Shown here in pieces: positions 1-64,000 of a DNA stretch of 64,000 bases. Location of the stretch: assembly GCF_000426045.1 (NCBI RefSeq), contig NZ_AUEP01000009.1, positions 124,001 through 188,000 on the forward strand, read 5' to 3'. The notes beneath the pieces were generated by a model. That model was not told where the DNA came from. It ran no database searches and was given only the letters and a program-made list of their open reading frames with translations. Origin of the DNA: Marmoricola sp. URHB0036 (GTDB lineage Bacteria; Actinomycetota; Actinomycetes; Propionibacteriales; Nocardioidaceae). Both the position numbers and the translations under genes were made by a program. The stretch's first letter is position 1. Each line of letters starts with the position of its first letter.

Positions 1-56
1 AGGCCGTGAGCGCCGTGCGTCGTACCAACCCGTCGCTGGCCAACCGGCGGATGTAG
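1..56 (+). CDS. 3' end of an upstream gene (partial)
   Basis: Frame 3 is open from the window edge to a TAG at 54-56 and would encode a basic C-terminus ending SLANRRM. It lies just upstream of a plus-strand gene, so it may be the tail of a preceding CDS. Only 17 codons are visible, so neither identity nor coding status can be established. Confidence 0.3.
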   Translation, partial: AVSAVRRTNPSLANRRM

Positions 57-225
57 CGGCGGTATCCTCCCGGGCGTGCCGAGGGTCGAGAGGGTGCCGG
101 GCCGCCGCAAGGCGGTGCTGCAGCGACTCGACCGGGCCCCAGAGCTTCCTGCCCGTGCCCGCCCACCACGCATCGGCGCCCACCCGGGTGACGTGCAGCC
201 ACCACCCTCGCGCCACGGTGCCCGG

Positions 226-1188
226 GTGGCGACTGCCTCTCGGACGCTGTGGCTGCTCGGCCTGGTCGCCGCCTCCGGCGCGCTCGTGGCCGTGCGCTAC
301 GTGGACGTGGACATCGTCGTCGAGCAGTCGGTGGCGGCAGCGCTCGGTGTGCTGATGGCCCTCGGGCTGTCGGTGCGCAGCGGCGGACGTCCATTCCCAG
401 CGGTCGCGCTCGCCGTCCTCGTCGGAGCGGCCGCCGTCGCGACCCAGTCGCCCACCCTGCTCGCCGGCGCCGCTGTCGGCACGGGCGTGCTCGCAGCGTG
501 CCTGGCGGTCCTCGGCACGACACCGGCGTCGTCGTACGGCCGTGCGGTCGTCGAGGTGCTCGTGGCCGAGGCCGTCGCCAGCGCTGGCGCACTCGGAGTC
601 GCCGGTTTCCGCGTCGGCATCGACGCGGATCGCTTCGAGTACACCGTCCTGGCCCTGGCCATGGCGACCACCGTGGCCCTGGTCTACCGGCTCGGCGGTG
701 GCCTGCACGGTCTCGGCCGCAGCGGTGTGGTCCTGGTCGTCGCCGCGATGGTGCTGCTGGTGGTCGGCGTCGCCTACACCGCCGCGTTGACGCACTGGGG
801 GTCGCCCGGGCTGCGTCACGACGTCGACTCGGGCAAGCTCTGGCTGCACGACCACCTCGGCGCCGTACCCCATCCCATCGAGGTGCTGCTCGGGGTGCCG
901 GCCCTCGTCTGGGGAGTCACGATGCGTGACCGGCGCCGCCAGGGCTGGTGGGTGTGCGCCTTCGGTACGACGGCCACCGCCTCGGCCGCCACCCGACTGG
1001 TCGGCGAGGACACCTGGACCGTGCACACCGCGCTGGGTGCGGCGTACAGCATCGTGCTCGGGCTGGTCCTGGGGTACGTCGTCATCCGCGTCGTACGCCT
1101 GCTGCGCGGGAAGCCCGGCCGTCGCGCCGCCACCGTCGAGGACACCGGGCACCGCCCCGAACCCCCACGGCTCCAGCCACTGCACTAG
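226..1188 (+). CDS. hypothetical multi-pass membrane protein
   Basis: About 320 residues with many hydrophobic segments of roughly 20 residues, starting almost at the N-terminus (WLLGLVAASGALVAVRY) and ending with a basic cytoplasmic tail. An integral membrane protein is the only safe call; I do not recognise the family. The frame is open from a GTG at 76, but those extra 50 residues are Arg/Pro-rich and unlike a signal sequence, so the GTG at 226 is preferred. No clear Shine-Dalgarno precedes either start. A tRNA-Ser follows on the same strand. Confidence 0.6.
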   Translation: MATASRTLWLLGLVAASGALVAVRYVDVDIVVEQSVAAALGVLMALGLSVRSGGRPFPAVALAVLVGAAAVATQSPTLLAGAAVGTGVLAACLAVLGTTPASSYGRAVVEVLVAEAVASAGALGVAGFRVGIDADRFEYTVLALAMATTVALVYRLGGGLHGLGRSGVVLVVAAMVLLVVGVAYTAALTHWGSPGLRHDVDSGKLWLHDHLGAVPHPIEVLLGVPALVWGVTMRDRRRQGWWVCAFGTTATASAATRLVGEDTWTVHTALGAAYSIVLGLVLGYVVIRVVRLLRGKPGRRAATVEDTGHRPEPPRLQPLH

Positions 1189-1251
1189 TGGTCCTGAGAC
1201 TGGCCTGAGCCAGGCACAGCACTACACTCGGGCCCGGTCCCGCAGGGACCT

Positions 1252-1340
1252 GGAGGGGTGCCGGAGTGGCCGATCGGAACCGCCTTGAAAGCGGTCGCTG
1301 GCAGTGATGTCAGCCGCGGGTTCGAATCCCGCCCCCTCTG
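1252..1340 (+). tRNA. tRNA-Ser (anticodon UGA)
   Basis: Class II tRNA with a 7-bp acceptor stem (GGAGGGG with CCCCTCT, one terminal G-U pair). It has a TGA anticodon in the context CTTGAAA, a long variable arm, the T-loop TTCGAAT and discriminator G, as expected for serine. CCA is not encoded. A TACACT element at 1223-1228 is a plausible -10 box. Confidence 0.97.
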
Positions 1341-1361
1341 CCGAGATCTCGAGGAGCGCTG

Positions 1362-1721
1362 CTACTCCGACCCGCCGAGCTCCAGCGACACCGAGTCGTA
1401 GACGAGGTCGTGCAGGCGCTGCACGTGGTGCTCGAGGTCGGTGAGCAGCCGTCGCGTCTCCTGCAGGATGCTCTCGGCGTCGAGCTTGTCCAGGACGCCG
1501 CTGGCCAGGGTGGTGGCACGCGCGTGCAGCTGGTGACGCACCCGGTTGGAGGACGAGGCCCGTGCCGCGAGCCACGCATCGGCCTGCCGCGCCTGGGGGC
1601 CGGAGAGGGCGTCCTTCACCTCCGAGAGCCGACGTCGCACGTTCCAGCGCCACTCGGGCGCGGTGCTGTCGGCCGCGAGGATCTGACGAAGTTCGTTGAC
1701 CGCGGTTTCGAGAGGAGCCAT
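1362..1721 (-). CDS. hypothetical helical protein
   Basis: 119 residues with no signal peptide or membrane segment. The composition is heptad-like and rich in Leu, Ala and Arg (for example LLTDLEHHVQRLHDLV), suggesting a soluble all-helical protein. The N-terminal half has a WRWNVRRRLSEVKDAL segment. Codon use fits the genome. It reads toward the tRNA-Ser gene on the opposite strand. I do not recognise the family and propose no function. Confidence 0.6.
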   Translation of the reverse strand: MAPLETAVNELRQILAADSTAPEWRWNVRRRLSEVKDALSGPQARQADAWLAARASSSNRVRHQLHARATTLASGVLDKLDAESILQETRRLLTDLEHHVQRLHDLVYDSVSLELGGSE

Positions 1722-1840
1722 TCCCGAACCACCTCCACGAGTCCGTTTCGTGCACAGTGGGAATCTGAGTGTGACTCAGGTCATCCCACTCGACAAGAGT
1801 GGATTTGGTGGGCGGCCCACTGCGCGGGTGTAATCGCCCG

Positions 1841-2332
1841 GTGCCAGACCCGGTTTCCCCGCCTCCGCCCAGCTCCGCCGGCCCCGTCGACTTCGCGCTG
1901 GCCCCGGCGTTGCGCCTCCGCCTCCTCGGCAGCGGGCTGGTCGCGATCGGGCTGGTCGTCGCACTCGGCGTGCTGGTCGCCTGGGTCGTGGACCTCCCGT
2001 CGGCGTTCGTCTCCGGTCTCGTCGTGCTGGGGGCCGCGGGCGTGATCGCGCTGGGGCTGCTGGTCGGTCTGCGTCGCTGGGTGCTGCGGCTCGACGAGAC
2101 CGGCTACCGAGTGCGGGTGCTGCGAACGGCCGAGGCCCGGTCGGCCCGGTGGACCGACGTGCTCGACCTCCAGACCGCGACGGTGTCGGGCACCCGTTGC
2201 CTGGTGCTCCGCCTGCGCGACGGACGTACGACGGCGCTCCCGGTCGACGCGATCGAGGGAGATCCGGTCGCCCTGACCGAGGCGCTGACCACCCACCTCG
2301 ATCGGGGACACGGATACCGCCGCCTGCGGTGA
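1841..2332 (+). CDS. small membrane protein with a cytoplasmic PH-like tail
   Basis: 163 residues: a proline-rich N-terminus, two adjacent hydrophobic helices (about residues 20-70), then a soluble beta-rich tail (RWVLRLDETGYRVRVL, RWTDVLDLQTA, TTALPVDAI). This layout resembles bacterial PH-domain membrane proteins; that is inference. The GTG at 1841 is preferred over an ATG at 1799. It lies 6 nt after TGTAAT, a -10-like box, and has no Shine-Dalgarno, the leaderless layout seen at many genes here. A tRNA-Ser follows. Confidence 0.65.
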   Translation: MPDPVSPPPPSSAGPVDFALAPALRLRLLGSGLVAIGLVVALGVLVAWVVDLPSAFVSGLVVLGAAGVIALGLLVGLRRWVLRLDETGYRVRVLRTAEARSARWTDVLDLQTATVSGTRCLVLRLRDGRTTALPVDAIEGDPVALTEALTTHLDRGHGYRRLR

Positions 2333-2399
2333 GCACCGACCCGGCGTACCGGATTTTTCGCCGACCCGGCAGGTGGGTACCCTGTGGCCTGCTGTTCCT

Positions 2400-2489
2400 G
2401 GAGGTGTCGCCTAGCCCGGTTTATGGCGCCCGCCTGCTAAGCGGGTTGAGGGTAATCCCCTCTCGCGGGTTCAAATCCCGCCACCTCCG
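2400..2489 (+). tRNA. tRNA-Ser (anticodon GCU)
   Basis: The acceptor stem is a perfect GGAGGTG/CACCTCC pairing, the anticodon GCT lies in CTGCTAA, and there is a long class II variable arm, a TTCAAAT T-loop and discriminator G. CCA is not encoded. TACCCT at 2378-2383 is a plausible -10. Confidence 0.97.
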
Positions 2490-2494
2490 CGGTT

Positions 2495-2528
2495 GACCGC
2501 CCCGGACCCTCATGGGTCCGGGGCGGTC
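2495..2528 (+). terminator. hairpin terminator after tRNA-Ser
   Basis: Perfect 15-bp stem (2495-2509 with 2514-2528) and a TCAT loop, five bases after the tRNA. There is no U-tract, which is common for actinobacterial terminators. Confidence 0.85.
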
Positions 2529-2651
2529 CTGGTCATGCCCTGAAAACCTGCGTGATCGTGCAATGCACAGTCATGTGGACACCAGAACTGTTACTGGCGC
2601 GAAACGCGCGGGCACGATGGCACTTGCCCCGAGATGAGAAGGAATTGCTCC

Positions 2652-2807
2652 ATGAATTCACGAATTTCCAAGGTAATTGCGGCCGGCCTTCTGGCGGTCG
2701 GTCTGTCCACGGTCAGCATTGCCGCTCCCGCCGACGCAGCCATCCTCAAGAAGGCCTCGACAGGCGCGAGCACGGCCGACACCGGATGGGGTTACACGGC
2801 CAAGTAG
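2652..2807 (+). CDS. 51-residue secreted peptide, candidate signal peptide precursor
   Basis: A complete 51-codon gene, ATG at 2652 to TAG at 2805-2807, with AAGGA about ten bases before the ATG. It encodes a textbook Sec signal: a short basic n-region (MNSRISK), a hydrophobic core and an AXA-type site (PADA before residue 30). This predicts an exported peptide of about 22 residues, starting AILKK and ending DTGWGYTAK. The surrounding DNA is less GC-rich than its neighbours. The stop is 26 bp from the convergent stop of a LuxR/TrmB-type regulator. Homology is unknown to me; a role as that regulator's signal is inference from position and export. Confidence 0.75.
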   Translation: MNSRISKVIAAGLLAVGLSTVSIAAPADAAILKKASTGASTADTGWGYTAK

Positions 2808-2833
2808 GCGCGGCAAGCTGAGCTCTGAGTCGG

Positions 2834-3820
2834 TCAGTTGTCGGGGGCTGACTCCGAGTCCCGGCTCCCCATCGCGTAGCCCAGCTGGAACCTCGTCTCC
2901 ACGCCGTACTCCTCCTTGAGGGCGGCGACGTAGGAGGCATAGGTGCGCGTGCTGACGCCCACACGTTTGGCACTCGCAGGGTCGCTGTGGCCCTCCGTGA
3001 GCATCCGCACGGTCAGCTGTCGCACCTCCGCGGCGATGTCGCTGTCGGAGGCGCTGCCCCGCTCGTTGTACTCGCGAGCCCGCTCCCAGGAGCGGTCGAA
3101 GATGTCCGCGAGGTAGGAGACCAGGTTCTTGTCGTGGATGGCGAGAGCCACGTCGGGAGCCTCGCCCGGGATGATCGCCAACCGACGGTCGATCACGATC
3201 AGCCGGTTGAAGAACTCGTCGAGCGTGCGCACCTGGGCGCCGTGGGCGAGCATCAGGTTCACGTAGTCGCGGGTGGCCTTCGAGCGCCGAGCTGTGTGCT
3301 GGTAGAGCGTGCGCATGTGCACGCCACGTTCGATCGTGCGCAGGTCGCGGTCCACCGCCTGCTGCAGGATGACGGCCCGCCGAGCCCCAGCCGGCTGCGC
3401 AGTCAACAGCTCTGTCTCGGCATCGTCGACGGTCGACTCAAGGAAGCGGTTGATGTTGGCCAGGCCGCGGATCTCGTCGATCGGGCTGCCGGTCGGCGTA
3501 CGCCGATAGGCCTGCGACAGCTGGGCGAAGGTGTCGGCCCACGCCGCGGACTCCGCGAGCAGCTCGGCCACCTGCCGGCCCATCGGGGCCACCACGCCGG
3601 ACTGCGCCGCCGCCGGATCGGACGCGACCCACCCACCCGACTCGGCCTGGCGCAGCAGGCCCAGGTCGACCAGCACGCGCACGGCCGGGTGGTCGCTGTG
3701 GCCGGGCCTGAGCCGGGGGTCGCTCTCGGGGAGCACCCCCTTGGCCACGACCTCACGGAAGATCGTCCCGGCCGTCCCCTCCAGCAGTGCGCGTCGCTGC
3801 GGACCCTGCTGCATGTTCAT
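2834..3820 (-). CDS. LuxR-type regulator with TrmB/PLD-like sensor domain
   Basis: About 328 residues. The first 50 or so form a winged-helix-like segment (ALLEGTAGTIFREVV). The middle part (about 130-245) has the alpha/beta pattern of TrmB or phospholipase D-like sensor domains (LLTAQPAG, RTLDEFFNRLIVIDRRLAII). The C-terminus is a LuxR/GerE helix-turn-helix (RQLTVRMLTEGHSD, VSTRTYASYVAALKEEYG). The frame is open to a GTG at 3856, but that start lies in the pckG terminator hairpin, so ATGs at 3832, 3820 or 3814 are more likely. It ends tail to tail with the secreted peptide gene, its likely partner. Confidence 0.85.
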   Translation of the reverse strand: MNMQQGPQRRALLEGTAGTIFREVVAKGVLPESDPRLRPGHSDHPAVRVLVDLGLLRQAESGGWVASDPAAAQSGVVAPMGRQVAELLAESAAWADTFAQLSQAYRRTPTGSPIDEIRGLANINRFLESTVDDAETELLTAQPAGARRAVILQQAVDRDLRTIERGVHMRTLYQHTARRSKATRDYVNLMLAHGAQVRTLDEFFNRLIVIDRRLAIIPGEAPDVALAIHDKNLVSYLADIFDRSWERAREYNERGSASDSDIAAEVRQLTVRMLTEGHSDPASAKRVGVSTRTYASYVAALKEEYGVETRFQLGYAMGSRDSESAPDN

Positions 3821-3845
3821 GCAACGCAGCATGCCCTGAAATGAC

Positions 3846-3874
3846 AGGACCCGCACCCTGGGGGCGCGGGTCCT
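3846..3874 (-). terminator. hairpin terminator of pckG
   Basis: Inverted repeat AGGACCCGC (3846-3854) with GCGGGTCCT (3866-3874) and a short GC-rich loop, 34 bp after the pckG stop on the minus strand. It separates pckG from the downstream LuxR-type gene. Confidence 0.75.
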
Positions 3875-3907
3875 GGTCGGTCAGCGAGACAGGCGGTCAG
3901 GGCACTC

Positions 3908-5758
3908 TCAGGCGCCGAGTCGCGCCTTGAGGCCGTCGAGCTCGGTCCACAGCACCGCGGGGAGCTGGTCGCCGAACTTCTCGAACCACTCGGTGATCTG
4001 GGGGATCTCCTGCTTCCACTCCTCGACGTCCACGTCGAGCGCCCGGCGCAGGTCGTCCTCGGTCACGTCGAGACCGTCGATGTCGAGGGAGCCCGGCGCG
4101 GGGACGTGGCCGATCGGCGTCTCGACCGCCGCGGCCTGGCCGTCGATGCGCTCGATGATCCACTTCAGCACGCGGCTGTTCTCACCGAACCCGGGCCACA
4201 GGAAGCCGCCCTCGTCGTCGCGGCGGAACCAGTTGACGTAGAAGATGCGGGGCATCTTGGCGGCGTCGTTGTCCTTGCCCATGTTGATCCAGTGGCTGAA
4301 GTAGTCGCCGGCGTTGTAGCCGATGAACGGCAGCATCGCCATCGGGTCGCGGCGGACCACACCGACCTGACCGGTCGCGGCAGCGGTCGTCTCCGAGGAG
4401 AGGGTCGCGCCCATGAACGTGCCGTGGACCCAGTCGCGGGCCTCGGTGACGAGCGGGATGGTCGTCTTGCGTCGGCCGCCGAAGAGGATGGCGTCGATCG
4501 GGACACCACGCGGGTCGTCGTACTCCGGGGCGAGCATGTCGCACTGCTTGATCGGGGTGCAGTAGCGGCTGTTCGGGTGGCTGGAGAGCTCCTCGGAGTC
4601 GGGCGTCCAGGGCTCGCCCTTCCAGGAGGTGGCGTGGGCCGGCGGGTTCTCCAGGCCCTCCCACCAGACGTCGCCGTCCTCGGTGAGCGCGACGTTGGTG
4701 AAGACCGAGTTGCCCTTGTTGATGGTCTTCATCGCGTTGGGGTTGGTGTGCTCGTTGGTGCCGGGCGCGACGCCGAAGAAGCCGTACTCCGGGTTGACCG
4801 CCCACAGCCGGCCGTCGTCGCCCACGCGCATCCAGGCGATGTCGTCACCGATGGCCTCGACCTTCCAGCCCGGGATGGTCGGCTCGAGCATGGCGAGGTT
4901 GGTCTTGCCACAGGCACTCGGGAAGGCGGCCGCGACGTACTTCGTCACGCCCTCGGGGCTGGTCAGCTTCAGGATCAGCATGTGCTCGGCCATCCAGCCC
5001 TCGTCGCGCGCCATCGCGCTGGCGATGCGGAGGGCGTAGCACTTCTTGCCGAGCAGGGCGTTGCCGCCGTAACCCGACCCGAAGGACCAGATGGTGCGCT
5101 CCTCGGGGAACTGCACGATGTACTTGGTGTCGTTGCACGGCCAGGCGACGTCCTCCTGGCCCTCGTCGAGCGGCATGCCGACGGAGTGCAGCGCGGGGAC
5201 CCAGTGGAACTCCTCACCGGCCGCGTCGAGCTCCTCCATCTTGCGCAGCACGTTGGTGCCCATGCGGGCCATCACGCGCATCGAGGCGGTGACGTACGCC
5301 GAGTCGGTGAGCTCGACGCCGAACATCGGGTGCTCGGCCTCGAGGTGTCCCATCACGAACGGGATGACGTACATCGTCCGGCCCTTCATGCAGCCCGCGT
5401 AGAGCTTGCGCATGATGGCCTTCATCTCGCCGGGGTCCATCCAGTTGTTGGTGGGCCCGCAGTCCTTCTCGTCGACCGAGCAGATGTAGGTGCGGTCCTC
5501 GACGCGCGCAACGTCGGTGGGGTCGGAGGCCGCGTGGAAGGAGTTCGGCTTCTTCTCGGGGTCGAGACGGGTGAAGGTGCCGGTCGCCACCAGGGCGTCG
5601 GTCAACTCGACCCACTCCTCGTCCGATCCGGTGCACCAGTAGACGCGGTCGGGGGTGGTGAGCTCGGCGACCTCGTTGACGAAGGCGAGGATGCCTGCGT
5701 GGGATGTCGGCGCGCTGTCGTGGGTGGCGGTGGTCTCGTTCGACGTGTCGGCGGTCAT
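3908..5758 (-). CDS. pckG: phosphoenolpyruvate carboxykinase (GTP)
   Basis: Cytosolic enzyme converting oxaloacetate and GTP to phosphoenolpyruvate, GDP and CO2, the entry step of gluconeogenesis. At 616 residues it matches the family (about 600-620). The kinase-1a P-loop FPSACGKTN with the reactive cysteine (C283) lies near 279-287, the [12 protein letters not shown] motif at 229-240 and the metal/nucleotide segment IGDDIAWM just after 300. The ATG follows AGAGGGA, a good ribosome site. A 7-bp hairpin (5809-5815/5821-5827) lies in the 5' leader. It is monocistronic with its own terminator. Confidence 0.98.
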
Positions 5759-7473
<1,715 letters not shown>

Positions 7474-7539
7474 CTCATCACCGGCGACCGCGGCGGCTTC
7501 TGGCGCGAGTCGCTTGACGGACGGGTGCCTGTCACTCAA

Positions 7540-7561
7540 TAGTTAGGTGTGTGCCTAAGTA
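7540..7561 (+). promoter_or_regulatory. inverted repeat over the ArsR start codon, likely operator
   Basis: TAGTTAGG (7540-7547) and CCTAAGTA (7554-7561) pair at seven of eight positions around a 6-bp centre that contains the GTG start at 7551. ArsR-family repressors commonly bind such dyads at their own promoter. Confidence 0.5.
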
Positions 7562-7889
7562 TCACGACGAGCTGACCGAGGTGCTCCGCGCCATCGCGGA
7601 CCCGACGCGTCGGGCCGTCGTGGAACGGTTGGCGAAGTCCCCGGCTGTCGTCTCCGAGCTCGCGGCGCCCTTCGAGATGGCCCTGCCGTCGCTCATGCAG
7701 CACCTGCGCGTCCTCGAAGAGGCCGGACTGGTCACCTCGCACAAGCACGGACGCGTCCGCACCGTCAGCCTGCGGCCGGGCGGACTCGACGTCGTACACC
7801 TGTGGCTCGGCGAGCAACGAACGCCTGCCGAACATCAGGCCGACCGGCTCGGCCTGCACCTCACCCGCACCACCCCGAAGGGAACCTGA
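7551..7889 (+). CDS. ArsR-family winged-helix regulator
   Basis: 112 residues. It has the ArsR winged-helix order: LRAIADPTRRAVVERLAKS, then VSELAAPFEMALPSLMQHLRVLEEAGLV as the recognition helix, then the wing TSHKHGRVRTVSL. No metal-binding cysteine pair is present, so it is not a metal sensor of the classic type. It heads an operon with a DHFR-like protein (1-bp gap) and an SRPBCC protein, a recurrent arrangement in which ArsR represses the operon. The GTG start lies in an inverted repeat, suggesting autoregulation. Confidence 0.92.
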   Translation: MPKYHDELTEVLRAIADPTRRAVVERLAKSPAVVSELAAPFEMALPSLMQHLRVLEEAGLVTSHKHGRVRTVSLRPGGLDVVHLWLGEQRTPAEHQADRLGLHLTRTTPKGT

Positions 7890-7890
7890 C

Positions 7891-8532
7891 ATGACCCGCG
7901 TACGCCTCGACCTGAACATCTCGCTGGACGGCTACACCTCGGCCGGCCAAGGCCCGGAGAACCCGATGGGCGAGGACTGGGGACCTCTGATGGCGTCCTA
8001 CACCGCGACCCGCACCATGCAGCGGCAGGTGTTCGGTGACACGACGGGCGCCGGCACGACCGGTCTCGACGACGCCTACGCGGCGGCGCACTTCGAGGGC
8101 GTCGGCGCTGAGATCATGGGTGCCGGGAAGTTCGGCCTGCACGCCTTCCCCGACGATCCGGACTGGAAGGGCTGGTGGGGTGACGAGCCTCCGTTCGGGA
8201 TGCCGGTCTACGTCCTCACCCACACGGCACCGCGACCGTCGATCCAGCAGGGGGCCACGACGTTCCACTTCCGGAACGCCGGGATCGAGGAGGTGCTCGC
8301 CGAGGCCACGACCGCGGCCGGTGGCCTGGACGTGCGTGTCGGCGGCGGCGTCAGCAGCGCGCGCGACTACCTGCGGGCCGGTCTCGTCGACCACCTGCAC
8401 GTCGCGATCGCCCCGATCGTGCTGGGCCGCGGCCACCGGTTCTGGGACGACCTGCGCGGTCTCGAGCTCACCCACAAGGTGACGTCGGAAGTGGCCGGGA
8501 GCGGCACGATCCACGTCACCTTCACGCGATAG
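7891..8532 (+). CDS. DHFR/RibD-like reductase
   Basis: 213 residues with the RibD C-terminal/dihydrofolate reductase-like fold: N-terminal LDLNISLDGYTS, a central VYVLTH strand and the NADPH-binding-like VRVGGGVSSARDYLRAGLVDHLHV segment, then APIVLGRGHRFWDDL. The family includes bona fide reductases and many proteins of unknown substrate; the substrate cannot be read from sequence. AAGGGAACC precedes the ATG, and the gene is tightly spaced after arsR, so it is probably cotranscribed. Confidence 0.9.
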   Translation: MTRVRLDLNISLDGYTSAGQGPENPMGEDWGPLMASYTATRTMQRQVFGDTTGAGTTGLDDAYAAAHFEGVGAEIMGAGKFGLHAFPDDPDWKGWWGDEPPFGMPVYVLTHTAPRPSIQQGATTFHFRNAGIEEVLAEATTAAGGLDVRVGGGVSSARDYLRAGLVDHLHVAIAPIVLGRGHRFWDDLRGLELTHKVTSEVAGSGTIHVTFTR

Positions 8533-8541
8533 GCCCCACAC

Positions 8542-9003
8542 ATGACGATCGAACGCCGACTCGCCCGTGCCGACTTCACCCTGACCCGCGACTACCCCGC
8601 TGCCGTCGATCGGGTCTGGGACGCGTTCGCCGAGGAAGAGCAGAAGCTGGCGTGGTGGGGCGCCGGCGACGCCATCGAGCCCGGCGAGTGGGTCTTCGAA
8701 TTCCGCGTCGGCGGACGCGACGTGGCCGAAGGGAAGTTTCACGACGGTCCCGTCACACGCTACGAGGCCACCTACACCGACCTCGTCGAGCACGTCCGCA
8801 TCGTCACGACGTACGACATGTGGCTCGACGGGCTGCACATGTCGACGTCGGTGGCGTCGCTCGAGTTCGAGCCGATCGAAAAAGGCACCCGGTTCACGCA
8901 CGTCGAGCACGGCGTCTTCTTCGACCAGTTCTGGGCCGACGGGCCGAACCGGGAGCACGGAACCCGTGGCCTGCTGGACTCCTTGGGCACCTACCTCGCC
9001 TGA
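8542..9003 (+). CDS. SRPBCC (AHSA1-like) protein
   Basis: 153 residues of the START/Bet v1-like SRPBCC superfamily. The opening FTLTRDYPAAVDRVWDAFAEEEQKLAWWG is the Aha1-C-like hallmark, followed by a beta-rich body (VFEFRVGGRD, YEATYTDLVEHVRIVTTY) and a C-terminal helix (LLDSLGTYLA). Such proteins form a hydrophobic ligand cavity and often sit downstream of ArsR regulators, as here. It is the third gene of the operon, 9 bp after the reductase. The ligand is unknown. Confidence 0.92.
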   Translation: MTIERRLARADFTLTRDYPAAVDRVWDAFAEEEQKLAWWGAGDAIEPGEWVFEFRVGGRDVAEGKFHDGPVTRYEATYTDLVEHVRIVTTYDMWLDGLHMSTSVASLEFEPIEKGTRFTHVEHGVFFDQFWADGPNREHGTRGLLDSLGTYLA

Positions 9004-9106
9004 GGCACGTTGTACGGCGGGCCACGTGGTGCGACCTCGGCTCTCAGCCTCGATGTGCCCCGATCCACCTCGATAGGACACACTGGTGGCGCCAGTGCAC
9101 GCCCCG

Positions 9107-9179
9107 GCGCCTGTAGCTCAACGGATAGAGCATCTGACTACGGATCAGAAGGTTGGGGGTTCGAATCCCTCCAGGCGCG
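9107..9179 (+). tRNA. tRNA-Arg (anticodon ACG), copy 2
   Basis: Same sequence as the gene at 6157 except for the outermost T-stem pair, G:C here. Acceptor stem GCGCCTG/CAGGCGC, anticodon ACG, discriminator G, no CCA. It lacks the hairpin and repeat array that follow copy 1. Confidence 0.97.
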
Positions 9180-9235
9180 CACATCTTCTGGCCCGGGCGT
9201 GACGTCCGCGTGGGTGGTCGAGTACACATGACACC

Positions 9236-9877
9236 GTGACTGTCGATCCCACTCCGGAAACCCGTGACTCCTCAGAGGTCGGTTCGTCCGTCGCACGGGC
9301 TGCCTGGGCAGAGGCCGCGCGTCCGGTGCTCGTCGAGGCGGCCGGTCGCTACCGGGCGACGGTGACCCTCAAGCAGCTGGCCGCGGCCGTGCAGGAGGCT
9401 TCCGGGATCACCACCACCGTGCCGATGCACCAGTGGATCGGCGACGTGCTCGGTCGGGTCACCGACGAGTGCCAGTCACGAGGCGAGCCGTTGCTCTCCT
9501 CGCTGTGCATCAGCGTCCAGGGCAGTGTCGGTCAGGCGTACGCCGACGCGGTCGAGCGCGCCCGTGGCACCCGCCCCGACGACCCCGACGGGCATGCCGC
9601 GGACGAACGGCTCAGCTGCTACCGCCACTGGGAGGCCGACGGACTGCCCCGGGACGGAGGTACGCCGCTGCGGACCGCCCACTTCACTCCGGCGCGCAAG
9701 GCCCCTGCTCGCAAGGCAGCCGCACGCAAGCCCGCCGCCACCCGCCCATCGAGTCCGCGCAAGATGACCGGACGCCCCACGGCAGCGGCAGAGGCGACCC
9801 CGACCAAGCCGGTCCAGCTCTGCCCCCGTTGCTTCACCCAGGTGCCGGCCTCCGGGATCTGCGACTACTGCGACTGA
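9236..9877 (+). CDS. hypothetical protein with Ala/Lys-rich linker and zinc-ribbon end
   Basis: 213 residues. The N-terminal 120 or so are globular and helical (LKQLAAAVQEASGITTTVPMHQWIG, ISVQGSVGQAYADAVERA). A histone H1-like linker follows (ARKAPARKAAARKPAA, about 160-175). The C-terminus has four cysteines as CPRC-(11)-CDYC, a compact zinc-ribbon or knuckle. The basic linker suggests nucleic-acid contact, but this is inference. GTG start 7 nt after TACACA, possibly leaderless. A tRNA-Arg lies just upstream and the gene appears monocistronic. Confidence 0.75.
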   Translation: MTVDPTPETRDSSEVGSSVARAAWAEAARPVLVEAAGRYRATVTLKQLAAAVQEASGITTTVPMHQWIGDVLGRVTDECQSRGEPLLSSLCISVQGSVGQAYADAVERARGTRPDDPDGHAADERLSCYRHWEADGLPRDGGTPLRTAHFTPARKAPARKAAARKPAATRPSSPRKMTGRPTAAAEATPTKPVQLCPRCFTQVPASGICDYCD

Positions 9878-9897
9878 TCGGTCCCGCGACCTGAGGT

Positions 9898-9914
9898 TCA
9901 CCCGACACGGGTGA
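9898..9914. promoter_or_regulatory. TCACCC-N5-GGGTGA palindrome, site 1
   Basis: TCACCC (9898-9903), GACAC, GGGTGA (9909-9914), extended by one more T/A pair. It lies 73 bp upstream of the VOC gene that starts the next operon. The same motif occurs at 41320 and 45145. Confidence 0.6.
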
Positions 9915-9987
9915 AGTGCTGGCGCGCCCCATCGGGAGGAATCGGAGGGACAGCGGCGAGAGTCGAGCACGAACGGGAGCAGCAGAC

Positions 9988-10569
9988 ATGGACATGAAGC
10001 TCGAGGTGGTCACCATCCCCGTCTCGGACGTGGAGCGGGCGAAGGCGTTCTATCTGAAGCTCGGATGGAGGTTGGACGAGACGCCCGACTGGGTCGTCCA
10101 GTTCACCCCACCCGGTTCACAGTGCTCGATCCACTTCGGCCCGAACCGTACGTCGGCCCCACCGGGCTCCTCGGAGAACAACTACCTGATCGTGTCCGAC
10201 ATCGAGGCCACCCACGGCGACCTGGTCGAGCGAGGCATCGTCGTCAGCGAGGTCTTCCACCTCGGCGACGACGGTCCGGTGAGTGGGCCGGCTCCGGGGC
10301 ACGCGACGTACTCCTCGCTCGCCACCATCACGGATCCCGACGGCAACCGCTGGACGCTGCAGGAGGTCACCACCCGGCTGCCCGGTCGCGTCGAGGCCAC
10401 CGAGACCTCGTTCGGGTCGGCCAGCGACCTGGCCGGTGCCCTGCGCCGGGCCGCGGCGGCTCACGGGGAGCACGAGAAGCGAGAAGGCGGCGTGTTCGAC
10501 GAGCAGTGGCCCGACTGGTACGCCGAGTACATGGCGAGTGAGGCTGCCGGGACCGAGCTGCCGACCTGA
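9988..10569 (+). CDS. VOC-family (glyoxalase-like) protein
   Basis: 193 residues. One vicinal-oxygen-chelate domain occupies about 1-130: VTIPVSDVERAKAFYLKLGWRLDE, then SIHFGPN, the interstrand DIEATHGDLVERGI and the closing ITDPDGNRWTLQEV with the metal-site glutamate. A C-terminal extension (about 140-193) ends in a Trp/Tyr-rich segment (FDEQWPDWYAEYMASE) seen in some actinobacterial VOC proteins. The ATG at 9988 is chosen from homology. First gene of a four-gene operon (12-bp and 12-bp gaps, then 17 bp). Substrate unknown. Confidence 0.9.
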   Translation: MDMKLEVVTIPVSDVERAKAFYLKLGWRLDETPDWVVQFTPPGSQCSIHFGPNRTSAPPGSSENNYLIVSDIEATHGDLVERGIVVSEVFHLGDDGPVSGPAPGHATYSSLATITDPDGNRWTLQEVTTRLPGRVEATETSFGSASDLAGALRRAAAAHGEHEKREGGVFDEQWPDWYAEYMASEAAGTELPT

Positions 10570-10581
10570 GGACCGGACGTC

Positions 10582-11415
10582 ATGCCATGGGTCCCCGAGG
10601 TGTTCAGCGCACCGGTCCTGCAACAGATCCTCGATCGGCGCCGACGCGACGCCATGGTCGCGGTGCCGTACTTCGACGGGCTGCTGGCCGGCGAGCTCGA
10701 TGCCCTCATCGAGTCGTTCGCCGGTGAACCCGAGCTGCACGACCCCGTGCGGGGCCGGATCAGGGGCGTCGAGGCGTTCACGGCGTTCGTGGCCGAGACG
10801 CGGGCGTGGCTGGCCCGTGACCACGTCACGGTCGAGGACGTCGGCCACGTCATCCTCGACGAGGGCGGCTTCGAGGAGGTGGTGCTGCACGGGCAGGCCT
10901 CGACCGGCCCGGTCGACCTCCCAGTCGCCGTCGTCGCGGACCACACCTCCGACAACCGGCTCACCGAGCTCCGGGTCTACTCGAGCAACTGGCCGCTGAC
11001 CGGTCAGCACGTGATCCGCCCGCCACTGCTGCAGTCCGATCCGGAGCTGCGCCTGCCGGGCGTGGTGGGCGACTACCAGCAGGCCCTGGCGCGAGGAGAT
11101 GTCGAGGCCGTGGTCTCCGCGTTCAGCACGGGCGGGTACGCACGCGAGCCGGCAGGAGGTGCCCACCAGCACCGGGGAGCCGACGAGCTGCGCCGCTTCT
11201 ACGGGCAGCTGTTCGCCAACGACGGCGGCATCGTGATGGAGCACTGCGGGCTCGTCGACGACGGTCACACCTCGGCCCTGGAGTACAACACCGTCCGCTG
11301 GGGCCGCACCGAGCTCGCTCCGCAGGCGGGGGTCGCCATTCATGTCCGCGGCCGCCACGGCCTGGAGGCGGTGCGCATCTACGACGACGTCGATCCCCCG
11401 GTGACGTGGGCCTGA
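10582..11415 (+). CDS. tandem SnoaL-like (NTF2-fold) protein
   Basis: 277 residues in two NTF2/SnoaL-like halves. The first (about 25-145) reads YFDGLLAGELDALIESFAGEPELHDPV with a second half EVVLHGQAS; the second (about 155-270) reads VVGDYQQALARGDVEAVVSAF with GGAHQHRGADELRRFYGQLF. This cone fold serves cyclases, isomerases and binding proteins, so the activity is open. It lies between a VOC protein and an SDR, suggesting a small-molecule pathway. Duplication within one chain is seen directly; function is not. Confidence 0.8.
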   Translation: MPWVPEVFSAPVLQQILDRRRRDAMVAVPYFDGLLAGELDALIESFAGEPELHDPVRGRIRGVEAFTAFVAETRAWLARDHVTVEDVGHVILDEGGFEEVVLHGQASTGPVDLPVAVVADHTSDNRLTELRVYSSNWPLTGQHVIRPPLLQSDPELRLPGVVGDYQQALARGDVEAVVSAFSTGGYAREPAGGAHQHRGADELRRFYGQLFANDGGIVMEHCGLVDDGHTSALEYNTVRWGRTELAPQAGVAIHVRGRHGLEAVRIYDDVDPPVTWA

Positions 11416-11427
11416 GGAGGTAGCAAG

Positions 11428-12168
11428 ATGGAAACGGAACGCCGACCCGACCTGCTGGGCCAGACGGTGGTTGTCGTCGGAGGCAGTGCCGGTATCGGGT
11501 TCGAGACGGCTCGGCGGGCGAAGGCCGAGGGTGCGGACGTCGTCCTCACCGGACGCAACGAGGAGCGGCTCGAGAAGGCAGCGGCCACGCTGGGCGTGTC
11601 CCGTACCGCCATCTTCGACGCCAACGACTCGAGGGCCTTGCAGTCGTTCTTCGAGGAGCTGGACGGTCCCGTCGACCACGTGATGGTCACGGCCGGCGGT
11701 CCGTACTACTCCCGCCTCGCCGACATGGACTTCGACGAGGCGCGGCGCGCCCTCCAGGAGCACCCGATGCTGATGGTCGGGGTGGCGAAGCACGCCCGGG
11801 ACCTGATCCGTCCGGGAGGCGGGCTGGTGTTCATGGGTGGCACGGGCGCCCGCAATCCCGCCCGGGGTGTCGGCCTGATGTCGGCCATGACGGTGGCGCT
11901 CCCGGCGTTGACGGCCAGCCTCGCCCTCGAGATCGCACCGGTGCGCATCAACCTCGTCGCCGCCGGCTTCGTCGACACTCCCCTGTCGGCGTCCCTGCTG
12001 GGTGACGGGCTCGACCAGCGGCGCCAGGAGCTGCGTGAGACGCTGCCGATCAGGCGGGTGGTCACGCCGGAGGACGTCGCCGCGCTCGCCGTCCACCTGA
12101 TGACCAACACGGCGCTGACCGGTGCGACCTACGACATCGACGGTGGGCAGCAGCTGCTCCCCGCCTAG
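11428..12168 (+). CDS. short-chain dehydrogenase-like protein lacking YxxxK
   Basis: 246 residues with the SDR Rossmann fold: GGSAGIG at 18-24, acidic/NADP-type TGRNEERL near 41-48, AG at 89-90 and a C-terminal TGATYDIDGGQQL. Where classical SDRs carry the catalytic Tyr and Lys (YxxxK, followed by AL..LT.SLA.E.AP), this protein has MSAMT at 151-155. Both key residues are therefore replaced. The cofactor site looks intact, so it may bind NAD(P) without classical catalysis, or use another mechanism. GAGG precedes the ATG. Third gene of the operon. Confidence 0.88.
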   Translation: METERRPDLLGQTVVVVGGSAGIGFETARRAKAEGADVVLTGRNEERLEKAAATLGVSRTAIFDANDSRALQSFFEELDGPVDHVMVTAGGPYYSRLADMDFDEARRALQEHPMLMVGVAKHARDLIRPGGGLVFMGGTGARNPARGVGLMSAMTVALPALTASLALEIAPVRINLVAAGFVDTPLSASLLGDGLDQRRQELRETLPIRRVVTPEDVAALAVHLMTNTALTGATYDIDGGQQLLPA

Positions 12169-12185
12169 GGAGAGCAGGAGCTCTG

Positions 12186-13916
12186 ATGGCAACGCTGCTG
12201 GCGGTCAACGTCGGACTGCCTGCGGACGTGCCGTGGCGCGGACGCACTGTGCACACCGGGGTCTGGAAGCGACCGGTCGTCGGCGCGCGCATGGTCGGTC
12301 GTCTCAACATCGACGGAGACGGGCAGGGCGACCTCGCCGGCCACGGCGGAGAGCAGCGAGCCGTGCTGGTCTACCAGGTCGAGTCCTACCGGCACTGGCA
12401 GGAGTACTTCGGACGCGACGAGCTCGAGCACGGCTCCTTCGGGGAGAACTTCACCGTCGAGGGCCTCGCTGACGACGAGGTCTGCATCGGGGACCGGTAC
12501 CGCATCGGCGAGGCCGAGTTCGAGGTCACCCAGCCGCGCGTCACCTGCTTCCGCGTCGGGATGCGGATGGGAGAGCCTCAGCTGCCGTCGCTGCTGGTGG
12601 CCCACCACCGGCCGGGGTTCTACCTGCGCGTGATCACCGAGGGTCACGTCGCCGCCGGCGACGAGATCGTCCGGACGCAGCGCGGTCCGCACGCGTTGAG
12701 CGTGGCCGACGTGGACGCCCTGCTCTACCTGCCCGGGCACGACGCGGCCGCCCTGGAAGCCGCTCTCGACATCCCGGCCCTGAGCCCGGGCTGGCAGCAG
12801 TCGTTCCGCAGCATGCTCGAGAGCGAGGCAGGAGCTGCGGCGCCGGCCGGCGTCCCGGTGGCGCCACCACCCGCCTGGTCGGGGTTCCGTGCTCTCACGG
12901 TCACCGACATCGTCGACGAGACCCCGACCGTGAGGTCCTTCCGGCTCGCGGCCGACGAGCCGCTGCCGTCGTACGCCGCCGGCCAGTACGTCACCCTCCG
13001 CCTGCCGGGGGAACCGTCGCTGGTGCGCACCTACTCGCTGTCCGGCGACCCGGACGACGGCCGCTACCGCATCAGCGTGAAGCGCGAGTCGCACGGCGCA
13101 GGCAGTGCGCAGCTGCACGACCACGTGCAGCGCGGCGACCAGATCGAGGCCGCGGCCCCGCGCGGCGGCTTCGTGCTCGAGCCCGGGAGTACGCCGGTGC
13201 TGCTGATCTCGGCGGGCATCGGGCTGACGCCGGTGCTGGGCATGCTGCACCGGCTCGTCGACGAGCGTGCGACCCGCGAGGTGTGGTGGATCCACACCAC
13301 GCACGACGAGCACAGCCACGCGCTGGCCACCGAGGCCGCCGACCTGGTCAGCGAGCTGCCGGCGGCGCGCTCCCTCGTCTACTACACGACACCGGTCGAG
13401 CCTCTCGGGCCTGACTCTGCCGTGAAAGCCGGCCGGGTGACCGGAGAGGTGATCGCCGGCCTGGACCTCCCGGTCGACGCGACGGCGTACGTCTGCGGGC
13501 CCGAGGTGTTCATGGACGACGTCGTCGCCGCACTGGGGCGCGTCGGTCTCCAGCCTGCTCGCATCCACACCGAACGGTTCGGCTCGCGCGCGCGGATCAA
13601 CCCCGGCGTCGTCGAGACGGACGCACCCCCACCCCATCAGCCGCCTGGCCCTCCGGGCACCGGCCCGGCGATGACCTTCGCCCGCTCCGGGCTGACGACC
13701 TCGTGGTCGCCGAGCTATGCCTCCGTGCTGGAGCTGGCCGAGGCCTGCGACGTACCGACCCAGTGGTCGTGCCGCACCGGCGTCTGCCACACGTGCGTCA
13801 CCGCGGTGCTCTCCGGCGAGGCGTCGTACGACGTGCCGCCGCTCGAGCCGCCCGGCGACGGCGAGCTGCTCATCTGCTCGGCCCGACCGACCACCGACCT
13901 GGTGCTGGACCTCTAG
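12186..13916 (+). CDS. MOSC-flavodoxin reductase-[2Fe-2S] ferredoxin fusion
   Basis: 576 residues. A MOSC domain (about 1-175) shows GDLAGHGGEQRAVLVY, SFGENFTVEGL and the conserved cysteine C121 (PRVTCFRVG). A ferredoxin-NADP reductase-like module follows (about 235-450), with RTYSLSG for FAD and ISAGIGLTPVLGM for NAD(P). A plant-type ferredoxin closes the chain with C529, C534, C537 and C564. This order matches the YiiM/YcbX-like electron-transfer group, thought to act with molybdenum enzymes or as N-hydroxylated compound reductases; the partner is not evident here. AGGAG precedes the ATG. Last gene of the operon. Confidence 0.93.
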   Translation: MATLLAVNVGLPADVPWRGRTVHTGVWKRPVVGARMVGRLNIDGDGQGDLAGHGGEQRAVLVYQVESYRHWQEYFGRDELEHGSFGENFTVEGLADDEVCIGDRYRIGEAEFEVTQPRVTCFRVGMRMGEPQLPSLLVAHHRPGFYLRVITEGHVAAGDEIVRTQRGPHALSVADVDALLYLPGHDAAALEAALDIPALSPGWQQSFRSMLESEAGAAAPAGVPVAPPPAWSGFRALTVTDIVDETPTVRSFRLAADEPLPSYAAGQYVTLRLPGEPSLVRTYSLSGDPDDGRYRISVKRESHGAGSAQLHDHVQRGDQIEAAAPRGGFVLEPGSTPVLLISAGIGLTPVLGMLHRLVDERATREVWWIHTTHDEHSHALATEAADLVSELPAARSLVYYTTPVEPLGPDSAVKAGRVTGEVIAGLDLPVDATAYVCGPEVFMDDVVAALGRVGLQPARIHTERFGSRARINPGVVETDAPPPHQPPGPPGTGPAMTFARSGLTTSWSPSYASVLELAEACDVPTQWSCRTGVCHTCVTAVLSGEASYDVPPLEPPGDGELLICSARPTTDLVLDL

Positions 13917-14812
13917 GCGGGGTGAGGAGCCGCGAGTGCGTCGACGACCGCCTGCACCGCGGGCGAGTCGGCCATGCTGCGGCGGTGCACGGCGACGATG
14001 TTGCGGGTCGGGACGGGGTCGTGGGCACGGACAGCGACCAGGTCGTCGGTGAGGGCCTCGCGACCTAGGCGCGGGACGAGGGCGATGCCGAGGCCGGCTC
14101 GCACCAACGCCAGGTGTGACTGGAACTCCATGGACACGTGGGCGATCAGGGGCTGGCGGCCGGTGCCCTGGTACATCCGGGACAGCCACTCGCGACAGAT
14201 GGTGCCGGCGGGGGTGGCGATCCAGCTCTCGTCGACGAGGTCGTGCGGAGAGACCCGGGCACGACTCGCGAGCGGGTGGCTTGCGTGCACGATCACGTCG
14301 GCCACGTCGTCGGCCACTGCCGTGGTGACCAGGTGGTCGGGGATGACGAGGGACACGTCGCCCCAGCTGTGGGCGACGCCGACGTCGGCCTGGCCCGAGG
14401 ACACCAGGTCGATGGTGTCCCACGGCTCTCGCTCGGCGAGGGTCAGCGTCAGCTCGGGGTGGGCCGAGGCGAGCTCTCGGACGCGGGGGGCCACCAGACC
14501 CCGCATGGCGGTGGAGAACGCGGCCACGCGCAGGTGGCCGGCGACCGTGGCGGACTGGCGGTGCAGCCCGGACTCGATGCTCTCCAGGTCGGCGAGCAGC
14601 CGGTCGGCGGCGTCGACGAGGTGCCTGCCCTCGCGCGTGAGCATCACGCCCCGACCGACGCGCTCGAGCAGCACCACGTTGGTCTGTCGCTCGAGCCGCT
14701 TCACCTGTTGGGACACGGCGCTCGGGGTGAAGCCGAGGGCGTCCGCTGCTGCCACCACGGACCCGTGCGTGTCGACGGCCCGCAAAGCGGTCAGGGCACC
14801 CAGATCGATCAT
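13913..14812 (-). CDS. LysR-family transcriptional regulator
   Basis: 299 residues. N-terminal winged helix: LTALRAVDTHGSVVAAADALGFTPSAVSQQVKRLERQ, then a linker helix and the periplasmic-binding-like effector domain (about 90-299, starting VAGHLRVAAFSTAMRG). It is divergent from an EamA-type exporter 73 bp away, the usual arrangement for a LysR protein controlling a small-molecule efflux gene. Its ATG lies within a dyad (14811-14827), and TAGCAT sits 6 nt before it, so a leaderless, autoregulated mRNA is likely. It overlaps the reductase fusion gene tail to tail by 4 bp. Confidence 0.95.
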   Translation of the reverse strand: MIDLGALTALRAVDTHGSVVAAADALGFTPSAVSQQVKRLERQTNVVLLERVGRGVMLTREGRHLVDAADRLLADLESIESGLHRQSATVAGHLRVAAFSTAMRGLVAPRVRELASAHPELTLTLAEREPWDTIDLVSSGQADVGVAHSWGDVSLVIPDHLVTTAVADDVADVIVHASHPLASRARVSPHDLVDESWIATPAGTICREWLSRMYQGTGRQPLIAHVSMEFQSHLALVRAGLGIALVPRLGREALTDDLVAVRAHDPVPTRNIVAVHRRSMADSPAVQAVVDALAAPHPA

Positions 14813-14827
14813 GTAGGGATGCTACAT
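14811..14827. promoter_or_regulatory. LysR-type dyad at the lysR start
   Basis: ATGTAG (14811-14816), GGATG, CTACAT (14822-14827): a perfect 6-bp dyad between the divergent lysR and eamA genes. It covers the lysR start codon and -10 box, fitting autorepression. Confidence 0.55.
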
Positions 14828-14885
14828 GGATTGGCCCATCATCATTCGCTGGTGCTTCATCGTCGTACCCGTCAGTCTTGACTCC

Positions 14886-15878
14886 GTGAACAGGCGCGAC
14901 TCCCTGCTGGCCGCACTTGTGGCCACCGTCTGGGGCTTCAACTTCGTGGTCATCGACTGGGGGATGAAGGACGTCCCTCCGCTGCTGTTCGCCGCGATCC
15001 GGTTCACGCTCGTCGTCTTCCCGGCCGTCCTGCTGGTACGCCGACCGGCGGCCCGGTGGCGCACCGTCGCAGCGGTGGGAGCGTTCATGTCGCTCGGCCA
15101 GTTCGGGCTGCTCTACGTCTCGATGGACGCCGGCATGCCGCCCGGCCTGGCCGCCCTGGTGCTCCAGGCCCAGGTCATCTTCACCGTCGTCATCGCCGCC
15201 GGCGCGCTGCGCGAACGTCCGACGCGACCGCAGGCCGTGGGAGTCGCCCTCGGCTCGATCGGGCTCGTCGTCGTGGCCGTCGGGCGCGGCGGGCACGTCC
15301 CGCTCGGCGCCCTCGTGCTCTGCCTGCTCGCCGCCCTCTCGTGGGGGATCGGCAACGTGGTCTCGCGGGCCTCGGGTGTCACGGGCGGGCTGTCGCTGAC
15401 CGTCTGGTCGGCGGCCGTGGTGCCGGTCCCGTTGTTCGCGCTCTCGCTGGTGCTGGACGGACCCGCCACCGTTGGCACCGCGCTCGCCTCCCTCTCCTGG
15501 CAGGCGATCGTGTCCACGGCCTACACCGCGGGTCTCGCGTCGCTCGTCGGTTACGCGCTCTTCAACGGCCTGCTCAGCCGGAACCCGTCCTCCGCGGTGG
15601 TGCCGTGGGTGCTGCTGGCCCCGGTCGTCGCCATGGCCTCGGCCTGGGCGCTGCTGGGTCAGCGTCCGACGACCGGCGAGCTGGTGGGCGGCGCCGTGCT
15701 GGTCATCGGAGTGCTGGTCGCGATGCGCCGTTCGCGCGGCGCACCGTCACGGCAGGCCGCCGTGGGCGACCTCGACCTCGGTGGCGAGGATGCGCCCTTC
15801 CTTGGCGGCTCGCCGGTTGTGGGCCAGGAAGTCGGGGGCGCAGCACAGGAACAGGGTGCGGCCGTCCGGGCCACCTAG
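14886..15878 (+). CDS. EamA/DMT-family exporter
   Basis: About 330 residues with ten predicted membrane helices in two EamA repeats, opening SLLAALVATVWGFNFVVI and later LALSWGIGNVVSRA-like second-repeat signatures. DMT proteins of this type export amino acids or other metabolites. GTG at 14886 is preferred; an upstream ATG at 14826 adds an unlikely N-terminus. The hydrophobic core ends near residue 290 (VLVAMRRSRG). The last 43 or so residues are read from DNA antisense to the next gene, a tail gained by read-through. Divergent from lysR. Confidence 0.9.
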   Translation: MNRRDSLLAALVATVWGFNFVVIDWGMKDVPPLLFAAIRFTLVVFPAVLLVRRPAARWRTVAAVGAFMSLGQFGLLYVSMDAGMPPGLAALVLQAQVIFTVVIAAGALRERPTRPQAVGVALGSIGLVVVAVGRGGHVPLGALVLCLLAALSWGIGNVVSRASGVTGGLSLTVWSAAVVPVPLFALSLVLDGPATVGTALASLSWQAIVSTAYTAGLASLVGYALFNGLLSRNPSSAVVPWVLLAPVVAMASAWALLGQRPTTGELVGGAVLVIGVLVAMRRSRGAPSRQAAVGDLDLGGEDAPFLGGSPVVGQEVGGAAQEQGAAVRAT

Positions 15879-16637
15879 CATGCACGCGTAGGTGCCGGTG
15901 CCGGTGTCGACCTGGTCGACGATCTCCCCGCCCTCGCGCACCCGGATCGCGCGTTCGCCGTCGGCGTCCGCGATCCACATGAGCCCCTCGGCGTCGATGC
16001 AGCAGCCGTCGGGGGCGACGTCGAGCTGGGCAATGGCCTCGCCGACGTCCGTCGCGGTGGGTACGGCGCCGAACTCCGCCCACACCCGTCGGTTGGTCAA
16101 GGTGCCGTCCTCGGCGATGTCGAACGCGGTCGTCCGGTTGCCGAAGGTCTCGTCGACGATCAGGGTGCCGTCGAGGATGACGCTGCCGTTGGGGAAGTGG
16201 AGGTCCTCCGCGACCGTGGCGGTGGTGCCGTCCGGGTCGACCCGGGTCAGGGTGGCGGTGCTGAGCTCGGCGCCTCCCATCAGGTCGAAGCCGAAGTTGC
16301 CCAGCCAGGCCCGGCCCTCGGAGTCGACGACCATGTCGTTGGGGTCGCCGGTGACGAAGTCGGCCAGGTCGGCGTGCGTCACCAGGGAGCCGTCGGTCTC
16401 GCGGCGCAGCAGTCGGGTGTCGTGCTGGGAGACGATCAGCAGCCGCCCGTCGGGAAGCCAGCCCAGTCCGGACGGCTGGCCGGGCACCTCTGCCTCGCGG
16501 CGCAGGTCGCTCCCGTCGTACGCGACGGAGAGCACCTGCTGGAGGTAGAAGTCGGAGAAGTACAGCCGGTCGTCGTGCCAGCGTGGGCACTCCGAGAAGT
16601 GCAGGTCCTCGACGACGGTCCTCAGTTCGCGTGCCAT
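15747..16637 (-). CDS. SMP-30/gluconolactonase-like protein
   Basis: About 296 residues, a six-bladed beta-propeller of the SMP-30/gluconolaconase/LRE-like family. The metal-site residues are recognisable: the glutamate in FSECPRWHDDRLYFSD, the asparagine in GDPNDMVVD, the NGSVI segment and the C-terminal IADADGERAIRV aspartate. Likely a lactonase acting on sugar lactones; the exact substrate is unknown. The ATG at 16637 is preferred over a GTG at 16658 because TAGCGT lies 7 nt before it. Its 3' end overlaps the convergent eamA-like gene by 132 bp. Confidence 0.9.
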   Translation of the reverse strand: MARELRTVVEDLHFSECPRWHDDRLYFSDFYLQQVLSVAYDGSDLRREAEVPGQPSGLGWLPDGRLLIVSQHDTRLLRRETDGSLVTHADLADFVTGDPNDMVVDSEGRAWLGNFGFDLMGGAELSTATLTRVDPDGTTATVAEDLHFPNGSVILDGTLIVDETFGNRTTAFDIAEDGTLTNRRVWAEFGAVPTATDVGEAIAQLDVAPDGCCIDAEGLMWIADADGERAIRVREGGEIVDQVDTGTGTYACMLGGPDGRTLFLCCAPDFLAHNRRAAKEGRILATEVEVAHGGLP

Positions 16638-16722
16638 CTCCCGGACGCTACCTGCCACGGACCTGACGTGGCAGCGTCCTGTGGATGGGGCGGTGGACCC
16701 GGGCTACTGACGCAGGCTTCGC

Positions 16723-17976
16723 TCAGTAGCCGTAGCGCGCCATGCAGGCGTGGTACTGCGTAAGCTTGCCGCCGAGCAGGGCCGCCAGCGTCGAGACGCC
16801 GACCTCGGCCAGGCAGGTGGTGCTGGCCACCGCCTTGGTGAGGTGCTCGACCGGGTCAGGTGCCTGGGTGGCGCCACCCGAGCCGCTGCCCGAACCGCCG
16901 GTGCCGGTGATGTCGCCGACGGCGCCGCCGACGGCGTCGCCGAGGTTGGAGACCGCGTTGCCGCCGCCCCCGTCGGAACCGCCCGCTTGACCCGGGGTGC
17001 CCGGCAGGACACCGCCGCTGGAACCGGAGGAGCCGCTGCCCGAACCGGAGGCGCCGTTGGCAGCCTGCTGCTGCGCGAGCTTCTTCTGCTTGGCCTGGCG
17101 GACCTTGGCCTGGTGGTGGGCCTTGGTGATCGCGGTGGAGTAGGAGGAGGCCGAGGAGGAGTAGGACGCGCCGCCGTAGGTGCCCGAGGGGACCGCGGTG
17201 TAGTCACCGGAGGAGTAGGCCTCCATGATCCGCAGCACCAGGTTCACGTAGTCCTGGGAGTGGTTGTAGCGGAACACCGCTGCTTCCTGCCCGGAGCGGT
17301 TGGACAGGTTGTCCTTGCCGGAGCACAGGTAGACCGCGGTGCCCAACGCCGCGTCGTCCATGTCCTGGGGGTTGCGCTGGCCATCGCCATCGGCATCGAC
17401 CTTGACGACCTGCCAGGTCGAGGGGATGAACTGCATCGCACCCACGGCACGGTCATAGACGGGGTCCTTGTCGAGCTGGCCACCGTCGGTGTCGGCGATG
17501 GCGGCGGTGCCGTTCTTGCCGTTCAGCTCGATGCCGTAGATACCGGGCTTGGAGACCCCGTCCTGGGTCAGGGTGTTCCCGCCGTAACGGCCGTGGTCAG
17601 ACTCCACCCGCCCGATCGCCGCGATCAGCTCCCAGGGGATGTTGCAGGACTTGTCCGCGGAGTTGATGATCTGCGCACCCCGCTGGTAGGCCGCCAACGC
17701 CGGAGCCGGGATCCCGTTGGACGAAGCACCCGAGACCACCGAGTCAGCCGAACCCTGCGGCACCGCCGGAGCGATCTCACCCGGCACCGGCACACTGGCC
17801 GGCGCCTCGATCGCCTTCGCCGGCACCTTCGTGCCATCAGGCAGGGAGCTGTGCTTGGCGTCCGCACTGCTCGCGGCGGCACTCGAGCTGACCAGGCTGG
17901 CCGTCCAGGCGCCCGAGAGCAGCGCCAGTGGCAGGAGCACCATCGACTTCTGACGAGCACTCAGTCGGTGGGTCAT
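16723..17976 (-). CDS. secreted lytic transglycosylase (MltB-like)
   Basis: About 417 residues. A signal peptide (about 1-35, LLPLALLSGAWTASLVSSSAAA) precedes a Ser/Pro-rich linker. The SLT_2/MltB-type domain follows (about 105-265) with catalytic glutamate in IGRVESDHG, then VGAMQFIPSTWQ and a calcium-loop-like DADGDGQRNPQDMDD. The C-terminal third is a low-complexity Gly/Ser/Gln region ending in a two-cysteine segment (TCLAEVG, YHACMARYGY). It cleaves peptidoglycan outside the membrane during growth. The ATG at 17976 has AAAGGCAG upstream; longer starts add a non-signal N-terminus. Confidence 0.92.
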   Translation of the reverse strand: MTHRLSARQKSMVLLPLALLSGAWTASLVSSSAAASSADAKHSSLPDGTKVPAKAIEAPASVPVPGEIAPAVPQGSADSVVSGASSNGIPAPALAAYQRGAQIINSADKSCNIPWELIAAIGRVESDHGRYGGNTLTQDGVSKPGIYGIELNGKNGTAAIADTDGGQLDKDPVYDRAVGAMQFIPSTWQVVKVDADGDGQRNPQDMDDAALGTAVYLCSGKDNLSNRSGQEAAVFRYNHSQDYVNLVLRIMEAYSSGDYTAVPSGTYGGASYSSSASSYSTAITKAHHQAKVRQAKQKKLAQQQAANGASGSGSGSSGSSGGVLPGTPGQAGGSDGGGGNAVSNLGDAVGGAVGDITGTGGSGSGSGGATQAPDPVEHLTKAVASTTCLAEVGVSTLAALLGGKLTQYHACMARYGY

Positions 17977-18173
17977 CACTGCCTTTCGCTGCGGCGTACG
18001 CCGATGGGGGTAACCGTGTGAGGCTAGATCACGATCTGCACCAAATGCCCATGCTGTCTCAGTCCGCGGCGCGTGAGCCACGTCTCAACGGCGATGAGCG
18101 CTCCCTCACATCCGCGCCTCGGGGTGTCGAGTTGGATTCCCGCATTGTCGGTCCGACTGCCTATCGTGTCCCT

Positions 18174-19295
18174 GTGGAGTCGCGCCCGCGGGACCTGACT
18201 GCGACGCCACCCGAGCGTCCCGCGAAGGCGGTCCACGGGGGGCGTCGTACGCGCACGCTCGACCGGTGGGTGCCGCGGCGGTTGCAGGTCCTCGTGGTCC
18301 TCGCCGCCGTCATGTGCGTGGCGACCGTGCTGGTCGCCCAGTCCCAGAACCTGCCCGTCCGTGACCCCGACGACGCGCTCGGTCCCTCCTGGATCCGGCT
18401 GCCCCTGATCCTGCTCCTCGCCGTGCTCATCGACGTGGTGCCCCGCGTGGCGCTGCGTCACCGTGCCGGCACGGGTGGCTACGCCTCCATCCAGCGAGTG
18501 CTGGCCGAGCGCTGGCCGCACGAGCAGATCCGGTTCACCCTCATCGGGCTGGCCAGCTGGTACCTCACCTACAGCGCCTTCCGCAATCTCAAGAGCGCGG
18601 TGCCGTTCGTCAACGACCGGCTCTGGGACGCCCAGCTCGCCGACCTCGACCACCTCATCTGGCTCGGCCACGACCCGGCCCCGGTGCTGCACGACCTCCT
18701 CGGCGTCGGCTGGGCCGCCACCTTCCTGACCGGCGTCTACCTGCTCTGGATCGGCCTCATCCCCGCCAGCCTGGCCTGGGCGCTGACGTGGACGCGCAAC
18801 CACGCGCTGGCGGCGTGGTACATCACCGCGCTCGCCTTCGACTGGGTGCTCGGCGTGGCCGGTTACTACGCGCTGCCGACCCTGGGCCCGATCTACTCGC
18901 GGCCGGTGGACTTCCTCTCGCTGCCCCAGTCGAGCCAGACGTTGCAGTCGAGCATGATGACCGACCGGTTCCAGGTGCTCGGCGGTGCCCGGACGACCGA
19001 CACTCTGCAGACCATCGCCGCCTTCCCGTCGCTGCACGTCGGGATGATGGTCACCATCTGCCTGCTCGTGCACTGGAACACTCGCCGTCTCCTGCCCCGG
19101 CTGCTGAGCTGGACGATGCTGGTGCTCACCGTGCTCGCCACCCTCTACCTCGGCTGGCACTTCTTCATGGACGTGCTCGGCGGTGCCGCGGTCGGCGCCC
19201 TGGCGGCCTGGCTCGGCGCGTTCGCCACCGGGCAGCGCCCTCCGCGGTTCTCCGCACGGACGGACGAACCCGTCGGAGCCGTGGAGCGTGAGTGA
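18174..19295 (+). CDS. PAP2-superfamily membrane phosphatase (AUR1-like)
   Basis: About 373 residues with six or so membrane helices. PAP2 motifs are clear near the C-terminus: FPSLHVGMM (active-site His) and YLGWHFFMDVLGG (second His/Asp); the topology and length resemble the inositolphosphotransferase/AUR1 branch. It probably acts on lipid phosphates or head groups at the outer membrane face. The frame is open to 17928. GTG at 18174 is chosen because TATCGT lies 6 nt before it and the upstream part is not conserved-looking; an ATG at 18045 is the alternative. It overlaps the tetR gene by 8 bp. Confidence 0.85.
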   Translation: MESRPRDLTATPPERPAKAVHGGRRTRTLDRWVPRRLQVLVVLAAVMCVATVLVAQSQNLPVRDPDDALGPSWIRLPLILLLAVLIDVVPRVALRHRAGTGGYASIQRVLAERWPHEQIRFTLIGLASWYLTYSAFRNLKSAVPFVNDRLWDAQLADLDHLIWLGHDPAPVLHDLLGVGWAATFLTGVYLLWIGLIPASLAWALTWTRNHALAAWYITALAFDWVLGVAGYYALPTLGPIYSRPVDFLSLPQSSQTLQSSMMTDRFQVLGGARTTDTLQTIAAFPSLHVGMMVTICLLVHWNTRRLLPRLLSWTMLVLTVLATLYLGWHFFMDVLGGAAVGALAAWLGAFATGQRPPRFSARTDEPVGAVERE

Positions 19296-19899
19296 CGTAG
19301 CACCACCTACTCCGGCCCGTCGGGGACGACCCGGCTACGACCAGGAGACGGTGCTGCGACGCGCCATCGAGGTGTTCAACCGGCAGGGGTACGACGCCAC
19401 CAGCATCGGCGACCTCGCGCGCGAGCTCGGGCTGACCAAGTCCGCGATCTACCACCACGTTCCGAGCAAGGAGGCGCTGCTGGCCGCTGCGCTCGACGAG
19501 GCTCTCGACGGGCTCTCCGCGGCGATCGACGCCGCCGGGCGCGCGACCGGCGAGGTGAGTGCCTACGAGCGGCTCCGCGACGCCGTACGCCAGTCGGTGG
19601 AGATCCTCGGCGACCACCTCCCCGCGGTGACGTTGCTCCTGCGCGTGCGCGGCAACAGCGAGGTCGAGCTGGCCGCGCTCAAGCGCCGGCGGGTGATCGA
19701 CGACAAGCTCGCCGGCCTCGTCCAGGCCGCCGTCGACGAGGGCTCGCTCCGCGCCGACATCGCCCCCGAGCTGATCAGCCGGCTGCTGTTCGGGATGGTG
19801 AACTCCCTGGTCGAGTGGTACCGCCCCGACGGCCCCGTCGCCGTACACGACCTCTCCACCGCCATCGTCGACCTGGCCTTCGAGGGACTCCGCGCGTAA
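19288..19899 (+). CDS. TetR-family regulator, probable PaaR
   Basis: 203 residues. The N-terminal TetR helix-turn-helix reads ETVLRRAIEVFNRQGYDATSIGDLARELGLTKSAIYHHVPSKEALL; the rest is an all-helical ligand domain. The GTG start overlaps the upstream PAP2 stop (GTGAGTGA). It lies next to the paa genes, and TetR-type PaaR repressors sensing phenylacetyl-CoA are known from actinobacteria. A TetR-like palindrome lies between paaA and paaZ. The assignment to PaaR is therefore positional inference, well supported but not proven by sequence. Confidence 0.85.
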   Translation: MSDVAPPTPARRGRPGYDQETVLRRAIEVFNRQGYDATSIGDLARELGLTKSAIYHHVPSKEALLAAALDEALDGLSAAIDAAGRATGEVSAYERLRDAVRQSVEILGDHLPAVTLLLRVRGNSEVELAALKRRRVIDDKLAGLVQAAVDEGSLRADIAPELISRLLFGMVNSLVEWYRPDGPVAVHDLSTAIVDLAFEGLRA

Positions 19900-19901
19900 C
19901 A

Positions 19902-19964
19902 GATAGTCCAGAACGCTTGGCCGCTTCCGACGCCGTACCGAGCGGCATCTCGCTCTGGACTATC
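19902..19964. repeat. dispersed hairpin, copy A (GATAGTCCAGAACG arms)
   Basis: Outer arms 19902-19915 and 19951-19964 pair at 13 of 14 positions; inner arms GCCGCT (19920-19925) and AGCGGC (19941-19946). It lies between the convergent tetR and paaI genes and can serve as a two-way terminator. The same outer and inner arms recur at 58498-58564. Confidence 0.8.
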
Positions 19965-20388
19965 CGGGAATGGGGTCGCCGGTGGATCGGCTGCGGCCGC
20001 GGAACTCGGCGATCACGGTGTCGTCGGAGGAGCGGGTCACGGTGACGTCGTACAGACCGGAGCGGCCGCGGCGGGCGCGTTCGACTGCTACGGCGAGGAG
20101 CTCGTCGCCGAGGCGGGCCGACTCCAGGAGGGTGACGTCGAACCCCGAGGCGACGGTGACGGTGCCGTGGGAGTTGCAGGCGAAGGCGAAGGCGCTGTCG
20201 GCCAGGGACGCGATCAGCCCGCCGTGGCAGAGGTCCCAGCCGTTGATCATGTCCTCGCGCACCGTCATGGACAGGGACGCGGTGCCGGGACCGACCGAGA
20301 CGAGCCGCATGCCGAGTGCCTTCGAGGCGGCGTCGCCGGACCACATCGCCTCGGCGCTGGCGCGGGCCAGCTCGTCGGGCGTGGTCAT
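19960..20388 (-). CDS. paaI: phenylacetic acid degradation thioesterase PaaI
   Basis: 142 residues, single hotdog domain of the PaaI group. Key segments: ALGMRLVSVGPGTASLSMTV, the active-site loop NGWDLCHGGLIASLADSAFAFACNSHG, and the C-terminal DVTVTRSSDDTVIAEFRGRS. It hydrolyses ring-hydroxylated phenylacetyl-CoA esters, protecting the CoA pool when intermediates stall. The ATG overlaps the paaE stop (ATGA), so translation is coupled. It is the last gene of the paaABCDEI operon, and its 3' end runs into the shared hairpin. Confidence 0.93.
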   Translation of the reverse strand: MTTPDELARASAEAMWSGDAASKALGMRLVSVGPGTASLSMTVREDMINGWDLCHGGLIASLADSAFAFACNSHGTVTVASGFDVTLLESARLGDELLAVAVERARRGRSGLYDVTVTRSSDDTVIAEFRGRSRSTGDPIPG

Positions 20389-21452
20389 GCGTCGTAGTCC
20401 ACGGTGACCTCGTCGGAGACCGGGTGGGTCTGGCAGGTGAGCACGAAGCCGCGCTCCACCTCGTCGTCGTCGAGGGCGTAGTTGCGACGCATCTCGGCCT
20501 CGCCCGAGACCAGGTGCGCGCGACAGGTGCCGCAGACGCCGCCCTTGCAGGCGAACGGCAGGTCGGCGCGCACCTTCTGGGCCGCGTCGAGGATGGTCTG
20601 GTCCTTCGGCATCGGGGCGGTCGCGCTCCGCCCGTCGAGTACGACGGTCACGGTGCTGGTCTCGCCGGTGAGAACGGCCTCCGGCCGGTGCAGCTCCGGG
20701 GGCGGCTCGTCGACGTAGAACAGCTCGAAGTGGACCTTGTCGCGCGCGACCCCGAGCTCCTCGAGAGCCGCGCGGCAGTCGGCGATCATCGCGAACGGCC
20801 CACACAGCCAGACGTGGTCGACGCCGGCGAGCGGGACCAGCGTGGTCAGCAGCCTGCGCAGCCGCTCCCCCTCGAGCCGGCCCGAGAACAGCTCCACGTC
20901 GCGAGGTTCGCGGGAGAGGACGTGCACGAGATCGAGGCGGGCGCCGTACCTGTTCTTCAGGTCGGCCAGCTCCTCGGCGAACATCACCGACGACGTGGTC
21001 CGGTTGCCGTAGAGCAAGGTGAGTCGCGAGTCCGGGTGGCTCAGCACGGTCGAGGCGATCGACATCATCGGCGTGATCCCGGACCCGGCAGCGATGCACA
21101 GGTGGCGACCGCCGTCGGCCTGGGCGCGGAAGCTGCCCTTCGGGGTCTGCACCTCGACCTCGTCGCCCGGCCGGACCTCGTTGACCAGCCACTCCGAGAA
21201 CCGACCACCGGGGATCAGGCGTACGCCGACGCGCGGACGGTCCCCGACCTGCGCGCAGATCGAGTAGTCGCGTCGGTGGTCCTCGCCGTCGATGACCCGG
21301 CGCAGGGTGAGCGACTGCCCGGCCTCGAAGTCGTACGACGCACGCAGGTCTTCGGGCACGTCGAAGGTGACCGCCACCGCGTCGTCGCAGAGGCGCTCGA
21401 CCGAGGCGACGGTGAGGGTGTGGAAGTCGCCCCGCACGCGCGTCTGGGTCAT
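20385..21452 (-). CDS. paaE: 1,2-phenylacetyl-CoA epoxidase, reductase subunit PaaE
   Basis: 355 residues. FAD/NAD(P)H reductase module (about 1-240) with RRDYSICAQ for flavin and IAAGSGITPMMSI for pyridine nucleotide, then LLYGNRT. A C-terminal [2Fe-2S] ferredoxin carries C-x4-C-x2-C in ACKGGVCGTC and the last cysteine in VLTCQTHP. It passes electrons from NADPH to the di-iron PaaA. The ATG at 21452 overlaps the paaD stop (TGATG). Soluble cytoplasmic subunit of the PaaABCE complex. Confidence 0.97.
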   Translation of the reverse strand: MTQTRVRGDFHTLTVASVERLCDDAVAVTFDVPEDLRASYDFEAGQSLTLRRVIDGEDHRRDYSICAQVGDRPRVGVRLIPGGRFSEWLVNEVRPGDEVEVQTPKGSFRAQADGGRHLCIAAGSGITPMMSIASTVLSHPDSRLTLLYGNRTTSSVMFAEELADLKNRYGARLDLVHVLSREPRDVELFSGRLEGERLRRLLTTLVPLAGVDHVWLCGPFAMIADCRAALEELGVARDKVHFELFYVDEPPPELHRPEAVLTGETSTVTVVLDGRSATAPMPKDQTILDAAQKVRADLPFACKGGVCGTCRAHLVSGEAEMRRNYALDDDEVERGFVLTCQTHPVSDEVTVDYDA

Positions 21453-21931
21453 CAGATCTCCTTCACGTGCTCGAACGGCTCGAGGCAAGCCGTGCAGCGG
21501 TACATCGCCTTGCACGCCGTCGGCCCGAACTCCGAGGTCAGCTCGACCTCGCTCGAGCCGCAGCGGGGGCAGCCCAGCACGCGCCGGGTCGGCAGCAACG
21601 ACAGCCCGACCGGCCCGGTGGGGGCAGCCCCGGGTGGGGAGATGCCGTGACGGGCCAGCGACTCGCGGCCGGCCGGGGTGATCCAGTCACTCGACCAGGC
21701 CGGGCTCAGGCTGACGCGCACCTCGGCCTCGAAGCCGGCGTCGGCGAGCCGGTGCACGAGGTCGTCGCGCATGGTGGCCATCGCCGGACAGCCGGAGTAC
21801 GTCGGCGTGATCGTCACGACCACGCGGTCGTCGTACTCCTCCACCGAGCGGAGCACCCCGAGGTCCTCCAGGGTGAGCATCGGCATCTCCGGATCCGTCA
21901 CCGACGCGGCGACCGCGGCCGGCGTACTCAC
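21452..21931 (-). CDS. paaD: PaaD, Fe-S assembly-type protein of phenylacetyl-CoA epoxidase
   Basis: 159 residues. The N-terminal DUF59/MIP18-like domain shows VTDPEMPMLTLEDLGVLRSV and the cysteine motif TYSGCPAMATM. The C-terminal zinc-ribbon-like part has CPRCGSSEVEL and YRCTACLEPF. PaaD is needed for epoxidase activity, probably in cluster delivery. The GTG start overlaps the paaC stop (GTGA), and its own stop overlaps paaE. Confidence 0.95.
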   Translation of the reverse strand: MSTPAAVAASVTDPEMPMLTLEDLGVLRSVEEYDDRVVVTITPTYSGCPAMATMRDDLVHRLADAGFEAEVRVSLSPAWSSDWITPAGRESLARHGISPPGAAPTGPVGLSLLPTRRVLGCPRCGSSEVELTSEFGPTACKAMYRCTACLEPFEHVKEI

Positions 21932-22857
21932 CAGACCCCCAGCGGGTGTGCGCGAGCCACGGACTGCATCTCGGCCAGCAGGTGCGAGAGCGCCTCGGTG
22001 TGCCGACCGTCCCGGCCGGTGCCGCCGGCGACGGGACCGATCTGGGGCACGTCGTGCCGCTCGACGCCGCTCACCGAGAACACCTGCTCGAGGATCACCG
22101 CGACCTCGGCGGCCACGTCCGACGGCGCGACGCCGACTCCCGCCGCGGCGACCGAGGTCTCGACCGGGTGGTCGGTGAACAGCTCCTCGTGGAAGGCGAA
22201 CACGGGCGGCAGTGCAGCCAGCAGCCGGGACCGGGACTCGTCGGTCCCCTGGGCCAGGGTGAGGAACCACCGACCGGCGTAGTCGCGGTGGTAGGTGACC
22301 TCCTTGACGCCCTTGGCGGCGATCGCTGCCAGCACCTGGTCACGCGAGGAAGCGAGCCGCTCCAGCAACGCCAGCCGCCAGGTCGAGAACAGCAGCAGCC
22401 GCACGATGGTCACGGCGAAGTCGCCGTTGTCCGGCTCGACCAGCCGCGTGCTGCGGAACTGGGCGTCGGGCCGGAAGAACGCCAGCGCGTCCTCGGGCGG
22501 CACCGGTGAACCCTCGGGCATGGCCGGGACCACGGCCGGCGAAGCCGCCGCGGCCCGGGCGAGCAGCAGCCGGGCCTGGCCGAGCAGGTCGAGCGCGATG
22601 TTGGCCAGCGCGATGTCCTCCTCGAGGTCGGGCGCGCGGCTGCACCACTCCGAGAGGCGGTGGGAGTAGATCAACGCGTCGTCGCCGAGCATCAGGCAGT
22701 ACGCCGCCAGCTCCTCGGGGTCCACTCCGTCGGGAATGGTGGTGTCGACGCCGGCCAGCGGGTCCTCGAATGAGGTGCCGAACGCCCAGTGGGACGCGTC
22801 TCCACCGAGGAGGTCCTCGTCGTATACGGAGTCGTGAAATCCGCTTTCGGTAGTCAC
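21928..22857 (-). CDS. paaC: 1,2-phenylacetyl-CoA epoxidase subunit PaaC
   Basis: 309 residues of the ferritin-like structural subunit. Conserved helices include YCLMLGDDALIYSHRLSEWC, IALANIALDLLGQARLLL, and VKEVTYHRDYAGRWFLTLAQGTDES. It pairs with PaaA but lacks a working di-iron site. GTG start. Unlike its neighbours it is preceded by an 85-bp gap after paaB, which holds no obvious gene. The N-terminal about 50 residues are longer than I expect for the family. Confidence 0.96.
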   Translation of the reverse strand: MTTESGFHDSVYDEDLLGGDASHWAFGTSFEDPLAGVDTTIPDGVDPEELAAYCLMLGDDALIYSHRLSEWCSRAPDLEEDIALANIALDLLGQARLLLARAAAASPAVVPAMPEGSPVPPEDALAFFRPDAQFRSTRLVEPDNGDFAVTIVRLLLFSTWRLALLERLASSRDQVLAAIAAKGVKEVTYHRDYAGRWFLTLAQGTDESRSRLLAALPPVFAFHEELFTDHPVETSVAAAGVGVAPSDVAAEVAVILEQVFSVSGVERHDVPQIGPVAGGTGRDGRHTEALSHLLAEMQSVARAHPLGVW

Positions 22858-22942
22858 GATCGTTGGAATCCTTTCGGGGTCCCCGCGGAGTTGTTCGTCC
22901 GAGGAGCGAAGCGGGGGAGGCGAAGAACTTCGTGGGGTGAAA

Positions 22943-23248
22943 TCACATGTGAGGAACGTCGTCGGGAATGGAGTAGAACGTCGGGTGCCGGTAGACCTTG
23001 TCGTTGGCCGGCGCGAACAGCGGGTCCTTCTCGTCGGGGGACGAGGCGGCGATCGCGTCGGAGCGGACGGCCCAGATGCTGACGCCCTCGTTGCGACGGG
23101 TGTAGACGTCGCGGGCGTGCCGCAGCGCCATCTCGTCGTCGGCAGCGTGCAGCGAGCCGACGTGCACGTGGTTGAGGCCGCGCTTGCCGCGCACGAAGAT
23201 CTCGTAGAGCGGCCAGTCGTCCTGGACCATCTCGGGGACCTCGCTCAT
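22943..23248 (-). CDS. paaB: 1,2-phenylacetyl-CoA epoxidase subunit PaaB
   Basis: 101 residues, the usual family size. Recognisable segments: [45 protein letters not shown] and the C-terminal [11 protein letters not shown]. PaaB bridges the PaaAC subcomplexes. Its ATG overlaps the paaA stop (ATGA), so it is coupled to paaA. Confidence 0.97.
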
Positions 23249-24177
23249 GCCGATGCCCCCTTCGCTGCGAACGCGGTAGCGGCTTCGCGGACCCAGGCGC
23301 CGTCCTCGTGGGCATGGCGGCGGTGGGCGATCCGCTGGGCGTTGCAGGGGCCGCCGCCCTTGACCACGCGCATGAACTCGTCCCAGTCGGGCTGGCCGAA
23401 GTCGTGGTGACCACGCTCCTCGTTCCAGACGAGCGACGGGTCGGGCAAGGTGACGCCGAGCGCCTCGGCCTGCGGCACGGTCATGTCCACGAACTTCTGA
23501 CGCAGCTCGTCGTTGGTGTCGCGCTTGATCCCCCACGCCATCGACTGCTCGGTGTTGGGCGAGTCGGCGTCGGGCGGGCCGAACATCATCAGCGCCGGCC
23601 ACCAGAACCGGTCGACCGACTCCTGCACCATCGCCCGCTGCTCGTCGGTGCCGCGCATCATCGTGGCCAGCAGCTCGAAGCCCTGCCGCTGGTGGAAGGA
23701 CTCCTCCTTGCAGATCCGGATCATCGAGCGCCCATAGGGGCCGTACGACGTGCGACACAACGGCACCTGGTTGCAGATCGCCGCTCCGTCGACCAACCAG
23801 CCGATGGTGCCGACGTCGGCGTACGACAGGGTCGGGTAGTTGAAGATCGAGGAGTACTTCTGCTGGCCCTCGATGAGCAGCTCGGTCAGCTCGCGCCGGG
23901 AGACGCCGAGCGTCTCGCACGCGGAGTAGAGGTAGAGCCCATGGCCGGCCTCGTCCTGCACCTTCGCCAGCAAGATGGCCTTGCGGCGCAGCGAGGGCGC
24001 CCGGGTGATCCAGTTGCCCTCCGGCTGCATGCCGATGATCTCGGAGTGGGCGTGCTGGGCGACCTGGCGGATGAGCGTCTTGCGGTACTTCTCCGGCATC
24101 CAGTCGCGCGGCTCGATCCGGTCGTTGCGCGCGATGGTCTCGTCGAACTGCTTCTCGAGTGACTCGGTGGCCGTCAT
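23245..24177 (-). CDS. paaA: 1,2-phenylacetyl-CoA epoxidase catalytic subunit PaaA
   Basis: 310 residues. Di-iron oxygenase that epoxidises the ring of phenylacetyl-CoA. Iron ligands lie in two helical pairs, including [12 protein letters not shown] (ExxH) and [12 protein letters not shown] (ExxH). GGAGG precedes the ATG. First gene of the paaABCDEI operon; 56 bp separate it from the divergent paaZ, and a palindromic operator sits in that gap. Confidence 0.98.
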
Positions 24178-24202
24178 GGCGGCTCCTCCACGAATGTTTA
24201 CT

Positions 24203-24214
24203 GACCGATCGGTC
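24203..24214. promoter_or_regulatory. PaaR-type operator between paaA and paaZ
   Basis: GACCGATCGGTC is a perfect 12-bp palindrome midway in the paaA-paaZ gap, extended outward as ACTGACCGATCGGTCTGGT. Divergent TetR-type operators of this kind (CCGA/TCGG core) are described for PaaR in actinobacteria. It could repress both promoters at once. Confidence 0.7.
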
Positions 24215-24233
24215 TGGTATTAGTCTGCCACAC

Positions 24234-26285
24234 ATGACCGACTCCGCTCCACTGCTCGAGAGCTACACCGCCGGCACCTGGTTCCGCGCCACCGACGAGG
24301 GTGCTCCTCTCGTCGACGCCGCGACCGGCGAGGAGGTGGCCCGGATCTCCTCGACCGGCATCGACCTCGCCGCCATGACCGACCACGCCCGAAGCGTCGG
24401 GGGGCCGGCGCTGCGCGCGCTGACCTTCCACGAGCGCGCCGGAGTGCTCAAGGCGACGGCCAAGCACCTCACCGAGCTCAAGGAGGAGTTCTACGAGCTG
24501 TCCACGCGCACGGGCGCGACCCGGCGCGACTCCGCGGTCGACATCGACGGCGGGATCGGCACCGTCTTCTCCTTCGCCTCGAAGGGCACCCGCGAGCTGC
24601 CCAACGACACGGTCGTCCTCGACGGTCCGGCCGAGCAGCTGGGTCGGCACGGCACCTTCCTCGGTCGGCACGTCTACACCTCGCGTCCCGGGGTCGCCGT
24701 ACAGATCAACGCCTTCAACTTCCCGGTGTGGGGCTTCCTGGAGAAGCTGGCACCGGCGTTCCTGGCCGGCCTGCCGACCATCGTCAAGCCGGCCAGCCAG
24801 ACGGCGTACCTCACCGAGCTGGTCGTACGACGGATCATCGAGTCCGGCCTGCTCCCGGAGGGCACCCTCCAGCTGCTCTGCGGGAGTCCCGCCGGCCTGA
24901 TCGAGGAGCTCGGCGCCCAGGACTCCATCGCCTTCACCGGCTCCGCCGCGACCGGCGCCCACCTGCGCCAGCACCCGGCCGTGCTGCACGGCGGGGTGCA
25001 GCTGGGCATCGAGGCCGACTCGCTGAACTGCTCGGTGCTCGGGCCCGACGTCACCACCGACGACCCCGAGTTCGACCTGTTCGTCAAGGGCGTCGTCACC
25101 GAGATGACGGTCAAGGCCGGGCAGAAGTGCACCGCGATCCGGCGGGTCATCGTGCCGGCCGGCATCGCGGACGACGTGACCGACGCGATCGCGGCTCGGC
25201 TGGCCAAGATCACCGTCGGCAACCCCGCCGACGACGACGTCCGGATGGGCGCACTGGCGAGCCTCGACCAGCGCGAGGAGGTGCGCAAGGCGGTCCAGGC
25301 GCTGCGCAGCTCCGCCGACCTCGTCTTCGGCGACCCCGACTCGGTCGACGTGGTCGACGCCGACGCCGAGCGCGGTGCGTTCATGTCGCCGGTGCTGCTG
25401 CGCGCGACCGCGGGCGCCAGCGAGCCGCACGACGTCGAGCCCTTCGGGCCGGTCTCGACGGTGCTCAGCTACGGCGACCTCGCCGAGGCGGTCAACCTGG
25501 CCGCCCGCGGGTCCGGCAGCCTCGTCGGCTCGGTCGTCACCCACGACCCAGCCGTCGCGCGCACCGTCGTGCTCGGACTGGCCCCCTGGCACGGCCGGAT
25601 CCTGGTGCTCGACCGCGACGATGCGGCCGAGTCCACCGGTCACGGCTCACCGCTGCCGATGCTCGTCCACGGAGGTCCCGGGCGCGCCGGTGGGGGCGAG
25701 GAGCTCGGCGGCATCCGCGGGGTGCTGCACCACATGCAGCGCACAGCCCTGCAGGCCTCGCCCGACATGCTCACCGCAATCACCGGCCAGTGGACGACCG
25801 GCTCGCACCGCACCGAGACCGACGTGCACCCGTTCCGCAAGAGCCTGGCCGACCTCGCCATCGGCGACACCATCAGCTCGGAGTCACGCACCATCGGGCT
25901 CGACGACATCGAGCACTTCGCGGAGTTCACCGGCGACACCTTCTACGCCCACACCGACCCCGAGGCCGCAGCCAAGAACCCGCTGTTCGGGGGCATCGTC
26001 GCCCACGGCTACCTCGTCGTCTCGATCGCAGCCGGCCTGTTCGTGGAGCCGAGCCCGGGTCCGGTGCTCGCGAACTTCGGCGTCGACAACCTGCGCTTCC
26101 TGACCCCGGTCAAGGCCGGCGACTCGATCTCGGTGACGCTGACGGTCAAGCAGATCACCCCGCGCACGAGCGCCGCCTACGGCGAGGTGCGGTGGGATGC
26201 GCTCGTCACCAACGGCGAGGGCAACCCCGTCGCGACGTACGACGTGCTGACGCTGGTCGCGAAGACCTGGCCACCCGAGGACTGA
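24234..26285 (+). CDS. paaZ: bifunctional oxepin-CoA hydrolase / 3-oxo-5,6-dehydrosuberyl-CoA semialdehyde dehydrogenase
   Basis: 683 residues, matching the family (about 680). The aldehyde dehydrogenase domain (about 1-520) has general base E260 (QLGIEADS) and nucleophile C299 (KAGQKCT), aligned with the E256 and C295 of the Escherichia coli enzyme. A MaoC-like hydratase domain follows (about 540-683), with the Asp/His pair in FTGDTFYAHTDPEAA. It opens the oxepin ring and oxidises the aldehyde. The ATG at 24234 has no Shine-Dalgarno; a TATTAG lies 10 bp before it. Divergent from paaA across the operator. Confidence 0.97.
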   Translation: MTDSAPLLESYTAGTWFRATDEGAPLVDAATGEEVARISSTGIDLAAMTDHARSVGGPALRALTFHERAGVLKATAKHLTELKEEFYELSTRTGATRRDSAVDIDGGIGTVFSFASKGTRELPNDTVVLDGPAEQLGRHGTFLGRHVYTSRPGVAVQINAFNFPVWGFLEKLAPAFLAGLPTIVKPASQTAYLTELVVRRIIESGLLPEGTLQLLCGSPAGLIEELGAQDSIAFTGSAATGAHLRQHPAVLHGGVQLGIEADSLNCSVLGPDVTTDDPEFDLFVKGVVTEMTVKAGQKCTAIRRVIVPAGIADDVTDAIAARLAKITVGNPADDDVRMGALASLDQREEVRKAVQALRSSADLVFGDPDSVDVVDADAERGAFMSPVLLRATAGASEPHDVEPFGPVSTVLSYGDLAEAVNLAARGSGSLVGSVVTHDPAVARTVVLGLAPWHGRILVLDRDDAAESTGHGSPLPMLVHGGPGRAGGGEELGGIRGVLHHMQRTALQASPDMLTAITGQWTTGSHRTETDVHPFRKSLADLAIGDTISSESRTIGLDDIEHFAEFTGDTFYAHTDPEAAAKNPLFGGIVAHGYLVVSIAAGLFVEPSPGPVLANFGVDNLRFLTPVKAGDSISVTLTVKQITPRTSAAYGEVRWDALVTNGEGNPVATYDVLTLVAKTWPPED

Positions 26286-26296
26286 CCCGCCCCCGA

Positions 26297-27160
26297 TCAC
26301 GGCAGGTGCAGCACCGTCCGCACCTGCTCGGCCATCTTCTGCTCGCCGAGGGCGTTGGGGTGCACGATCACCGGGTTGGTACCGGCCAGCACGGGCTCGA
26401 CCCAACGCGTGCCGATCGGCTGGCAGGCATCGTGGCCGTTCGAGACGACGTTGAGGTCGACGTACGTCGCACCGGTGGCAGCCGCCGCTCGTCGTACGGC
26501 ATCGTTGAGGGTCGCCTGCTCGTGGCGCAGGTAGGGCACGTCGCCGGTGGCCACCGGCATCTGCGGGTAGCAACCCTTGGTGGCGGGCAGGATCCACGGG
26601 TAGCTGAGGATCGCGACCCTGGCCTTGGGCGCCTTGGCGCGGACCGCCTTCAGCGCCTTCACCAGCGACGGGTACGTCGTGTTCTTGATGGTGTCCTCGA
26701 AGGAGGAGCCGTACTTGTCCTTGCAGGGACTGCCCTGTCCCGCTGTGGTCAGCCCCGCAGCACCGCACTCCAGGATCGAGTTGATGAACACGCCGCTGTC
26801 GTTGCCGCCGATCGTCATCGTGACCAGCTGCGTGTCGGACTTCACCGCGTCGAGCTGCGGCGAGACGTCCGGGTGCTGCGCCGTGAAGAAGTCCTTGGTC
26901 TCGGCCGCCCCGCAGGTGACGTCGGTGAGCTGGGCGCCGATCCGGGTCGCGAGCACGTGCGGGTAGTTGCGGCTCGATCGCAGGCACGTCACCGCACTCG
27001 CGCTCGCGTCGAGCGGCAGCACGCCGGAGGCGGCGCTGTAGGAGTCGCCCAGCGCGACGTAGCGCAGTGGGGTCTTCGCGGTCGAGGGAGCGGCCAGCAG
27101 AGCGAGGCCGGTCAGGGCGGTGGCGAGGGCGACCAGGACGACGACAAGACGTGCGCGCAC
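26297..27160 (-). CDS. secreted SGNH/GDSL hydrolase
   Basis: 287 residues with an N-terminal signal peptide (about 1-28, ending APSTAK). The SGNH blocks are present: YVALGDSYSAASG (Ser nucleophile), the TIGGNDSG block (Asn/Gly oxyanion) and the C-terminal IVHPNALGEQKM (His). Six or more cysteines suggest disulfides outside the cell. It is probably an esterase or lipase like the Streptomyces rimosus type. Its 3' end is 12 bp from the convergent paaZ. Confidence 0.93.
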   Translation of the reverse strand: MRARLVVVLVALATALTGLALLAAPSTAKTPLRYVALGDSYSAASGVLPLDASASAVTCLRSSRNYPHVLATRIGAQLTDVTCGAAETKDFFTAQHPDVSPQLDAVKSDTQLVTMTIGGNDSGVFINSILECGAAGLTTAGQGSPCKDKYGSSFEDTIKNTTYPSLVKALKAVRAKAPKARVAILSYPWILPATKGCYPQMPVATGDVPYLRHEQATLNDAVRRAAAATGATYVDLNVVSNGHDACQPIGTRWVEPVLAGTNPVIVHPNALGEQKMAEQVRTVLHLP

Positions 27161-27241
27161 GTGAGCTCCAGGGATCGGGGGGTTGTCGGTCCAACGAGTC
27201 GTGCCGCCATCCGGTTACGACTCTGGCTCGCCTGCCAAGAC

Positions 27242-27255
27242 GAGAACGTGTTCTA
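27242..27255 (+). promoter_or_regulatory. KstR-like operator (AGAAC-GT-GTTCT)
   Basis: GAGAACGTGTTCTA fits the published KstR pattern TnnAACnnGTTnnA except for the first T. It lies 24 bp upstream of the DUF1295 gene. A second inverted repeat, TAGTCG-TTT-CGACTA (27254-27268), directly follows. KstR is a TetR repressor of steroid catabolism; no kstR gene is in the window. Confidence 0.5.
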
Positions 27256-27278
27256 GTCGTTTCGACTACGGTCTGCTC

Positions 27279-28157
27279 ATGACCAAGAGCGCCTCGCTGC
27301 TGCGCGTGGGTCTCGCCTACCTCGTGGCGGTCGCGGTGGGTGCTGCCTGGCTGTGGCGGGGTCCGGACACCTCGCACCTCTGGCTGGACGGGCTGATCGC
27401 CGACAGCCTCGCGACCCTGGAGATCTTCGGGTTCAGCCGGGCGCACCACAACTCCAGCTTCTACGACGCGTGGTGGAGCGTGCTGCCACCCCTGCTGGCC
27501 GTCTACTGGTGGGCGGCCGGACCACTCGGGTCCGACGACCTCCGGTGCTGGCTGGTCGTCGGGGTGATCCTGGTCTGGGCGGTGCGGTTGACCGGCAACT
27601 GGGTCTACGCCTTCCCCGGGTTTCCGCACGAGGACTGGCGCTACCCGTTGCTGCGGGAGGGCAAGGGCGCCCTGGAGCCGCTCGTCGACCTCTTCGGGAT
27701 CCACCTGGTGCCGACCTGGCAGGTGTTCCTCGGCCTGACTCCGGTCTACCTGGCGGTCACCCATCCTGACCGGGACGTCGGGTGGATCGACGCCACGGCC
27801 GTGGTGATCGGGCTCGGCGCGGCAGTCCTCGAGCTGGTGGCCGACACCCAGATGTACCGCTTCGCCCGCACCAAGCAGCCCGGGCAGTGCACGGACCAGG
27901 GACTGTGGAGCTGGTCGCGGCACCCCAACTACTTCGGCGAGATCAGCTTCTGGTTCGCCCTCGGCCTCTTCGGTCTCGCGGCATCGCCCTCGGACTGGTG
28001 GTGGGTCTTCCTCGGCACCATCGCGATGGCCGCGCTCTTCCTGGGCGCGAGCATCCCGATGATGGAGAAGCGCAGCCTCAAGCGGCGTCCGGCGTACCAG
28101 GACGTCATCGAGCGGGTGCCTCGGCTCGTCCCGCGTCCCCCGCGGACCAGGCGGTGA
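27279..28157 (+). CDS. DUF1295 / steroid 5-alpha-reductase-like membrane protein
   Basis: 292 residues with about seven membrane helices. The C-terminal third carries the DUF1295 signature: the DTQMYRFARTKQPGQCTDQGLWSWSRHPNYFGEI region, with the conserved HPNYFGE. These resemble steroid 5-alpha-reductases and isoprenylcysteine methyltransferases; NADPH use is likely, the substrate not known. The ATG at 27279 lies 6 nt after TACGGT, a leaderless layout; a longer open frame to 27183 is unlikely. A KstR-like site precedes it. It overlaps the FAD protein downstream (GTGA). Confidence 0.88.
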   Translation: MTKSASLLRVGLAYLVAVAVGAAWLWRGPDTSHLWLDGLIADSLATLEIFGFSRAHHNSSFYDAWWSVLPPLLAVYWWAAGPLGSDDLRCWLVVGVILVWAVRLTGNWVYAFPGFPHEDWRYPLLREGKGALEPLVDLFGIHLVPTWQVFLGLTPVYLAVTHPDRDVGWIDATAVVIGLGAAVLELVADTQMYRFARTKQPGQCTDQGLWSWSRHPNYFGEISFWFALGLFGLAASPSDWWWVFLGTIAMAALFLGASIPMMEKRSLKRRPAYQDVIERVPRLVPRPPRTRR

Positions 28158-29281
28158 CCCGACCGCGGGTGGTGGTGGCGGGGCTCGGCGACACCGGCCT
28201 GCTCACGGCGCGGCACCTCTCCCGGCACGTCGACGTCGTCGGCATCTCGACCAAGGCCGCCCTGGTGAGCGGGCAGGAGCTGGGCATGCGCCTGGCGCGG
28301 CCCGACGAGTGGGCCCGCGAGTACCTCATCGGGTTCGACCGCTACCGCAAGCTGGACGGCGTACGCACGGTCCAGGGCACGCTCGACGGGCTCTCGCTCG
28401 CCGACCGCGTGGTCAGCGTCCGGCTCCCGGACGGCACCAGCCAGACCGAGCCGTACGACGTGCTGGTCATCGCCACCGGTGTGACCAACGGGTTCTGGCG
28501 CCGGCCGGACCTCCAGTCCCCGCGAGAGGTCGCCACGGCTCTTCGAGCGGCACACGAACAATTGGCCGCCGCCGGTTCGATCAACGTCATCGGCGGTGGG
28601 GCCGCTGCGGTCAATGCCGCGGCCAACCTCGCCCTCGCCTGGCCCGAGACCCGGGTCGCCCTCTACTACCCGGGCGATCGGGCGCTCCCGCAGCACCACC
28701 CGCGGGCGTGGGGCACGGTCAGCGGGATCCTCACGCGGCGTGGGGTCTCGCTGCACCCGGGACATCGCGCCACGGTCCCACCGGGTTTCGAACTCGACCA
28801 CATCACCACCGGACCGGTCGCATTCAGCACCGGGCAGCCCGACGCCGACGCCGACGCGACCCTGTGGGCGATCGGCCGCGTCCGGCCCAACACCGGCTGG
28901 ATGCCCGAGTCGCTGCTCGACGAGGCGGGCTTCGTCCAGGTCACACCGGACCTGGCCGTAGCCGGCGCATCCGGGGTGTTCGCCATCGGCGACGTCGCGG
29001 CCACGGACCCGCTCCGCGGCTCCGCCCGCAACCGGGCCGACCGACTGCTCGCCGACAACGTCCGCCGCCACCTGTCCGGACAGCCGCTACGCACCTACCG
29101 CCCCCGCCGCAGACGCTGGGGCTCGGTCCTCGGGTTCCAGCCCGACGGGCTCCGCGTGTTCACCCCGTCCGGGCGTTCCTTCCGGTTCCCGGCCTGGTCG
29201 ATCCAGACGGTCCTGCAGCCGTGGATCGTGCGGCGAGGCATCTACGGCGGCATCCGCCCGGATGACGGCGGCGCTCGTTGA
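28154..29281 (+). CDS. FAD-dependent pyridine nucleotide-disulfide-type oxidoreductase
   Basis: 375 residues. FAD-binding VVVAGLGDTGLLTARHL at the N-terminus, the NAD(P) site INVIGGGAAAVNAAANL near 140, and the second FAD segment GVFAIGDVAATDP near 275-287. The layout is of the AIF/NDH-2 type, with no redox cysteine pair, so a quinone or one-substrate reductase is more likely than a disulfide reductase. The GTG overlaps the stop of the DUF1295 gene, so the two are translationally coupled and may share an electron path. The C-terminus is basic and Arg/Trp-rich. Confidence 0.88.
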   Translation: MTRPRVVVAGLGDTGLLTARHLSRHVDVVGISTKAALVSGQELGMRLARPDEWAREYLIGFDRYRKLDGVRTVQGTLDGLSLADRVVSVRLPDGTSQTEPYDVLVIATGVTNGFWRRPDLQSPREVATALRAAHEQLAAAGSINVIGGGAAAVNAAANLALAWPETRVALYYPGDRALPQHHPRAWGTVSGILTRRGVSLHPGHRATVPPGFELDHITTGPVAFSTGQPDADADATLWAIGRVRPNTGWMPESLLDEAGFVQVTPDLAVAGASGVFAIGDVAATDPLRGSARNRADRLLADNVRRHLSGQPLRTYRPRRRRWGSVLGFQPDGLRVFTPSGRSFRFPAWSIQTVLQPWIVRRGIYGGIRPDDGGAR

Positions 29282-29530
29282 GTCGCCGTCTAGGACCCTG
29301 ATTCAGTTGTTTTGGGGAGTCCCGAAAAGCACGTTTTGGTACTACAGTCAGGTCGGCGTGCCGGCCGCATTGCCTGTCTCGGGGAAGGGAGCCTCGAGAT
29401 GCCGTGCAGATCCTGCCCAGGGCGCCAGTTGCACGGTCGCTGCGCCCTGTCGAGACTGTTGACGCCGCGGTGCCAACAGGGCTCAGTCGCGAGGCCACGA
29501 CCAGAGCCGGCATCCGAGGCGTGAGCAGTC
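29282..29530. other. intergenic region upstream of the receiver-kinase gene
   Basis: About 250 bp. An AT-richer patch at 29310-29328 contains TTTTGGGG-AGT-CCCGAAAA, an inverted repeat with one mismatch. TACTAC and TACAGT nearby are possible -10 boxes for the following gene. Short open frames here look like chance. Confidence 0.4.
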
Positions 29531-30925
29531 GTGTCGCTCACCGAACGGCTCCAGACGACGTTGCGCGTGGTCATCATCGACGACTCTGCAGACCTGCGCG
29601 AGGTGCTGCGGATGACACTCGAACGCGCCGGCACCTTCGCCGTCGTCGGCGAAGCCGGGAACGGGCGCGAAGGAGCTGACCTCGTCGCCGCTCAACGTCC
29701 AGATGTGGCCCTGTTGGACATCATGATGCCCGACATGGACGGGCTCGAAGCGCTGTCGCAGATCCGCTCCAGGTGCCCGGAGACCGTGATCGTGATGCTC
29801 TCGAGCCTGGGGTCCGCGCAGATGACTCTGCGTGCGCTCACCGCCGGCGCCGACGGCTATGTGCAGAAAGGTCGGCCGCTGTCCGAGCTCCTCGCCCAGA
29901 TGCAGCTGCTCGTGGCCAAGCGGATGGGAGAGGGAGCCGCGCACCTGGCGCCAAGTGTTCCTGGCCAGGTCGAACCGCACAGCTACAACTACCTGGACCA
30001 GGCACCATTCGGTCTGGTCCACGTCAGGGGTAGCAGCGTCGTTCTCGCCAACCGGGAGGCCACCCGCATGATCGGAGACTTCATCGCCTCAGGCGCGGCG
30101 CTCGCCGACGTCTCACCCGCGCTCGCGGCCCACCTCGCCGCCCACCCTGACCTCGAGGGGTCAGCCACGCTGACGATGGGTGACCCCCCACGCCAGGTGC
30201 AGGTCAAGGTGCGACGCAGCGGCAACGACCGGCTGGTCTACCTCCACGCAGACGCCGGCAGCGGAGCCGAACTGCTGCGCCGGGCCATCGCCACCACCGC
30301 CCACGAGCTGCGCGGACCGATCGGAGTGCTGATGGCTGCCATCGAGACGGTGACCGCGCAAGAGGAGCCGCTCGCCCAGACTGACCGCACACACTTGATG
30401 GAAGTCATGGGTCGTCAAGTGCGCCTGCTCGAGCACATCACCGCAGACCTGCTCACCGCCGCCCAGGCACAGCACGGAACGGTGACCCCCGACGTGCGCG
30501 AAGTCGACGCAGTCGACCTGGTCGGCGCCCTCGTCCCTGCCGATGTCGAGCTCCAGGTGTCGGAGGACCGCATCCCGGCGATGGTGGTTGACCCACTGCA
30601 CGTCCAGCAGATGCTGGGCAACCTGTTGAGCAACGCCGCCAAGTACGGTGCACCACCCTTGCTGGTGCGGCTCAGCGCCTCCGGTGTGCACGTGCGCATC
30701 GACGTCGAGGACAACGGACCCGGTGTGCCACCAGATTTCCGTCCCAGGCTGTTCGAGGAGTACGCGCGCGCTCCCGGGACGAGCGCGCGCGGTACCGGCC
30801 TTGGGCTGTTCGTCGTGCGTGCACTGGCAGCCGCTGGAGGTGGAAGCGTCGCCTACACCCCACGGGAGCCGAACGGATCGGTGTTCACGCTGCTGTTGCC
30901 CGCCGCCTTCGACACCGGTCGGTGA
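29531..30925 (+). CDS. receiver-histidine kinase hybrid (N-terminal REC)
   Basis: 464 residues. An N-terminal receiver domain (about 10-130) has the acidic pair D17/D18, phosphoacceptor D63 (LLDIMMPDMDG), S91/S92 and K113. A PAS-like middle follows (about 150-240). The histidine kinase core has H258 in TTAHELRGP, the N-box NLLSNAAKYG (363-372), G1 DVEDNGPG and G2 RGTGLGLF. Having the receiver first is unusual for a bacterial hybrid. No separate output gene is adjacent, so its partner is unknown. It appears cytoplasmic, with no membrane segment. GTG start. Confidence 0.9.
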   Translation: MSLTERLQTTLRVVIIDDSADLREVLRMTLERAGTFAVVGEAGNGREGADLVAAQRPDVALLDIMMPDMDGLEALSQIRSRCPETVIVMLSSLGSAQMTLRALTAGADGYVQKGRPLSELLAQMQLLVAKRMGEGAAHLAPSVPGQVEPHSYNYLDQAPFGLVHVRGSSVVLANREATRMIGDFIASGAALADVSPALAAHLAAHPDLEGSATLTMGDPPRQVQVKVRRSGNDRLVYLHADAGSGAELLRRAIATTAHELRGPIGVLMAAIETVTAQEEPLAQTDRTHLMEVMGRQVRLLEHITADLLTAAQAQHGTVTPDVREVDAVDLVGALVPADVELQVSEDRIPAMVVDPLHVQQMLGNLLSNAAKYGAPPLLVRLSASGVHVRIDVEDNGPGVPPDFRPRLFEEYARAPGTSARGTGLGLFVVRALAAAGGGSVAYTPREPNGSVFTLLLPAAFDTGR

Positions 30926-31042
30926 CACAGCCGCCGGCACCGATGGTGGGTCGGAGCGTCAACGTCGAGATCTCCGCAGGCATCGAGAGCGACTGGCGAT
31001 CGTGGACTTCCGTTGCTGCCCGATAACGGCAGACGCAGCGAC

Positions 31043-31080
31043 GCCGCCCAGGTCCCTCCCCCGTGCAGGACCCAGGCGGC
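31043..31080. terminator. imperfect hairpin between convergent genes
   Basis: Arms 31043-31055 (GCCGCCCAGGTCC) and 31068-31080 pair at 11 of 13 positions with a 12-nt loop. It lies in the 298-bp gap between the convergent kinase and globin genes and could stop both. Nothing else is seen in that gap. Confidence 0.4.
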
Positions 31081-31223
31081 CTCTTCACGCGCAAGATAAC
31101 AGGGCGCCCGATCGGGGACCGGCGGGCTGTCTAGGGCACCGTCAGCTGCCCTCGACGGTCGATGTAGCCCGGGGTAACGTGCTGGACCCCCATCCGTCGC
31201 TGTCATAACGCGGAAGCGCCGAC

Positions 31224-31874
31224 TCAGGCGCGCGGCGAGGTGCCGGCGGCCCGCATGAGCTCGGCGATGTCCTCGAGGGTGTTGCGCCAACCGTGCTCGA
31301 GCGCGGGAGTCCACTGCGTGCCTGCGCCCTCCGCCATCGCGGTGAGCATGCAGTCCACGAAGGCGGTGTACATCGACTCGGACACGCCCAGCTTCGCGTG
31401 CCGAGCGCCCAGCGAACCCAGCGTGGTCACCAACCAGTCTGGGTCGTCGAGGTGGTCGAGCACCTCGACCATGGCTCGTCGCAACGTGACAGCCTGCGGC
31501 CCGATGTCCGCGTGGAACATCGAACGCACGCCGGGGTGACGCTCGAACAACAGCTCATAGAAACGACGGGTCAAGTCATCCCCCCGGGCGGTCTCGACCG
31601 CGGCGTCGCTCGTGGCGTCGCTCGTGGCATCGGGCCAAGACCCGGACCCCGACCCGTCCTCGTCCTCGAGGCGGTTCTCGCCGAGGTAGCGGAACACCGA
31701 GCGGGATCGGTCCAGGACGTAGCTGTGCCAGGCCAGCTCCGTGGAGCGTGCTCCCATGCCAAAGTTCATCACGACCGCATCGGGCAGATCATCGCCGTCG
31801 ATGTCGAGCCGGACGGTCGCACCGTCAAGAGGACCGGCTGCGAGACGCGCAGTCCACGTCGGACCTTGGGCCAT
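31224..31874 (-). CDS. globin-domain protein with novel N-terminal module
   Basis: 216 residues. The C-terminal part (about 98-212) is a globin: LTRRFYELLFERHPGVRSMF, the proximal heme ligand H159 in GARHAKLGVSESMY, and FVDCMLTAM. The first 72 residues (TWTARLAAGPLDGATVRLDI and ELAWHSYVLDRSRSVFRYLG) form a beta-rich module I do not recognise, joined by an acidic Ser/Asp/Gly linker. The ATG at 31874 is preferred over ATG 32069, whose extension is Pro/Arg-rich. It converges with the receiver-kinase hybrid, hinting at an oxygen or redox sensing role; that is inference. Confidence 0.8.
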   Translation of the reverse strand: MAQGPTWTARLAAGPLDGATVRLDIDGDDLPDAVVMNFGMGARSTELAWHSYVLDRSRSVFRYLGENRLEDEDGSGSGSWPDATSDATSDAAVETARGDDLTRRFYELLFERHPGVRSMFHADIGPQAVTLRRAMVEVLDHLDDPDWLVTTLGSLGARHAKLGVSESMYTAFVDCMLTAMAEGAGTQWTPALEHGWRNTLEDIAELMRAAGTSPRA

Positions 31875-32104
31875 GGGAAACCGTATCCTCGCTCGGCACC
31901 CCGCGTACACATCATCTGTCCCGGGTCGGTGGCAGCGCTGCTGCAAGACGAACGGTGTGGCCGGGATGTCTGCCGGCCGGGTTGACCGCCTGAACCCGCA
32001 GGCATGTCCGGTGAACCGACACGTCCGGCTGGGGGCGGGATGACGCGGCCTGGTCGGTCCGGTAGGCACCGGCTCCCCTTCTGCCTCGCCCGTATCGTGG
32101 GGCC

Positions 32105-33037
32105 ATGCGCGTGGTGGTGATCGGGGGTACTGGTCACATCGGCACCTACCTGGTTCCGGGTCTGGTCAGGGCGGGGCACGACGTCGCGGTGATCAGTCGA
32201 GGGCCCCGTCGCGCGTACCGGGGCGACCCGGCGTGGGGCGAGGTCGAGCTGGTGACCTGTGACCGACCGGTCGCGGAGCGGGACGGCACGTTTGGTTCGC
32301 TGGTGGCCGGGCTGCGGCCCGATGCAGTGGTGGACCTGATGTGCTTCACCCCGGCCCAGGCCCAGCAGCTGGTCGAGGCGCTGGACGGGCAGCACGTCGT
32401 GCACACCGGCAGCGTGTGGTCCTACGGACCCAGCACCCTGGTCCCGACCACCGAGGACGCACCCAAGCACCCCTACGGCGAGTACGGCGTCAACAAGCTC
32501 GCGATCGAGCGGTACCTGATGGGCCAGGACCGAGTCCGCGCCACGGTGGTGCACCCCGGACACATCAGCGGCCCGGGCTGGATGCCGATCGGACCAGCCG
32601 GCAACCTCGACCCCGCCGTGATCGACGCGCTGCGCGCAGACGGCTCGTGCCTGCTCCCCGACCGCGGCGGCGAGACCATCCACCACGTGCACGCCGACGA
32701 CGTCGCGGGTCTGCACCACGCCTGCCTCGAGCAGCCCGACACAGCGGCCGGCGAGAGCTTCAACAGCGTGTGCAGCCAGGCACTGACCCTCCGCGGGTAC
32801 GCCGAGCTCGTCGCCCGGCACTTCGGTCACGAGCCGAAGCTGGAGCTCGTGCCGTGGGCGGAGTTCGCGGCCCGGGTGGACCCCCACGAGGCCGCCACGA
32901 CGATCGACCACATCGGGCGGGCTCCGCTCTTCCCGATGGACAAGGCCCGCGACCTGCTCGGCTTCGTCCCCCGGCACAGCGTCACCGACACCGTCCTGGA
33001 GTCCATCGACGCCTGGGTCACGACGAACCGGACGTGA
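32105..33037 (+). CDS. NAD-dependent epimerase/dehydratase-family protein
   Basis: 310 residues of the extended SDR family. N-terminal NAD site VVVIGGTGHIGTYLVPGL; active-site tyrosine and lysine in YGEYGVNKLAIERYL; Ser/Thr before it (HTGSVWSYG). The sugar nucleotide or isoprenoid substrate cannot be read. ATG 6 nt after TATCGT with no Shine-Dalgarno, so leaderless expression is likely. It is convergent with the wHTH operon 13 bp away. Confidence 0.9.
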   Translation: MRVVVIGGTGHIGTYLVPGLVRAGHDVAVISRGPRRAYRGDPAWGEVELVTCDRPVAERDGTFGSLVAGLRPDAVVDLMCFTPAQAQQLVEALDGQHVVHTGSVWSYGPSTLVPTTEDAPKHPYGEYGVNKLAIERYLMGQDRVRATVVHPGHISGPGWMPIGPAGNLDPAVIDALRADGSCLLPDRGGETIHHVHADDVAGLHHACLEQPDTAAGESFNSVCSQALTLRGYAELVARHFGHEPKLELVPWAEFAARVDPHEAATTIDHIGRAPLFPMDKARDLLGFVPRHSVTDTVLESIDAWVTTNRT

Positions 33038-33049
33038 ACCGACGCTGCG

Positions 33050-33337
33050 TCAGTCGACCACGTCGATCAGCTGGCGCAGTGCCGCGACGTGCTCGCGCAG
33101 GGCCTTCCGACCGGTGCTGGTCAGGGCGATCCATGTCGTACGTCGCCCCGCCTGGACACCTTTGCGGCTGCGCACGTAGCCGGCGTCGGCCAGCGCCGAG
33201 ATGTGCTTGGACAGCACCGAGTCACTGACCTCGAGAGCCGCCCTCAGCGTGGCGAACTCCGCTTCGGAGACCGCAGACAGCGTCGTGACCACCTGGAGCC
33301 TGGCCGGGGCGTGGATCAGCGGGTCGAGCTCGGGCAT
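33050..33337 (-). CDS. winged-helix transcriptional regulator (MarR/ArsR-like)
   Basis: 95 residues. HAPARLQVVTTLSAVSEAEFATLRAALEVSDSVLSKHISALADAGYVRSRKG is a winged-helix DNA-binding domain of the MarR/PadR-like HTH_27 type, with wing ending RRTTWIALTSTG. It has no ligand domain beyond dimer helices. Its ATG overlaps the stop of the upstream membrane gene (TGATG), so the two are one operon. The three TACTTTCCA half-sites upstream of that operon are its likely binding sites. Confidence 0.9.
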   Translation of the reverse strand: MPELDPLIHAPARLQVVTTLSAVSEAEFATLRAALEVSDSVLSKHISALADAGYVRSRKGVQAGRRTTWIALTSTGRKALREHVAALRQLIDVVD

Positions 33338-33897
33338 CAGCCGGCTACCACCAGAGCAACGAGTCCCACGCAGGCAAGCACGGCGAGTGCGGCGAGCACC
33401 TGCGGCGAAGCGCCACCTGCGTGGGCGGCGGGGTCGCGCCGGTAGGCATGCCACCACCGGAGGGTGGCGAACGCATAGCCGACCCCACCGATCACGGCTG
33501 CCGCAGCAACGAGCCACGAGTGCGACTCGAAGGCTGCCCAGGTCGCCACCCCGAGCGCGCCCACGTAGGCCGATGTCGCGATGGTCCCGGTCCCCAGGAG
33601 GATCTGGCTCCCCAGACCATCGACCCTGACGCCGTTCATCCGCCGGAACTGGTGCAGCGTGATCGCGGCTGTCCCGAGGAAGACCGCCACTCCGGCCAGC
33701 GCCACCGCGAGCCCGGCGACCGTCTGAGCGGCGATCCCGTAGGCGGCGGTGCCCACCTGGATCGTGACCGCCGCCGCCAGCGCCGGGAGCAGACTGGTCG
33801 GCAGCCGCAGGCCGGCGGCCAGCCGCTGACGCGCCTGGTCCGCCACGGCGAGCTCGGAGCGGGCCTCGTCGGAGTTCTGCAACGGGTTACTTTCCAT
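33337..33897 (-). CDS. hypothetical membrane protein cotranscribed with a wHTH regulator
   Basis: 186 residues with about five hydrophobic helices (LPALAAAVTIQVGTAAYGIAA, GLAVALAGVAVFLGTAAITL, and others). This resembles the DUF2178/ABC-permease-like membrane proteins often encoded with small MarR/PadR-type regulators. ATG at 33897 is chosen because it lies at the operator and just after a CATACT -10-like box; the frame stays open to 33933. The function is unknown; membrane stress or antimicrobial response is a guess from context. Confidence 0.8.
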   Translation of the reverse strand: MESNPLQNSDEARSELAVADQARQRLAAGLRLPTSLLPALAAAVTIQVGTAAYGIAAQTVAGLAVALAGVAVFLGTAAITLHQFRRMNGVRVDGLGSQILLGTGTIATSAYVGALGVATWAAFESHSWLVAAAAVIGGVGYAFATLRWWHAYRRDPAAHAGGASPQVLAALAVLACVGLVALVVAG

Positions 33898-33925
33898 GAT
33901 GGAAAGTATGGTCGCTACTTTCCAC
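33888..33925 (-). promoter_or_regulatory. operator: three TACTTTCCA half-sites at the wHTH operon start
   Basis: TACTTTCCAT (33888-33897) and ATGGAAAGTA (33899-33908) form a perfect 10-bp dyad with a 1-bp centre. A third half-site TACTTTCCAC lies at 33916-33925. The start codon lies inside the first arm, so binding would block both transcription and translation start. Confidence 0.8.
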
Positions 33926-33954
33926 ATTGGCAAGTAGCGGTAGGTCCCCAGGGT

Positions 33955-34719
33955 CTACGGGGTCGGGGGGCTGGCCCGGAGAAGCCGGCCGTGGCCGGGA
34001 ACCTCCCGCGCCGCCCCTGTCGCGGCGAGAATTCCCCACGCCAGTGCCTGATTGGCCTCGACAACGAGTCGACCCGTGCGCCGCTCCAGCTCCTCGACCG
34101 CTCCTGCGACACGGAACCCGTTGCCAGCGAGGAAGACGGCCTCGGTCCTGTCCTCGACGTGCCGCTCGACCCAGTCGATCACGACCTGCGGTCCCACGCG
34201 GGCCGGATCGTCGGGGAGACCTGCCGCCTTGGTCACCACGACGTCGAACCCCTGGTCGCGGAAGTACGCCGCGCCGAGCTCGTCGAACTCATCGTCGAAC
34301 CAGGGCGGGTGCACCAGCTGAACCCGCACGACTCCATGAGTTCGCAGCGCTGACGCAGCGGCCGCGCAGCTGACGACGGCAGGGACCGCGAACCGCAGTG
34401 AGAGGCGTTCGACGAGGACAGCCTCCTCGCGCTGGCCGATGACATAGCCGGTGGTGGTCGACGCGTGCACGACAGCGGCGAGCTTCCCGCCCGCGAAGGT
34501 CGCCGCAGCGCGTTCGAGCGCGGTGCTCTCGGTCGAGGCACGCAGCTCGGTGTGACCGGACGGGCCCCTCCGGTACGGGGCCTGCGGCGCTTCCGGTGGC
34601 GACCCTGTCCGGGACACGATCGTGGCGATGCGTCCGCCAGTCACGGCGGGCAGCTCGACCTCAGGTCCCGCCGCCACGTGCGGCGTGATGACGCCGACGG
34701 TCAGCCGATCCCCGGTCAC
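33955..34719 (-). CDS. Asp/Glu racemase/maleate isomerase-like protein
   Basis: 254 residues with the maleate isomerase/arylmalonate decarboxylase fold: VGVITPHVAAGPEVELP, then HASTTTGYVIG where the first catalytic cysteine is expected (usual ACTSGS), and VFLAGNGFRVAG where the second is expected (usual SCTN). Both catalytic cysteines appear to be replaced; C118 lies elsewhere. It may be a non-catalytic or differently acting member. The ATG overlaps the SnoaL-like gene stop (ATGA). Last gene of a four-gene operon. Confidence 0.8.
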   Translation of the reverse strand: MTGDRLTVGVITPHVAAGPEVELPAVTGGRIATIVSRTGSPPEAPQAPYRRGPSGHTELRASTESTALERAAATFAGGKLAAVVHASTTTGYVIGQREEAVLVERLSLRFAVPAVVSCAAAASALRTHGVVRVQLVHPPWFDDEFDELGAAYFRDQGFDVVVTKAAGLPDDPARVGPQVVIDWVERHVEDRTEAVFLAGNGFRVAGAVEELERRTGRLVVEANQALAWGILAATGAAREVPGHGRLLRASPPTP

Positions 34720-35135
34720 GACGGCCGGAGCTGCTCGAGCAGGCCCAGGTCGTCACGACAGGCCCAGTGCTCGACGAGCATCCCGTCGGCGACGCGCCAG
34801 ATGTGGATGAAGGCCCAGGCTGCCGATCGACCGGCAGCCGGCACACCGGCGAGCAGCGGCATCGTGGATGCCCGATGGGTCCCGTGCAGCGTCACGTGCT
34901 GGACGACCAGGTCTCCGTCCCCGATGAGGTGGTGCTGCTCGAGCTCGGTCGGGCCGAGGTCGACCTCGATGGTCCGCAGGATCGCTCTCAGACCCTCGCG
35001 ACCCTGGGGTCCGGCAGCGTGGTTGACCATGTCGGTGGCCACGAGGTCGTCCAGCACGGATTCATCGGCCTCCCTCTGGCGTCGGAACAGCTCCTCGACC
35101 ACCTCTCGTGCGCCGCGCGCGTGGGACCCGGTCAT
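34716..35135 (-). CDS. SnoaL-like ester cyclase family protein
   Basis: 139 residues, NTF2 fold of the SnoaL/ester cyclase type. It has VVEELFRRQREADESVLDDLVATDMVNHAAGPQGREGLRAIL and the C-terminal AWAFIHIWRVADGMLVEHWACRDDL, typical of the group. The His and Asp in the C-terminal block line the pocket. The actual substrate is unknown. It is coupled by ATGA overlaps to the VOC gene upstream and the racemase-like gene downstream. ATG at 35135 is preferred over an upstream frame. Confidence 0.88.
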   Translation of the reverse strand: MTGSHARGAREVVEELFRRQREADESVLDDLVATDMVNHAAGPQGREGLRAILRTIEVDLGPTELEQHHLIGDGDLVVQHVTLHGTHRASTMPLLAGVPAAGRSAAWAFIHIWRVADGMLVEHWACRDDLGLLEQLRPS

Positions 35136-35560
35136 CGGGTCTGTCCCGGATGCGTCAGGTCGGACCGCGTCATCCCGGCAGGGTGCCCGGCGGGCCACTG
35201 GACGAGCTCGATGCGGTATCCGTCCGGGTCGGTGACCCATGCGGTCCAGAAGTCTGCGGAGCCGTCGGGCGACGCGGGCCCTTCCGCCTCGACTCCGCGT
35301 GCGGCCAGCTGCGCCACCGTCGCGTGCATGTCGTCGACCTGGACGACGACGTGGCTCAGACCGCTTGGCTCGACCGTGCCGTGGGTGGGGTCGTGCACGA
35401 GCTCCAGGGCCACGAACTCGTCGCCGGGAAGCGCCAGCATCGTCAGACTGCCCAGGTCCGTCTCGGGCACGGTGCCGACGACGTCGTACCCGAGGTGCGC
35501 GTAGAACGCGAGTGAACGCTCGAGGTCCTCCACGCGCAGGCCGATGTGCAGCGTCCTCAT
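35132..35560 (-). CDS. VOC-family (lactoylglutathione lyase-like) protein
   Basis: 142 residues, one VOC domain. LHIGLRVEDLERSLAFYAHLGYDVVG starts the fold (metal-site His), VALELVHD carries the first glutamate, GLSHVVVQVDDMHATVAQLAARG the second half with His, and VTDPDGYRIELVQW the last Glu. All four metal ligands of a glyoxalase I-type centre are thus present. ATGA overlaps on both sides place it second in the operon. Glyoxalase or dioxygenase-like activity is possible; the substrate is unknown. Confidence 0.93.
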   Translation of the reverse strand: MRTLHIGLRVEDLERSLAFYAHLGYDVVGTVPETDLGSLTMLALPGDEFVALELVHDPTHGTVEPSGLSHVVVQVDDMHATVAQLAARGVEAEGPASPDGSADFWTAWVTDPDGYRIELVQWPAGHPAGMTRSDLTHPGQTR

Positions 35561-36186
35561 CCCTGCCCCTCCGATGACTCCACCGCTGACTCCGTCACCG
35601 GGAAGACGAGGTGGGTGACGCGGTCCCCCTGGACGCACTCGATCGGGTCGCCCAGGGGCGCGTCGTCGGTCATCATCTCCCCGAAGAAGGGACGGCCCTG
35701 GCCCATGACCACAGGCACGAGGTCGACGGCCACAGCATCGAGGAGGCCGAGCTCGAGGCACTGCCGCGCGATCGTGCCGGCCGTCACGGCCACGGTGCGC
35801 TCGCCGGCGACCTCCTGTGCCTTCGCAACAGCAGCCTCCACACCGTCGGTGACGAAGTGGAACGGGGCGTCCGGGTGGGCCTCCACCCAGTCCGTCGGCA
35901 CCTGATGCGTCACGACGACCACTGGCACTCCGATCGTGTGCATTCCGTCCCATCCGCCTGTGAAGTCGAACAAGGTGCGACCACACACCAGGGCACCCAG
36001 CCCGTCGACCCACGTGCGCCAGTGCTCGGCGCTCGGCGGGCTCATGTGCAAGGTGATGCGGTCGTCGACGGTGCGGACCTCGACCTCGCCGTTCTGCAGC
36101 CAGTCGAAGAGACGGCCGATCGTGTTGTCGTCCTTGGCGATGTAACCGTCCAGCGACATCGACGCATTGGCGATGACCTTGCCCAT
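35557..36186 (-). CDS. DHFR/RibD-like reductase
   Basis: 209 residues with the RibD C-terminal/DHFR-like fold: VIANASMSLDGYIAKDDN, ALVCGRTLFDFTGGWDG, PVVVVTHQVP, and the NADPH segment VAVTAGTIARQCLELGLLDAVAVDLVPVVMGQGRPFF. AAGGAG lies 6 nt before the ATG. It is the first gene of a four-gene operon (reductase, VOC, SnoaL-like, racemase-like), each pair overlapping by ATGA. The set looks like a compact modification pathway for one unknown small molecule. A similar DHFR-like protein lies at 7891. Confidence 0.92.
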   Translation of the reverse strand: MGKVIANASMSLDGYIAKDDNTIGRLFDWLQNGEVEVRTVDDRITLHMSPPSAEHWRTWVDGLGALVCGRTLFDFTGGWDGMHTIGVPVVVVTHQVPTDWVEAHPDAPFHFVTDGVEAAVAKAQEVAGERTVAVTAGTIARQCLELGLLDAVAVDLVPVVMGQGRPFFGEMMTDDAPLGDPIECVQGDRVTHLVFPVTESAVESSEGQG

Positions 36187-36269
36187 GATGTGCTCCTTCA
36201 ACCGAGATCGGGTTCGGTGTACCGACCAGTGCGGCGGCCCGAAGTCATCGCACGGACACCATGTCCAGG

Positions 36270-38003
36270 TCAGGTCCGCCTGCGCAGCACCCGTGCGGCC
36301 CAGGGACCGAGTGGGGCGTCGGGAGCGATGCCGGAGCCCTCGTTGGTGAGCACCACCTCGGCACCGTCGGGGACCTCGATCCCCTCGTCCGCCGGCACCA
36401 ACCCGTCCCGGTCCGAGAGGTTGGCCACCACCGTCAGTCGCACGTCGCCGAGCGTGCGGGTGAAGGCGTAGAGCTGCTCGTGGTCCGGCACCAGCATCGT
36501 GAAGTCGCCGTGCGCGACCGTCGGCTCGTCGTGCCGCAGCTCGATCAGGCGGCGGTAGTGGTGGAACACCGAGTCGGGGTCGTCGACCTGGGCGGCGGCG
36601 TTGATCTCGGAGTGGTTCGGGTTGACCGCCAGCCACGGCTCACCGGTCGTGAAGCCGGCGTGCGGTGAGGAGTCCCACTGCATCGGCGTACGCGCGTTGT
36701 CACGGCTCTTGCGGCGCAGCGCGGCGAGCACCTGCTCGGCCGGTTCACCTTGAGCCGTGGCCGCGCGGAAGTGGTTGACCGACTCGATGTCGCGGAAGTC
36801 CTCGACCGCGGCGAAAGGAGCGTTGGTCATGCCGAGCTCCTCGCCCTGATAGACGTACGGCGTCCCGCGATGCAGGTGCAGCACCGTGCCGAGGGCCTTG
36901 GCCGACCGGACCCGGTGGCGCGGATCGTCGCTGCCGAAGCGACTGACGGCCCGGGGCTGGTCGTGGTTGCTCCAGTAGAGACTGTTCCAGCCCACGTCGG
37001 CCAGCCCGTCCTGCCACTTCTGCATGGCGGCCTTGAGCCGCGGCAGGGGCAGGGGTACGACGTCCCACTTGCCGCCCGGACCGGAGTCGAGGTCGACGTG
37101 CTCGAACTGGAACACCATGTCGAGCTCGCCGCGGGCCGGGTCGGTGTAGAGCCGCGCCTCCTCGAGCGTGGCACCCGGCATCTCGCCGACGTTGAGCAGC
37201 GTGGACGGTCGACCGGCGAACACCTCGCGATGCATCTCCTGGAGGAACTCGTGGATCCGCGGCCCGTTGAGGATGTGCGGCGAGGGGTCGCCGAGCCCGT
37301 CGGCCGACGCCGGCGAGTCGATCAGTCCCGGTGAGCCCGGCACCATCCGCTTGGAGATGAAGTTGATGACGTCCATCCGGAAGCCGTCGACGCCTCGGTC
37401 GAGCCACCAGCGCATCATCGAGTAGACCGCCTGCCGCAGCCGCGGGTTCTCCCAGTTCAGCTCGGGCTGCTCAGCGGCGAAGATGTGCAGGTAGTACTCG
37501 CCGGTCTTCTCCTCCCACGTCCACGCGGGTCCGGAGAAGAACGACCGCCAGTTCGTCGGCTCGGCTCCTGGCTCGCCGCCGACGAAGCCCTCGCGGGGCG
37601 GTCGCCACCAGTAGAAGTCGCGCAGCTCACTGTCCTTCGAGGACCGGGCCTCGTCGAACCACCGATGCTGGTCGCTGGTGTGGTTCACCACCAGGTCCAT
37701 CACCACCGCGATGCCACGGTCGTGCGCCGCGGCGATGAGCCGGTCCATCTGGTCGAGCGTCCCGAAGAGCGGCTCGACGTCCTGGTAGTCGCTGATGTCG
37801 TAACCGTTGTCGACGAGCGGCGAGCGATAGACCGGGCTCAGCCAGACGACGTCCGCACCGAGGCGCTCGAGGTGGTCGAGCCGGTCGATGATGCCGCCGA
37901 GGTCACCGATCCCGTCACCGTCGCTGTCGGCGAAGCTCTTCGGGTAGATCTGGTAGACGACCGCCGACTTCCACCAGTCCTGGTCGCGAGGAGCTCCCGT
38001 CAC
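36270..38003 (-). CDS. GH13 alpha-glucosidase / oligo-1,6-glucosidase
   Basis: 577 residues, glycoside hydrolase family 13 (AglA/MalL type). N-terminal [26 protein letters not shown] is the hallmark. Catalytic residues: nucleophile Asp in [10 protein letters not shown], acid Glu in LNVGEMPG and Asp in SNHDQPR. It hydrolyses alpha-glucosides to glucose in the cytosol. GTG at 38003 is preferred; it overlaps the ppsA stop (GTGA), so it is coupled to a gluconeogenic operon, an unusual neighbour. The C-terminal beta domain ends WAARVLRRR. The frame stays open upstream without homology. Confidence 0.96.
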
Positions 38004-40369
38004 TGGGAGACCTTGGCCAGCCGCAGCCAGGTGTCCACGACGGTGTCGGGGTTCAGCGAGATCGACTCGATGCCGAGCCCGAGCAGCCACTCGGCCATGT
38101 CGGGGTGGTCGCTGGGTCCCTGGCCACAGATGCCGACGTACTTGCCCTTCTCGCGGCAGGCCTTGATCGCGCGCTCCAGCATGAACTTCACCGCGGGGTC
38201 GCGCTCGTCGAAGGACGCCGCCACGAGCGAGGAGTCGCGGTCGAGGCCGAGGGTCAGCTGGGTCATGTCGTTGGACCCGATCGAGAAGCCGTCGAAGTGC
38301 TCCAGGAACTCCTCGGCGAGTACGGCGTTGGAGGGCACCTCGCACATCATCACGACCTGGAGGTCGTTCTCGCCACGGACCAGCCCGTGCTTGCCGAGCA
38401 GGTCGATCACGCCCTTGCCCTCGGCCACCGTGCGCACGAACGGGATCATGATCTTGACGTTGGTCAGGCCCATCTCGTCGCGCACGTACTTCAGCGCCTC
38501 GGCTTCCATCGCGAAGCAGTCGGCGAACTCGGCGGAGAGATACCGCGAGGCGCCGCGGTAGCCGATCATCGGGTTCTCCTCGTCGGGCTCGAACAGCTCG
38601 CCGCCGACCAAGTTGGCGTACTCGTTGGACTTGAAGTCGCTCATCCGCACGATCACCGGGTGGGGCGCGAACGCAGCCGCGATGGTCGAGACACCCTCGG
38701 CCACCCGCTGCACGAAGAACTCCCTAGGCCCGGCGTACGCCGCGATGGACTCCTCGATCTGTGACTTCAACGGCTGCTCGAGGTCGTCGAGACCGAGCAG
38801 TGCCTTGGGGTGGATCCCGATCTGCCGGTTGATGATGAACTCCAGCCGGGCCAGGCCGACGCCGGCGTTGGGCAGCATGGCGAACGAGAACGCCTGCTCC
38901 GGCGTACCGACGTTCATCATGATCTTGGTGCCGATCTCCGGCATCTCCTCGAGCTCGGTCTCCTCGACGGTGAACTCCAGCTTTCCGTCGTAGATGTAGC
39001 CGGTGTCGCCCTCGGCGCACGAGACGGTGACCTCACGACCGTCCTCCAGCGTCCGGGTCGCGTCGCCGGTCCCGACCACTGCGGGGATGCCGAGCTCGCG
39101 GGCGATGATCGCTGCGTGGCAGGTGCGGCCGCCACGGTTGGTGACGATCGCCGAGGCGCGCTTCATGATCGGCTCCCAGTCGGGGTCGGTCATGTCCGCG
39201 ACGAGCACCTCCCCCTCGACGAAGTCATGCATCTCGTCGATCGACCTCATCATCCGCACGCCGCCGGCGCCGATCTTCTGGCCGATCGCCCGTCCCTCGA
39301 CGACGACCTCGCCCTGCTCCTCCATGCGGAAGCGCTGCTTGACGCCGACCCGGGACATCACCGTCTCGGGTCGTGCCTGCAGGACATAGAGCTCACCGTC
39401 GAGGCCGTCCTTGCCCCACTCGATGTCCATCGGCCGGCCGTAGTGCTCCTCGATGGTGAGCGCGTGGCGGGCGAGCTCCTCGACCTCGTCGTCGGTGAGG
39501 CTGAGCAGCCGGCGCTCGGCCTCGTCGGTGTCGACGAACTCGGTCGTCTTCCCGACCGCCGGGTCATCGGTGTAGATCATCTTGGTGGCCTTGGTGCCGA
39601 CGCCGCGCTTGAGCACCGCCGGCCGGCCGGCGCGCAGCGCGGGCTTGTAGACGTAGAACTCGTCGGGGTTGACGGCGCCCTGCACCACCGCCTCGCCCAG
39701 GCCGTACGACGACGTCACGAACACCGCGTCCTTGAAGCCCGACTCGGTGTCCATCGTGAAGATCACGCCGGAGGCACCGATGTCGGAGCGGACCATCTGC
39801 TGCACGCCGGCCGACAGGGCGACGGCGTCGTGGTCGAAGTCGTGGTGCACGCGGTAGGCGATCGCCCGGTCGTTGTAGAGCGAGGCGAACACCTCCCGGA
39901 TCGCCTGCAGCACCCCCTCGATGCCCGTGATGTTGAGGAAGGTCTCCTGCTGCCCGGCGAACGACGCGTCCGGGAGGTCCTCGGCCGTCGCGCTCGAACG
40001 TACGGCGAAGGACACGTCGTCGCGCCCGTCCACCAAGGTCTCGTAGGCCGCCCGGATGTCGGCCTCGAGGTCGTCGGGGAACTCCTGGTTGACCACCGAC
40101 TGCCGGATCGCCTTGCCGACCTCGGCCAGCTGGCGGGTGTCGTCGGTGTCGAGGCCCTTCAGCTTCTCCGAGATCTCCTCGGCCAGGCCGGTGTCACCGA
40201 TGAAGCGACGGAAGGCGTCGGCCGTCGTGGCGAAGCCGTCGGGCACGCGGACCCCGAGGGACGAGAGGTTGCTGACCATCTCCCCGAGCGAGGAGTTCTT
40301 GCCGCCCACCTCCTCGAGGTCGGCGAGTCCGAGCTCGGCGAACGGCCGCACGTTGACGGGCTTGCTCAT
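38000..40369 (-). CDS. ppsA: phosphoenolpyruvate synthase
   Basis: 789 residues. Catalyses pyruvate + ATP + water to phosphoenolpyruvate + AMP + phosphate. The N-terminal ATP-grasp part begins [12 protein letters not shown], the phosphohistidine is in [21 protein letters not shown] near residue 420, and the C-terminal TIM barrel ends with the cysteine motif [15 protein letters not shown] precedes the ATG. It sits between ppsR and an alpha-glucosidase, with ATGA and GTGA overlaps, so all three are translated from one mRNA. Confidence 0.98.
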
Positions 40370-41253
40370 GAGGTGCTCCTGCTCTTCGGGCTGGATGTGT
40401 CCTGGCTCCTGGGGCCCTTCAGGCTCTGCAGGATGATCGTCGAGATCTCCTCGACCGACTTGGTGGAGGAGTCGACGACCGGCAGGTGGTGGGTCTTGAA
40501 GATCTGCTCGGTGCGGCGCAGCTCGAAGGTGCACTGCTCGAGCGAGGCGTAGCGCGAGCTGGGCCGTCGCTCCTGGCGTACGGCGGAGAGCCGCTGGGGC
40601 GTGGTCATCAACCCGAAGCACCGATCAGCCAGCTGCCGGACCGGGCGCGGCAGCTCGTGGGTGTCGAGGTCCTCCTCGACGATCGGGTAGTTGGCCACGA
40701 ACAGGCCGTGCTGGAGCGCGAGGTACATCGCGGTCGGCGTCTTGCCGCAGCGCGACGGCGCCACCAGGATCACGTCGGCCTTCTCCAGGCCCCGCACGCT
40801 CTGGCCGTCGTCGTGCTCGATGGTGTACTCCACCGCCTGCATCCGGCTGTTGTAACGCTTGATGTCACCGACACCGTGCAGCCGGGCGGCGGCGTGCACG
40901 CCGTGTGTCTCCAGGATCGACTCGACCCGGTCCATGTGCAGGCCGAAGAAGTCGATGACGGGGCAGCGCGTCTTGACCAGCTCGAGGCGCACCTCGTCGC
41001 TGGCGGCGGTCGCGAAGACGAGCGGGGTGCGCGGACTGGTCTCCAGCACCGCGTCGAGACGCGCCACCACCTCGCGGGCCTCCTCGATCGAGGAGATGAA
41101 CGGGATGAGGGTGCGCTCGAAGCGCACGTCCGGGAACTGGATCAGCAGGGCGTTGCCCATCGTCTCTGCGCTGATGCCGGTGCTGTCGGACAGGAAGAAG
41201 ACCGGCACGACGTCGGGTGCACCCCCGGTCGCTGCTTGGCCGCTGTCGCTCAC
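40366..41253 (-). CDS. ppsR: PEP synthase regulatory protein (DUF299 kinase/phosphotransferase)
   Basis: 295 residues. Bifunctional serine/threonine kinase and Pi-dependent phosphorylase that switches PEP synthase off and on by ADP-dependent phosphorylation. The P-loop APSRCGKTP lies at 165-173; the N-terminus [22 protein letters not shown] and [19 protein letters not shown] are family signatures. GTG start at 41253 with GAGGAGG upstream. It overlaps ppsA by ATGA, the canonical pairing. The TCACCC-N5-GGGTGA site lies 66 bp upstream on this side as well. Confidence 0.96.
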
Positions 41254-41319
41254 TCGACCTCCTCGCGGGCGGGTCACCGGCTCCGGGCACCGGCACCGTG
41301 GTCGGTCCATCATGCCCGC

Positions 41320-41336
41320 TCACCCAGAACGGGTGA
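41320..41336. promoter_or_regulatory. TCACCC-N5-GGGTGA palindrome, site 2
   Basis: TCACCC (41320-41325), AGAAC, GGGTGA (41331-41336). It lies in the divergent promoter region between ppsR and aqpZ. A TAGCGT -10-like box for aqpZ lies at 41387-41392, 50 bp downstream. Confidence 0.6.
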
Positions 41337-41421
41337 ATGGGTGTCGCGCCACGGCCTCGCATGCTGCCGGCAGCCGCGGTGACGGCTAGCGTTGTTCCAC
41401 TCCCCAGCAGAGGTGGTGCCC

Positions 41422-42141
41422 ATGTACTCCATGCGACAGCGACTGGCAGCCGAGCTGTTCGGCACGTTCTGGTTGGTCCTCGGAGGGTGCGGCACCGCCG
41501 TGCTGGCCGGGTCGATCGTCAAGAACGAAGGGGTGGCCCTGGCGTTCGGCTTGACCGTCGTCACCATGGCCTACGCCGTGGGCCACATCTCCGGTGGTCA
41601 CTTCAACCCGGCCATCACCATCGGTCTCGCCGCCGGCAAGCGGTTCGACTGGCGCGAGGTCCCGGCGTACGTCGTGACCCAGGTCGTCGGCGCCATCGTC
41701 GCCGCAGGTGTGCTGCTCGTCATCGCCAACGGCACCGACGGCTTCGACATCGACAACGGTTTCGCCACCAACGGGTACGGCGACCACTCGCCGGGCGGCT
41801 ACTCGCTGCTCGCGGTGATCGTGGCCGAGGTCGTGCTGACGGCGTTCTTCCTCTACGTCATCCTCGGCGTGACCGACACACCGGCCCCGAAGGGGTTCGC
41901 CCCGCTCGCCATCGGCCTGGCGCTGACCCTGATCCACCTGATCTCCATCCCGGTCAGCAACACCTCGGTCAACCCGGCGCGTTCGATCGGGCCGGCCGTC
42001 TTCGCCGGTGGCGACGCGCTCACCCAGCTGTGGGTGTTCCTGGTCGCACCGGTCGTCGGCGGGCTGATCGCCGGGGCGTCGTACGCCGGGCTGTTCGGGG
42101 GCGGCCTGGTCGCACCCCTGGAAGAAGCCACCGAGGGCTGA
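41422..42141 (+). CDS. aquaporin (AqpZ-like water channel)
   Basis: About 239 residues, six membrane helices with both NPA loops: GGHFNPAIT and SVNPARS. The selectivity filter of water-specific AqpZ (Phe, His, Thr, Arg) is matched by [21 protein letters not shown]. It should pass water at the inner membrane. GTG or ATG starts are possible; the ATG at 41422 has AGAGGTGG upstream. An ATG at 41392 would overlap the -10 box and is unlikely. It is divergent from ppsR and converges on the MalT-type regulator gene 3 bp away. Confidence 0.95.
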
Positions 42142-42144
42142 GGC

Positions 42145-44748
42145 TCAGAGCAGTCCGCGCACCCTGGCGGCGGTGACGGCGTCTCGCCGCGAGGAGACGC
42201 CGAGCTTGCGGTAGACGCTGCGCAGGTGCGTCTTCAAGGTGTTCACCGAGACGAACATCGAGTGGGCGATCTCCTCCACCGTGCGCAGGGTCGGCAGCTC
42301 GACCAGCACCTCGAGCTCGCGAGCCGTGAGCACCTCCGGGGAGGTGTCCGTGGGTCGCGGTGAGCCCGCGATCCGCTCGGCGAGCACCTCGTGGGTGCCC
42401 CAGCGGCCCCGCTCCTGCTGGAGCAGGGTCAGCATCTCCTCGCCGCCGAAGTCCACGATCGCCCGCGGGGCATCGAACTGGTCGGCCAGCTCGAGTGCCT
42501 GTCGCGCGGCCCGGGTCGCCCCGAAGGTGTCCTCCTCCAGCATCGCGAGCCGCGTCTCGAGCGAGGCCGCGATCAGCCGGCTCACCGGGGTCACGACCTG
42601 GACCTGCCCGCCGCTGACCTGCCGGACAGCGTCGAGGGCCTGGCGACGCCGACCCGTGGCACCGTCGACCATCGCATCGATCAGCCGGACCTCGCCGCAC
42701 TCGCCCACGCTGCGGCGGACGGCCTCCGCGGTCTCCTGGACCCGGTCGACCCGGTGGAGCATCAGGCTGATCCTGGCGTCGACCAGCGCCGCGTGGACCA
42801 CCAGGGCTGGAGTACGACGTGTCTCGGCGCCCGCCCACACGTCGTGCACCTCGCCCGCCGAGGTGAAGGCCCGGGGGTCGGCCTCGAAGGCGATCACCTG
42901 GTCGAGGAGCAGGACCGCGGCTGCCACGCCCGGGTCGGACGACCCGTCCAGCAGTGTCCGGGCCCGGGACGCGTGCCAGCGGGCGACGCCGTCCTCCATC
43001 CGGAGCCTGGCGCACCAGGCCCGCAGCAGGTGGGCGTTGGCGAGCCGCGGCGAGGCTCCCCAGCCGTGCTCGCGGGCGATGGCGAAGGCGCGGTCGAGGT
43101 AGGGGCCCACTCCGCGGTAGTCGGAGCAGGCTGCGCGGGCCAGGGCCAGCAGGCCCAAGGTGTCGACCAGGGCCGCGGGACGGCCCAGGCCCTCCGCGAG
43201 GTCGGCCGCTGCGTCCAGCACCAGGGTTGCCGCGGTCGAGTCGCCGGTGGCAAGCATGGCCCCGCCCCGCTCCACGGCCGCGTAGACCTGGACGTCCGGC
43301 GAGGTCGCCAGTGGCCCCTCCTGCTCGTCGAGCTCGACGGGGAGGCCCCGGCGTCGGCGCAGGTGCCGGTCGACCCCGCGCCAGGTCTCCTCGAGGTCGG
43401 AGTCGATCTCGGTCTCGCTTGACCCCGCCCGGGCGAGCGCCAGCTCCCCTCGCGCGTCGCTGGCCCGACCGAGGTCGGTGAGCGCGGCGGCGGCGACGAC
43501 ATGGGTCCACGGTCCCGACGGGGACGGCCGTCCGGACGACCCAGCCAGTGAGTCGAGCAGCAGGCTGGCCTCGCCCGCGTTGACCAGGCCCATGCCCACG
43601 GCGGCCACCACCCGCTCGACCACGGCGGTGTTCTCGCTGGCGCGGGCGTGACGGACCGCCTCCAGCGGGAGCCCCGCGTCCAGGAACCAGTCCGCGGCAC
43701 GCGTGTGCAGCCGGTGCTCGCGCTGGCGGTCCGAACGCGCCAGCTCGGCCCGCAGGTAGGAGCGCAGCAGCGGGTGGAAGCGGTACCACGGCTGGCCGTC
43801 CGGCGTCGCGGGTGAGCGGGTGACCAGTCCCGAGGAGGCGACCAGGCCCTCGAGCACCCGGCCGGCGTCCGTCATACCGGACAGCTGCACGGCGAGGTCG
43901 AGCGGCAGCAGGTCGGGTACGCCGGCCACGAGCATCAACGACTGCACCCTCGGGTCCTGGCGTCGCAACAGCTCCCGGAAGAGGTACTCCGCCATCACGT
44001 AGTCGTCCTCGACCGGCGCCAGCGGCAGGTCGGCGTCGGTGCGCAGGGAGAGCAGCATCAACGAGACGAGGGCGGGCCACCCGTCCGTGCGCTCCCAGAT
44101 GAGCTGTCGCTTCTCCTCGTCGAGCCCGGGGGCGAGCTGTCTAAGCTCGTCGATGGTGAAGGCCAGGTCTCGGACCCGCAGCCGGATGAGCTCACCGCGC
44201 AGGTGCAGGCCCTGGAGGGCGGTCAGCGGCGGGTCGGAGCGGCTGGTCAGCACCAGCTTCACCGAGGCGGGGAGCAGCCCCACGAACTGGTCGAGGTCAG
44301 CCAGGACCTTCGGGTCGACGAGCTCGTGGAGGTTCTCCAGGACGAGCACCAGCTGGCGGTCGGCGAGCGCCTCGGCCAGCTCGTTGAGGAAGGCCATGGC
44401 ACCGGCACGGTGCGGCGCAGCCAGCCCAGCCCCTGCCAGCTCGGGACGGGCGGAGGTGACGGCCTGGAGCACCAGCGACCAGAAGCGGAAGGTGTGCGAC
44501 TCGGTGGCGTCGAGCGAGCACCAGGCGACCTTGACGCGCGCAGGATCGAGGCCGCGCGCCCATACCGAGACTGCGGTCGTCTTGCCGAAGCCGGCGGGTG
44601 CGCACACGGCCAGGACGCAGGCCCCCTCGCCGGGTCCGACCAAGGTGTCCAGACGCTCACGGAGCCGCGCCCGGTCGATCAGATCCCCGGCGGCGATCGG
44701 GACCTGCAACTTGGCGCGCAGCTGCACCGACGTGCGGGTCGTTGCCAC
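42145..44748 (-). CDS. MalT-type (LAL) LuxR-family regulator
   Basis: 867 residues. N-terminal STAND/AAA-type ATPase with Walker A CAPAGFGKTTA near 49-59 and LTSRSDPPL near 188. A long helical repeat (TPR-like) middle follows. The C-terminal LuxR helix-turn-helix reads LTARELEVLVELPTLRTVEEIAHSMFVSVNTLKTHLRSVYRKLGV. MalT-type regulators are ATP- and ligand-dependent activators. GTG start with GGGAA upstream. It lies 79 bp after a small gene on the same strand, and TCACCC-N5-GGGTGA sites flank the locus. Confidence 0.95.
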   Translation of the reverse strand: MATTRTSVQLRAKLQVPIAAGDLIDRARLRERLDTLVGPGEGACVLAVCAPAGFGKTTAVSVWARGLDPARVKVAWCSLDATESHTFRFWSLVLQAVTSARPELAGAGLAAPHRAGAMAFLNELAEALADRQLVLVLENLHELVDPKVLADLDQFVGLLPASVKLVLTSRSDPPLTALQGLHLRGELIRLRVRDLAFTIDELRQLAPGLDEEKRQLIWERTDGWPALVSLMLLSLRTDADLPLAPVEDDYVMAEYLFRELLRRQDPRVQSLMLVAGVPDLLPLDLAVQLSGMTDAGRVLEGLVASSGLVTRSPATPDGQPWYRFHPLLRSYLRAELARSDRQREHRLHTRAADWFLDAGLPLEAVRHARASENTAVVERVVAAVGMGLVNAGEASLLLDSLAGSSGRPSPSGPWTHVVAAAALTDLGRASDARGELALARAGSSETEIDSDLEETWRGVDRHLRRRRGLPVELDEQEGPLATSPDVQVYAAVERGGAMLATGDSTAATLVLDAAADLAEGLGRPAALVDTLGLLALARAACSDYRGVGPYLDRAFAIAREHGWGASPRLANAHLLRAWCARLRMEDGVARWHASRARTLLDGSSDPGVAAAVLLLDQVIAFEADPRAFTSAGEVHDVWAGAETRRTPALVVHAALVDARISLMLHRVDRVQETAEAVRRSVGECGEVRLIDAMVDGATGRRRQALDAVRQVSGGQVQVVTPVSRLIAASLETRLAMLEEDTFGATRAARQALELADQFDAPRAIVDFGGEEMLTLLQQERGRWGTHEVLAERIAGSPRPTDTSPEVLTARELEVLVELPTLRTVEEIAHSMFVSVNTLKTHLRSVYRKLGVSSRRDAVTAARVRGLL

Positions 44749-44827
44749 AAGTTTCCCTTCCCGCGCCCCACAGTACGACGAGCGGGGCCCTGTCCATCCC
44801 TGGGGACGACCCGGGCGAGGCGGTGGA

Positions 44828-45058
44828 TCAGTCCGGCAACCGCCTCATCTCGAGCAGGGTGAGGCCGAACATCTGGAACCGGGCCAGCAGCCCGTGCAGG
44901 TGCGCGTCGTCGTACACCGCCCCGAACAGCGCGGTACCTCCCGCCGGCCCCTTGGCCGCGGTGAGCTCGGGGAACGCCGACAGCACGGTCTCGGACACGA
45001 CCCCGTGCACCAGGAACTCGTAGCGGACCGTTGATCCCTGCTCTGCGCGTTCGGTCAT
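44828..45058 (-). CDS. small conserved-looking hypothetical protein
   Basis: 76 residues with no signal or membrane helix. VRYEFLVHGVVSETVLSAFPELTAAKG and ALFGAVYDDAHLHGLLARFQMFGLTLLEMRRLPD suggest a small alpha/beta ferredoxin-like fold that I have seen in actinobacteria without function. It is the first gene on the minus strand before the MalT-type regulator; a TCACCC-N5-GGGTGA site lies 86 bp upstream. It could be cotranscribed with the regulator. Longer starts upstream are not supported. Confidence 0.75.
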   Translation of the reverse strand: MTERAEQGSTVRYEFLVHGVVSETVLSAFPELTAAKGPAGGTALFGAVYDDAHLHGLLARFQMFGLTLLEMRRLPD

Positions 45059-45144
45059 GGCTGCTCCACCGGCACCTCGTGGGCTGTGCATTGCGCGGAC
45101 CCCTCTCCGCACAGCCAGCATGAGCCAGCCCGACGGGTGCTTCC

Positions 45145-45161
45145 TCACCCGTCGCGGGTGA
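45145..45161. promoter_or_regulatory. TCACCC-N5-GGGTGA palindrome, site 3
   Basis: TCACCC (45145-45150), GTCGC, GGGTGA (45156-45161). It lies in the divergent gap between the small gene at 45058 and the holin-family gene at 45188. Confidence 0.6.
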
Positions 45162-45187
45162 CCCCCCGGGCTGCTGGGGGCAGCAAC

Positions 45188-45571
45188 ATGACGACCACGA
45201 CGGGAGGAGACGGTGTGCTGGCACGACTGGTCACGCACTGGCTGGTGCTCGCGGTCGCACTCGCCGTGGTCGCCGGGCTGCTGGACAGCGTCGAGGTCTC
45301 GGGCGGCGTGTTCGGGCTGCTGGGTGCGTCCCTGCTCTTCGGTCTGGTGGACGCGATCCTGGGGCCGATCCTGCGGCTCCTGACCCTCCCCCTGACGTTG
45401 ATCACGCTCGGCCTGTTCACCCTGGTCGTCAACGCGATCCTGCTGTTCGTGGCGGCCGGGCTCAGCGACAACCTCGACGTCGGAGGCTTCTTCCCGACCG
45501 TGCTGGCAGCGCTGGTCATCACCGTGGTCTCCACCCTGCTCGGCTGGGTGCTCGGCACCGGCCGGCGCTGA
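45188..45571 (+). CDS. phage holin family (DUF360-like) membrane protein
   Basis: 127 residues with four hydrophobic helices: VTHWLVLAVALAVVAGLL, GGVFGLLGASLLFGLVDA, LPLTLITLGLFTLVVNAILL and VLAALVITVVSTLLGWVLG. This is the mycobacterial-type holin/DUF360 (PF04020) family, common in ordinary chromosomes and not a sign of a prophage. Its function is unclear. ATG at 45188 follows a GGGGG tract; GTG at 45215 is an alternative. Confidence 0.85.
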   Translation: MTTTTGGDGVLARLVTHWLVLAVALAVVAGLLDSVEVSGGVFGLLGASLLFGLVDAILGPILRLLTLPLTLITLGLFTLVVNAILLFVAAGLSDNLDVGGFFPTVLAALVITVVSTLLGWVLGTGRR

Positions 45572-45673
45572 GGTCGGCCCCAGCGGCGCACAAGCGCACT
45601 GCAAGAGGGCTGCAAGAGGGGTGCTCCACGCTCAGGGGGACAGAGAAGATCCCCCCCGCACCAGGAGCACACC

Positions 45674-45871
45674 ATGATCAACAACCCCGACACCCTGCAG
45701 TTCTGGATCAACGTCTTCCTCATCGTCGCTGCCGTCTCCGTGGCGTTCGCCTTCCTGGCGCTCGCGGTCGGCATCCGCGACCTGCGGCGACCGGTTGCGG
45801 CCCCCGCCGCCCCGGCCCCCAGCCCGTACCTCGACGAGGTGACGTCCGCTCCGACGCGGCACGCCGCCTGA
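45674..45871 (+). CDS. small single-pass membrane protein
   Basis: 65 residues: one hydrophobic helix (VFLIVAAVSVAFAFLALAVGI) followed by a Pro/Ala-rich cytoplasmic tail. CAGGAG lies 6 nt before the ATG. An 11-bp direct repeat (CTGCAAGAGGG at 45599 and 45610) precedes it. I do not recognise a family. It lies 17 bp before an amidohydrolase gene but may be independent. Confidence 0.65.
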   Translation: MINNPDTLQFWINVFLIVAAVSVAFAFLALAVGIRDLRRPVAAPAAPAPSPYLDEVTSAPTRHAA

Positions 45872-45888
45872 GACGGCACAATCGCCGG

Positions 45889-47496
45889 GTGAGCACCACT
45901 GCGTTCGTGAACGGCGCCGTCTTCGACGGCCACCACCATCTCGGGGCCGCGACCCTCCTCGTCGAGGACGCACGGGTCGTGGCGGTCGGCGACCTCGACG
46001 TACCCGAGGGCGCCCGAGTCGTCGATGTGGCAGGTGGGCTGGTCGGCCCGGGTTTCGTCGACGCCCACGTGCACGCCGTGCAGGGCGGGCTCGAACGCAC
46101 CCGCTGCGACCTGTCCGAGGCCTCGACGCGCGAGGAGTACCTCGCGGCAGTCAAGGCGTACGCCGAGTCCCACCCCGACGTGCCGTGGATCCTCGGCGGC
46201 GGTTGGGCGATGGCCGCCTTCCCCGGAGGTACGCCGGTCGCGGCCGACCTCGATGCGGTGGTCCCCGACCGGCCGGTGTTCCTGCCCAACCGCGACCACC
46301 ACGGAGCCTTGGTGAACACCCGGGCCCTCGAGCTGGCCGGCATCACCCGGGACTCGCCCGAGCCGCCGCACGGACGCTACGAGCGCGACGCCGACGGTCA
46401 GCCGACCGGCACCCTGCACGAAGGGGCCATGGAGGTCGTCTCGCAGCACGCGCCGGCGACCACGGCCGATGCCTACTACGAGGGTCTGCTCGCGGGACAG
46501 GCCTACCTGCACGCGGTGGGCGTCACCGGCTGGCAGGACGCGATCGTCGGCGACTACGCCGGCATGGACGACCCGGGACCGACGTACCTCCGGGCCGCGC
46601 AGCGCGGAGACCTGACCGCACACGTCGTCGGGGCGTTGTGGTGGGACCGCGAGCGCGGCGAGGAGCAGGTGTCTTCACTGGTGGAGCGGCGGGCCGAGTT
46701 CAGCCACGGCCGCTTCCGGGCAACGAGCGTGAAGGTGATGCAGGACGGCGTGATGGAGAACGGCACGGCCGCGCTGACCGCGCCGTACCTCGACGCGGGC
46801 GGGCAGCCGACCGCGAACGGCGGGCACTCCTTCGTCGAGCCGACCGCGTTGCGGCAGGCCGTTGCACTCCTCGATGCCGAGGGCTTCCAGGTGCATGTCC
46901 ACGGCATCGGCGACCGGGGCGTGCGCGAGGCGCTGGACGCCTTCGTCGGGACGGACCCGGAGCGCCGGCACCACATCGCGCATCTCCAGCTGGTGCATCC
47001 CGACGACGTACGCCGCTTCGGCGAGCTCGGGGTGGCCGCCAACATCCAGGCGCTCTGGGCCTGTCTGGACGACCAGATGGTCGACCTGACGATCCCGTTC
47101 ATCGGCACCGAGCGCGCCACCTGGCAGTACCCGTTCGGGTCGCTGCACCGCGCGGGCGCCCGGCTGGTCGCCGGCAGCGACTGGCCGGTGAGCACGCCCC
47201 ACCCGCTCGCGGCGATCCACGTCGCGGTCAACCGGTGGGCCCACGGCGCCGAGGGTCGTGAGGGCAACGAACCCTTCCTGCCCGAGCAGGGGCTCGACCT
47301 GGAGACCGCGTTCGCGGCGTACACCAGCGGATCGGCGTGGGTGAACCATCGCGACGACGCCGGCACCCTCGCTGCGGGCTCGGTCGCCGACCTCGTCGTA
47401 CTCGACCGCGACCCGTTCGTCGGCGACCCGGCCGAGATCGGCGCCACCCAGGTCGTCTCCACCTGGATCGACGGCGTCGCTGTCCACGAGTCCTGA
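45889..47496 (+). CDS. amidohydrolase family 3 protein (YtcJ-like)
   Basis: 535 residues. The N-terminal small beta domain leads into VGPGFVDAHVHAVQGG (metal HxH), with HVHGIGD near residue 330, IAHLQLVHPDD and GSDWPVSTPHPL near 430 (metal Asp). This is the YtcJ/N-substituted formamide deformylase-like group of the metal-dependent hydrolase superfamily. The substrate is unknown. GTG start 6 nt after CACAAT, no Shine-Dalgarno. Confidence 0.93.
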   Translation: MSTTAFVNGAVFDGHHHLGAATLLVEDARVVAVGDLDVPEGARVVDVAGGLVGPGFVDAHVHAVQGGLERTRCDLSEASTREEYLAAVKAYAESHPDVPWILGGGWAMAAFPGGTPVAADLDAVVPDRPVFLPNRDHHGALVNTRALELAGITRDSPEPPHGRYERDADGQPTGTLHEGAMEVVSQHAPATTADAYYEGLLAGQAYLHAVGVTGWQDAIVGDYAGMDDPGPTYLRAAQRGDLTAHVVGALWWDRERGEEQVSSLVERRAEFSHGRFRATSVKVMQDGVMENGTAALTAPYLDAGGQPTANGGHSFVEPTALRQAVALLDAEGFQVHVHGIGDRGVREALDAFVGTDPERRHHIAHLQLVHPDDVRRFGELGVAANIQALWACLDDQMVDLTIPFIGTERATWQYPFGSLHRAGARLVAGSDWPVSTPHPLAAIHVAVNRWAHGAEGREGNEPFLPEQGLDLETAFAAYTSGSAWVNHRDDAGTLAAGSVADLVVLDRDPFVGDPAEIGATQVVSTWIDGVAVHES

Positions 47497-47538
47497 GCGG
47501 GCCGATGAGTTGAGCTGACGACGGGAGTCCCTATCCCC

Positions 47539-47952
47539 ATGGAGCAGGAGATCCGCGACCTGATCGCGCGCTGGGCCGACGCCGTGCACCGTGGCGACCT
47601 CGACACCGTCCTGGCCGACCACGGCGAGGACATCGTGATGTTCGACGTGCCACCACCCGAGGACGGCGTACGCGGGTTGGCGGAGTACCGCGATACGTGG
47701 CCCGGCTTCTTCGAGTGGCAGGCGTCGGGGGCGTTCTTCGAGATCGTCGAGCTCGACGTGACGGCTGGTGCCGACGTGGCGTTCGCGTGGGCACTGCTGC
47801 GGTGCAACACCCCCGAAGCGCTGGCTCGGCACCCCGACCAGCGGCTGCGCCTGACGGTCGGACTGGTCCGGCGCGCCGAGCGGTGGGTGGTCACCCACGA
47901 GCACCACTCCTTCGCCGACTCCTCCACCACCGACTCCTCCACCGCCGACTGA
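47539..47952 (+). CDS. SnoaL/NTF2-like protein
   Basis: 137 residues of the SnoaL-like 3 (calcium/calmodulin kinase II association-like) type: IRDLIARWADAVHRGDLDTVLADHGEDIVMFDVPPP, then VAFAWALLRCNT and RWVVTHEHHSFA. It ends in a Ser/Thr/Asp repeat (two SSTTD-like units). Typical of small proteins that bind or isomerise a ligand; no activity can be inferred. It follows an amidohydrolase by 42 bp. Confidence 0.88.
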   Translation: MEQEIRDLIARWADAVHRGDLDTVLADHGEDIVMFDVPPPEDGVRGLAEYRDTWPGFFEWQASGAFFEIVELDVTAGADVAFAWALLRCNTPEALARHPDQRLRLTVGLVRRAERWVVTHEHHSFADSSTTDSSTAD

Positions 47953-48108
47953 ACGGCTTAGACCGGTCGGAGTGGGGCCTGTTCGTCGGGCCGCCGGAGT
48001 GCCACGGTGGGTCGTTGGGGATTTCGCCGACCAGAGATGTATCTGGCCGACCCCGTCCTGCTCTTGGGGGGAGCAGCGCCACGACAATCGGGACGGAAAG
48101 GCGTATTC

Positions 48109-49734
48109 ATGTCGCAGGGGATGAAGCACGGCTCGGAGACCTTCTTCATCGAGGGCGAAGGAGTACTCACCACCCAGCTCGGTGGCCGCACCGGTGACGA
48201 GGCGGATCCCGTCTCCACCTCCGAGAACCCGAAGGCCGGCAAGCCCAAGGCGCTTCCGAAGGCGGTGCCGGCCCCGTTCCACTTCTCACGCGTCGGGCCG
48301 AAGGGCACCCCGCTGAACGCGACGATCACCCGCAAGCTCGCCAAGGCGATGACCGTCGGCGGCGGCGGACCGGGCCAGGTGCCCGCCGGCTACACCTACC
48401 TCGGCCAGTTCGTCGACCACGACCTGACCATGGACCGCACCGACGTGATGCTCGGTGAGGACGTCACCCCCGAGGACCTCGTGCAGGGACGTTCACCACG
48501 GCTCGACCTCGACTCCCTCTACGGCGCCGGACCCGCCGACCCGGCGTCGGCGAAGTTCTACGCCGCCGACGGGCTGCACCTCAAGACCGGCACGACGATC
48601 CGTGCCGAGGGGGTCAAGCCCGCCCCACGCCACGACCTCCCCCGCGTGGGCACCGGCGGCGTGACCGCTGCGCAGAAGGCGCTCATCCCCGATCCCCGCA
48701 ACGACGAGAACCTCATCGTCGCGCAGACCCACACCGCGATGATCAGCTTCCACAACAAGGTCGTCGACCGACTGCCGGCCAGCATGCCGGCCGCCCAGAA
48801 GTTCACCGTGGCCCGCAAGCGGGTGACGCTGCACTACCAGTGGCTGCTGCGTCACGACTACCTGCAGCGCATCTGCCAGCCGGCCGTGGTGAACGACGTG
48901 TTCACCAACGGCCGCAAGCTGATCCAGCCCGACGCCATCCCGACCGCCACCCCGACGATGCCGATCGAGTTCTCGGTGGCTGCCTTCCGGCTCGGGCACA
49001 GCATGGTCCGCGCCGAGTACAACTGGAACAGCCACTTCCCCGGCACCGACGGCACCCTGGACTACATGTTCCTGTTCTCCGGCATGGGCGGCGGACTGGC
49101 CGGAGAGAAGCGGCTGCTCGGCAGCTGGATCGCGGACTGGCGCCGGATGTACGACTTCCCGGCCGCCGGCAAGCCCGGGCTGGCCGCGCCGGCCAGCGGC
49201 GTGAACATGGCGATGCGCATCGACACCCGCCTCACCGACCCCCTCGCCTCGCTGCCGCCGAGCACGTTCGGTGGCGACGACAACGTGGGCACGCTGCCGC
49301 GCAACCTGGCCTTCCGCAACCTCACCCGGGCCAACATGGTCTCGCTGGCCAGCGGCCAACAGATGGTCACGAAGATGAAGAGCCTCGGCATCGCGGTCAC
49401 GCCGCTCACCAGGGCACAGATCCTGAACGGCAACGGCGGCGCCAAGCTCGACCACCTGACGGCGGCCGAGAAGACGGCACTCGCGAACCGGACGCCGCTC
49501 TGGTTCTACATCCTGCGCGAGGCCGAGCTGAACAACGGCCGGCTCACGGGTGTGGGTGCACGGATCGTGGTCGAGACCTTCCACCGGGCCATGCAGGCGA
49601 GCCGGTTCTCCGTCGTACGCAACCCGGAGTTCAGGCCGACCCTCGGTCCGCGCAAGGCCAAGGGCATCTTCGAGATGACCGACCTGCTGTTCTTCGCGTT
49701 CGGCAACAAGGCCGAGCTGGCACCTGCCGGCTGA
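48109..49734 (+). CDS. animal-type heme peroxidase (An_peroxidase)
   Basis: 541 residues. The distal histidine H104 lies in LGQFVDHDLTMDRTDV, with the flanking acidic residues typical of heme-linked and calcium-binding sites in animal-type peroxidases. The proximal histidine H297 is in FRLGHSMVRAEYNW; DPRNDENLIVAQTHTAM is the conserved central block. These peroxidases oxidise halides or phenols with hydrogen peroxide. No signal peptide is seen at the N-terminus (MSQGMKHGSETFFIEG), so its site is uncertain. ATG 48109 has GGAAAGG upstream; the frame is open to 48007. A strong terminator follows. Confidence 0.93.
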   Translation: MSQGMKHGSETFFIEGEGVLTTQLGGRTGDEADPVSTSENPKAGKPKALPKAVPAPFHFSRVGPKGTPLNATITRKLAKAMTVGGGGPGQVPAGYTYLGQFVDHDLTMDRTDVMLGEDVTPEDLVQGRSPRLDLDSLYGAGPADPASAKFYAADGLHLKTGTTIRAEGVKPAPRHDLPRVGTGGVTAAQKALIPDPRNDENLIVAQTHTAMISFHNKVVDRLPASMPAAQKFTVARKRVTLHYQWLLRHDYLQRICQPAVVNDVFTNGRKLIQPDAIPTATPTMPIEFSVAAFRLGHSMVRAEYNWNSHFPGTDGTLDYMFLFSGMGGGLAGEKRLLGSWIADWRRMYDFPAAGKPGLAAPASGVNMAMRIDTRLTDPLASLPPSTFGGDDNVGTLPRNLAFRNLTRANMVSLASGQQMVTKMKSLGIAVTPLTRAQILNGNGGAKLDHLTAAEKTALANRTPLWFYILREAELNNGRLTGVGARIVVETFHRAMQASRFSVVRNPEFRPTLGPRKAKGIFEMTDLLFFAFGNKAELAPAG

Positions 49735-49782
49735 GGCCGCCCGACAGCCTCCCGCAACCGGGGGACGGGAGGAGGGGGGAAG

Positions 49783-49815
49783 CCAAGGGCTCCGGGGATT
49801 CCCCGGGGCCCTTGG
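49783..49815 (+). terminator. hairpin terminator after the heme peroxidase gene
   Basis: 15-bp stem (49783-49797 with 49801-49815, one G-U pair) around a 3-nt loop, ending TTGGTCTGT. It lies between the convergent peroxidase and GNAT genes. Confidence 0.85.
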
Positions 49816-49831
49816 TCTGTCCGGAGGCAGC

Positions 49832-50359
49832 TCAGGAATGCGTACGCCGGGTCCAGCGGACCTCTCCGTCGATCATCGTCGGGGTGGCCGACATCCCGAG
49901 CCGGCGCGCCACGGCGGCCGAAGCGGCGTTGCCCGGATGGATGAGCGCGTGCACGGTCAGCACACCCTGATCCTCGAGCCAGGACACCATCACCTGCGCC
50001 GCCTCGCAGGCGAGACCGTGGCCCTGGTGCTCGACTCCCACAACCCAGGCCACGTCCGCCTCCGTCGCCCCTGTCGCCTCGTCGGCTGGGGTCAGGGTGG
50101 CCTGGACGTATCCCGCAGTCTCGCCCGACTCAGCGATCCGGAGGATCCAGTTCAGCCAACCTTCCGTTCCGTCGCGGGACTGCCCCAACGACTGCACCCG
50201 GTAGCGAGCCTCGAGGTCGGCGAGCGCCGGAGGCTCGCCACCGGTCCACTCGTAGAGCGTCGGGCTCGCGAGGACCTCGACCATCTCGACGGCGTGCGCG
50301 ACGTCGAGCGGCTCGAGGACCAGGCGTCCGGTCCGGATCGACTCAGCTCGAGGCCACAT
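49832..50359 (-). CDS. GNAT-family N-acetyltransferase
   Basis: 175 residues of the RimJ/RimL-like GNAT group: RTGRLVLEPLDVAHAVEMVEVL at the start, then AGYVQATLTPADEATGATEADVAWVVGVEHQGHGLACEAAQVMVSWL (acetyl-CoA site) and NAASAAVARRLGM. Transfers an acetyl group to an unknown amine. ATG at 50359. It lies 8 bp after the quinone oxidoreductase gene on the same strand, so cotranscription is likely. Confidence 0.92.
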   Translation of the reverse strand: MWPRAESIRTGRLVLEPLDVAHAVEMVEVLASPTLYEWTGGEPPALADLEARYRVQSLGQSRDGTEGWLNWILRIAESGETAGYVQATLTPADEATGATEADVAWVVGVEHQGHGLACEAAQVMVSWLEDQGVLTVHALIHPGNAASAAVARRLGMSATPTMIDGEVRWTRRTHS

Positions 50360-50367
50360 CCCTGCGC

Positions 50368-51345
50368 CTACCTCAGGGTGACGACCGACTTGCCGAGGGT
50401 CTTGCGGTCCTCCATGTCCTGGAGGGCCTGGCCGAACTGCTCGAGGGGGTACGTCGCGCCGATGGGCGGGTCGATCACGCCGGACTCCATCATCGGCAGC
50501 AGCTCGTTCCACTGCTGGCGCATGTAGCCGGGTCGCACCATCGCGTACGCGCCCCAGCCGACGCCGCGGACGTCGACGTTGTTGAGCAGCAGCCGGTTGA
50601 CCTTGACCTCGGGGATGGCGCCGGCCGTGAAGCCGACCACCAGGAGGCGCCCCTGGGTGCCGAGCGAGCGCAGCGAGTCGGTCATCAGGTCGCCGCCGAC
50701 GACGTCCATGACCACGTCGACCCCTTCGCCCCCGGTCAGCTCCTTGACGGCCTCGCGGAACCCCTCGATCCGGACGACCTCGTCGGCACCGGCCTTCCTC
50801 GCGACCTCGGCCTTCTCGTCGGTGGAGACGACGGCGATGGTGCGGGCGCCGTAGCCCTTGGCGACCTGGAGGGTGGCCGTGCCGACGCCCCCCGCCGCGC
50901 CGTGCACCAGCACGGTCTCGCCCTCCTTGAGCGAGCCGCGCTCGGACAGCGCGAAGTGGGCGGTGAGGTAGTTCATCGGGATCGCCGCGCCCTGCTCGAA
51001 GCTGAGAGCATCGGGGAGCGGGAACACGCTGTCCGGTCCCAGCCCGACCAGGTCGGCGGCGCCGCCGTGCCCCAGGACCGCCGCGACGCGGTCGCCCTCG
51101 GCCAGGCCGGAACCCTCGGGCGCGGAGCGTACGACGCCCGCGAAGTCGACTCCGAGGGTGAACGGGAGCTCCGGCTTGAGCTGGTACTGCCCCTTGCTCA
51201 GCAGCAGGTCGGGGAAGGAGATCCCGACGGCATGGGTCTCCACCAGCACCTGCGGGCCGAAGGGGCCCTCGGCCGTGGGCTCGGGCACCTCCTCGACCGT
51301 GACTGCGGACGGACCGTCGGGCCGGGACACCTGGACTGCGCGCAT
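50368..51345 (-). CDS. NADPH:quinone oxidoreductase family protein
   Basis: 325 residues, zinc-free MDR superfamily. GroES-like N-terminus (MRAVQVSRPDGPSAVTVEEV, LPFTLGVDFAGVV) and Rossmann domain with VLVHGAAGGVGTATLQVAKGYGA. It reduces quinones or enals with NADPH. ATG at 51345 lies 7 nt after TAGCCT, a leaderless layout. It probably heads a two-gene unit with the GNAT gene. Confidence 0.95.
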   Translation of the reverse strand: MRAVQVSRPDGPSAVTVEEVPEPTAEGPFGPQVLVETHAVGISFPDLLLSKGQYQLKPELPFTLGVDFAGVVRSAPEGSGLAEGDRVAAVLGHGGAADLVGLGPDSVFPLPDALSFEQGAAIPMNYLTAHFALSERGSLKEGETVLVHGAAGGVGTATLQVAKGYGARTIAVVSTDEKAEVARKAGADEVVRIEGFREAVKELTGGEGVDVVMDVVGGDLMTDSLRSLGTQGRLLVVGFTAGAIPEVKVNRLLLNNVDVRGVGWGAYAMVRPGYMRQQWNELLPMMESGVIDPPIGATYPLEQFGQALQDMEDRKTLGKSVVTLR

Positions 51346-51373
51346 AGGCACGAGGCTAGAGGGTGGTCCTGCC

Positions 51374-52618
51374 TCAGCCCTCGGCACCCGATTTCACGAG
51401 CCGTTCCAGCTCGAAGTGCATCGGGTCGGTGTAGTGCCAGGTGCCGCCCCAGGCGAAGCCCCACCGGTTGAAGATCGCGACGACCCCGCGGTCCATCTTG
51501 CCGACGGTGCCGCGTTGGTTGTCGGCCACGTTGAGGTCGATGGCGGTGCCGAAGCTGTGGAACGACAGGGTGTGGCTGCCGGCGATGTAGCGCGGCACGT
51601 AGCACCCGCCGTACTGGTAGATCGCCTTCGACAACCCGGCGGCGACCACCTCGTTCAACGCCCCGCGCAGCTGGGGCAGCATCACCTTGTTGCCGGTGAC
51701 CCGGCCGATGATCGGCATCTCCTCGGTGCGGATGCTGGCGGCGACCCACTTCGGGTCAGGCGTGACCGTGCCGTCGGCGTGCGGGGTGTAGCTGAACGAC
51801 CCGACCGCCTGGGCGACCGAGCCACCCGTGGGCACCACCGTCTGGACGCTCAGGTCGAAGTCGGGGCCGAGGATCTGCACACTGGCCCGGCCGTGGGTGT
51901 CCTGCTGGAGCTGCTTGCGGATGCTCTGGGGCGAGGTCGAGCCCATCGAGACGATCATCGCGTTGTCCTTGGTCATCCTCAGCGGCTTGACCCACTTGGA
52001 GTTGACCACGGCGTCGATCTGGTGGGCGTACGTCGGATACAGGATCTGGGCGTAGGCCCCGATGTGCACGGTCGGGGAGTCGGTCTCGTTGCCGAGCTTG
52101 AGGAAGCCGTCCTTGGTGGCGAGCTTCTTGGCGATCGCCGGGCTGACCGCGATCTCGCCGTCGGCCACCCGGTCCCAGACTCCCTGGGTCTGTGCCGTGC
52201 CCTGCGGGGTCAGGCGGCGGAAGGTGGCCGGGTTGACCGCGGCGTAGGTGACCTGCTGCTCGTCGACCCAGAACGAGCCCATCGAGAACGTCTCGACGCT
52301 GCTGATCGCCTTCGCGCCCTTGTCGGTCTTGATGTTGCGGATCGAGTTGATGACCTCGGGTGACAACGTGTCCTGGCTGTAGACGAGCACGTCGGAGGAG
52401 AGCAGCGGCGCATCCAGCTTCGGCGGCGGGTCCATGGCGACGTCGCTGGCCGGGACGGTCTTGCCGGGGTTGGCCGGGGCGCCGTCGGTGCCCGTGCTCG
52501 AGGTCTTCGGCGGTTGGTCGGACTGCGCCTGGAGCGCGCCGCACGCGCTGACGGCCGGCGAGCAGGCCAGCAGCACGGCACAGGCCGACCACAGCTTGAC
52601 TCTCGACGACGTACGCAT
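51374..52618 (-). CDS. VanY/M15-type D,D-carboxypeptidase lipoprotein
   Basis: 414 residues. A lipoprotein signal ends in the lipobox VSAC at C26. The middle (about 120-260) looks like a MacB/FtsX periplasmic-core domain (GEIAVSPAIAKKL, IDAVVNSKWVKPL, NAMIVSMGSTSPQSIRKQL). The C-terminal peptidase M15 domain has zinc ligands H354 and D361 (HSFGTAIDLN) and H401 (YTDPMHFE). It should trim peptidoglycan stem peptides at the cell surface. Its stop lies 28 bp upstream of the quinone oxidoreductase start. Combination of domains is notable. Confidence 0.88.
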   Translation of the reverse strand: MRTSSRVKLWSACAVLLACSPAVSACGALQAQSDQPPKTSSTGTDGAPANPGKTVPASDVAMDPPPKLDAPLLSSDVLVYSQDTLSPEVINSIRNIKTDKGAKAISSVETFSMGSFWVDEQQVTYAAVNPATFRRLTPQGTAQTQGVWDRVADGEIAVSPAIAKKLATKDGFLKLGNETDSPTVHIGAYAQILYPTYAHQIDAVVNSKWVKPLRMTKDNAMIVSMGSTSPQSIRKQLQQDTHGRASVQILGPDFDLSVQTVVPTGGSVAQAVGSFSYTPHADGTVTPDPKWVAASIRTEEMPIIGRVTGNKVMLPQLRGALNEVVAAGLSKAIYQYGGCYVPRYIAGSHTLSFHSFGTAIDLNVADNQRGTVGKMDRGVVAIFNRWGFAWGGTWHYTDPMHFELERLVKSGAEG

Positions 52619-52709
52619 CAGCTCTCGATTCCCGCCGCGGCTCCGTCGCGGCCCCCTGCACGATGCTAGCCGTGGCCCGGAAGCCCCCGGTCGAGAATCC
52701 CGAGGGGCG

Positions 52710-53471
52710 TCAGGCGTCCTCTTTGCGGAACACTGAGGTCCCCCACCACACGGCGAGCCCGAAGAGCACCACCGCCCAGGTGGTGCCCCACATCAGCCCA
52801 CTGGTGTTGAAGTCGCCGCTGAAGGTGTCGCGCACCCCGTCGACGATCCAGCGGAACGGCATGAAGTCGCTGACGTTCTGCAGCCACTCGGGGCCGAGCG
52901 TCATCGGCAGCAGGATCCCCGAGAGCAGCAGGATCGGCATCATCACCATGTTGATGACCGGCGCCATCACGTCCTCGCTCTTGGTGGTCAGGGCGAGCGC
53001 GTTGGACGCCGCAGCGCAGGCGCCACCGACCAGGAGGGTCAGCGCGATGCCGATGACGACGCCCTCGACCGACGCCCGCATGCCCATGGCCCAGCCGAGC
53101 ACGACGAGGATCACCGCCTGCACGAAGAGCTGGGCCACGTCACGCATCAGTCGACCCACGAGCAGGGCCGTGCGGTTGGCGGGGGTCACCCGCTCGGCTT
53201 CGATGACACCCTCGCGCCACTCCCCGATCAGGCCGAAGCCGGCGAAGAAGGCGCCGAACATGCCCAGCTGGACGAGCAGGCCGGGCACCAGGAACGTGTA
53301 GGCGTTGTCCGAGCCGCCCGGGAAGCTGTCCACGATCGGCTTGAGCAGCGGACCGAACAGCACCAGGTAGAGGACCGGCTGCATCACGCCGATGAAGACC
53401 CAGGCCGGGTTGCGCAGGTTCATCCGCACCTGGCGGTTGAACACGATGGTCGACTCTCGTACGAAGCTCAC
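52710..53471 (-). CDS. ABC-2 type transporter permease (DrrB-like)
   Basis: 253 residues with six membrane helices of the ABC-2 family (VLYLVLFGPLLKPI, LVPGLLVQLGMFGAFFAGFGLIGEWREGVIEAERV signature, MLPMTLGPEWLQ-like linker). It pairs with the upstream ATPase (ATGA overlap) in a drug-type exporter of the DrrAB class. The ligand is unknown. End of the operon. Confidence 0.94.
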   Translation of the reverse strand: MSFVRESTIVFNRQVRMNLRNPAWVFIGVMQPVLYLVLFGPLLKPIVDSFPGGSDNAYTFLVPGLLVQLGMFGAFFAGFGLIGEWREGVIEAERVTPANRTALLVGRLMRDVAQLFVQAVILVVLGWAMGMRASVEGVVIGIALTLLVGGACAAASNALALTTKSEDVMAPVINMVMMPILLLSGILLPMTLGPEWLQNVSDFMPFRWIVDGVRDTFSGDFNTSGLMWGTTWAVVLFGLAVWWGTSVFRKEDA

Positions 53472-54493
53472 TGGTCTGCTCCCACTGTCTCGGGCTGCTG
53501 TTCGGTCGACTCGGGCTGGCCCGACTCGGCCCCGGCCTCCGCGTCGCGCAGCGACCGGCCGGTCAGGGTCAGGAAGACGTCGTCGAGGGTCGGGCGGTGC
53601 ACCTCGATCGACTCCAGCGTGATGCCGGTGCGGTCGAGCTCACGCAGCAGACCGGGTACGGCGCGGCCGGCACGCGGCACGCGACCTCGCACGTGGTGAC
53701 CCTCGACCTCGAGGGAGTCGGCGATCGAGTTCAGCGCGGCCGCGGCGTCGGTGACGCGGCTGTAGTCGGCCACCTCGAGGTCGACCTGGTCGCCCGAGAT
53801 GGCGGCCTTGAGGTTCTCGGAGGTGTCGCTCGCGATGATCCGGCCCTGGTCGATGATCATGATCCGGTCGCTGAGCACGTCGGCCTCGTCGAGGTAGTGC
53901 GTGGTCAGGAAGACCGTCGCTCCCCGCTCACGACGAAGGTCGGCGATGTGCTCCCAGAGGTTGGCGCGCGCCTGCGGGTCCAGCCCGGTGGTCGGCTCGT
54001 CGAGGAAGACCAGCGTCGGGTCGTGGATCAGCCCCATCACGATGTCGAGGCGGCGCTTCTGGCCCCCGGACATCTGCTTGGGGGTGCGCTTCCACAGCCC
54101 GGGCAGGTCGAGCTGCTCGAAGAGCTGGTGGCCGCGCTCGGTCGCCTGCTTCTTGCTGATGCCGTAGAGCATCCCGTGGTCGACGACCTCGTCACCTGCT
54201 CGGGCGTAGGAGTAGGCCCCTCCCGCCTGGGAGACGTAGCCGATGCTGCGGCGTACGTCCTGGGACTGCTTGACCACGTCGTAGCCGGCCACCGTCGCGG
54301 TCCCTTCCGTGGGCCGCAGCAGGGTGGTGAGCATCCGCAGGGTGGTGGTCTTGCCGGCGCCGTTGGGCCCGAGGAACCCGACGACCTCGCCCTCCTCGAC
54401 GTCGAGGTCGACGCCGTCGACGGCGCGCACCTCGACCTTCTCGCGCCCCTGGCGGGTCTTGAAGGTCTGGACCAACCCTCGCGCGTGAATCAT
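53468..54493 (-). CDS. ABC transporter ATP-binding protein (DrrA-like)
   Basis: 341 residues. Walker A GPNGAGKTTTLRML near 42-51, signature MSGGQKRRLD and Walker B TLVFLDEPTTGLD, followed by the DrrA-type C-terminal extension (DQVDLEVADYSRVTDAAAAL, about 230-320) that is needed for membrane assembly. GGAGAAAGGG precedes the ATG. It lies downstream of padR on the same strand, with two TTCAA-N2-TTGAA operators in between. Confidence 0.95.
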   Translation of the reverse strand: MIHARGLVQTFKTRQGREKVEVRAVDGVDLDVEEGEVVGFLGPNGAGKTTTLRMLTTLLRPTEGTATVAGYDVVKQSQDVRRSIGYVSQAGGAYSYARAGDEVVDHGMLYGISKKQATERGHQLFEQLDLPGLWKRTPKQMSGGQKRRLDIVMGLIHDPTLVFLDEPTTGLDPQARANLWEHIADLRRERGATVFLTTHYLDEADVLSDRIMIIDQGRIIASDTSENLKAAISGDQVDLEVADYSRVTDAAAALNSIADSLEVEGHHVRGRVPRAGRAVPGLLRELDRTGITLESIEVHRPTLDDVFLTLTGRSLRDAEAGAESGQPESTEQQPETVGADQ

Positions 54494-54519
54494 CGTGTGT
54501 CCCTTTCTCCGGACGGGTG

Positions 54520-54557
54520 TTCAAGGTTGAATATTCGACAGTGTTCAAGTTTGAACA
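54520..54557 (-). promoter_or_regulatory. tandem PadR-type operators upstream of the ABC exporter
   Basis: TTCAA-GG-TTGAA (54520-54531) and TGTTCAA-GT-TTGAACA (54542-54557) are dyads of the same half-site, centres 24 bp apart. They lie in the AT-richer gap between padR and the exporter, 27 bp from the ATPase start. PadR repressors typically bind such tandem sites in the promoter they control. Confidence 0.75.
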
Positions 54558-54627
54558 TGGGTCTGTCAACCCGTGCTGCGAGTAGACCAGCGAACACCGA
54601 CAAACTCATCGGCCCGCAACAAACGGG

Positions 54628-55266
54628 TCAGTGCTTGAGCATGGCGAGGTAGCGCTCCCGGTCGGCACTCATCTGGTGGCCCGGGTCGTCGGCAGCCGGG
54701 GTCCAGCCCATCGGCTCACCGAGGAAGTCCAGCTCGCCGTCCTCGATGCGGAACAACAGGCGCAGCAGCCACTCCCGCTCGACCCTGCCGACGCGGTCCC
54801 AGTAGTCCATCACCGCGAGCACGTGCGGTGGGACGTGCTCCACGTCGACCGACTTCTCGTCGTACCCCTGCGCCGCCTCGTCGAGGTTGGCCAGTCGTTG
54901 CTTGAGCAGGCGCTTGGCATCGTCGCGCGAGACCAGCGGCAGCATCGACAGGGCGGTCTGGAAGGCCAGCGGCGCCGTGGGACGTACGGCGGTGAGGGCC
55001 TCCTCGAACAGCCGTCGGAACTCCTCCCGCCCGGTGTCACTGAGCTCGTAGACCGCCACCTCCCGGCCACCGTCGCGCAGGTCGTGCCGGACCAGCTCTC
55101 CCCGCTGGGCCAGCGTCGCGAGGCCGTTGTAGATCGAGCCCGGCCGGATGTTGGCCCAGTCCTCCACGCCCCAGGTCAACAGCTCGCGCCGGATCTGGTA
55201 GCCGTTGACCGGCTCGAAGATGGCCACCGCACCCAGCAGCAACATCCGGGTCTCGGTCGTGGCCAT
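54628..55266 (-). CDS. PadR-family transcriptional regulator
   Basis: 212 residues. N-terminal PadR winged helix: LLLGAVAIFEPVNGYQIRRELLTWGVEDWANIRPGSIYNGLATLAQRGELV, wing RDGGREVAVYELSDTGREEF, then the long C-terminal dimerisation helices. Its likely targets are the adjacent ABC exporter genes. ATG at 55266 lies 7 nt after TAGAAT with no Shine-Dalgarno. Confidence 0.93.
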   Translation of the reverse strand: MATTETRMLLLGAVAIFEPVNGYQIRRELLTWGVEDWANIRPGSIYNGLATLAQRGELVRHDLRDGGREVAVYELSDTGREEFRRLFEEALTAVRPTAPLAFQTALSMLPLVSRDDAKRLLKQRLANLDEAAQGYDEKSVDVEHVPPHVLAVMDYWDRVGRVEREWLLRLLFRIEDGELDFLGEPMGWTPAADDPGHQMSADRERYLAMLKH

Positions 55267-55288
55267 GCGGCCGATTCTAGGGATCCGC

Positions 55289-55897
55289 TCAGGAGCGTGG
55301 TGCCACCGCGAGGACACGGGCAGCGATCCAGGCGACGGTCTCGGCGGTCTCGGCGGGATCACCGGTCGGCTGCATCACGTGGCTCAGCACCAGTCGCACC
55401 ACCATGTCGATGAGCACCTCGAGGCGGTTCTCCTCCAGCGGTACGTCGTAGCGCGAGACGTGCGAGCGGATCATCTGCCCGGCGGCCTCGAGCAGGCCCT
55501 CGGAGTTGGTCGTCAACAGCGGCAGCAGCTCGCTGTCCGCGCCCTGGCTGCTGCTCAGGATCGCGTGCAGCAGCGGGTCGGTGCGGGCGAGGTCGAGCAC
55601 CCGGTAGGCAGCAGCCTCGATCGCCGCGACCAGGTCGTCGGGGTGCTCGAGGAAGGCGGAGTCGACGTGACCGAGGAACAGGTCGAGCTCACGCATCACC
55701 ATGGCCTCGGCCAGCTGCGGCTTCCCGCCGAGCTCGTTGTAGACCGTCTGCCGACTGACCCCCACGAGATCGGCCAGCTTGCCCATGGTCAGCGCGCCCC
55801 AGCCGTGCTCCGCCGTGAAGCGGGCAGCAGCCTCCAGCAGTCGGTCACGGTGGGTGACCGACCCCTGGGAAGACTCGGTGGCGGCTGCGCTGCTCAT
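55289..55897 (-). CDS. TetR-family regulator, candidate alk repressor
   Basis: 202 residues. TetR HTH: DRLLEAAARFTAEHGWGALTMGKLADLVGVSRQTVYNELGGKPQLAEAM, helical C-terminal domain. It lies 47 bp after a ferredoxin and alkB-rubredoxin, an arrangement seen in actinobacterial alk operons where a TetR (AlkX/AlkU-like) represses alkB. An 11-bp dyad sits in the alkB promoter. ATG 7 nt after TAGGCT, so it may also have its own leaderless transcript. The exact target is inference. Confidence 0.9.
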   Translation of the reverse strand: MSSAAATESSQGSVTHRDRLLEAAARFTAEHGWGALTMGKLADLVGVSRQTVYNELGGKPQLAEAMVMRELDLFLGHVDSAFLEHPDDLVAAIEAAAYRVLDLARTDPLLHAILSSSQGADSELLPLLTTNSEGLLEAAGQMIRSHVSRYDVPLEENRLEVLIDMVVRLVLSHVMQPTGDPAETAETVAWIAARVLAVAPRS

Positions 55898-55944
55898 GGC
55901 GGACAGCCTAGTGAGAGCCCCCACCAGGGCAGGCATCGGCGGAC

Positions 55945-56136
55945 TCAGCCGGCCAGGCTGAGCGCCATCACCGGACAGGCCTCGACCGCGGCGTGCACCT
56001 TCGACCGGTCGACCTCCGGCGGCGAGTCGTCGAGCACCGTCATGGTGTCGTCGTCGTCGAGCTCGAAGTACTCGTGCGCCATCGCCTCGCACATCCCGAG
56101 GCCCTCGCACTTGTCGCGGTCGACGTCGATCCTCAT
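55945..56136 (-). CDS. three-cysteine ferredoxin
   Basis: 63 residues with CEGLGMC (C-x5-C) and a C-terminal CPVMAL. Only three cysteines are present, the pattern of [3Fe-4S] ferredoxins serving P450s and other monooxygenases. The usual fourth position is A/H. Its ATG overlaps the AlkB-rubredoxin stop (ATGA), so it is coupled to that gene and is a candidate electron donor. Confidence 0.93.
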   Translation of the reverse strand: MRIDVDRDKCEGLGMCEAMAHEYFELDDDDTMTVLDDSPPEVDRSKVHAAVEACPVMALSLAG

Positions 56137-57596
56137 GACGCGAGCTCGCTTTCGACTGCGACGAAGTCGACCTTCTCGCGCACGCCGCAGTCGGGGCAGC
56201 ACCAGGAGTCGGGTACGTCGGCCCAGGCAGTGCCGGCGGCGAAGCCCTCGTGCTCGTCTCCGCGGGCGACCTCGTAGGTGTAGCCGCAGCCGGGGCACCG
56301 GGCGGCCATCACCTCGGTCGACTCGCCGTGCTGGTCCAGTGGTTTCGAGACGCTCGCTGACGCTCGCTCCTCAACCACCGAGGGGAGCTCGGCCGCGGTC
56401 GAGTACTTGGCGATGATCCGGTCGCGCTTGCGGGGGCTGATGTTGGCCAGTGTGATGTCGCCACCGAAGTGGGCCAGCACGCGGGGATCCATCACCCGTC
56501 GCCAGACGGCCGGGACGATGGCGAGCACGATCATGCCGGCGTACCCCGTCGGCAGCACCGGGGACTCCTCGAAGTCGCGCAGGGTCTGGTAGCGCCGGGT
56601 CGGGTTGGCGTGGTGGTCGCTGTGCCGCTGCAGGTGGTAGAGCAGCACGTTGGTCGCGATGTTGTTGGAGTTCCAGCTGTGGCTGGGGTCGACGCGCTCG
56701 TAGCGCTGGCGGTCGCCGACGCCGACCTTCTGGCGCAGCATCCCGTAGTGCTCCATGTAGTTGACGACCTCGAGCAGGGAGAAGCCGACGATCGCCTGGA
56801 TCACCAGAAGCGGGAGGATCTGCCAGCCGAGCACGGCCATCAGGGCGCCCCAGAGCACCGTCGACATCAGCCAGGCGTTCAGCACGTCGTTGCCGATGCG
56901 GAAGGGATGCTTGCCCTTGCGGGCGTAGCGCTTCTTCTCCAGCCGCCACGCGCTCTTCAGCGAGCCCGAGACCGTGCGGAACCAGAACTGGTAGAAGTTC
57001 TCGCCCAGCCGGCTGCTCGCCGGGTCCTCCGGAGTCGCGACGCGGACGTGGTGACCGCGGTTGTGCTCGATGTAGAAGTGGCCGTAGAAGCTCTGCGCCA
57101 GCGCGATCTTGGACAGCCAGCGCTCGTGGCTCTCCTTCTTGTGGCCGAGCTCGTGGGCGGTGTTGATGCCGATGCCGCCGATGGCCCCGATCGAGACCGC
57201 GATGCCGATCTTGTCGAGCGTGGACAGCTCGGCCACCCCGAGCCACTCGGGCTTGGCGATCCAGATGAAGGCGCCGAGGAAGCCGATGTACTGGATCGGC
57301 AGGAAGACGTAGGTGATCCAGCGGTAGTACTTGTCCTGCTCGAGCCGCTCGATGACGTCGTCCGGCGGGTTCGAGCGGTCGAGGCCGGCGACCAGGTCGA
57401 TGGCGGGTACGACGCCGAGGATGATGATGGGCCCGATCCAGACCCAGACGCTCCACCCGGTCAGCTGGAACATCCCGAAGGCGATGAACGCCAGCGAGGG
57501 CACCACCAGGCCGATCAGCCAGAGGTGGCGCTTGTTGTCCCGCCACTGCTCGGTGGAACCGGCCGGCAGCGTCGAGTTCGGGGTCGAGCTCGTCAT
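56133..57596 (-). CDS. alkB: alkane 1-monooxygenase-rubredoxin fusion
   Basis: 487 residues. Membrane di-iron alkane hydroxylase: histidine boxes HELGH (148-152), EHNRGHH (177-183), HSDHH (325-329) and the NYMEHYG motif at 279-285, with six hydrophobic helices. The last 55 residues or so are a rubredoxin with C434, C437, C467 and C470. It hydroxylates the terminal carbon of n-alkanes. The linker (about 407-420) is encoded by a REP-like palindrome. GAGGAGA precedes the ATG. First gene of alkB-rub/fdx/tetR. Confidence 0.97.
   Translation of the reverse strand: MTSSTPNSTLPAGSTEQWRDNKRHLWLIGLVVPSLAFIAFGMFQLTGWSVWVWIGPIIILGVVPAIDLVAGLDRSNPPDDVIERLEQDKYYRWITYVFLPIQYIGFLGAFIWIAKPEWLGVAELSTLDKIGIAVSIGAIGGIGINTAHELGHKKESHERWLSKIALAQSFYGHFYIEHNRGHHVRVATPEDPASSRLGENFYQFWFRTVSGSLKSAWRLEKKRYARKGKHPFRIGNDVLNAWLMSTVLWGALMAVLGWQILPLLVIQAIVGFSLLEVVNYMEHYGMLRQKVGVGDRQRYERVDPSHSWNSNNIATNVLLYHLQRHSDHHANPTRRYQTLRDFEESPVLPTGYAGMIVLAIVPAVWRRVMDPRVLAHFGGDITLANISPRKRDRIIAKYSTAAELPSVVEERASASVSKPLDQHGESTEVMAARCPGCGYTYEVARGDEHEGFAAGTAWADVPDSWCCPDCGVREKVDFVAVESELAS
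56339..56378. repeat. REP-like palindrome inside the alkB-rubredoxin linker
   Basis: Arms GTGGTT and AACCAC flank a core holding the tandem AGCGAGCGTC twice on the minus strand. The element is read in frame as residues 407-420. It resembles intergenic repeats of the TTCGAGACGCTCGCT type that I associate with Nocardioides genomes. Confidence 0.65.
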
Positions 57597-57607
57597 CGAT
57601 CTCTCCT

Positions 57608-57634
57608 CTTTACATCTGTGGACCAGATGTAAAG
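57608..57634 (-). promoter_or_regulatory. alkB operator: CTTTACATCTG dyad
   Basis: CTTTACATCTG (57608-57618), TGGAC, CAGATGTAAAG (57624-57634): a perfect 11-bp dyad just downstream of the -10 box, at the likely transcription start of alkB. A further half-site ATGTAAAG lies at 57676-57683. The adjacent tetR product is the likely binder. Confidence 0.8.
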
Positions 57635-57635
57635 C

Positions 57636-57664
57636 ACGCTAGGGCACCGGGCGGCGTTTGACAA
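57636..57664 (-). promoter_or_regulatory. alkB promoter
   Basis: TTGTCA (57664-57659) and TAGCGT (57641-57636) on the minus strand, 17 bp apart. This is close to the primary sigma-factor consensus and ends just upstream of the operator dyad. Confidence 0.7.
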
Positions 57665-57686
57665 GAGGTCGGCGAATGTAAAGCGA

Positions 57687-58475
57687 TCAGTCCCCGCGCG
57701 GTCCGCGGGCAAAGCCGGCCGGCGTGAAGCAGAGCGTGCCGTGGATCTCGGCCGGGTCGCGGATGTCGGCCCGGATGCGGTGCCGGCCGGTCTCGACGCG
57801 GAGGCGGGTGCGGTCGTAGAGCTCGAGGGTCAGCTGCCCGGCCCGGGCGTCGACGACCCGCCCCCGCGCGACGTACGACGCGCCCCGGACCTGCTCGAGC
57901 CCGCCCACCACCGAACCGGTGACGACCTCCGCGTCGGTCACGAGGTGCAGCCCTCCGGTGACCCGCTGGCCGGCCCGGACGCGCTGGGCCCAGCCGTCGG
58001 GACCGACCACCGTGACCTGCCCCGCCGCCGACTCGAGGACGACGTCGTCACCGCGCACCTCGACCACCACGTGCTGCGAGCGCTGCCGCCACCGGCGGTA
58101 GAGGGCCAGGCCCACGAGCACCAGCACCAGGTCGCCGAGCAGCGCGACCACACCGAACAGATGACTGGTGACTGCGCCCACGGGCTCGTTGGCCGACGGC
58201 TTGCCCGGCACGACCCTGACCAGCAGGGCCTTGGTCTCCTGGGCACGCTCGTAGGTCGCCCGGTCGACGCGTGCGGAGAAGCGGGTCTGCTTCGGGTCGA
58301 CGGAGCGCGGCAACCGGTAGTCGAGCAGGTAGTGGCCGCCGGTGACCTGGGAGTCGATCACCGTGGCCTGCACCTCGGTCCCGTTCCGGTCGATCTGCCG
58401 GTCGGTCCAGGTCTCGTGCACGAACGGCAGGTTCACCAGGAACACCGCGAACAGCAGCACCAGGACCCGTCGCAC
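57687..58475 (-). CDS. hypothetical membrane protein (DUF3592-like layout)
   Basis: 262 residues. An N-terminal membrane helix (VLVLLFAVFLVNLPFV), an extracytoplasmic beta-rich stretch (ATVIDSQVTGGHYLLDYRLPRS), a second helix (HLFGVVALLGDLVLVLVGLALY) and a cytoplasmic beta-rich C-terminus with repeated V-rich strands. The layout resembles DUF3592 proteins. No function is proposed. GTG 6 nt after TAGCCT, no Shine-Dalgarno. Copy B of the dispersed hairpin lies just upstream. Confidence 0.75.
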   Translation of the reverse strand: MRRVLVLLFAVFLVNLPFVHETWTDRQIDRNGTEVQATVIDSQVTGGHYLLDYRLPRSVDPKQTRFSARVDRATYERAQETKALLVRVVPGKPSANEPVGAVTSHLFGVVALLGDLVLVLVGLALYRRWRQRSQHVVVEVRGDDVVLESAAGQVTVVGPDGWAQRVRAGQRVTGGLHLVTDAEVVTGSVVGGLEQVRGASYVARGRVVDARAGQLTLELYDRTRLRVETGRHRIRADIRDPAEIHGTLCFTPAGFARGPRGD

Positions 58476-58497
58476 CTGCGCAGGCTAGCGGCGAGAC

Positions 58498-58564
58498 CGG
58501 ATAGTCCAGAACGAAAAGCCGCTCCCGGACCCTCGGAGAGCGGCCAAACGTTCTGGACTATCCG
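58498..58564. repeat. dispersed hairpin, copy B (GATAGTCCAGAACG arms)
   Basis: Perfect 16-bp outer stem (58498-58513 with 58549-58564) and inner stem GCCGCTC/GAGCGGC. It lies between two minus-strand genes, after the secreted nuclease stop, and can act as its terminator. Same arms as at 19902-19964. Confidence 0.85.
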
Positions 58565-58568
58565 TTCC

Positions 58569-61349
58569 TCAGCGTCGTGGCAGCGTCACCGAGAAGGTGG
58601 TCGTGGTCTGCGACGGCTTCGTTTCGTCGGTGCCCAGGTAGCGCACGGTCAGGGTGTGCCGACCCGGGATCACGTAGCGGGGCAGGGTCACATCGACCGC
58701 ACCGTTCTGCACCGTGCCGCGGCCGAGCAGCAGTCCGTACTCGCGGACCTCGACGGTGCCGGCGGTGACCGTGCCGAGCTTCGAGGCCACCCGTACGTGC
58801 ACGACCGGACGGTCGAGCCAGCGCACCGGCGAGGCGACCGACGCCGTGGTCGTGGTGGCCACCGGACCGACCGGCAGGTCGAGGCCGACGACGAGCGGGT
58901 CGTGGTCGGAGGCACGGTAGGGACCGGGCTCGTAGAAGTCGGTGGCGTTGTAGTTGTAGCGGCTGTACTCCAGCGCCACCGACTCGACCGAGCTCAGGTT
59001 CCAGACGTGGGCACCGGTGACGACACCCATGGCGGCGGCGTTGCCGAGCACGTGGTCGAGCGAGCCGACGGTGCCGTCGAAGAGGTAGGTGTGCTCGGCC
59101 GGCGACTCGTGCGACCCGATGTCGGTGTAGCCGGCGTCGTACAACCGCTGCAGCGGGTCCTCACGCGTGTAGGAGTTGAAGTCGCCGGAGAGGAACACCT
59201 TGTCGGTGCCTGCCTGTTGCTTCATGGTGTCGGCGAAGCGCACCAGCTCTTCGGCCTGCGCGATGCGCTGCGGGTTGGAGTTGCCCTGCCCGGTGCCGTC
59301 GTCGGGTCCTGAACCCTTGGACTTGAAGTGGTTCACGATCACCAGGAACCGGGAGTACGACGTGCCGCCGACCGGCTCGAAGACCTGCGCCAGCGGGTCG
59401 CGCGCGACGTCGAAGACCGGGACGTCGTCGATCACCGAGTCGCCCACCGGCCGCACCTGCGCGGCGCGGTAGATGAACGCGGTGCGGATCACGTCCTCTT
59501 CGGCCTGGTCGCCGGCGGTCGCCGGTGTTGGGACGAACTTCCAGGTGCCGGCGCCGGCCTCGGCGTTCAGGGCGTCCACCAGCGTCGAGACGGCGGCGTC
59601 GCGGTCGGCGCCGAACTTCGCGGAGTTCTCGATCTCCTCGAGCGAGACGACGTCGGCGCCGAGCCCGTTGATCCCGGCGACGATCTTCGCCTGCTGCCGC
59701 GCGAGGTCCTCGGCGTCCGCCGCACCACGAGGGCCTAGCTCGCCGTTGGGTCCGGTGCAGGTGTTCACGGTGACGTGGTTGCCGGCGCGGTCGTCGTACC
59801 AGCTGCACTTTCCGCCGGAGGCCACGAAGTCGGCGCCGGTGGTCGGGAAGTAGTTGAGCACGTTCATCGAGGCGATGTGCATGTTGCCGCCGGTGGCTGC
59901 CGGGGCGGTCGTGCGGGTGTGGCCGAAGGTCGCGGGCAGTGGGTCGGAGGCCGTCAGCTGGGCGGTCGGCTGGAAGCGCCACGCATCGAAGCGCCACTCC
60001 AGGATCACCGGCCGGTCGAAGGTGACCGGGGCGCCGACGCGGATCTGGTGGTCCTGGGTCAGCCACGGCAACGGCGTGTCCTTGGCCGTGGTCAGGAAGT
60101 TGGCGGTGGCCGCGTCGTCGAGGACGACCGCCCGGGCGGCGTTGTCGTCCTGGACCGCCTTGATCGCGGCGGCATCGTGCGGGTCGGCCACCTCGGTCGG
60201 CGTGAACAGCGGCGTGCTGCCGGCGGCGAGCCCGATCTCGCCGTACTGGTTGAGCGCGTAGTTGTCGGCCACCGTGTAGGGCCCGGCCGGCGCCAGCAGC
60301 ATGCCCTCGAAGGACTCGCGGCCGGCCTCCGTCCGCGGGAGTACGACGGACGCGGGCTGCACCGACGCGGGATCAGGGAGCACCTTCACGTCGGCGACGG
60401 CCGGCGTGATCTCGGTCGTGCCCTGGAACTCGCTGACCTTGCCGGTCACCTGCACGTGGTCACCGATGTGCACGGCCTTCGACGCCGCGGAGCCGAACAC
60501 GAAGACCGCGTCGGAGGCCTGGTGCGTGGCCGGGTCGACGTTTTCGCCGGTGCCGGCCGTCTGGAGGTAGAAGCCGTTGAACCCACCGGTCGGGTAGGCC
60601 GCCGTCACCACGCCGTCGGTGGTCACCGCCTTGCCGGCGAAGGGGCTGGTGTCGCCGGTGCCCTGGATCTCCTCGATGGTCTGGGTCGTGGGCGGGTCGT
60701 CCGGCGGGTCCGTGGGTCCGCTCGTAGGAGCAGTCCCCGGAGTGCCGGCGCTCGTCGAGAAGTCGGAGGAGTTGTTGTCGGTGTCGGTGCCCGCGGCGAC
60801 CCGCTCCACCGCCGTCGAGGCCGACGTGGCCGACGCGGGAGCCTTTTCGAAGGTGTTGCTGGTGCCGTAGCCGACGACGTCGAGCACCGTCGGGTTGCCG
60901 GTCAGCGAACCGGTCGGCGGAGCGGTCAGCGCGGTCGGCTGGTTGGCCAGGAAGACCGTGCCGGCCGAGCCGCTCAGCTGGATCGACCCGCTGACCGCGG
61001 GCGAGGGAACCGGCGCCCCCGTCGTGCCGGTGCCCTCGCCCACGAGGAAGTACCCCTTGGCCGGGATCGAGCCGCTCAGGGCGGTCACCCCGCTGGGGTT
61101 GGCAGTGCCGGACGCAGAGCGGTACTGCACCGAGGTGCCCGAGAGGTCCACCGCCTGGTCGGTCGGGTTGTACAGCTCGACGTAGTCGCGGGACCAGGTC
61201 GAGGCGGCCGCACCGCCTCCGCCGTACACCTCGGAGATGACGACCTTCGAGGCGTCGGTGGCCGCCTGCGAGGGTGCGGCCACCGCGATCGGGGCGGCCG
61301 CCGTGGCGAGTGCCACGACTATGGGCAGGGCAGGACGAACGGACATCAT
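58569..61349 (-). CDS. secreted ExeM/NucH-type nuclease with lamin-tail domain
   Basis: 926 residues. A Sec signal (about 1-29, ending APSQA) is followed by a lamin-tail domain (KVVISEVYGGGGAAASTWSRDYVELYNPTDQAVDLSG, about 33-150), an OB-fold YhcR-like domain (about 228-330), and an endonuclease/exonuclease/phosphatase domain (about 480-830) with SLEEIENS, LVIVNHFKSK, SGDFNSY and the final SDHDPLVV. A C-terminal Ig-like domain ends it. It should degrade extracellular DNA, for phosphate or nucleoside scavenging. Cell-surface retention by the lamin-tail part is possible. Confidence 0.95.
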   Translation of the reverse strand: MMSVRPALPIVVALATAAAPIAVAAPSQAATDASKVVISEVYGGGGAAASTWSRDYVELYNPTDQAVDLSGTSVQYRSASGTANPSGVTALSGSIPAKGYFLVGEGTGTTGAPVPSPAVSGSIQLSGSAGTVFLANQPTALTAPPTGSLTGNPTVLDVVGYGTSNTFEKAPASATSASTAVERVAAGTDTDNNSSDFSTSAGTPGTAPTSGPTDPPDDPPTTQTIEEIQGTGDTSPFAGKAVTTDGVVTAAYPTGGFNGFYLQTAGTGENVDPATHQASDAVFVFGSAASKAVHIGDHVQVTGKVSEFQGTTEITPAVADVKVLPDPASVQPASVVLPRTEAGRESFEGMLLAPAGPYTVADNYALNQYGEIGLAAGSTPLFTPTEVADPHDAAAIKAVQDDNAARAVVLDDAATANFLTTAKDTPLPWLTQDHQIRVGAPVTFDRPVILEWRFDAWRFQPTAQLTASDPLPATFGHTRTTAPAATGGNMHIASMNVLNYFPTTGADFVASGGKCSWYDDRAGNHVTVNTCTGPNGELGPRGAADAEDLARQQAKIVAGINGLGADVVSLEEIENSAKFGADRDAAVSTLVDALNAEAGAGTWKFVPTPATAGDQAEEDVIRTAFIYRAAQVRPVGDSVIDDVPVFDVARDPLAQVFEPVGGTSYSRFLVIVNHFKSKGSGPDDGTGQGNSNPQRIAQAEELVRFADTMKQQAGTDKVFLSGDFNSYTREDPLQRLYDAGYTDIGSHESPAEHTYLFDGTVGSLDHVLGNAAAMGVVTGAHVWNLSSVESVALEYSRYNYNATDFYEPGPYRASDHDPLVVGLDLPVGPVATTTTASVASPVRWLDRPVVHVRVASKLGTVTAGTVEVREYGLLLGRGTVQNGAVDVTLPRYVIPGRHTLTVRYLGTDETKPSQTTTTFSVTLPRR

Positions 61350-61488
61350 GGCTCCTCGAGAACGTGCAATGACACAGCCGGCCTACTTCCTATCCCGGAT
61401 CCGCCGCGATGGGGAGACCTGCCGGTTAACAGTTCGGCAACCGTCGTCTTCAGGTGCACTCGTGAGGGTCCGCGACTAGGTTGACGGG

Positions 61489-62241
61489 ATGGCAGATCCC
61501 ATCGGCATCGACTTCGGCGGGAGCGGCATCAAGGCCGCACCGGTCGACCTGTCCACCGGCGACTTCTCCGCAGAGCGCGAGCGGATCGACACGCCCGAGG
61601 AGTCCAACCCGAAGGCGGTGGCCAAGGTGATGGCCACGCTCCTCGAGCGGTTCGAGGACAGTCACTCGGCCGTCGGCGTGACGATCCCGGGCGTCGTACG
61701 CAAGAACGGGGTGGTGGCCTCAGCGGCCAACATCGACAAGGGCTGGATCGGCACCGACGCCGACGACCTGCTCAGCGAGGAGCTCGGCCGCGAGGTGCAC
61801 GTCATCAACGACGCCGACGCGGCGGGGCTGGCCGAGGCGAGGTACGGCGTGGCCCGCGGCCGCGACGGCCTGGTCATCGTGACCACGCTCGGCACCGGCA
61901 TCGGCTCGGCACTGCTGTACGACGGAACGCTGGTGCCCAACACCGAGCTCGGCCACCTCGAGATCGAGGGCCACGACGCGGAGTCCCGCGCCGCCAACTC
62001 CGCGCGCAAGAACGAGGAGCTGTCGTGGGAGAGGTGGGCCAAGCGGCTCACGACGTACTACCGCACCCTGGAGAAGCTGTTCTCCCCCGACCTCTTCGTG
62101 GTCGGCGGCGGGGTCAGCAAGAACGGCAACGAGTTCATCCCGCTCATCGACATCGAGACCGAGATCATCTCCGCCACCCTCCGCAACACCGCCGGCATCG
62201 TCGGCGCCGCCGCCCTGGCCGTGGACAAGCAGGACGCTTGA
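61489..62241 (+). CDS. ppgK: polyphosphate glucokinase
   Basis: 250 residues, ROK-family kinase of actinobacteria that phosphorylates glucose with polyphosphate (or ATP). ATP/phosphate loop GIDFGGSGIKA (6-16), NDADAAGLAEARYG with the catalytic Asp, TTLGTGIGSALL and NTELGHLEIEGHDAE. Its length and the SARKNEELSWERWAKRL segment match PpgK rather than ordinary glucokinases. ATG 6 nt after TAGGTT. Two large palindromes follow the stop. Confidence 0.96.
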   Translation: MADPIGIDFGGSGIKAAPVDLSTGDFSAERERIDTPEESNPKAVAKVMATLLERFEDSHSAVGVTIPGVVRKNGVVASAANIDKGWIGTDADDLLSEELGREVHVINDADAAGLAEARYGVARGRDGLVIVTTLGTGIGSALLYDGTLVPNTELGHLEIEGHDAESRAANSARKNEELSWERWAKRLTTYYRTLEKLFSPDLFVVGGGVSKNGNEFIPLIDIETEIISATLRNTAGIVGAAALAVDKQDA

Positions 62242-62257
62242 GCGGTTCGGGGCCGTG

Positions 62258-62316
62258 GTTTCCCCGGACGTCCGGGGAAACTGGGGGCGCGGCGGATTCC
62301 CCGGGCGCCCGGGGAA
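62258..62316. repeat. twin GTTTCCCCGG palindromes (REP-like)
   Basis: A perfect 24-bp palindrome (62258-62281, half GTTTCCCCGGAC) and a perfect 20-bp palindrome (62297-62316, half TTCCCCGGGC), both followed by ACTG. Centres are 37 bp apart. They lie between the convergent ppgK and aldo/keto reductase genes and may act as terminators. Confidence 0.8.
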
Positions 62317-62404
62317 ACTGCCACCGGATGGGCGATACTTCGGCCCCCCGGCTCCAGAACTGCCCGCCAGCCCCGCCCGGTTTGCGCGATCGGGACGCGG
62401 ATGA

Positions 62405-63439
62405 CTACTCCTCGGTGGCTTCCGCCCACAGGTTGATGCCCGCGTCGACGGCGTCCTGGTCGATGGCGGCGAGCTCGTCGTCGGTGATCGGGGGGCCGTC
62501 GAGGGCGTCGAGGTTGGTGTCGAGCTGCTCGACCGACGAGGCGCCGATGACGGCCGAGGTGACCCGGCTGTCGCGCAGCGCCCACTGCAGCGCGAGCTGG
62601 GCCAGCTTCTGGCCGCGGGCCTTCGCGATCTCGTTGAGCGCGCGGACGTGCTTGATCGTCGCCTGGTCGAGGTGGTCGTCGCCGATCGTGCTGTCGCTGC
62701 GCGCCGCCCGCGAGTCCTCCGGGATGCCGTCGAGGTAGCGGTCGGTCAGCAGGCCCTGCGCCAGGGCGGAGAACACGATGCAGCCCATCCCCTGGGCCTC
62801 GAGCTCGTCGAGAAGGCCACGCTCGATCCACCGGTTCAGCATCGAGTACGACGGCTGGTGGATCAGCAACGGAGTGCCCAGGCCTCGGGCGATGGTGGCC
62901 GCCTCCCGGGTCTTGGCCGGCGAGTACGACGAGATGCCGGCGTACAGCGCCCGCCCCGAACGCACCGCCGTGTCGAGCGCCTGCATCGTCTCCTCGATCG
63001 GCGTCTCCGGGTCGAACCGGTGGCTGTAGAAGATGTCCACGTAGTCGAGCCCGAGCCGGGCCAGCGACTGGTCGAGCGAGGACAGCACGTACTTCCGCGA
63101 GCCGCCGCCCTGGCCGTAGGGACCCGGCCACATGTCGTAGCCCGCCTTGGTCGAGATCACCAGCTCGTCGCGCAGACCGGCGAAGTCCGTGCGCAGAAAC
63201 TCCCCGAAGTTCTCCTCGGCCCGGCCGTACGGCGGTCCGTAGTTGTTGGCGAGGTCGAAGTGCGTGACGCCACGGTCGAAGGCCCGACGCAGGATCGCGC
63301 GCTGCGTCTCCGCGGGCCGGTCGGTGCCGAAGTTCTGCCACAGCCCGAGCGAGAGCGGCGGCAGCTTCAGCCCGCTGCGGCCGCAGTAGCGGTAGTCGGT
63401 CGAGTCGTAGCGGTCGTCGGCAGGTCGGTAGTCACCCAT
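62405..63439 (-). CDS. aldo/keto reductase, YghZ/GAP-reductase type
   Basis: 344 residues of the AKR14 (YghZ) group: FDLANNYGPPYGRAEENFGE (catalytic Asp and Tyr), ISTKAGYDMWPGPYGQGG (Lys and the WPGPYG signature), FYSHRFDPETPIEETM (His) and SAVIGASSVEQL for the cofactor. E. coli YghZ reduces L-glyceraldehyde-3-phosphate and methylglyoxal; the same may hold here. ATG at 63439 is preferred over a longer frame that would overlap the divergent acyl-CoA dehydrogenase. Confidence 0.95.
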   Translation of the reverse strand: MGDYRPADDRYDSTDYRYCGRSGLKLPPLSLGLWQNFGTDRPAETQRAILRRAFDRGVTHFDLANNYGPPYGRAEENFGEFLRTDFAGLRDELVISTKAGYDMWPGPYGQGGGSRKYVLSSLDQSLARLGLDYVDIFYSHRFDPETPIEETMQALDTAVRSGRALYAGISSYSPAKTREAATIARGLGTPLLIHQPSYSMLNRWIERGLLDELEAQGMGCIVFSALAQGLLTDRYLDGIPEDSRAARSDSTIGDDHLDQATIKHVRALNEIAKARGQKLAQLALQWALRDSRVTSAVIGASSVEQLDTNLDALDGPPITDDELAAIDQDAVDAGINLWAEATEE

Positions 63440-63473
63440 GGATCCATCCAAGCGGAGGACTAACGTCGGGACC

Positions 63474-64000
63474 ATGCCGGCCACCCGCGTCCTTCCCACC
63501 GAGGAGGCCACCGCGCTCCTCGAGCTCACCCGCGACATCGCGACCCGCGAGCTGCTGCCCAAGGTCGCCGAGGCCGAGGCGACCGAGACCTTCCCTCGCG
63601 AGGTGTTCCGCACCCTCGGCCGCGCCGGCCTGCTGGGCCTGCCCTACCCCGAGGAGTACGGCGGTGGGGGCCAGCCCTACGAGGTCTACCTCCAGGTCGT
63701 CGAGGAGATCGCGAGCGTCTGGGCCAGTGTCGGTGTCGGTACGTCGGTGCACGCGCTCTCCTGCTTCGGCCTGGTCACCAGGGGCACCGAGGAGCAGAAG
63801 AAGGCGTGGCTGCCCGACATGCTGGGCGGCGAGCTGCTCGGCGCCTACTGCCTCTCCGAGCCCCATGCCGGGTCCGACCCGTCGGCGATGAAGACCCGGG
63901 CTCGCCGCGACGGCGACGAGTACGTCCTCAACGGCGCCAAGGCGTGGACGACGCACGGCGGTCATGCCGACTTCTACAAGGTGATGGCGCGTACGTCGGA
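63474..64000 (+). CDS. acyl-CoA dehydrogenase (partial, runs off window)
   Basis: 175 codons visible. ALLELTRDIATRELLPKVAEAEATETFP and LLGLPYPEEYGG are the N-terminal helical domain; GAYCLSEPHAGSDPSAMKTRA is the FAD/acyl-CoA contact loop shared by the family. It introduces the first double bond in acyl-CoA beta-oxidation. ATG 7 nt after TAACGT with no Shine-Dalgarno, another leaderless layout. No stop is reached before 64000; the C-terminal domain with the catalytic Glu is outside. Confidence 0.95.
   Translation, partial: MPATRVLPTEEATALLELTRDIATRELLPKVAEAEATETFPREVFRTLGRAGLLGLPYPEEYGGGGQPYEVYLQVVEEIASVWASVGVGTSVHALSCFGLVTRGTEEQKKAWLPDMLGGELLGAYCLSEPHAGSDPSAMKTRARRDGDEYVLNGAKAWTTHGGHADFYKVMARTS

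Follow-up and report, generated by a model that had tools for sequence, protein, structure and literature searches.

The window, by which we mean the whole 64 kb stretch of DNA that was analysed, carries a short peptide precursor gene and a regulator gene lying tail to tail. The stop codon of the precursor ends at 2807 and that of the regulator begins at 2834, which agrees with the 26 bp spacing reported in the initial annotation. The features of the two genes are as follows.

2637-2643, + strand: Shine-Dalgarno sequence AGAAGGA, 8 nt 5' of the ATG, read from the sequence
2652-2807, + strand: peptide precursor gene of 51 codons, with a Sec-type signal and a 22-residue mature part, from the sequence; 144 homologues at E <= 0.01
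2652-2738, + strand: predicted signal peptide, cut after APADA, placed by eye; A27 and A29 nearly invariant in the alignment
2778-2792, + strand: DTGWG, predicted active core; D and W invariant in the 22 genus peptides, D-x-x-W-x near-identical among the copies in multi-copy precursors
2834-3832, - strand: cognate regulator P0002, 332 aa; alternative starts at 3820 or 3856
3623-3814, - strand: N-terminal winged helix-turn-helix (HTH), residues 7-70, from the structure model; profile match to TrmBL2 from position 15
3062-3490, - strand: PLD-like/TrmB effector domain, residues 115-257, predicted to bind the peptide; profile match, model and structure matches
2858-3046, - strand: putative C-terminal LuxR-type HTH, residues 263-325, from the model; HTH_23 match below cut-off at 272-313 of the 335-residue query

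The precursor reads MNSRISKVIAAGLLAVGLSTVSIAAPADA (signal) followed by AILKKASTGASTADTGWGYTAK (mature part), with the cleavage site placed by eye, and the predicted mature part ends in DTGWGYTAK. The tiny exported peptide gene that had been proposed, with its ribosome-binding site, its signal and a mature part of this length, is present as described. When the open reading frames of the window were filtered on size, hydrophobicity and ribosome-binding site, 54 passed, three of them with D-x-x-W, and D[ST][GAST]W occurred only in the gene at 2652-2807. A database search with the 22 peptides of the genus retrieved 144 proteins (E <= 0.01). Among the 120 homologues listed, none has a relevant function name, and some carry the names Marmoricola or Nocardioides; the last motif of the 119 other than the window's own is DTGW in 116, DTAW in two and DSGW in one. 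No Pfam or NCBIfam model scored above its cut-off for the scanned peptides. Membership in the RiPP natural products of the thiovarsolin type was considered and rejected, as model NF033878 scored 20 bits against a cut-off of 35 for one of eight precursors and was not listed for the other seven.

For the regulator, the combination of a winged HTH and an effector domain that marks TrmB regulators was recovered by profile search against TrmBL2 structures (E 8e-8 over residues 15-249) and by Foldseek (E 1e-12), with the Pfam match to TrmB (PF11495) staying below threshold (E 0.0098; 15.6 bits vs a cut-off of 22.2). The putative C-terminal LuxR-type HTH corresponds to helices at 263-325 in the model, with a sub-threshold HTH_23 match and no GerE match at E <= 1. 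No tetratricopeptide repeat (TPR), receiver or autoinducer-binding domain was found in Pfam at E <= 1. Some regulator homologues are named LuxR or NarL/FixJ in the databases, and most of the named ones TrmB. Of the earlier description as a TrmB-like sensor with a LuxR HTH, the TrmB part stands, and the domain list was incomplete: the model shows a winged HTH, a PLD-like/TrmB domain and a further HTH, and thus one DNA-binding-type domain more than had been named. The model has a pTM of 0.51, and the domain arrangement is accordingly tentative.

The gene next to the regulator on its upstream side, in the same orientation, encodes a GTP-dependent PEP carboxykinase (3908-5758). On the other side lies a gene for a membrane protein (1799-2332) that no Pfam model matched above its cut-off; its YRVRxLR...RLRDGRTT stretch is found again before the pair in many relatives. 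The window also holds two tRNA-Arg(acg) genes 3 kb apart (6157-6230 and 9107-9180), and repeats of gcgcagcgaggc-like units were seen by eye after a tRNA-Arg gene (6300-6480). A scan of 2380-4000 for sigma-70 promoters and terminators found nothing, and an Rfam scan gave only the tRNA and two matches below the gathering score.

Conservation of the pair, its dyad and its motif

The regulator is present in 22 of 24 genomes of the genus, the window's own counted, and each of the 22 loci has a convergent small Sec-type open reading frame that carries D[TS][GA]W at its end or close to it (21 detected by script, that of L004 by reading). In the two genomes that lack the regulator, G001 (75% complete) and G011 (100%; 150 of 162 candidates scored), the peptide model found only weak matches, which end at model positions 33-39 of 53 and correspond to the signal-peptide half only. 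More widely, the regulator was found in 73 of 149 genomes and 8 of 26 genera of a family sample and in 49 of 296 genomes of a class sample (both E <= 1e-30), and in 12 of 296 genomes of a phylum sample (E <= 1e-25), including one, G686, from another class, in which an open reading frame ending in NGTYDTGWD is divergent from the regulator (L267).

Among distinct Nocardioidaceae-type regulators, a script found the peptide for 67 of 72. Of the remaining five, L004 does carry it, L073 is located at the end of a contig, the motif is altered in L083 and L150 (TSWG and SDWP), and no peptide was seen at L091. In contrast to the convergent pair of the genus, the regulator of the Streptomyces "type A" pair is divergent from its precursor. 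All of the best 80 of 514 confirmed named Streptomyces loci have a precursor, with one to nine D-x-x-W copies, in a search whose query alignment consisted of type A regulators picked for having a peptide, so that this set samples type A only. Elsewhere in these 80 loci, such open reading frames numbered seven in 699 kb, and the pairing of peptide gene with regulator exceeds chance. Taken over distinct Streptomyces-type regulators, 97 of 185 have a peptide of their own; the remaining 88, of types B and C, come from the same clusters. The initial annotation had named a lack of conservation of the small gene next to related regulators as grounds for refutation; the gene is conserved in the genus, in the Nocardioidaceae-type set and in the 80 Streptomyces loci. 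The pair is apparently one case of a widespread and undescribed pairing in actinobacteria; no description of a DxxW peptide/regulator system was found among the open-access literature matches listed, which is not proof of absence.

Several Streptomyces clusters (L107, L109, L110 and L112-L115) contain three to five regulators in both orientations and one precursor. Distant regulators (L025, L026, L156, L158, L165, L268, L284 and L288) lie near other small secreted open reading frames with a Trp near the C-terminus, with motifs such as CGITAVCWGM, CIGCW, GSTIWG, DSLWD, DDTGWD, DPGWQ and GDNGWW; possibly, these are further dialects.

Two palindromic features accompany the pair.

2551-2575, no strand assigned: dyad CGTGATCGTGCAATGCACAGTCATG, a candidate binding site of the regulator ahead of the peptide gene; includes GTGCA-A-TGCAC at 2558-2568
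3810-3824, - strand: TTGCATGAACATGCA, containing TGCATG-TT-CATGCA at 3810-3823, a possible autoregulatory half-site over the regulator start

The palindrome GTGCA-A-TGCAC noted in the initial annotation is real and forms the core of the larger, conserved candidate operator at 2551-2575. This dyad has one mismatch to CATGANNNTGCANTGCANNNTCATG, the dyad read upstream of the peptide genes of the genus, and is the only match with up to three mismatches in the window, where 0.01 would be expected. Across the 24 genomes, 10 sites have two mismatches or fewer, nine of them at the peptide locus; such a site occurs at the locus in 9 of 14 searched genus genomes that have the regulator, and G003 and G014 have one with three mismatches. 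The shorter TGCA-N-TGCA precedes the peptide gene at 18 of 20 loci of the genus and at 40 of 47 other loci of the family, against a background of 4-6%. It is found upstream of none of the 97 Streptomyces precursors, 76 of which have the half-site GAACnTGCA in common, and TGCA-N-GTTC is absent from the phage loci described below.

A second palindrome that had been suggested as a binding site, GCGCG-AAA-CGCGC at 2597-2609, is present, but was dropped as an operator: judged by eye, the upstream regions of relatives do not have it and it looks incidental. The third, TGCATG-TT-CATGCA at the regulator start, is likewise real; by eye, a site of this type was not seen there in most relatives. No regulon emerged beyond the locus: the dyad scan of this genome gave two further sites with three mismatches, equal to the count of the backward-pattern control, and a scan with TTGCATGAACNTGCA gave a single perfect match, the one at 3810-3824, and nine sites with two mismatches vs five in the control.

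The precursors contain one to ten D-x-x-W copies in Streptomyces and one to six in Nocardioidaceae. In multi-copy precursors the tetrapeptide is identical in all copies in 79 of 85 cases in Streptomyces and 20 of 21 in Nocardioidaceae, and it varies among precursors (DSGW, DTGW, DVGW, DLGW, DISW, DSTW, DPGW and others). When copies are compared, identity is 1.00 for D, 1.00 for x2, 0.95 for x3 and 1.00 for W, and 0.84 (Streptomyces) or 1.00 (Nocardioidaceae) for the residue after W, whereas the six residues before D reach only 0.10-0.34. Beyond the core, identity drops to 0.30 in Streptomyces, whereas in Nocardioidaceae it is still 0.85 at +5 and 0.55 at +6 (16 and 15 precursors). Most of the mature part outside the motif is variable, and the precursors have no uniform processing site. 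We take D-x-x-W(-x) as the probable functional unit of the precursor. The initial annotation had proposed the whole peptide of about 22 residues as the ligand; the identity between copies favors the core, and the likely ligand would be the 4-5 residue DTGW(G) rather than the whole 22-mer.

Covariation of the regulator with the motif

Covariation was assessed on trees built from the regulators only, separately for 97 Streptomyces and 67 Nocardioidaceae pairs, by comparing the branches on which x2 changes with the branches of change in each regulator column. Three codons of the window's regulator correspond to the positions that stood out.

3407-3409, - strand: L142 codon; the position changes together with x2 of the motif and ranks first among 193 columns in Streptomyces (p 4e-13) and first among 254 in Nocardioidaceae (p 8e-7)
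3356-3358, - strand: A159 codon; in Streptomyces, Gly here accompanies an x3 other than Gly (15 of 15)
3344-3346, - strand: D163 codon; Asp or Glu in 133 of 133 pairs with Ser or Thr as x2

In Streptomyces, 12 of 14 changes at column 121, the equivalent of L142 in the window, coincide with the 18 x2 changes, and the next column has a p of 8e-4. The best Nocardioidaceae column is the same position, with 7 of 11 changes coinciding, and the next reaches 2e-4. When random branch sets were drawn by branch length, none of 400 per data set attained the observed p; the best random value was 1e-7 in Streptomyces and 3e-6 in Nocardioidaceae, the latter not far from the observed 8e-7.

The residue pairings at position 142 are chemically sensible. 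Across both sets, Met142 occurs in 49 of 52 pairs with Ser as x2 and in 1 of 112 others; by set, it accompanies Ser in 39 of 39 Streptomyces and 10 of 13 Nocardioidaceae pairs, the other three having no Met142. In Streptomyces, Thr, Val or Ile as x2 goes with Val142 (48 of 48), as does Leu in five of seven cases, the other two having Ala; among the rarer residues, Phe is found with Ala, Pro with Leu, and one Ala with Met. Similarly, position 163 is Asp in all 68 Streptomyces pairs with Ser or Thr as x2 and in none of the 29 others; in Nocardioidaceae it is Asp or Glu in 65 of 65 such pairs. Counting against the rule, the DITW pair keeps Glu163.

For x3, all 15 Streptomyces regulators with Gly159 have an x3 other than Gly, which is also the case for 14 of 81 with Ala159, and no regulator column was significant in Nocardioidaceae (best 4e-3). 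The Streptomyces signals for x3 and x5 are modest (1e-4 and 3e-5, before correction for columns and offsets). For the fifth residue the best columns are 158 in Streptomyces (p 3e-5) and 154 in Nocardioidaceae (p 4e-5), which lie on the same helix and are weak after correction.

An internal control is provided by the type B paralogs, which have no peptide of their own: 33 of 34 have V-G-A at 142/159/163 and the other is gapped there. As type B is constant at the specificity sites, it may read another ligand. Type C regulators vary at these sites, and in the loci tabulated their residues do not track the local motif.

The initial annotation had suggested that the peptide is the ligand of the regulator, and the covariation in two separate sets speaks for this. 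Peptide binding by the regulator is strongly suggested by these comparisons, and we infer that strand 141-146, with residue 142, and helix 153-168, with residues 159 and 163, form the reading site.

Phage and plasmid versions

Streptomyces phage Chymera (KU958700.1) encodes a distant relative of the regulator, gp29 (27.7% identity, E 5e-15), and beside it, divergently, gp30, with a signal peptide followed by DPGWG...DPGWG; the pair (L299:4646-5921) lies near the integrase and the immunity repressor. Three IMG/VR contigs (L304-L306) with regulators 100, 88 and 68% identical retain both DPGWG copies, and in two of these contigs the spacers differ; an IMG/VR scan with A4 found no relative. Position 142 is Leu in Chymera, in L306 (the 68% relative) and in L101, a Streptomyces pair with DPGW; in the distant paralog L284, located about 700 bp from a precursor with DPGWQ, the aligned residue is Thr, not Leu.

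A relative of the regulator is present in 121 plasmid records. Four plasmid loci were examined, and two of them, L300 and L303 on Streptomyces linear plasmids, have a candidate peptide some 600 bp away, ending in GDSAWG and CDTSWGG, in arrangements unlike the chromosomal ones.

Interpretation and comparison with known systems

Taking the pairing, the homogenized motifs of multi-copy precursors, the covariation and the conserved upstream dyad as observed, we consider it probable that the locus encodes a peptide-pheromone circuit. The precursor would be exported by Sec, and its mature part trimmed outside the cell to a linear peptide built around D-x-x-W(-x), which in the window is DTGW(G). This peptide would be re-imported, probably by an oligopeptide permease, and bound by the PLD-like/TrmB domain of the neighboring regulator, in which the strand-helix site (142 on the strand, 159 and 163 on the helix) would read x2 and x3. 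Binding may then alter the use that the regulator makes of the TGCA-N-TGCA dyad before the peptide gene, leading to feedback. The regulator would, at a guess, be an activator, and the purpose of the circuit is presumably cell-to-cell signaling.

The main rival to such a circuit is an intracellular gauge of export, in which the regulator would bind precursor that has not left the cytoplasm, as a readout of Sec capacity or envelope stress, with no signal passing between cells. It likewise requires binding, and covariation implies binding, not import. Moreover, a Streptomyces lavendulae pair (L193) lies in a stress neighborhood, flanked by a ClpB-like gene and, on the other side, by MerR-type, dnaJ, grpE and dnaK genes, whereas the neighbor in the window is the PEP carboxykinase gene and not a heat-shock gene. 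A gauge accounts poorly for diversification and for the phage copy: there is no evident reason for x2 and x3 to diversify between species or for up to 10 homogeneous copies per precursor, and a phage-borne pair fits signaling better. We regard this explanation as unlikely.

Less probable still is that the peptide is an effector, such as an antimicrobial or surface peptide, that is merely controlled by the regulator. In favor of this reading, regulators often control small secreted peptides encoded next to them, and a dyad lies upstream of the peptide gene. However, the reading leaves unexplained why single residues of the effector domain covary with the motif and why the mature part is variable outside it, and no modification or immunity genes were found among the scanned neighbors (two Streptomyces loci and the window). 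A chance or phylogenetic artifact, with spurious column correlations between co-inherited neighbors, might be suspected as the pair is tightly linked and hence of common ancestry, and as the test treats branches as exchangeable, but is very improbable: common ancestry would make many columns covary, whereas the top Streptomyces column stands some nine orders of magnitude above the next, the other family singles out the same position, none of the random branch sets reached it in either data set, and the type B paralogs from the same loci do not covary.

The pheromone circuit that we favor resembles the RRNPP systems of the Bacillota (Rap, Rgg, NprR, PlcR, PrgX) in its adjacent propeptide and receptor genes, proposed re-import and cognate specificity. 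RRNPP systems are defined by adjacent genes for an exported propeptide and a cytoplasmic receptor of 250-500 aa, with re-import (PMC10075063); the genes described here are 26 bp apart and the regulator has 332 aa. In contrast to the TPR receptors of RRNPP, the DxxW receptor is TrmB/PLD-like with two HTH domains and no TPR was found in it, its precursors can be multi-copy with D-x-x-W units, and it occurs in Actinomycetota. As it works like RRNPP systems but lacks their defining receptor feature, we do not place it among them.

From the archaeal TrmB and TrmBL2 regulators, the DxxW regulator differs in its putative extra C-terminal LuxR-type HTH and in its predicted peptide ligand, as opposed to a sugar. 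With actinobacterial LuxR-type regulators it would share the putative LuxR-type HTH; unlike these and AHL receptors it has no receiver or autoinducer-binding domain (Pfam, E <= 1), the domain there being PLD-like. In the available part of a 2016 review (PMC4748050), two major classes of actinobacterial LuxR regulators are described and a third is begun, none with a TrmB domain or a DxxW peptide.

Outside bacteria, yeast alpha-factor precursors carry near-identical short active units between variable spacers in one secreted precursor. The multi-copy DxxW precursors likewise have near-identical units between variable spacers, but the unit is bacterial, has four to five residues and would act on a cytoplasmic regulator rather than a membrane receptor.

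In the arbitrium system of Bacillus phages (AimR-AimP) the receptor has a TPR fold. Chymera is similar in that genes for a peptide precursor and a regulator lie close to those for its integrase and repressor, and different in that the fold of AimR is unrelated to that of its regulator. Tentatively, and as a reading that falls somewhat short of likely, we propose a DxxW/TrmB-LuxR language across Actinomycetota with a readable code (142 and 163 reading x2, 159 reading x3) that would serve chromosomes, linear plasmids and temperate phages alike, and in which Chymera and its relatives would use a DPGWG dialect for an arbitrium-like lysis-lysogeny decision with an unrelated receptor.

In Bacillota, linear peptide signals that are encoded by genes and sensed by cytoplasmic receptors are textbook knowledge, and Streptomyces hosts also use butyrolactones. 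Actinobacterial signals are typically enzyme-made small molecules, according to the available part of PMC10075063, and that of PMC4748050 mentions cyclic or modified peptides besides butyrolactones. The occurrence of the pair in Streptomyces, in Nocardioidaceae and in at least one genome of another class would mean a further layer of signaling in these bacteria, antibiotic producers included. It would establish PLD-like/TrmB proteins as a new class of receptor and offer pentapeptides as cheap synthetic ligands and candidate inducers, and the covariation points to a direct residue-swap test of specificity. The phage pair would add a second type of communication by peptides among phages.
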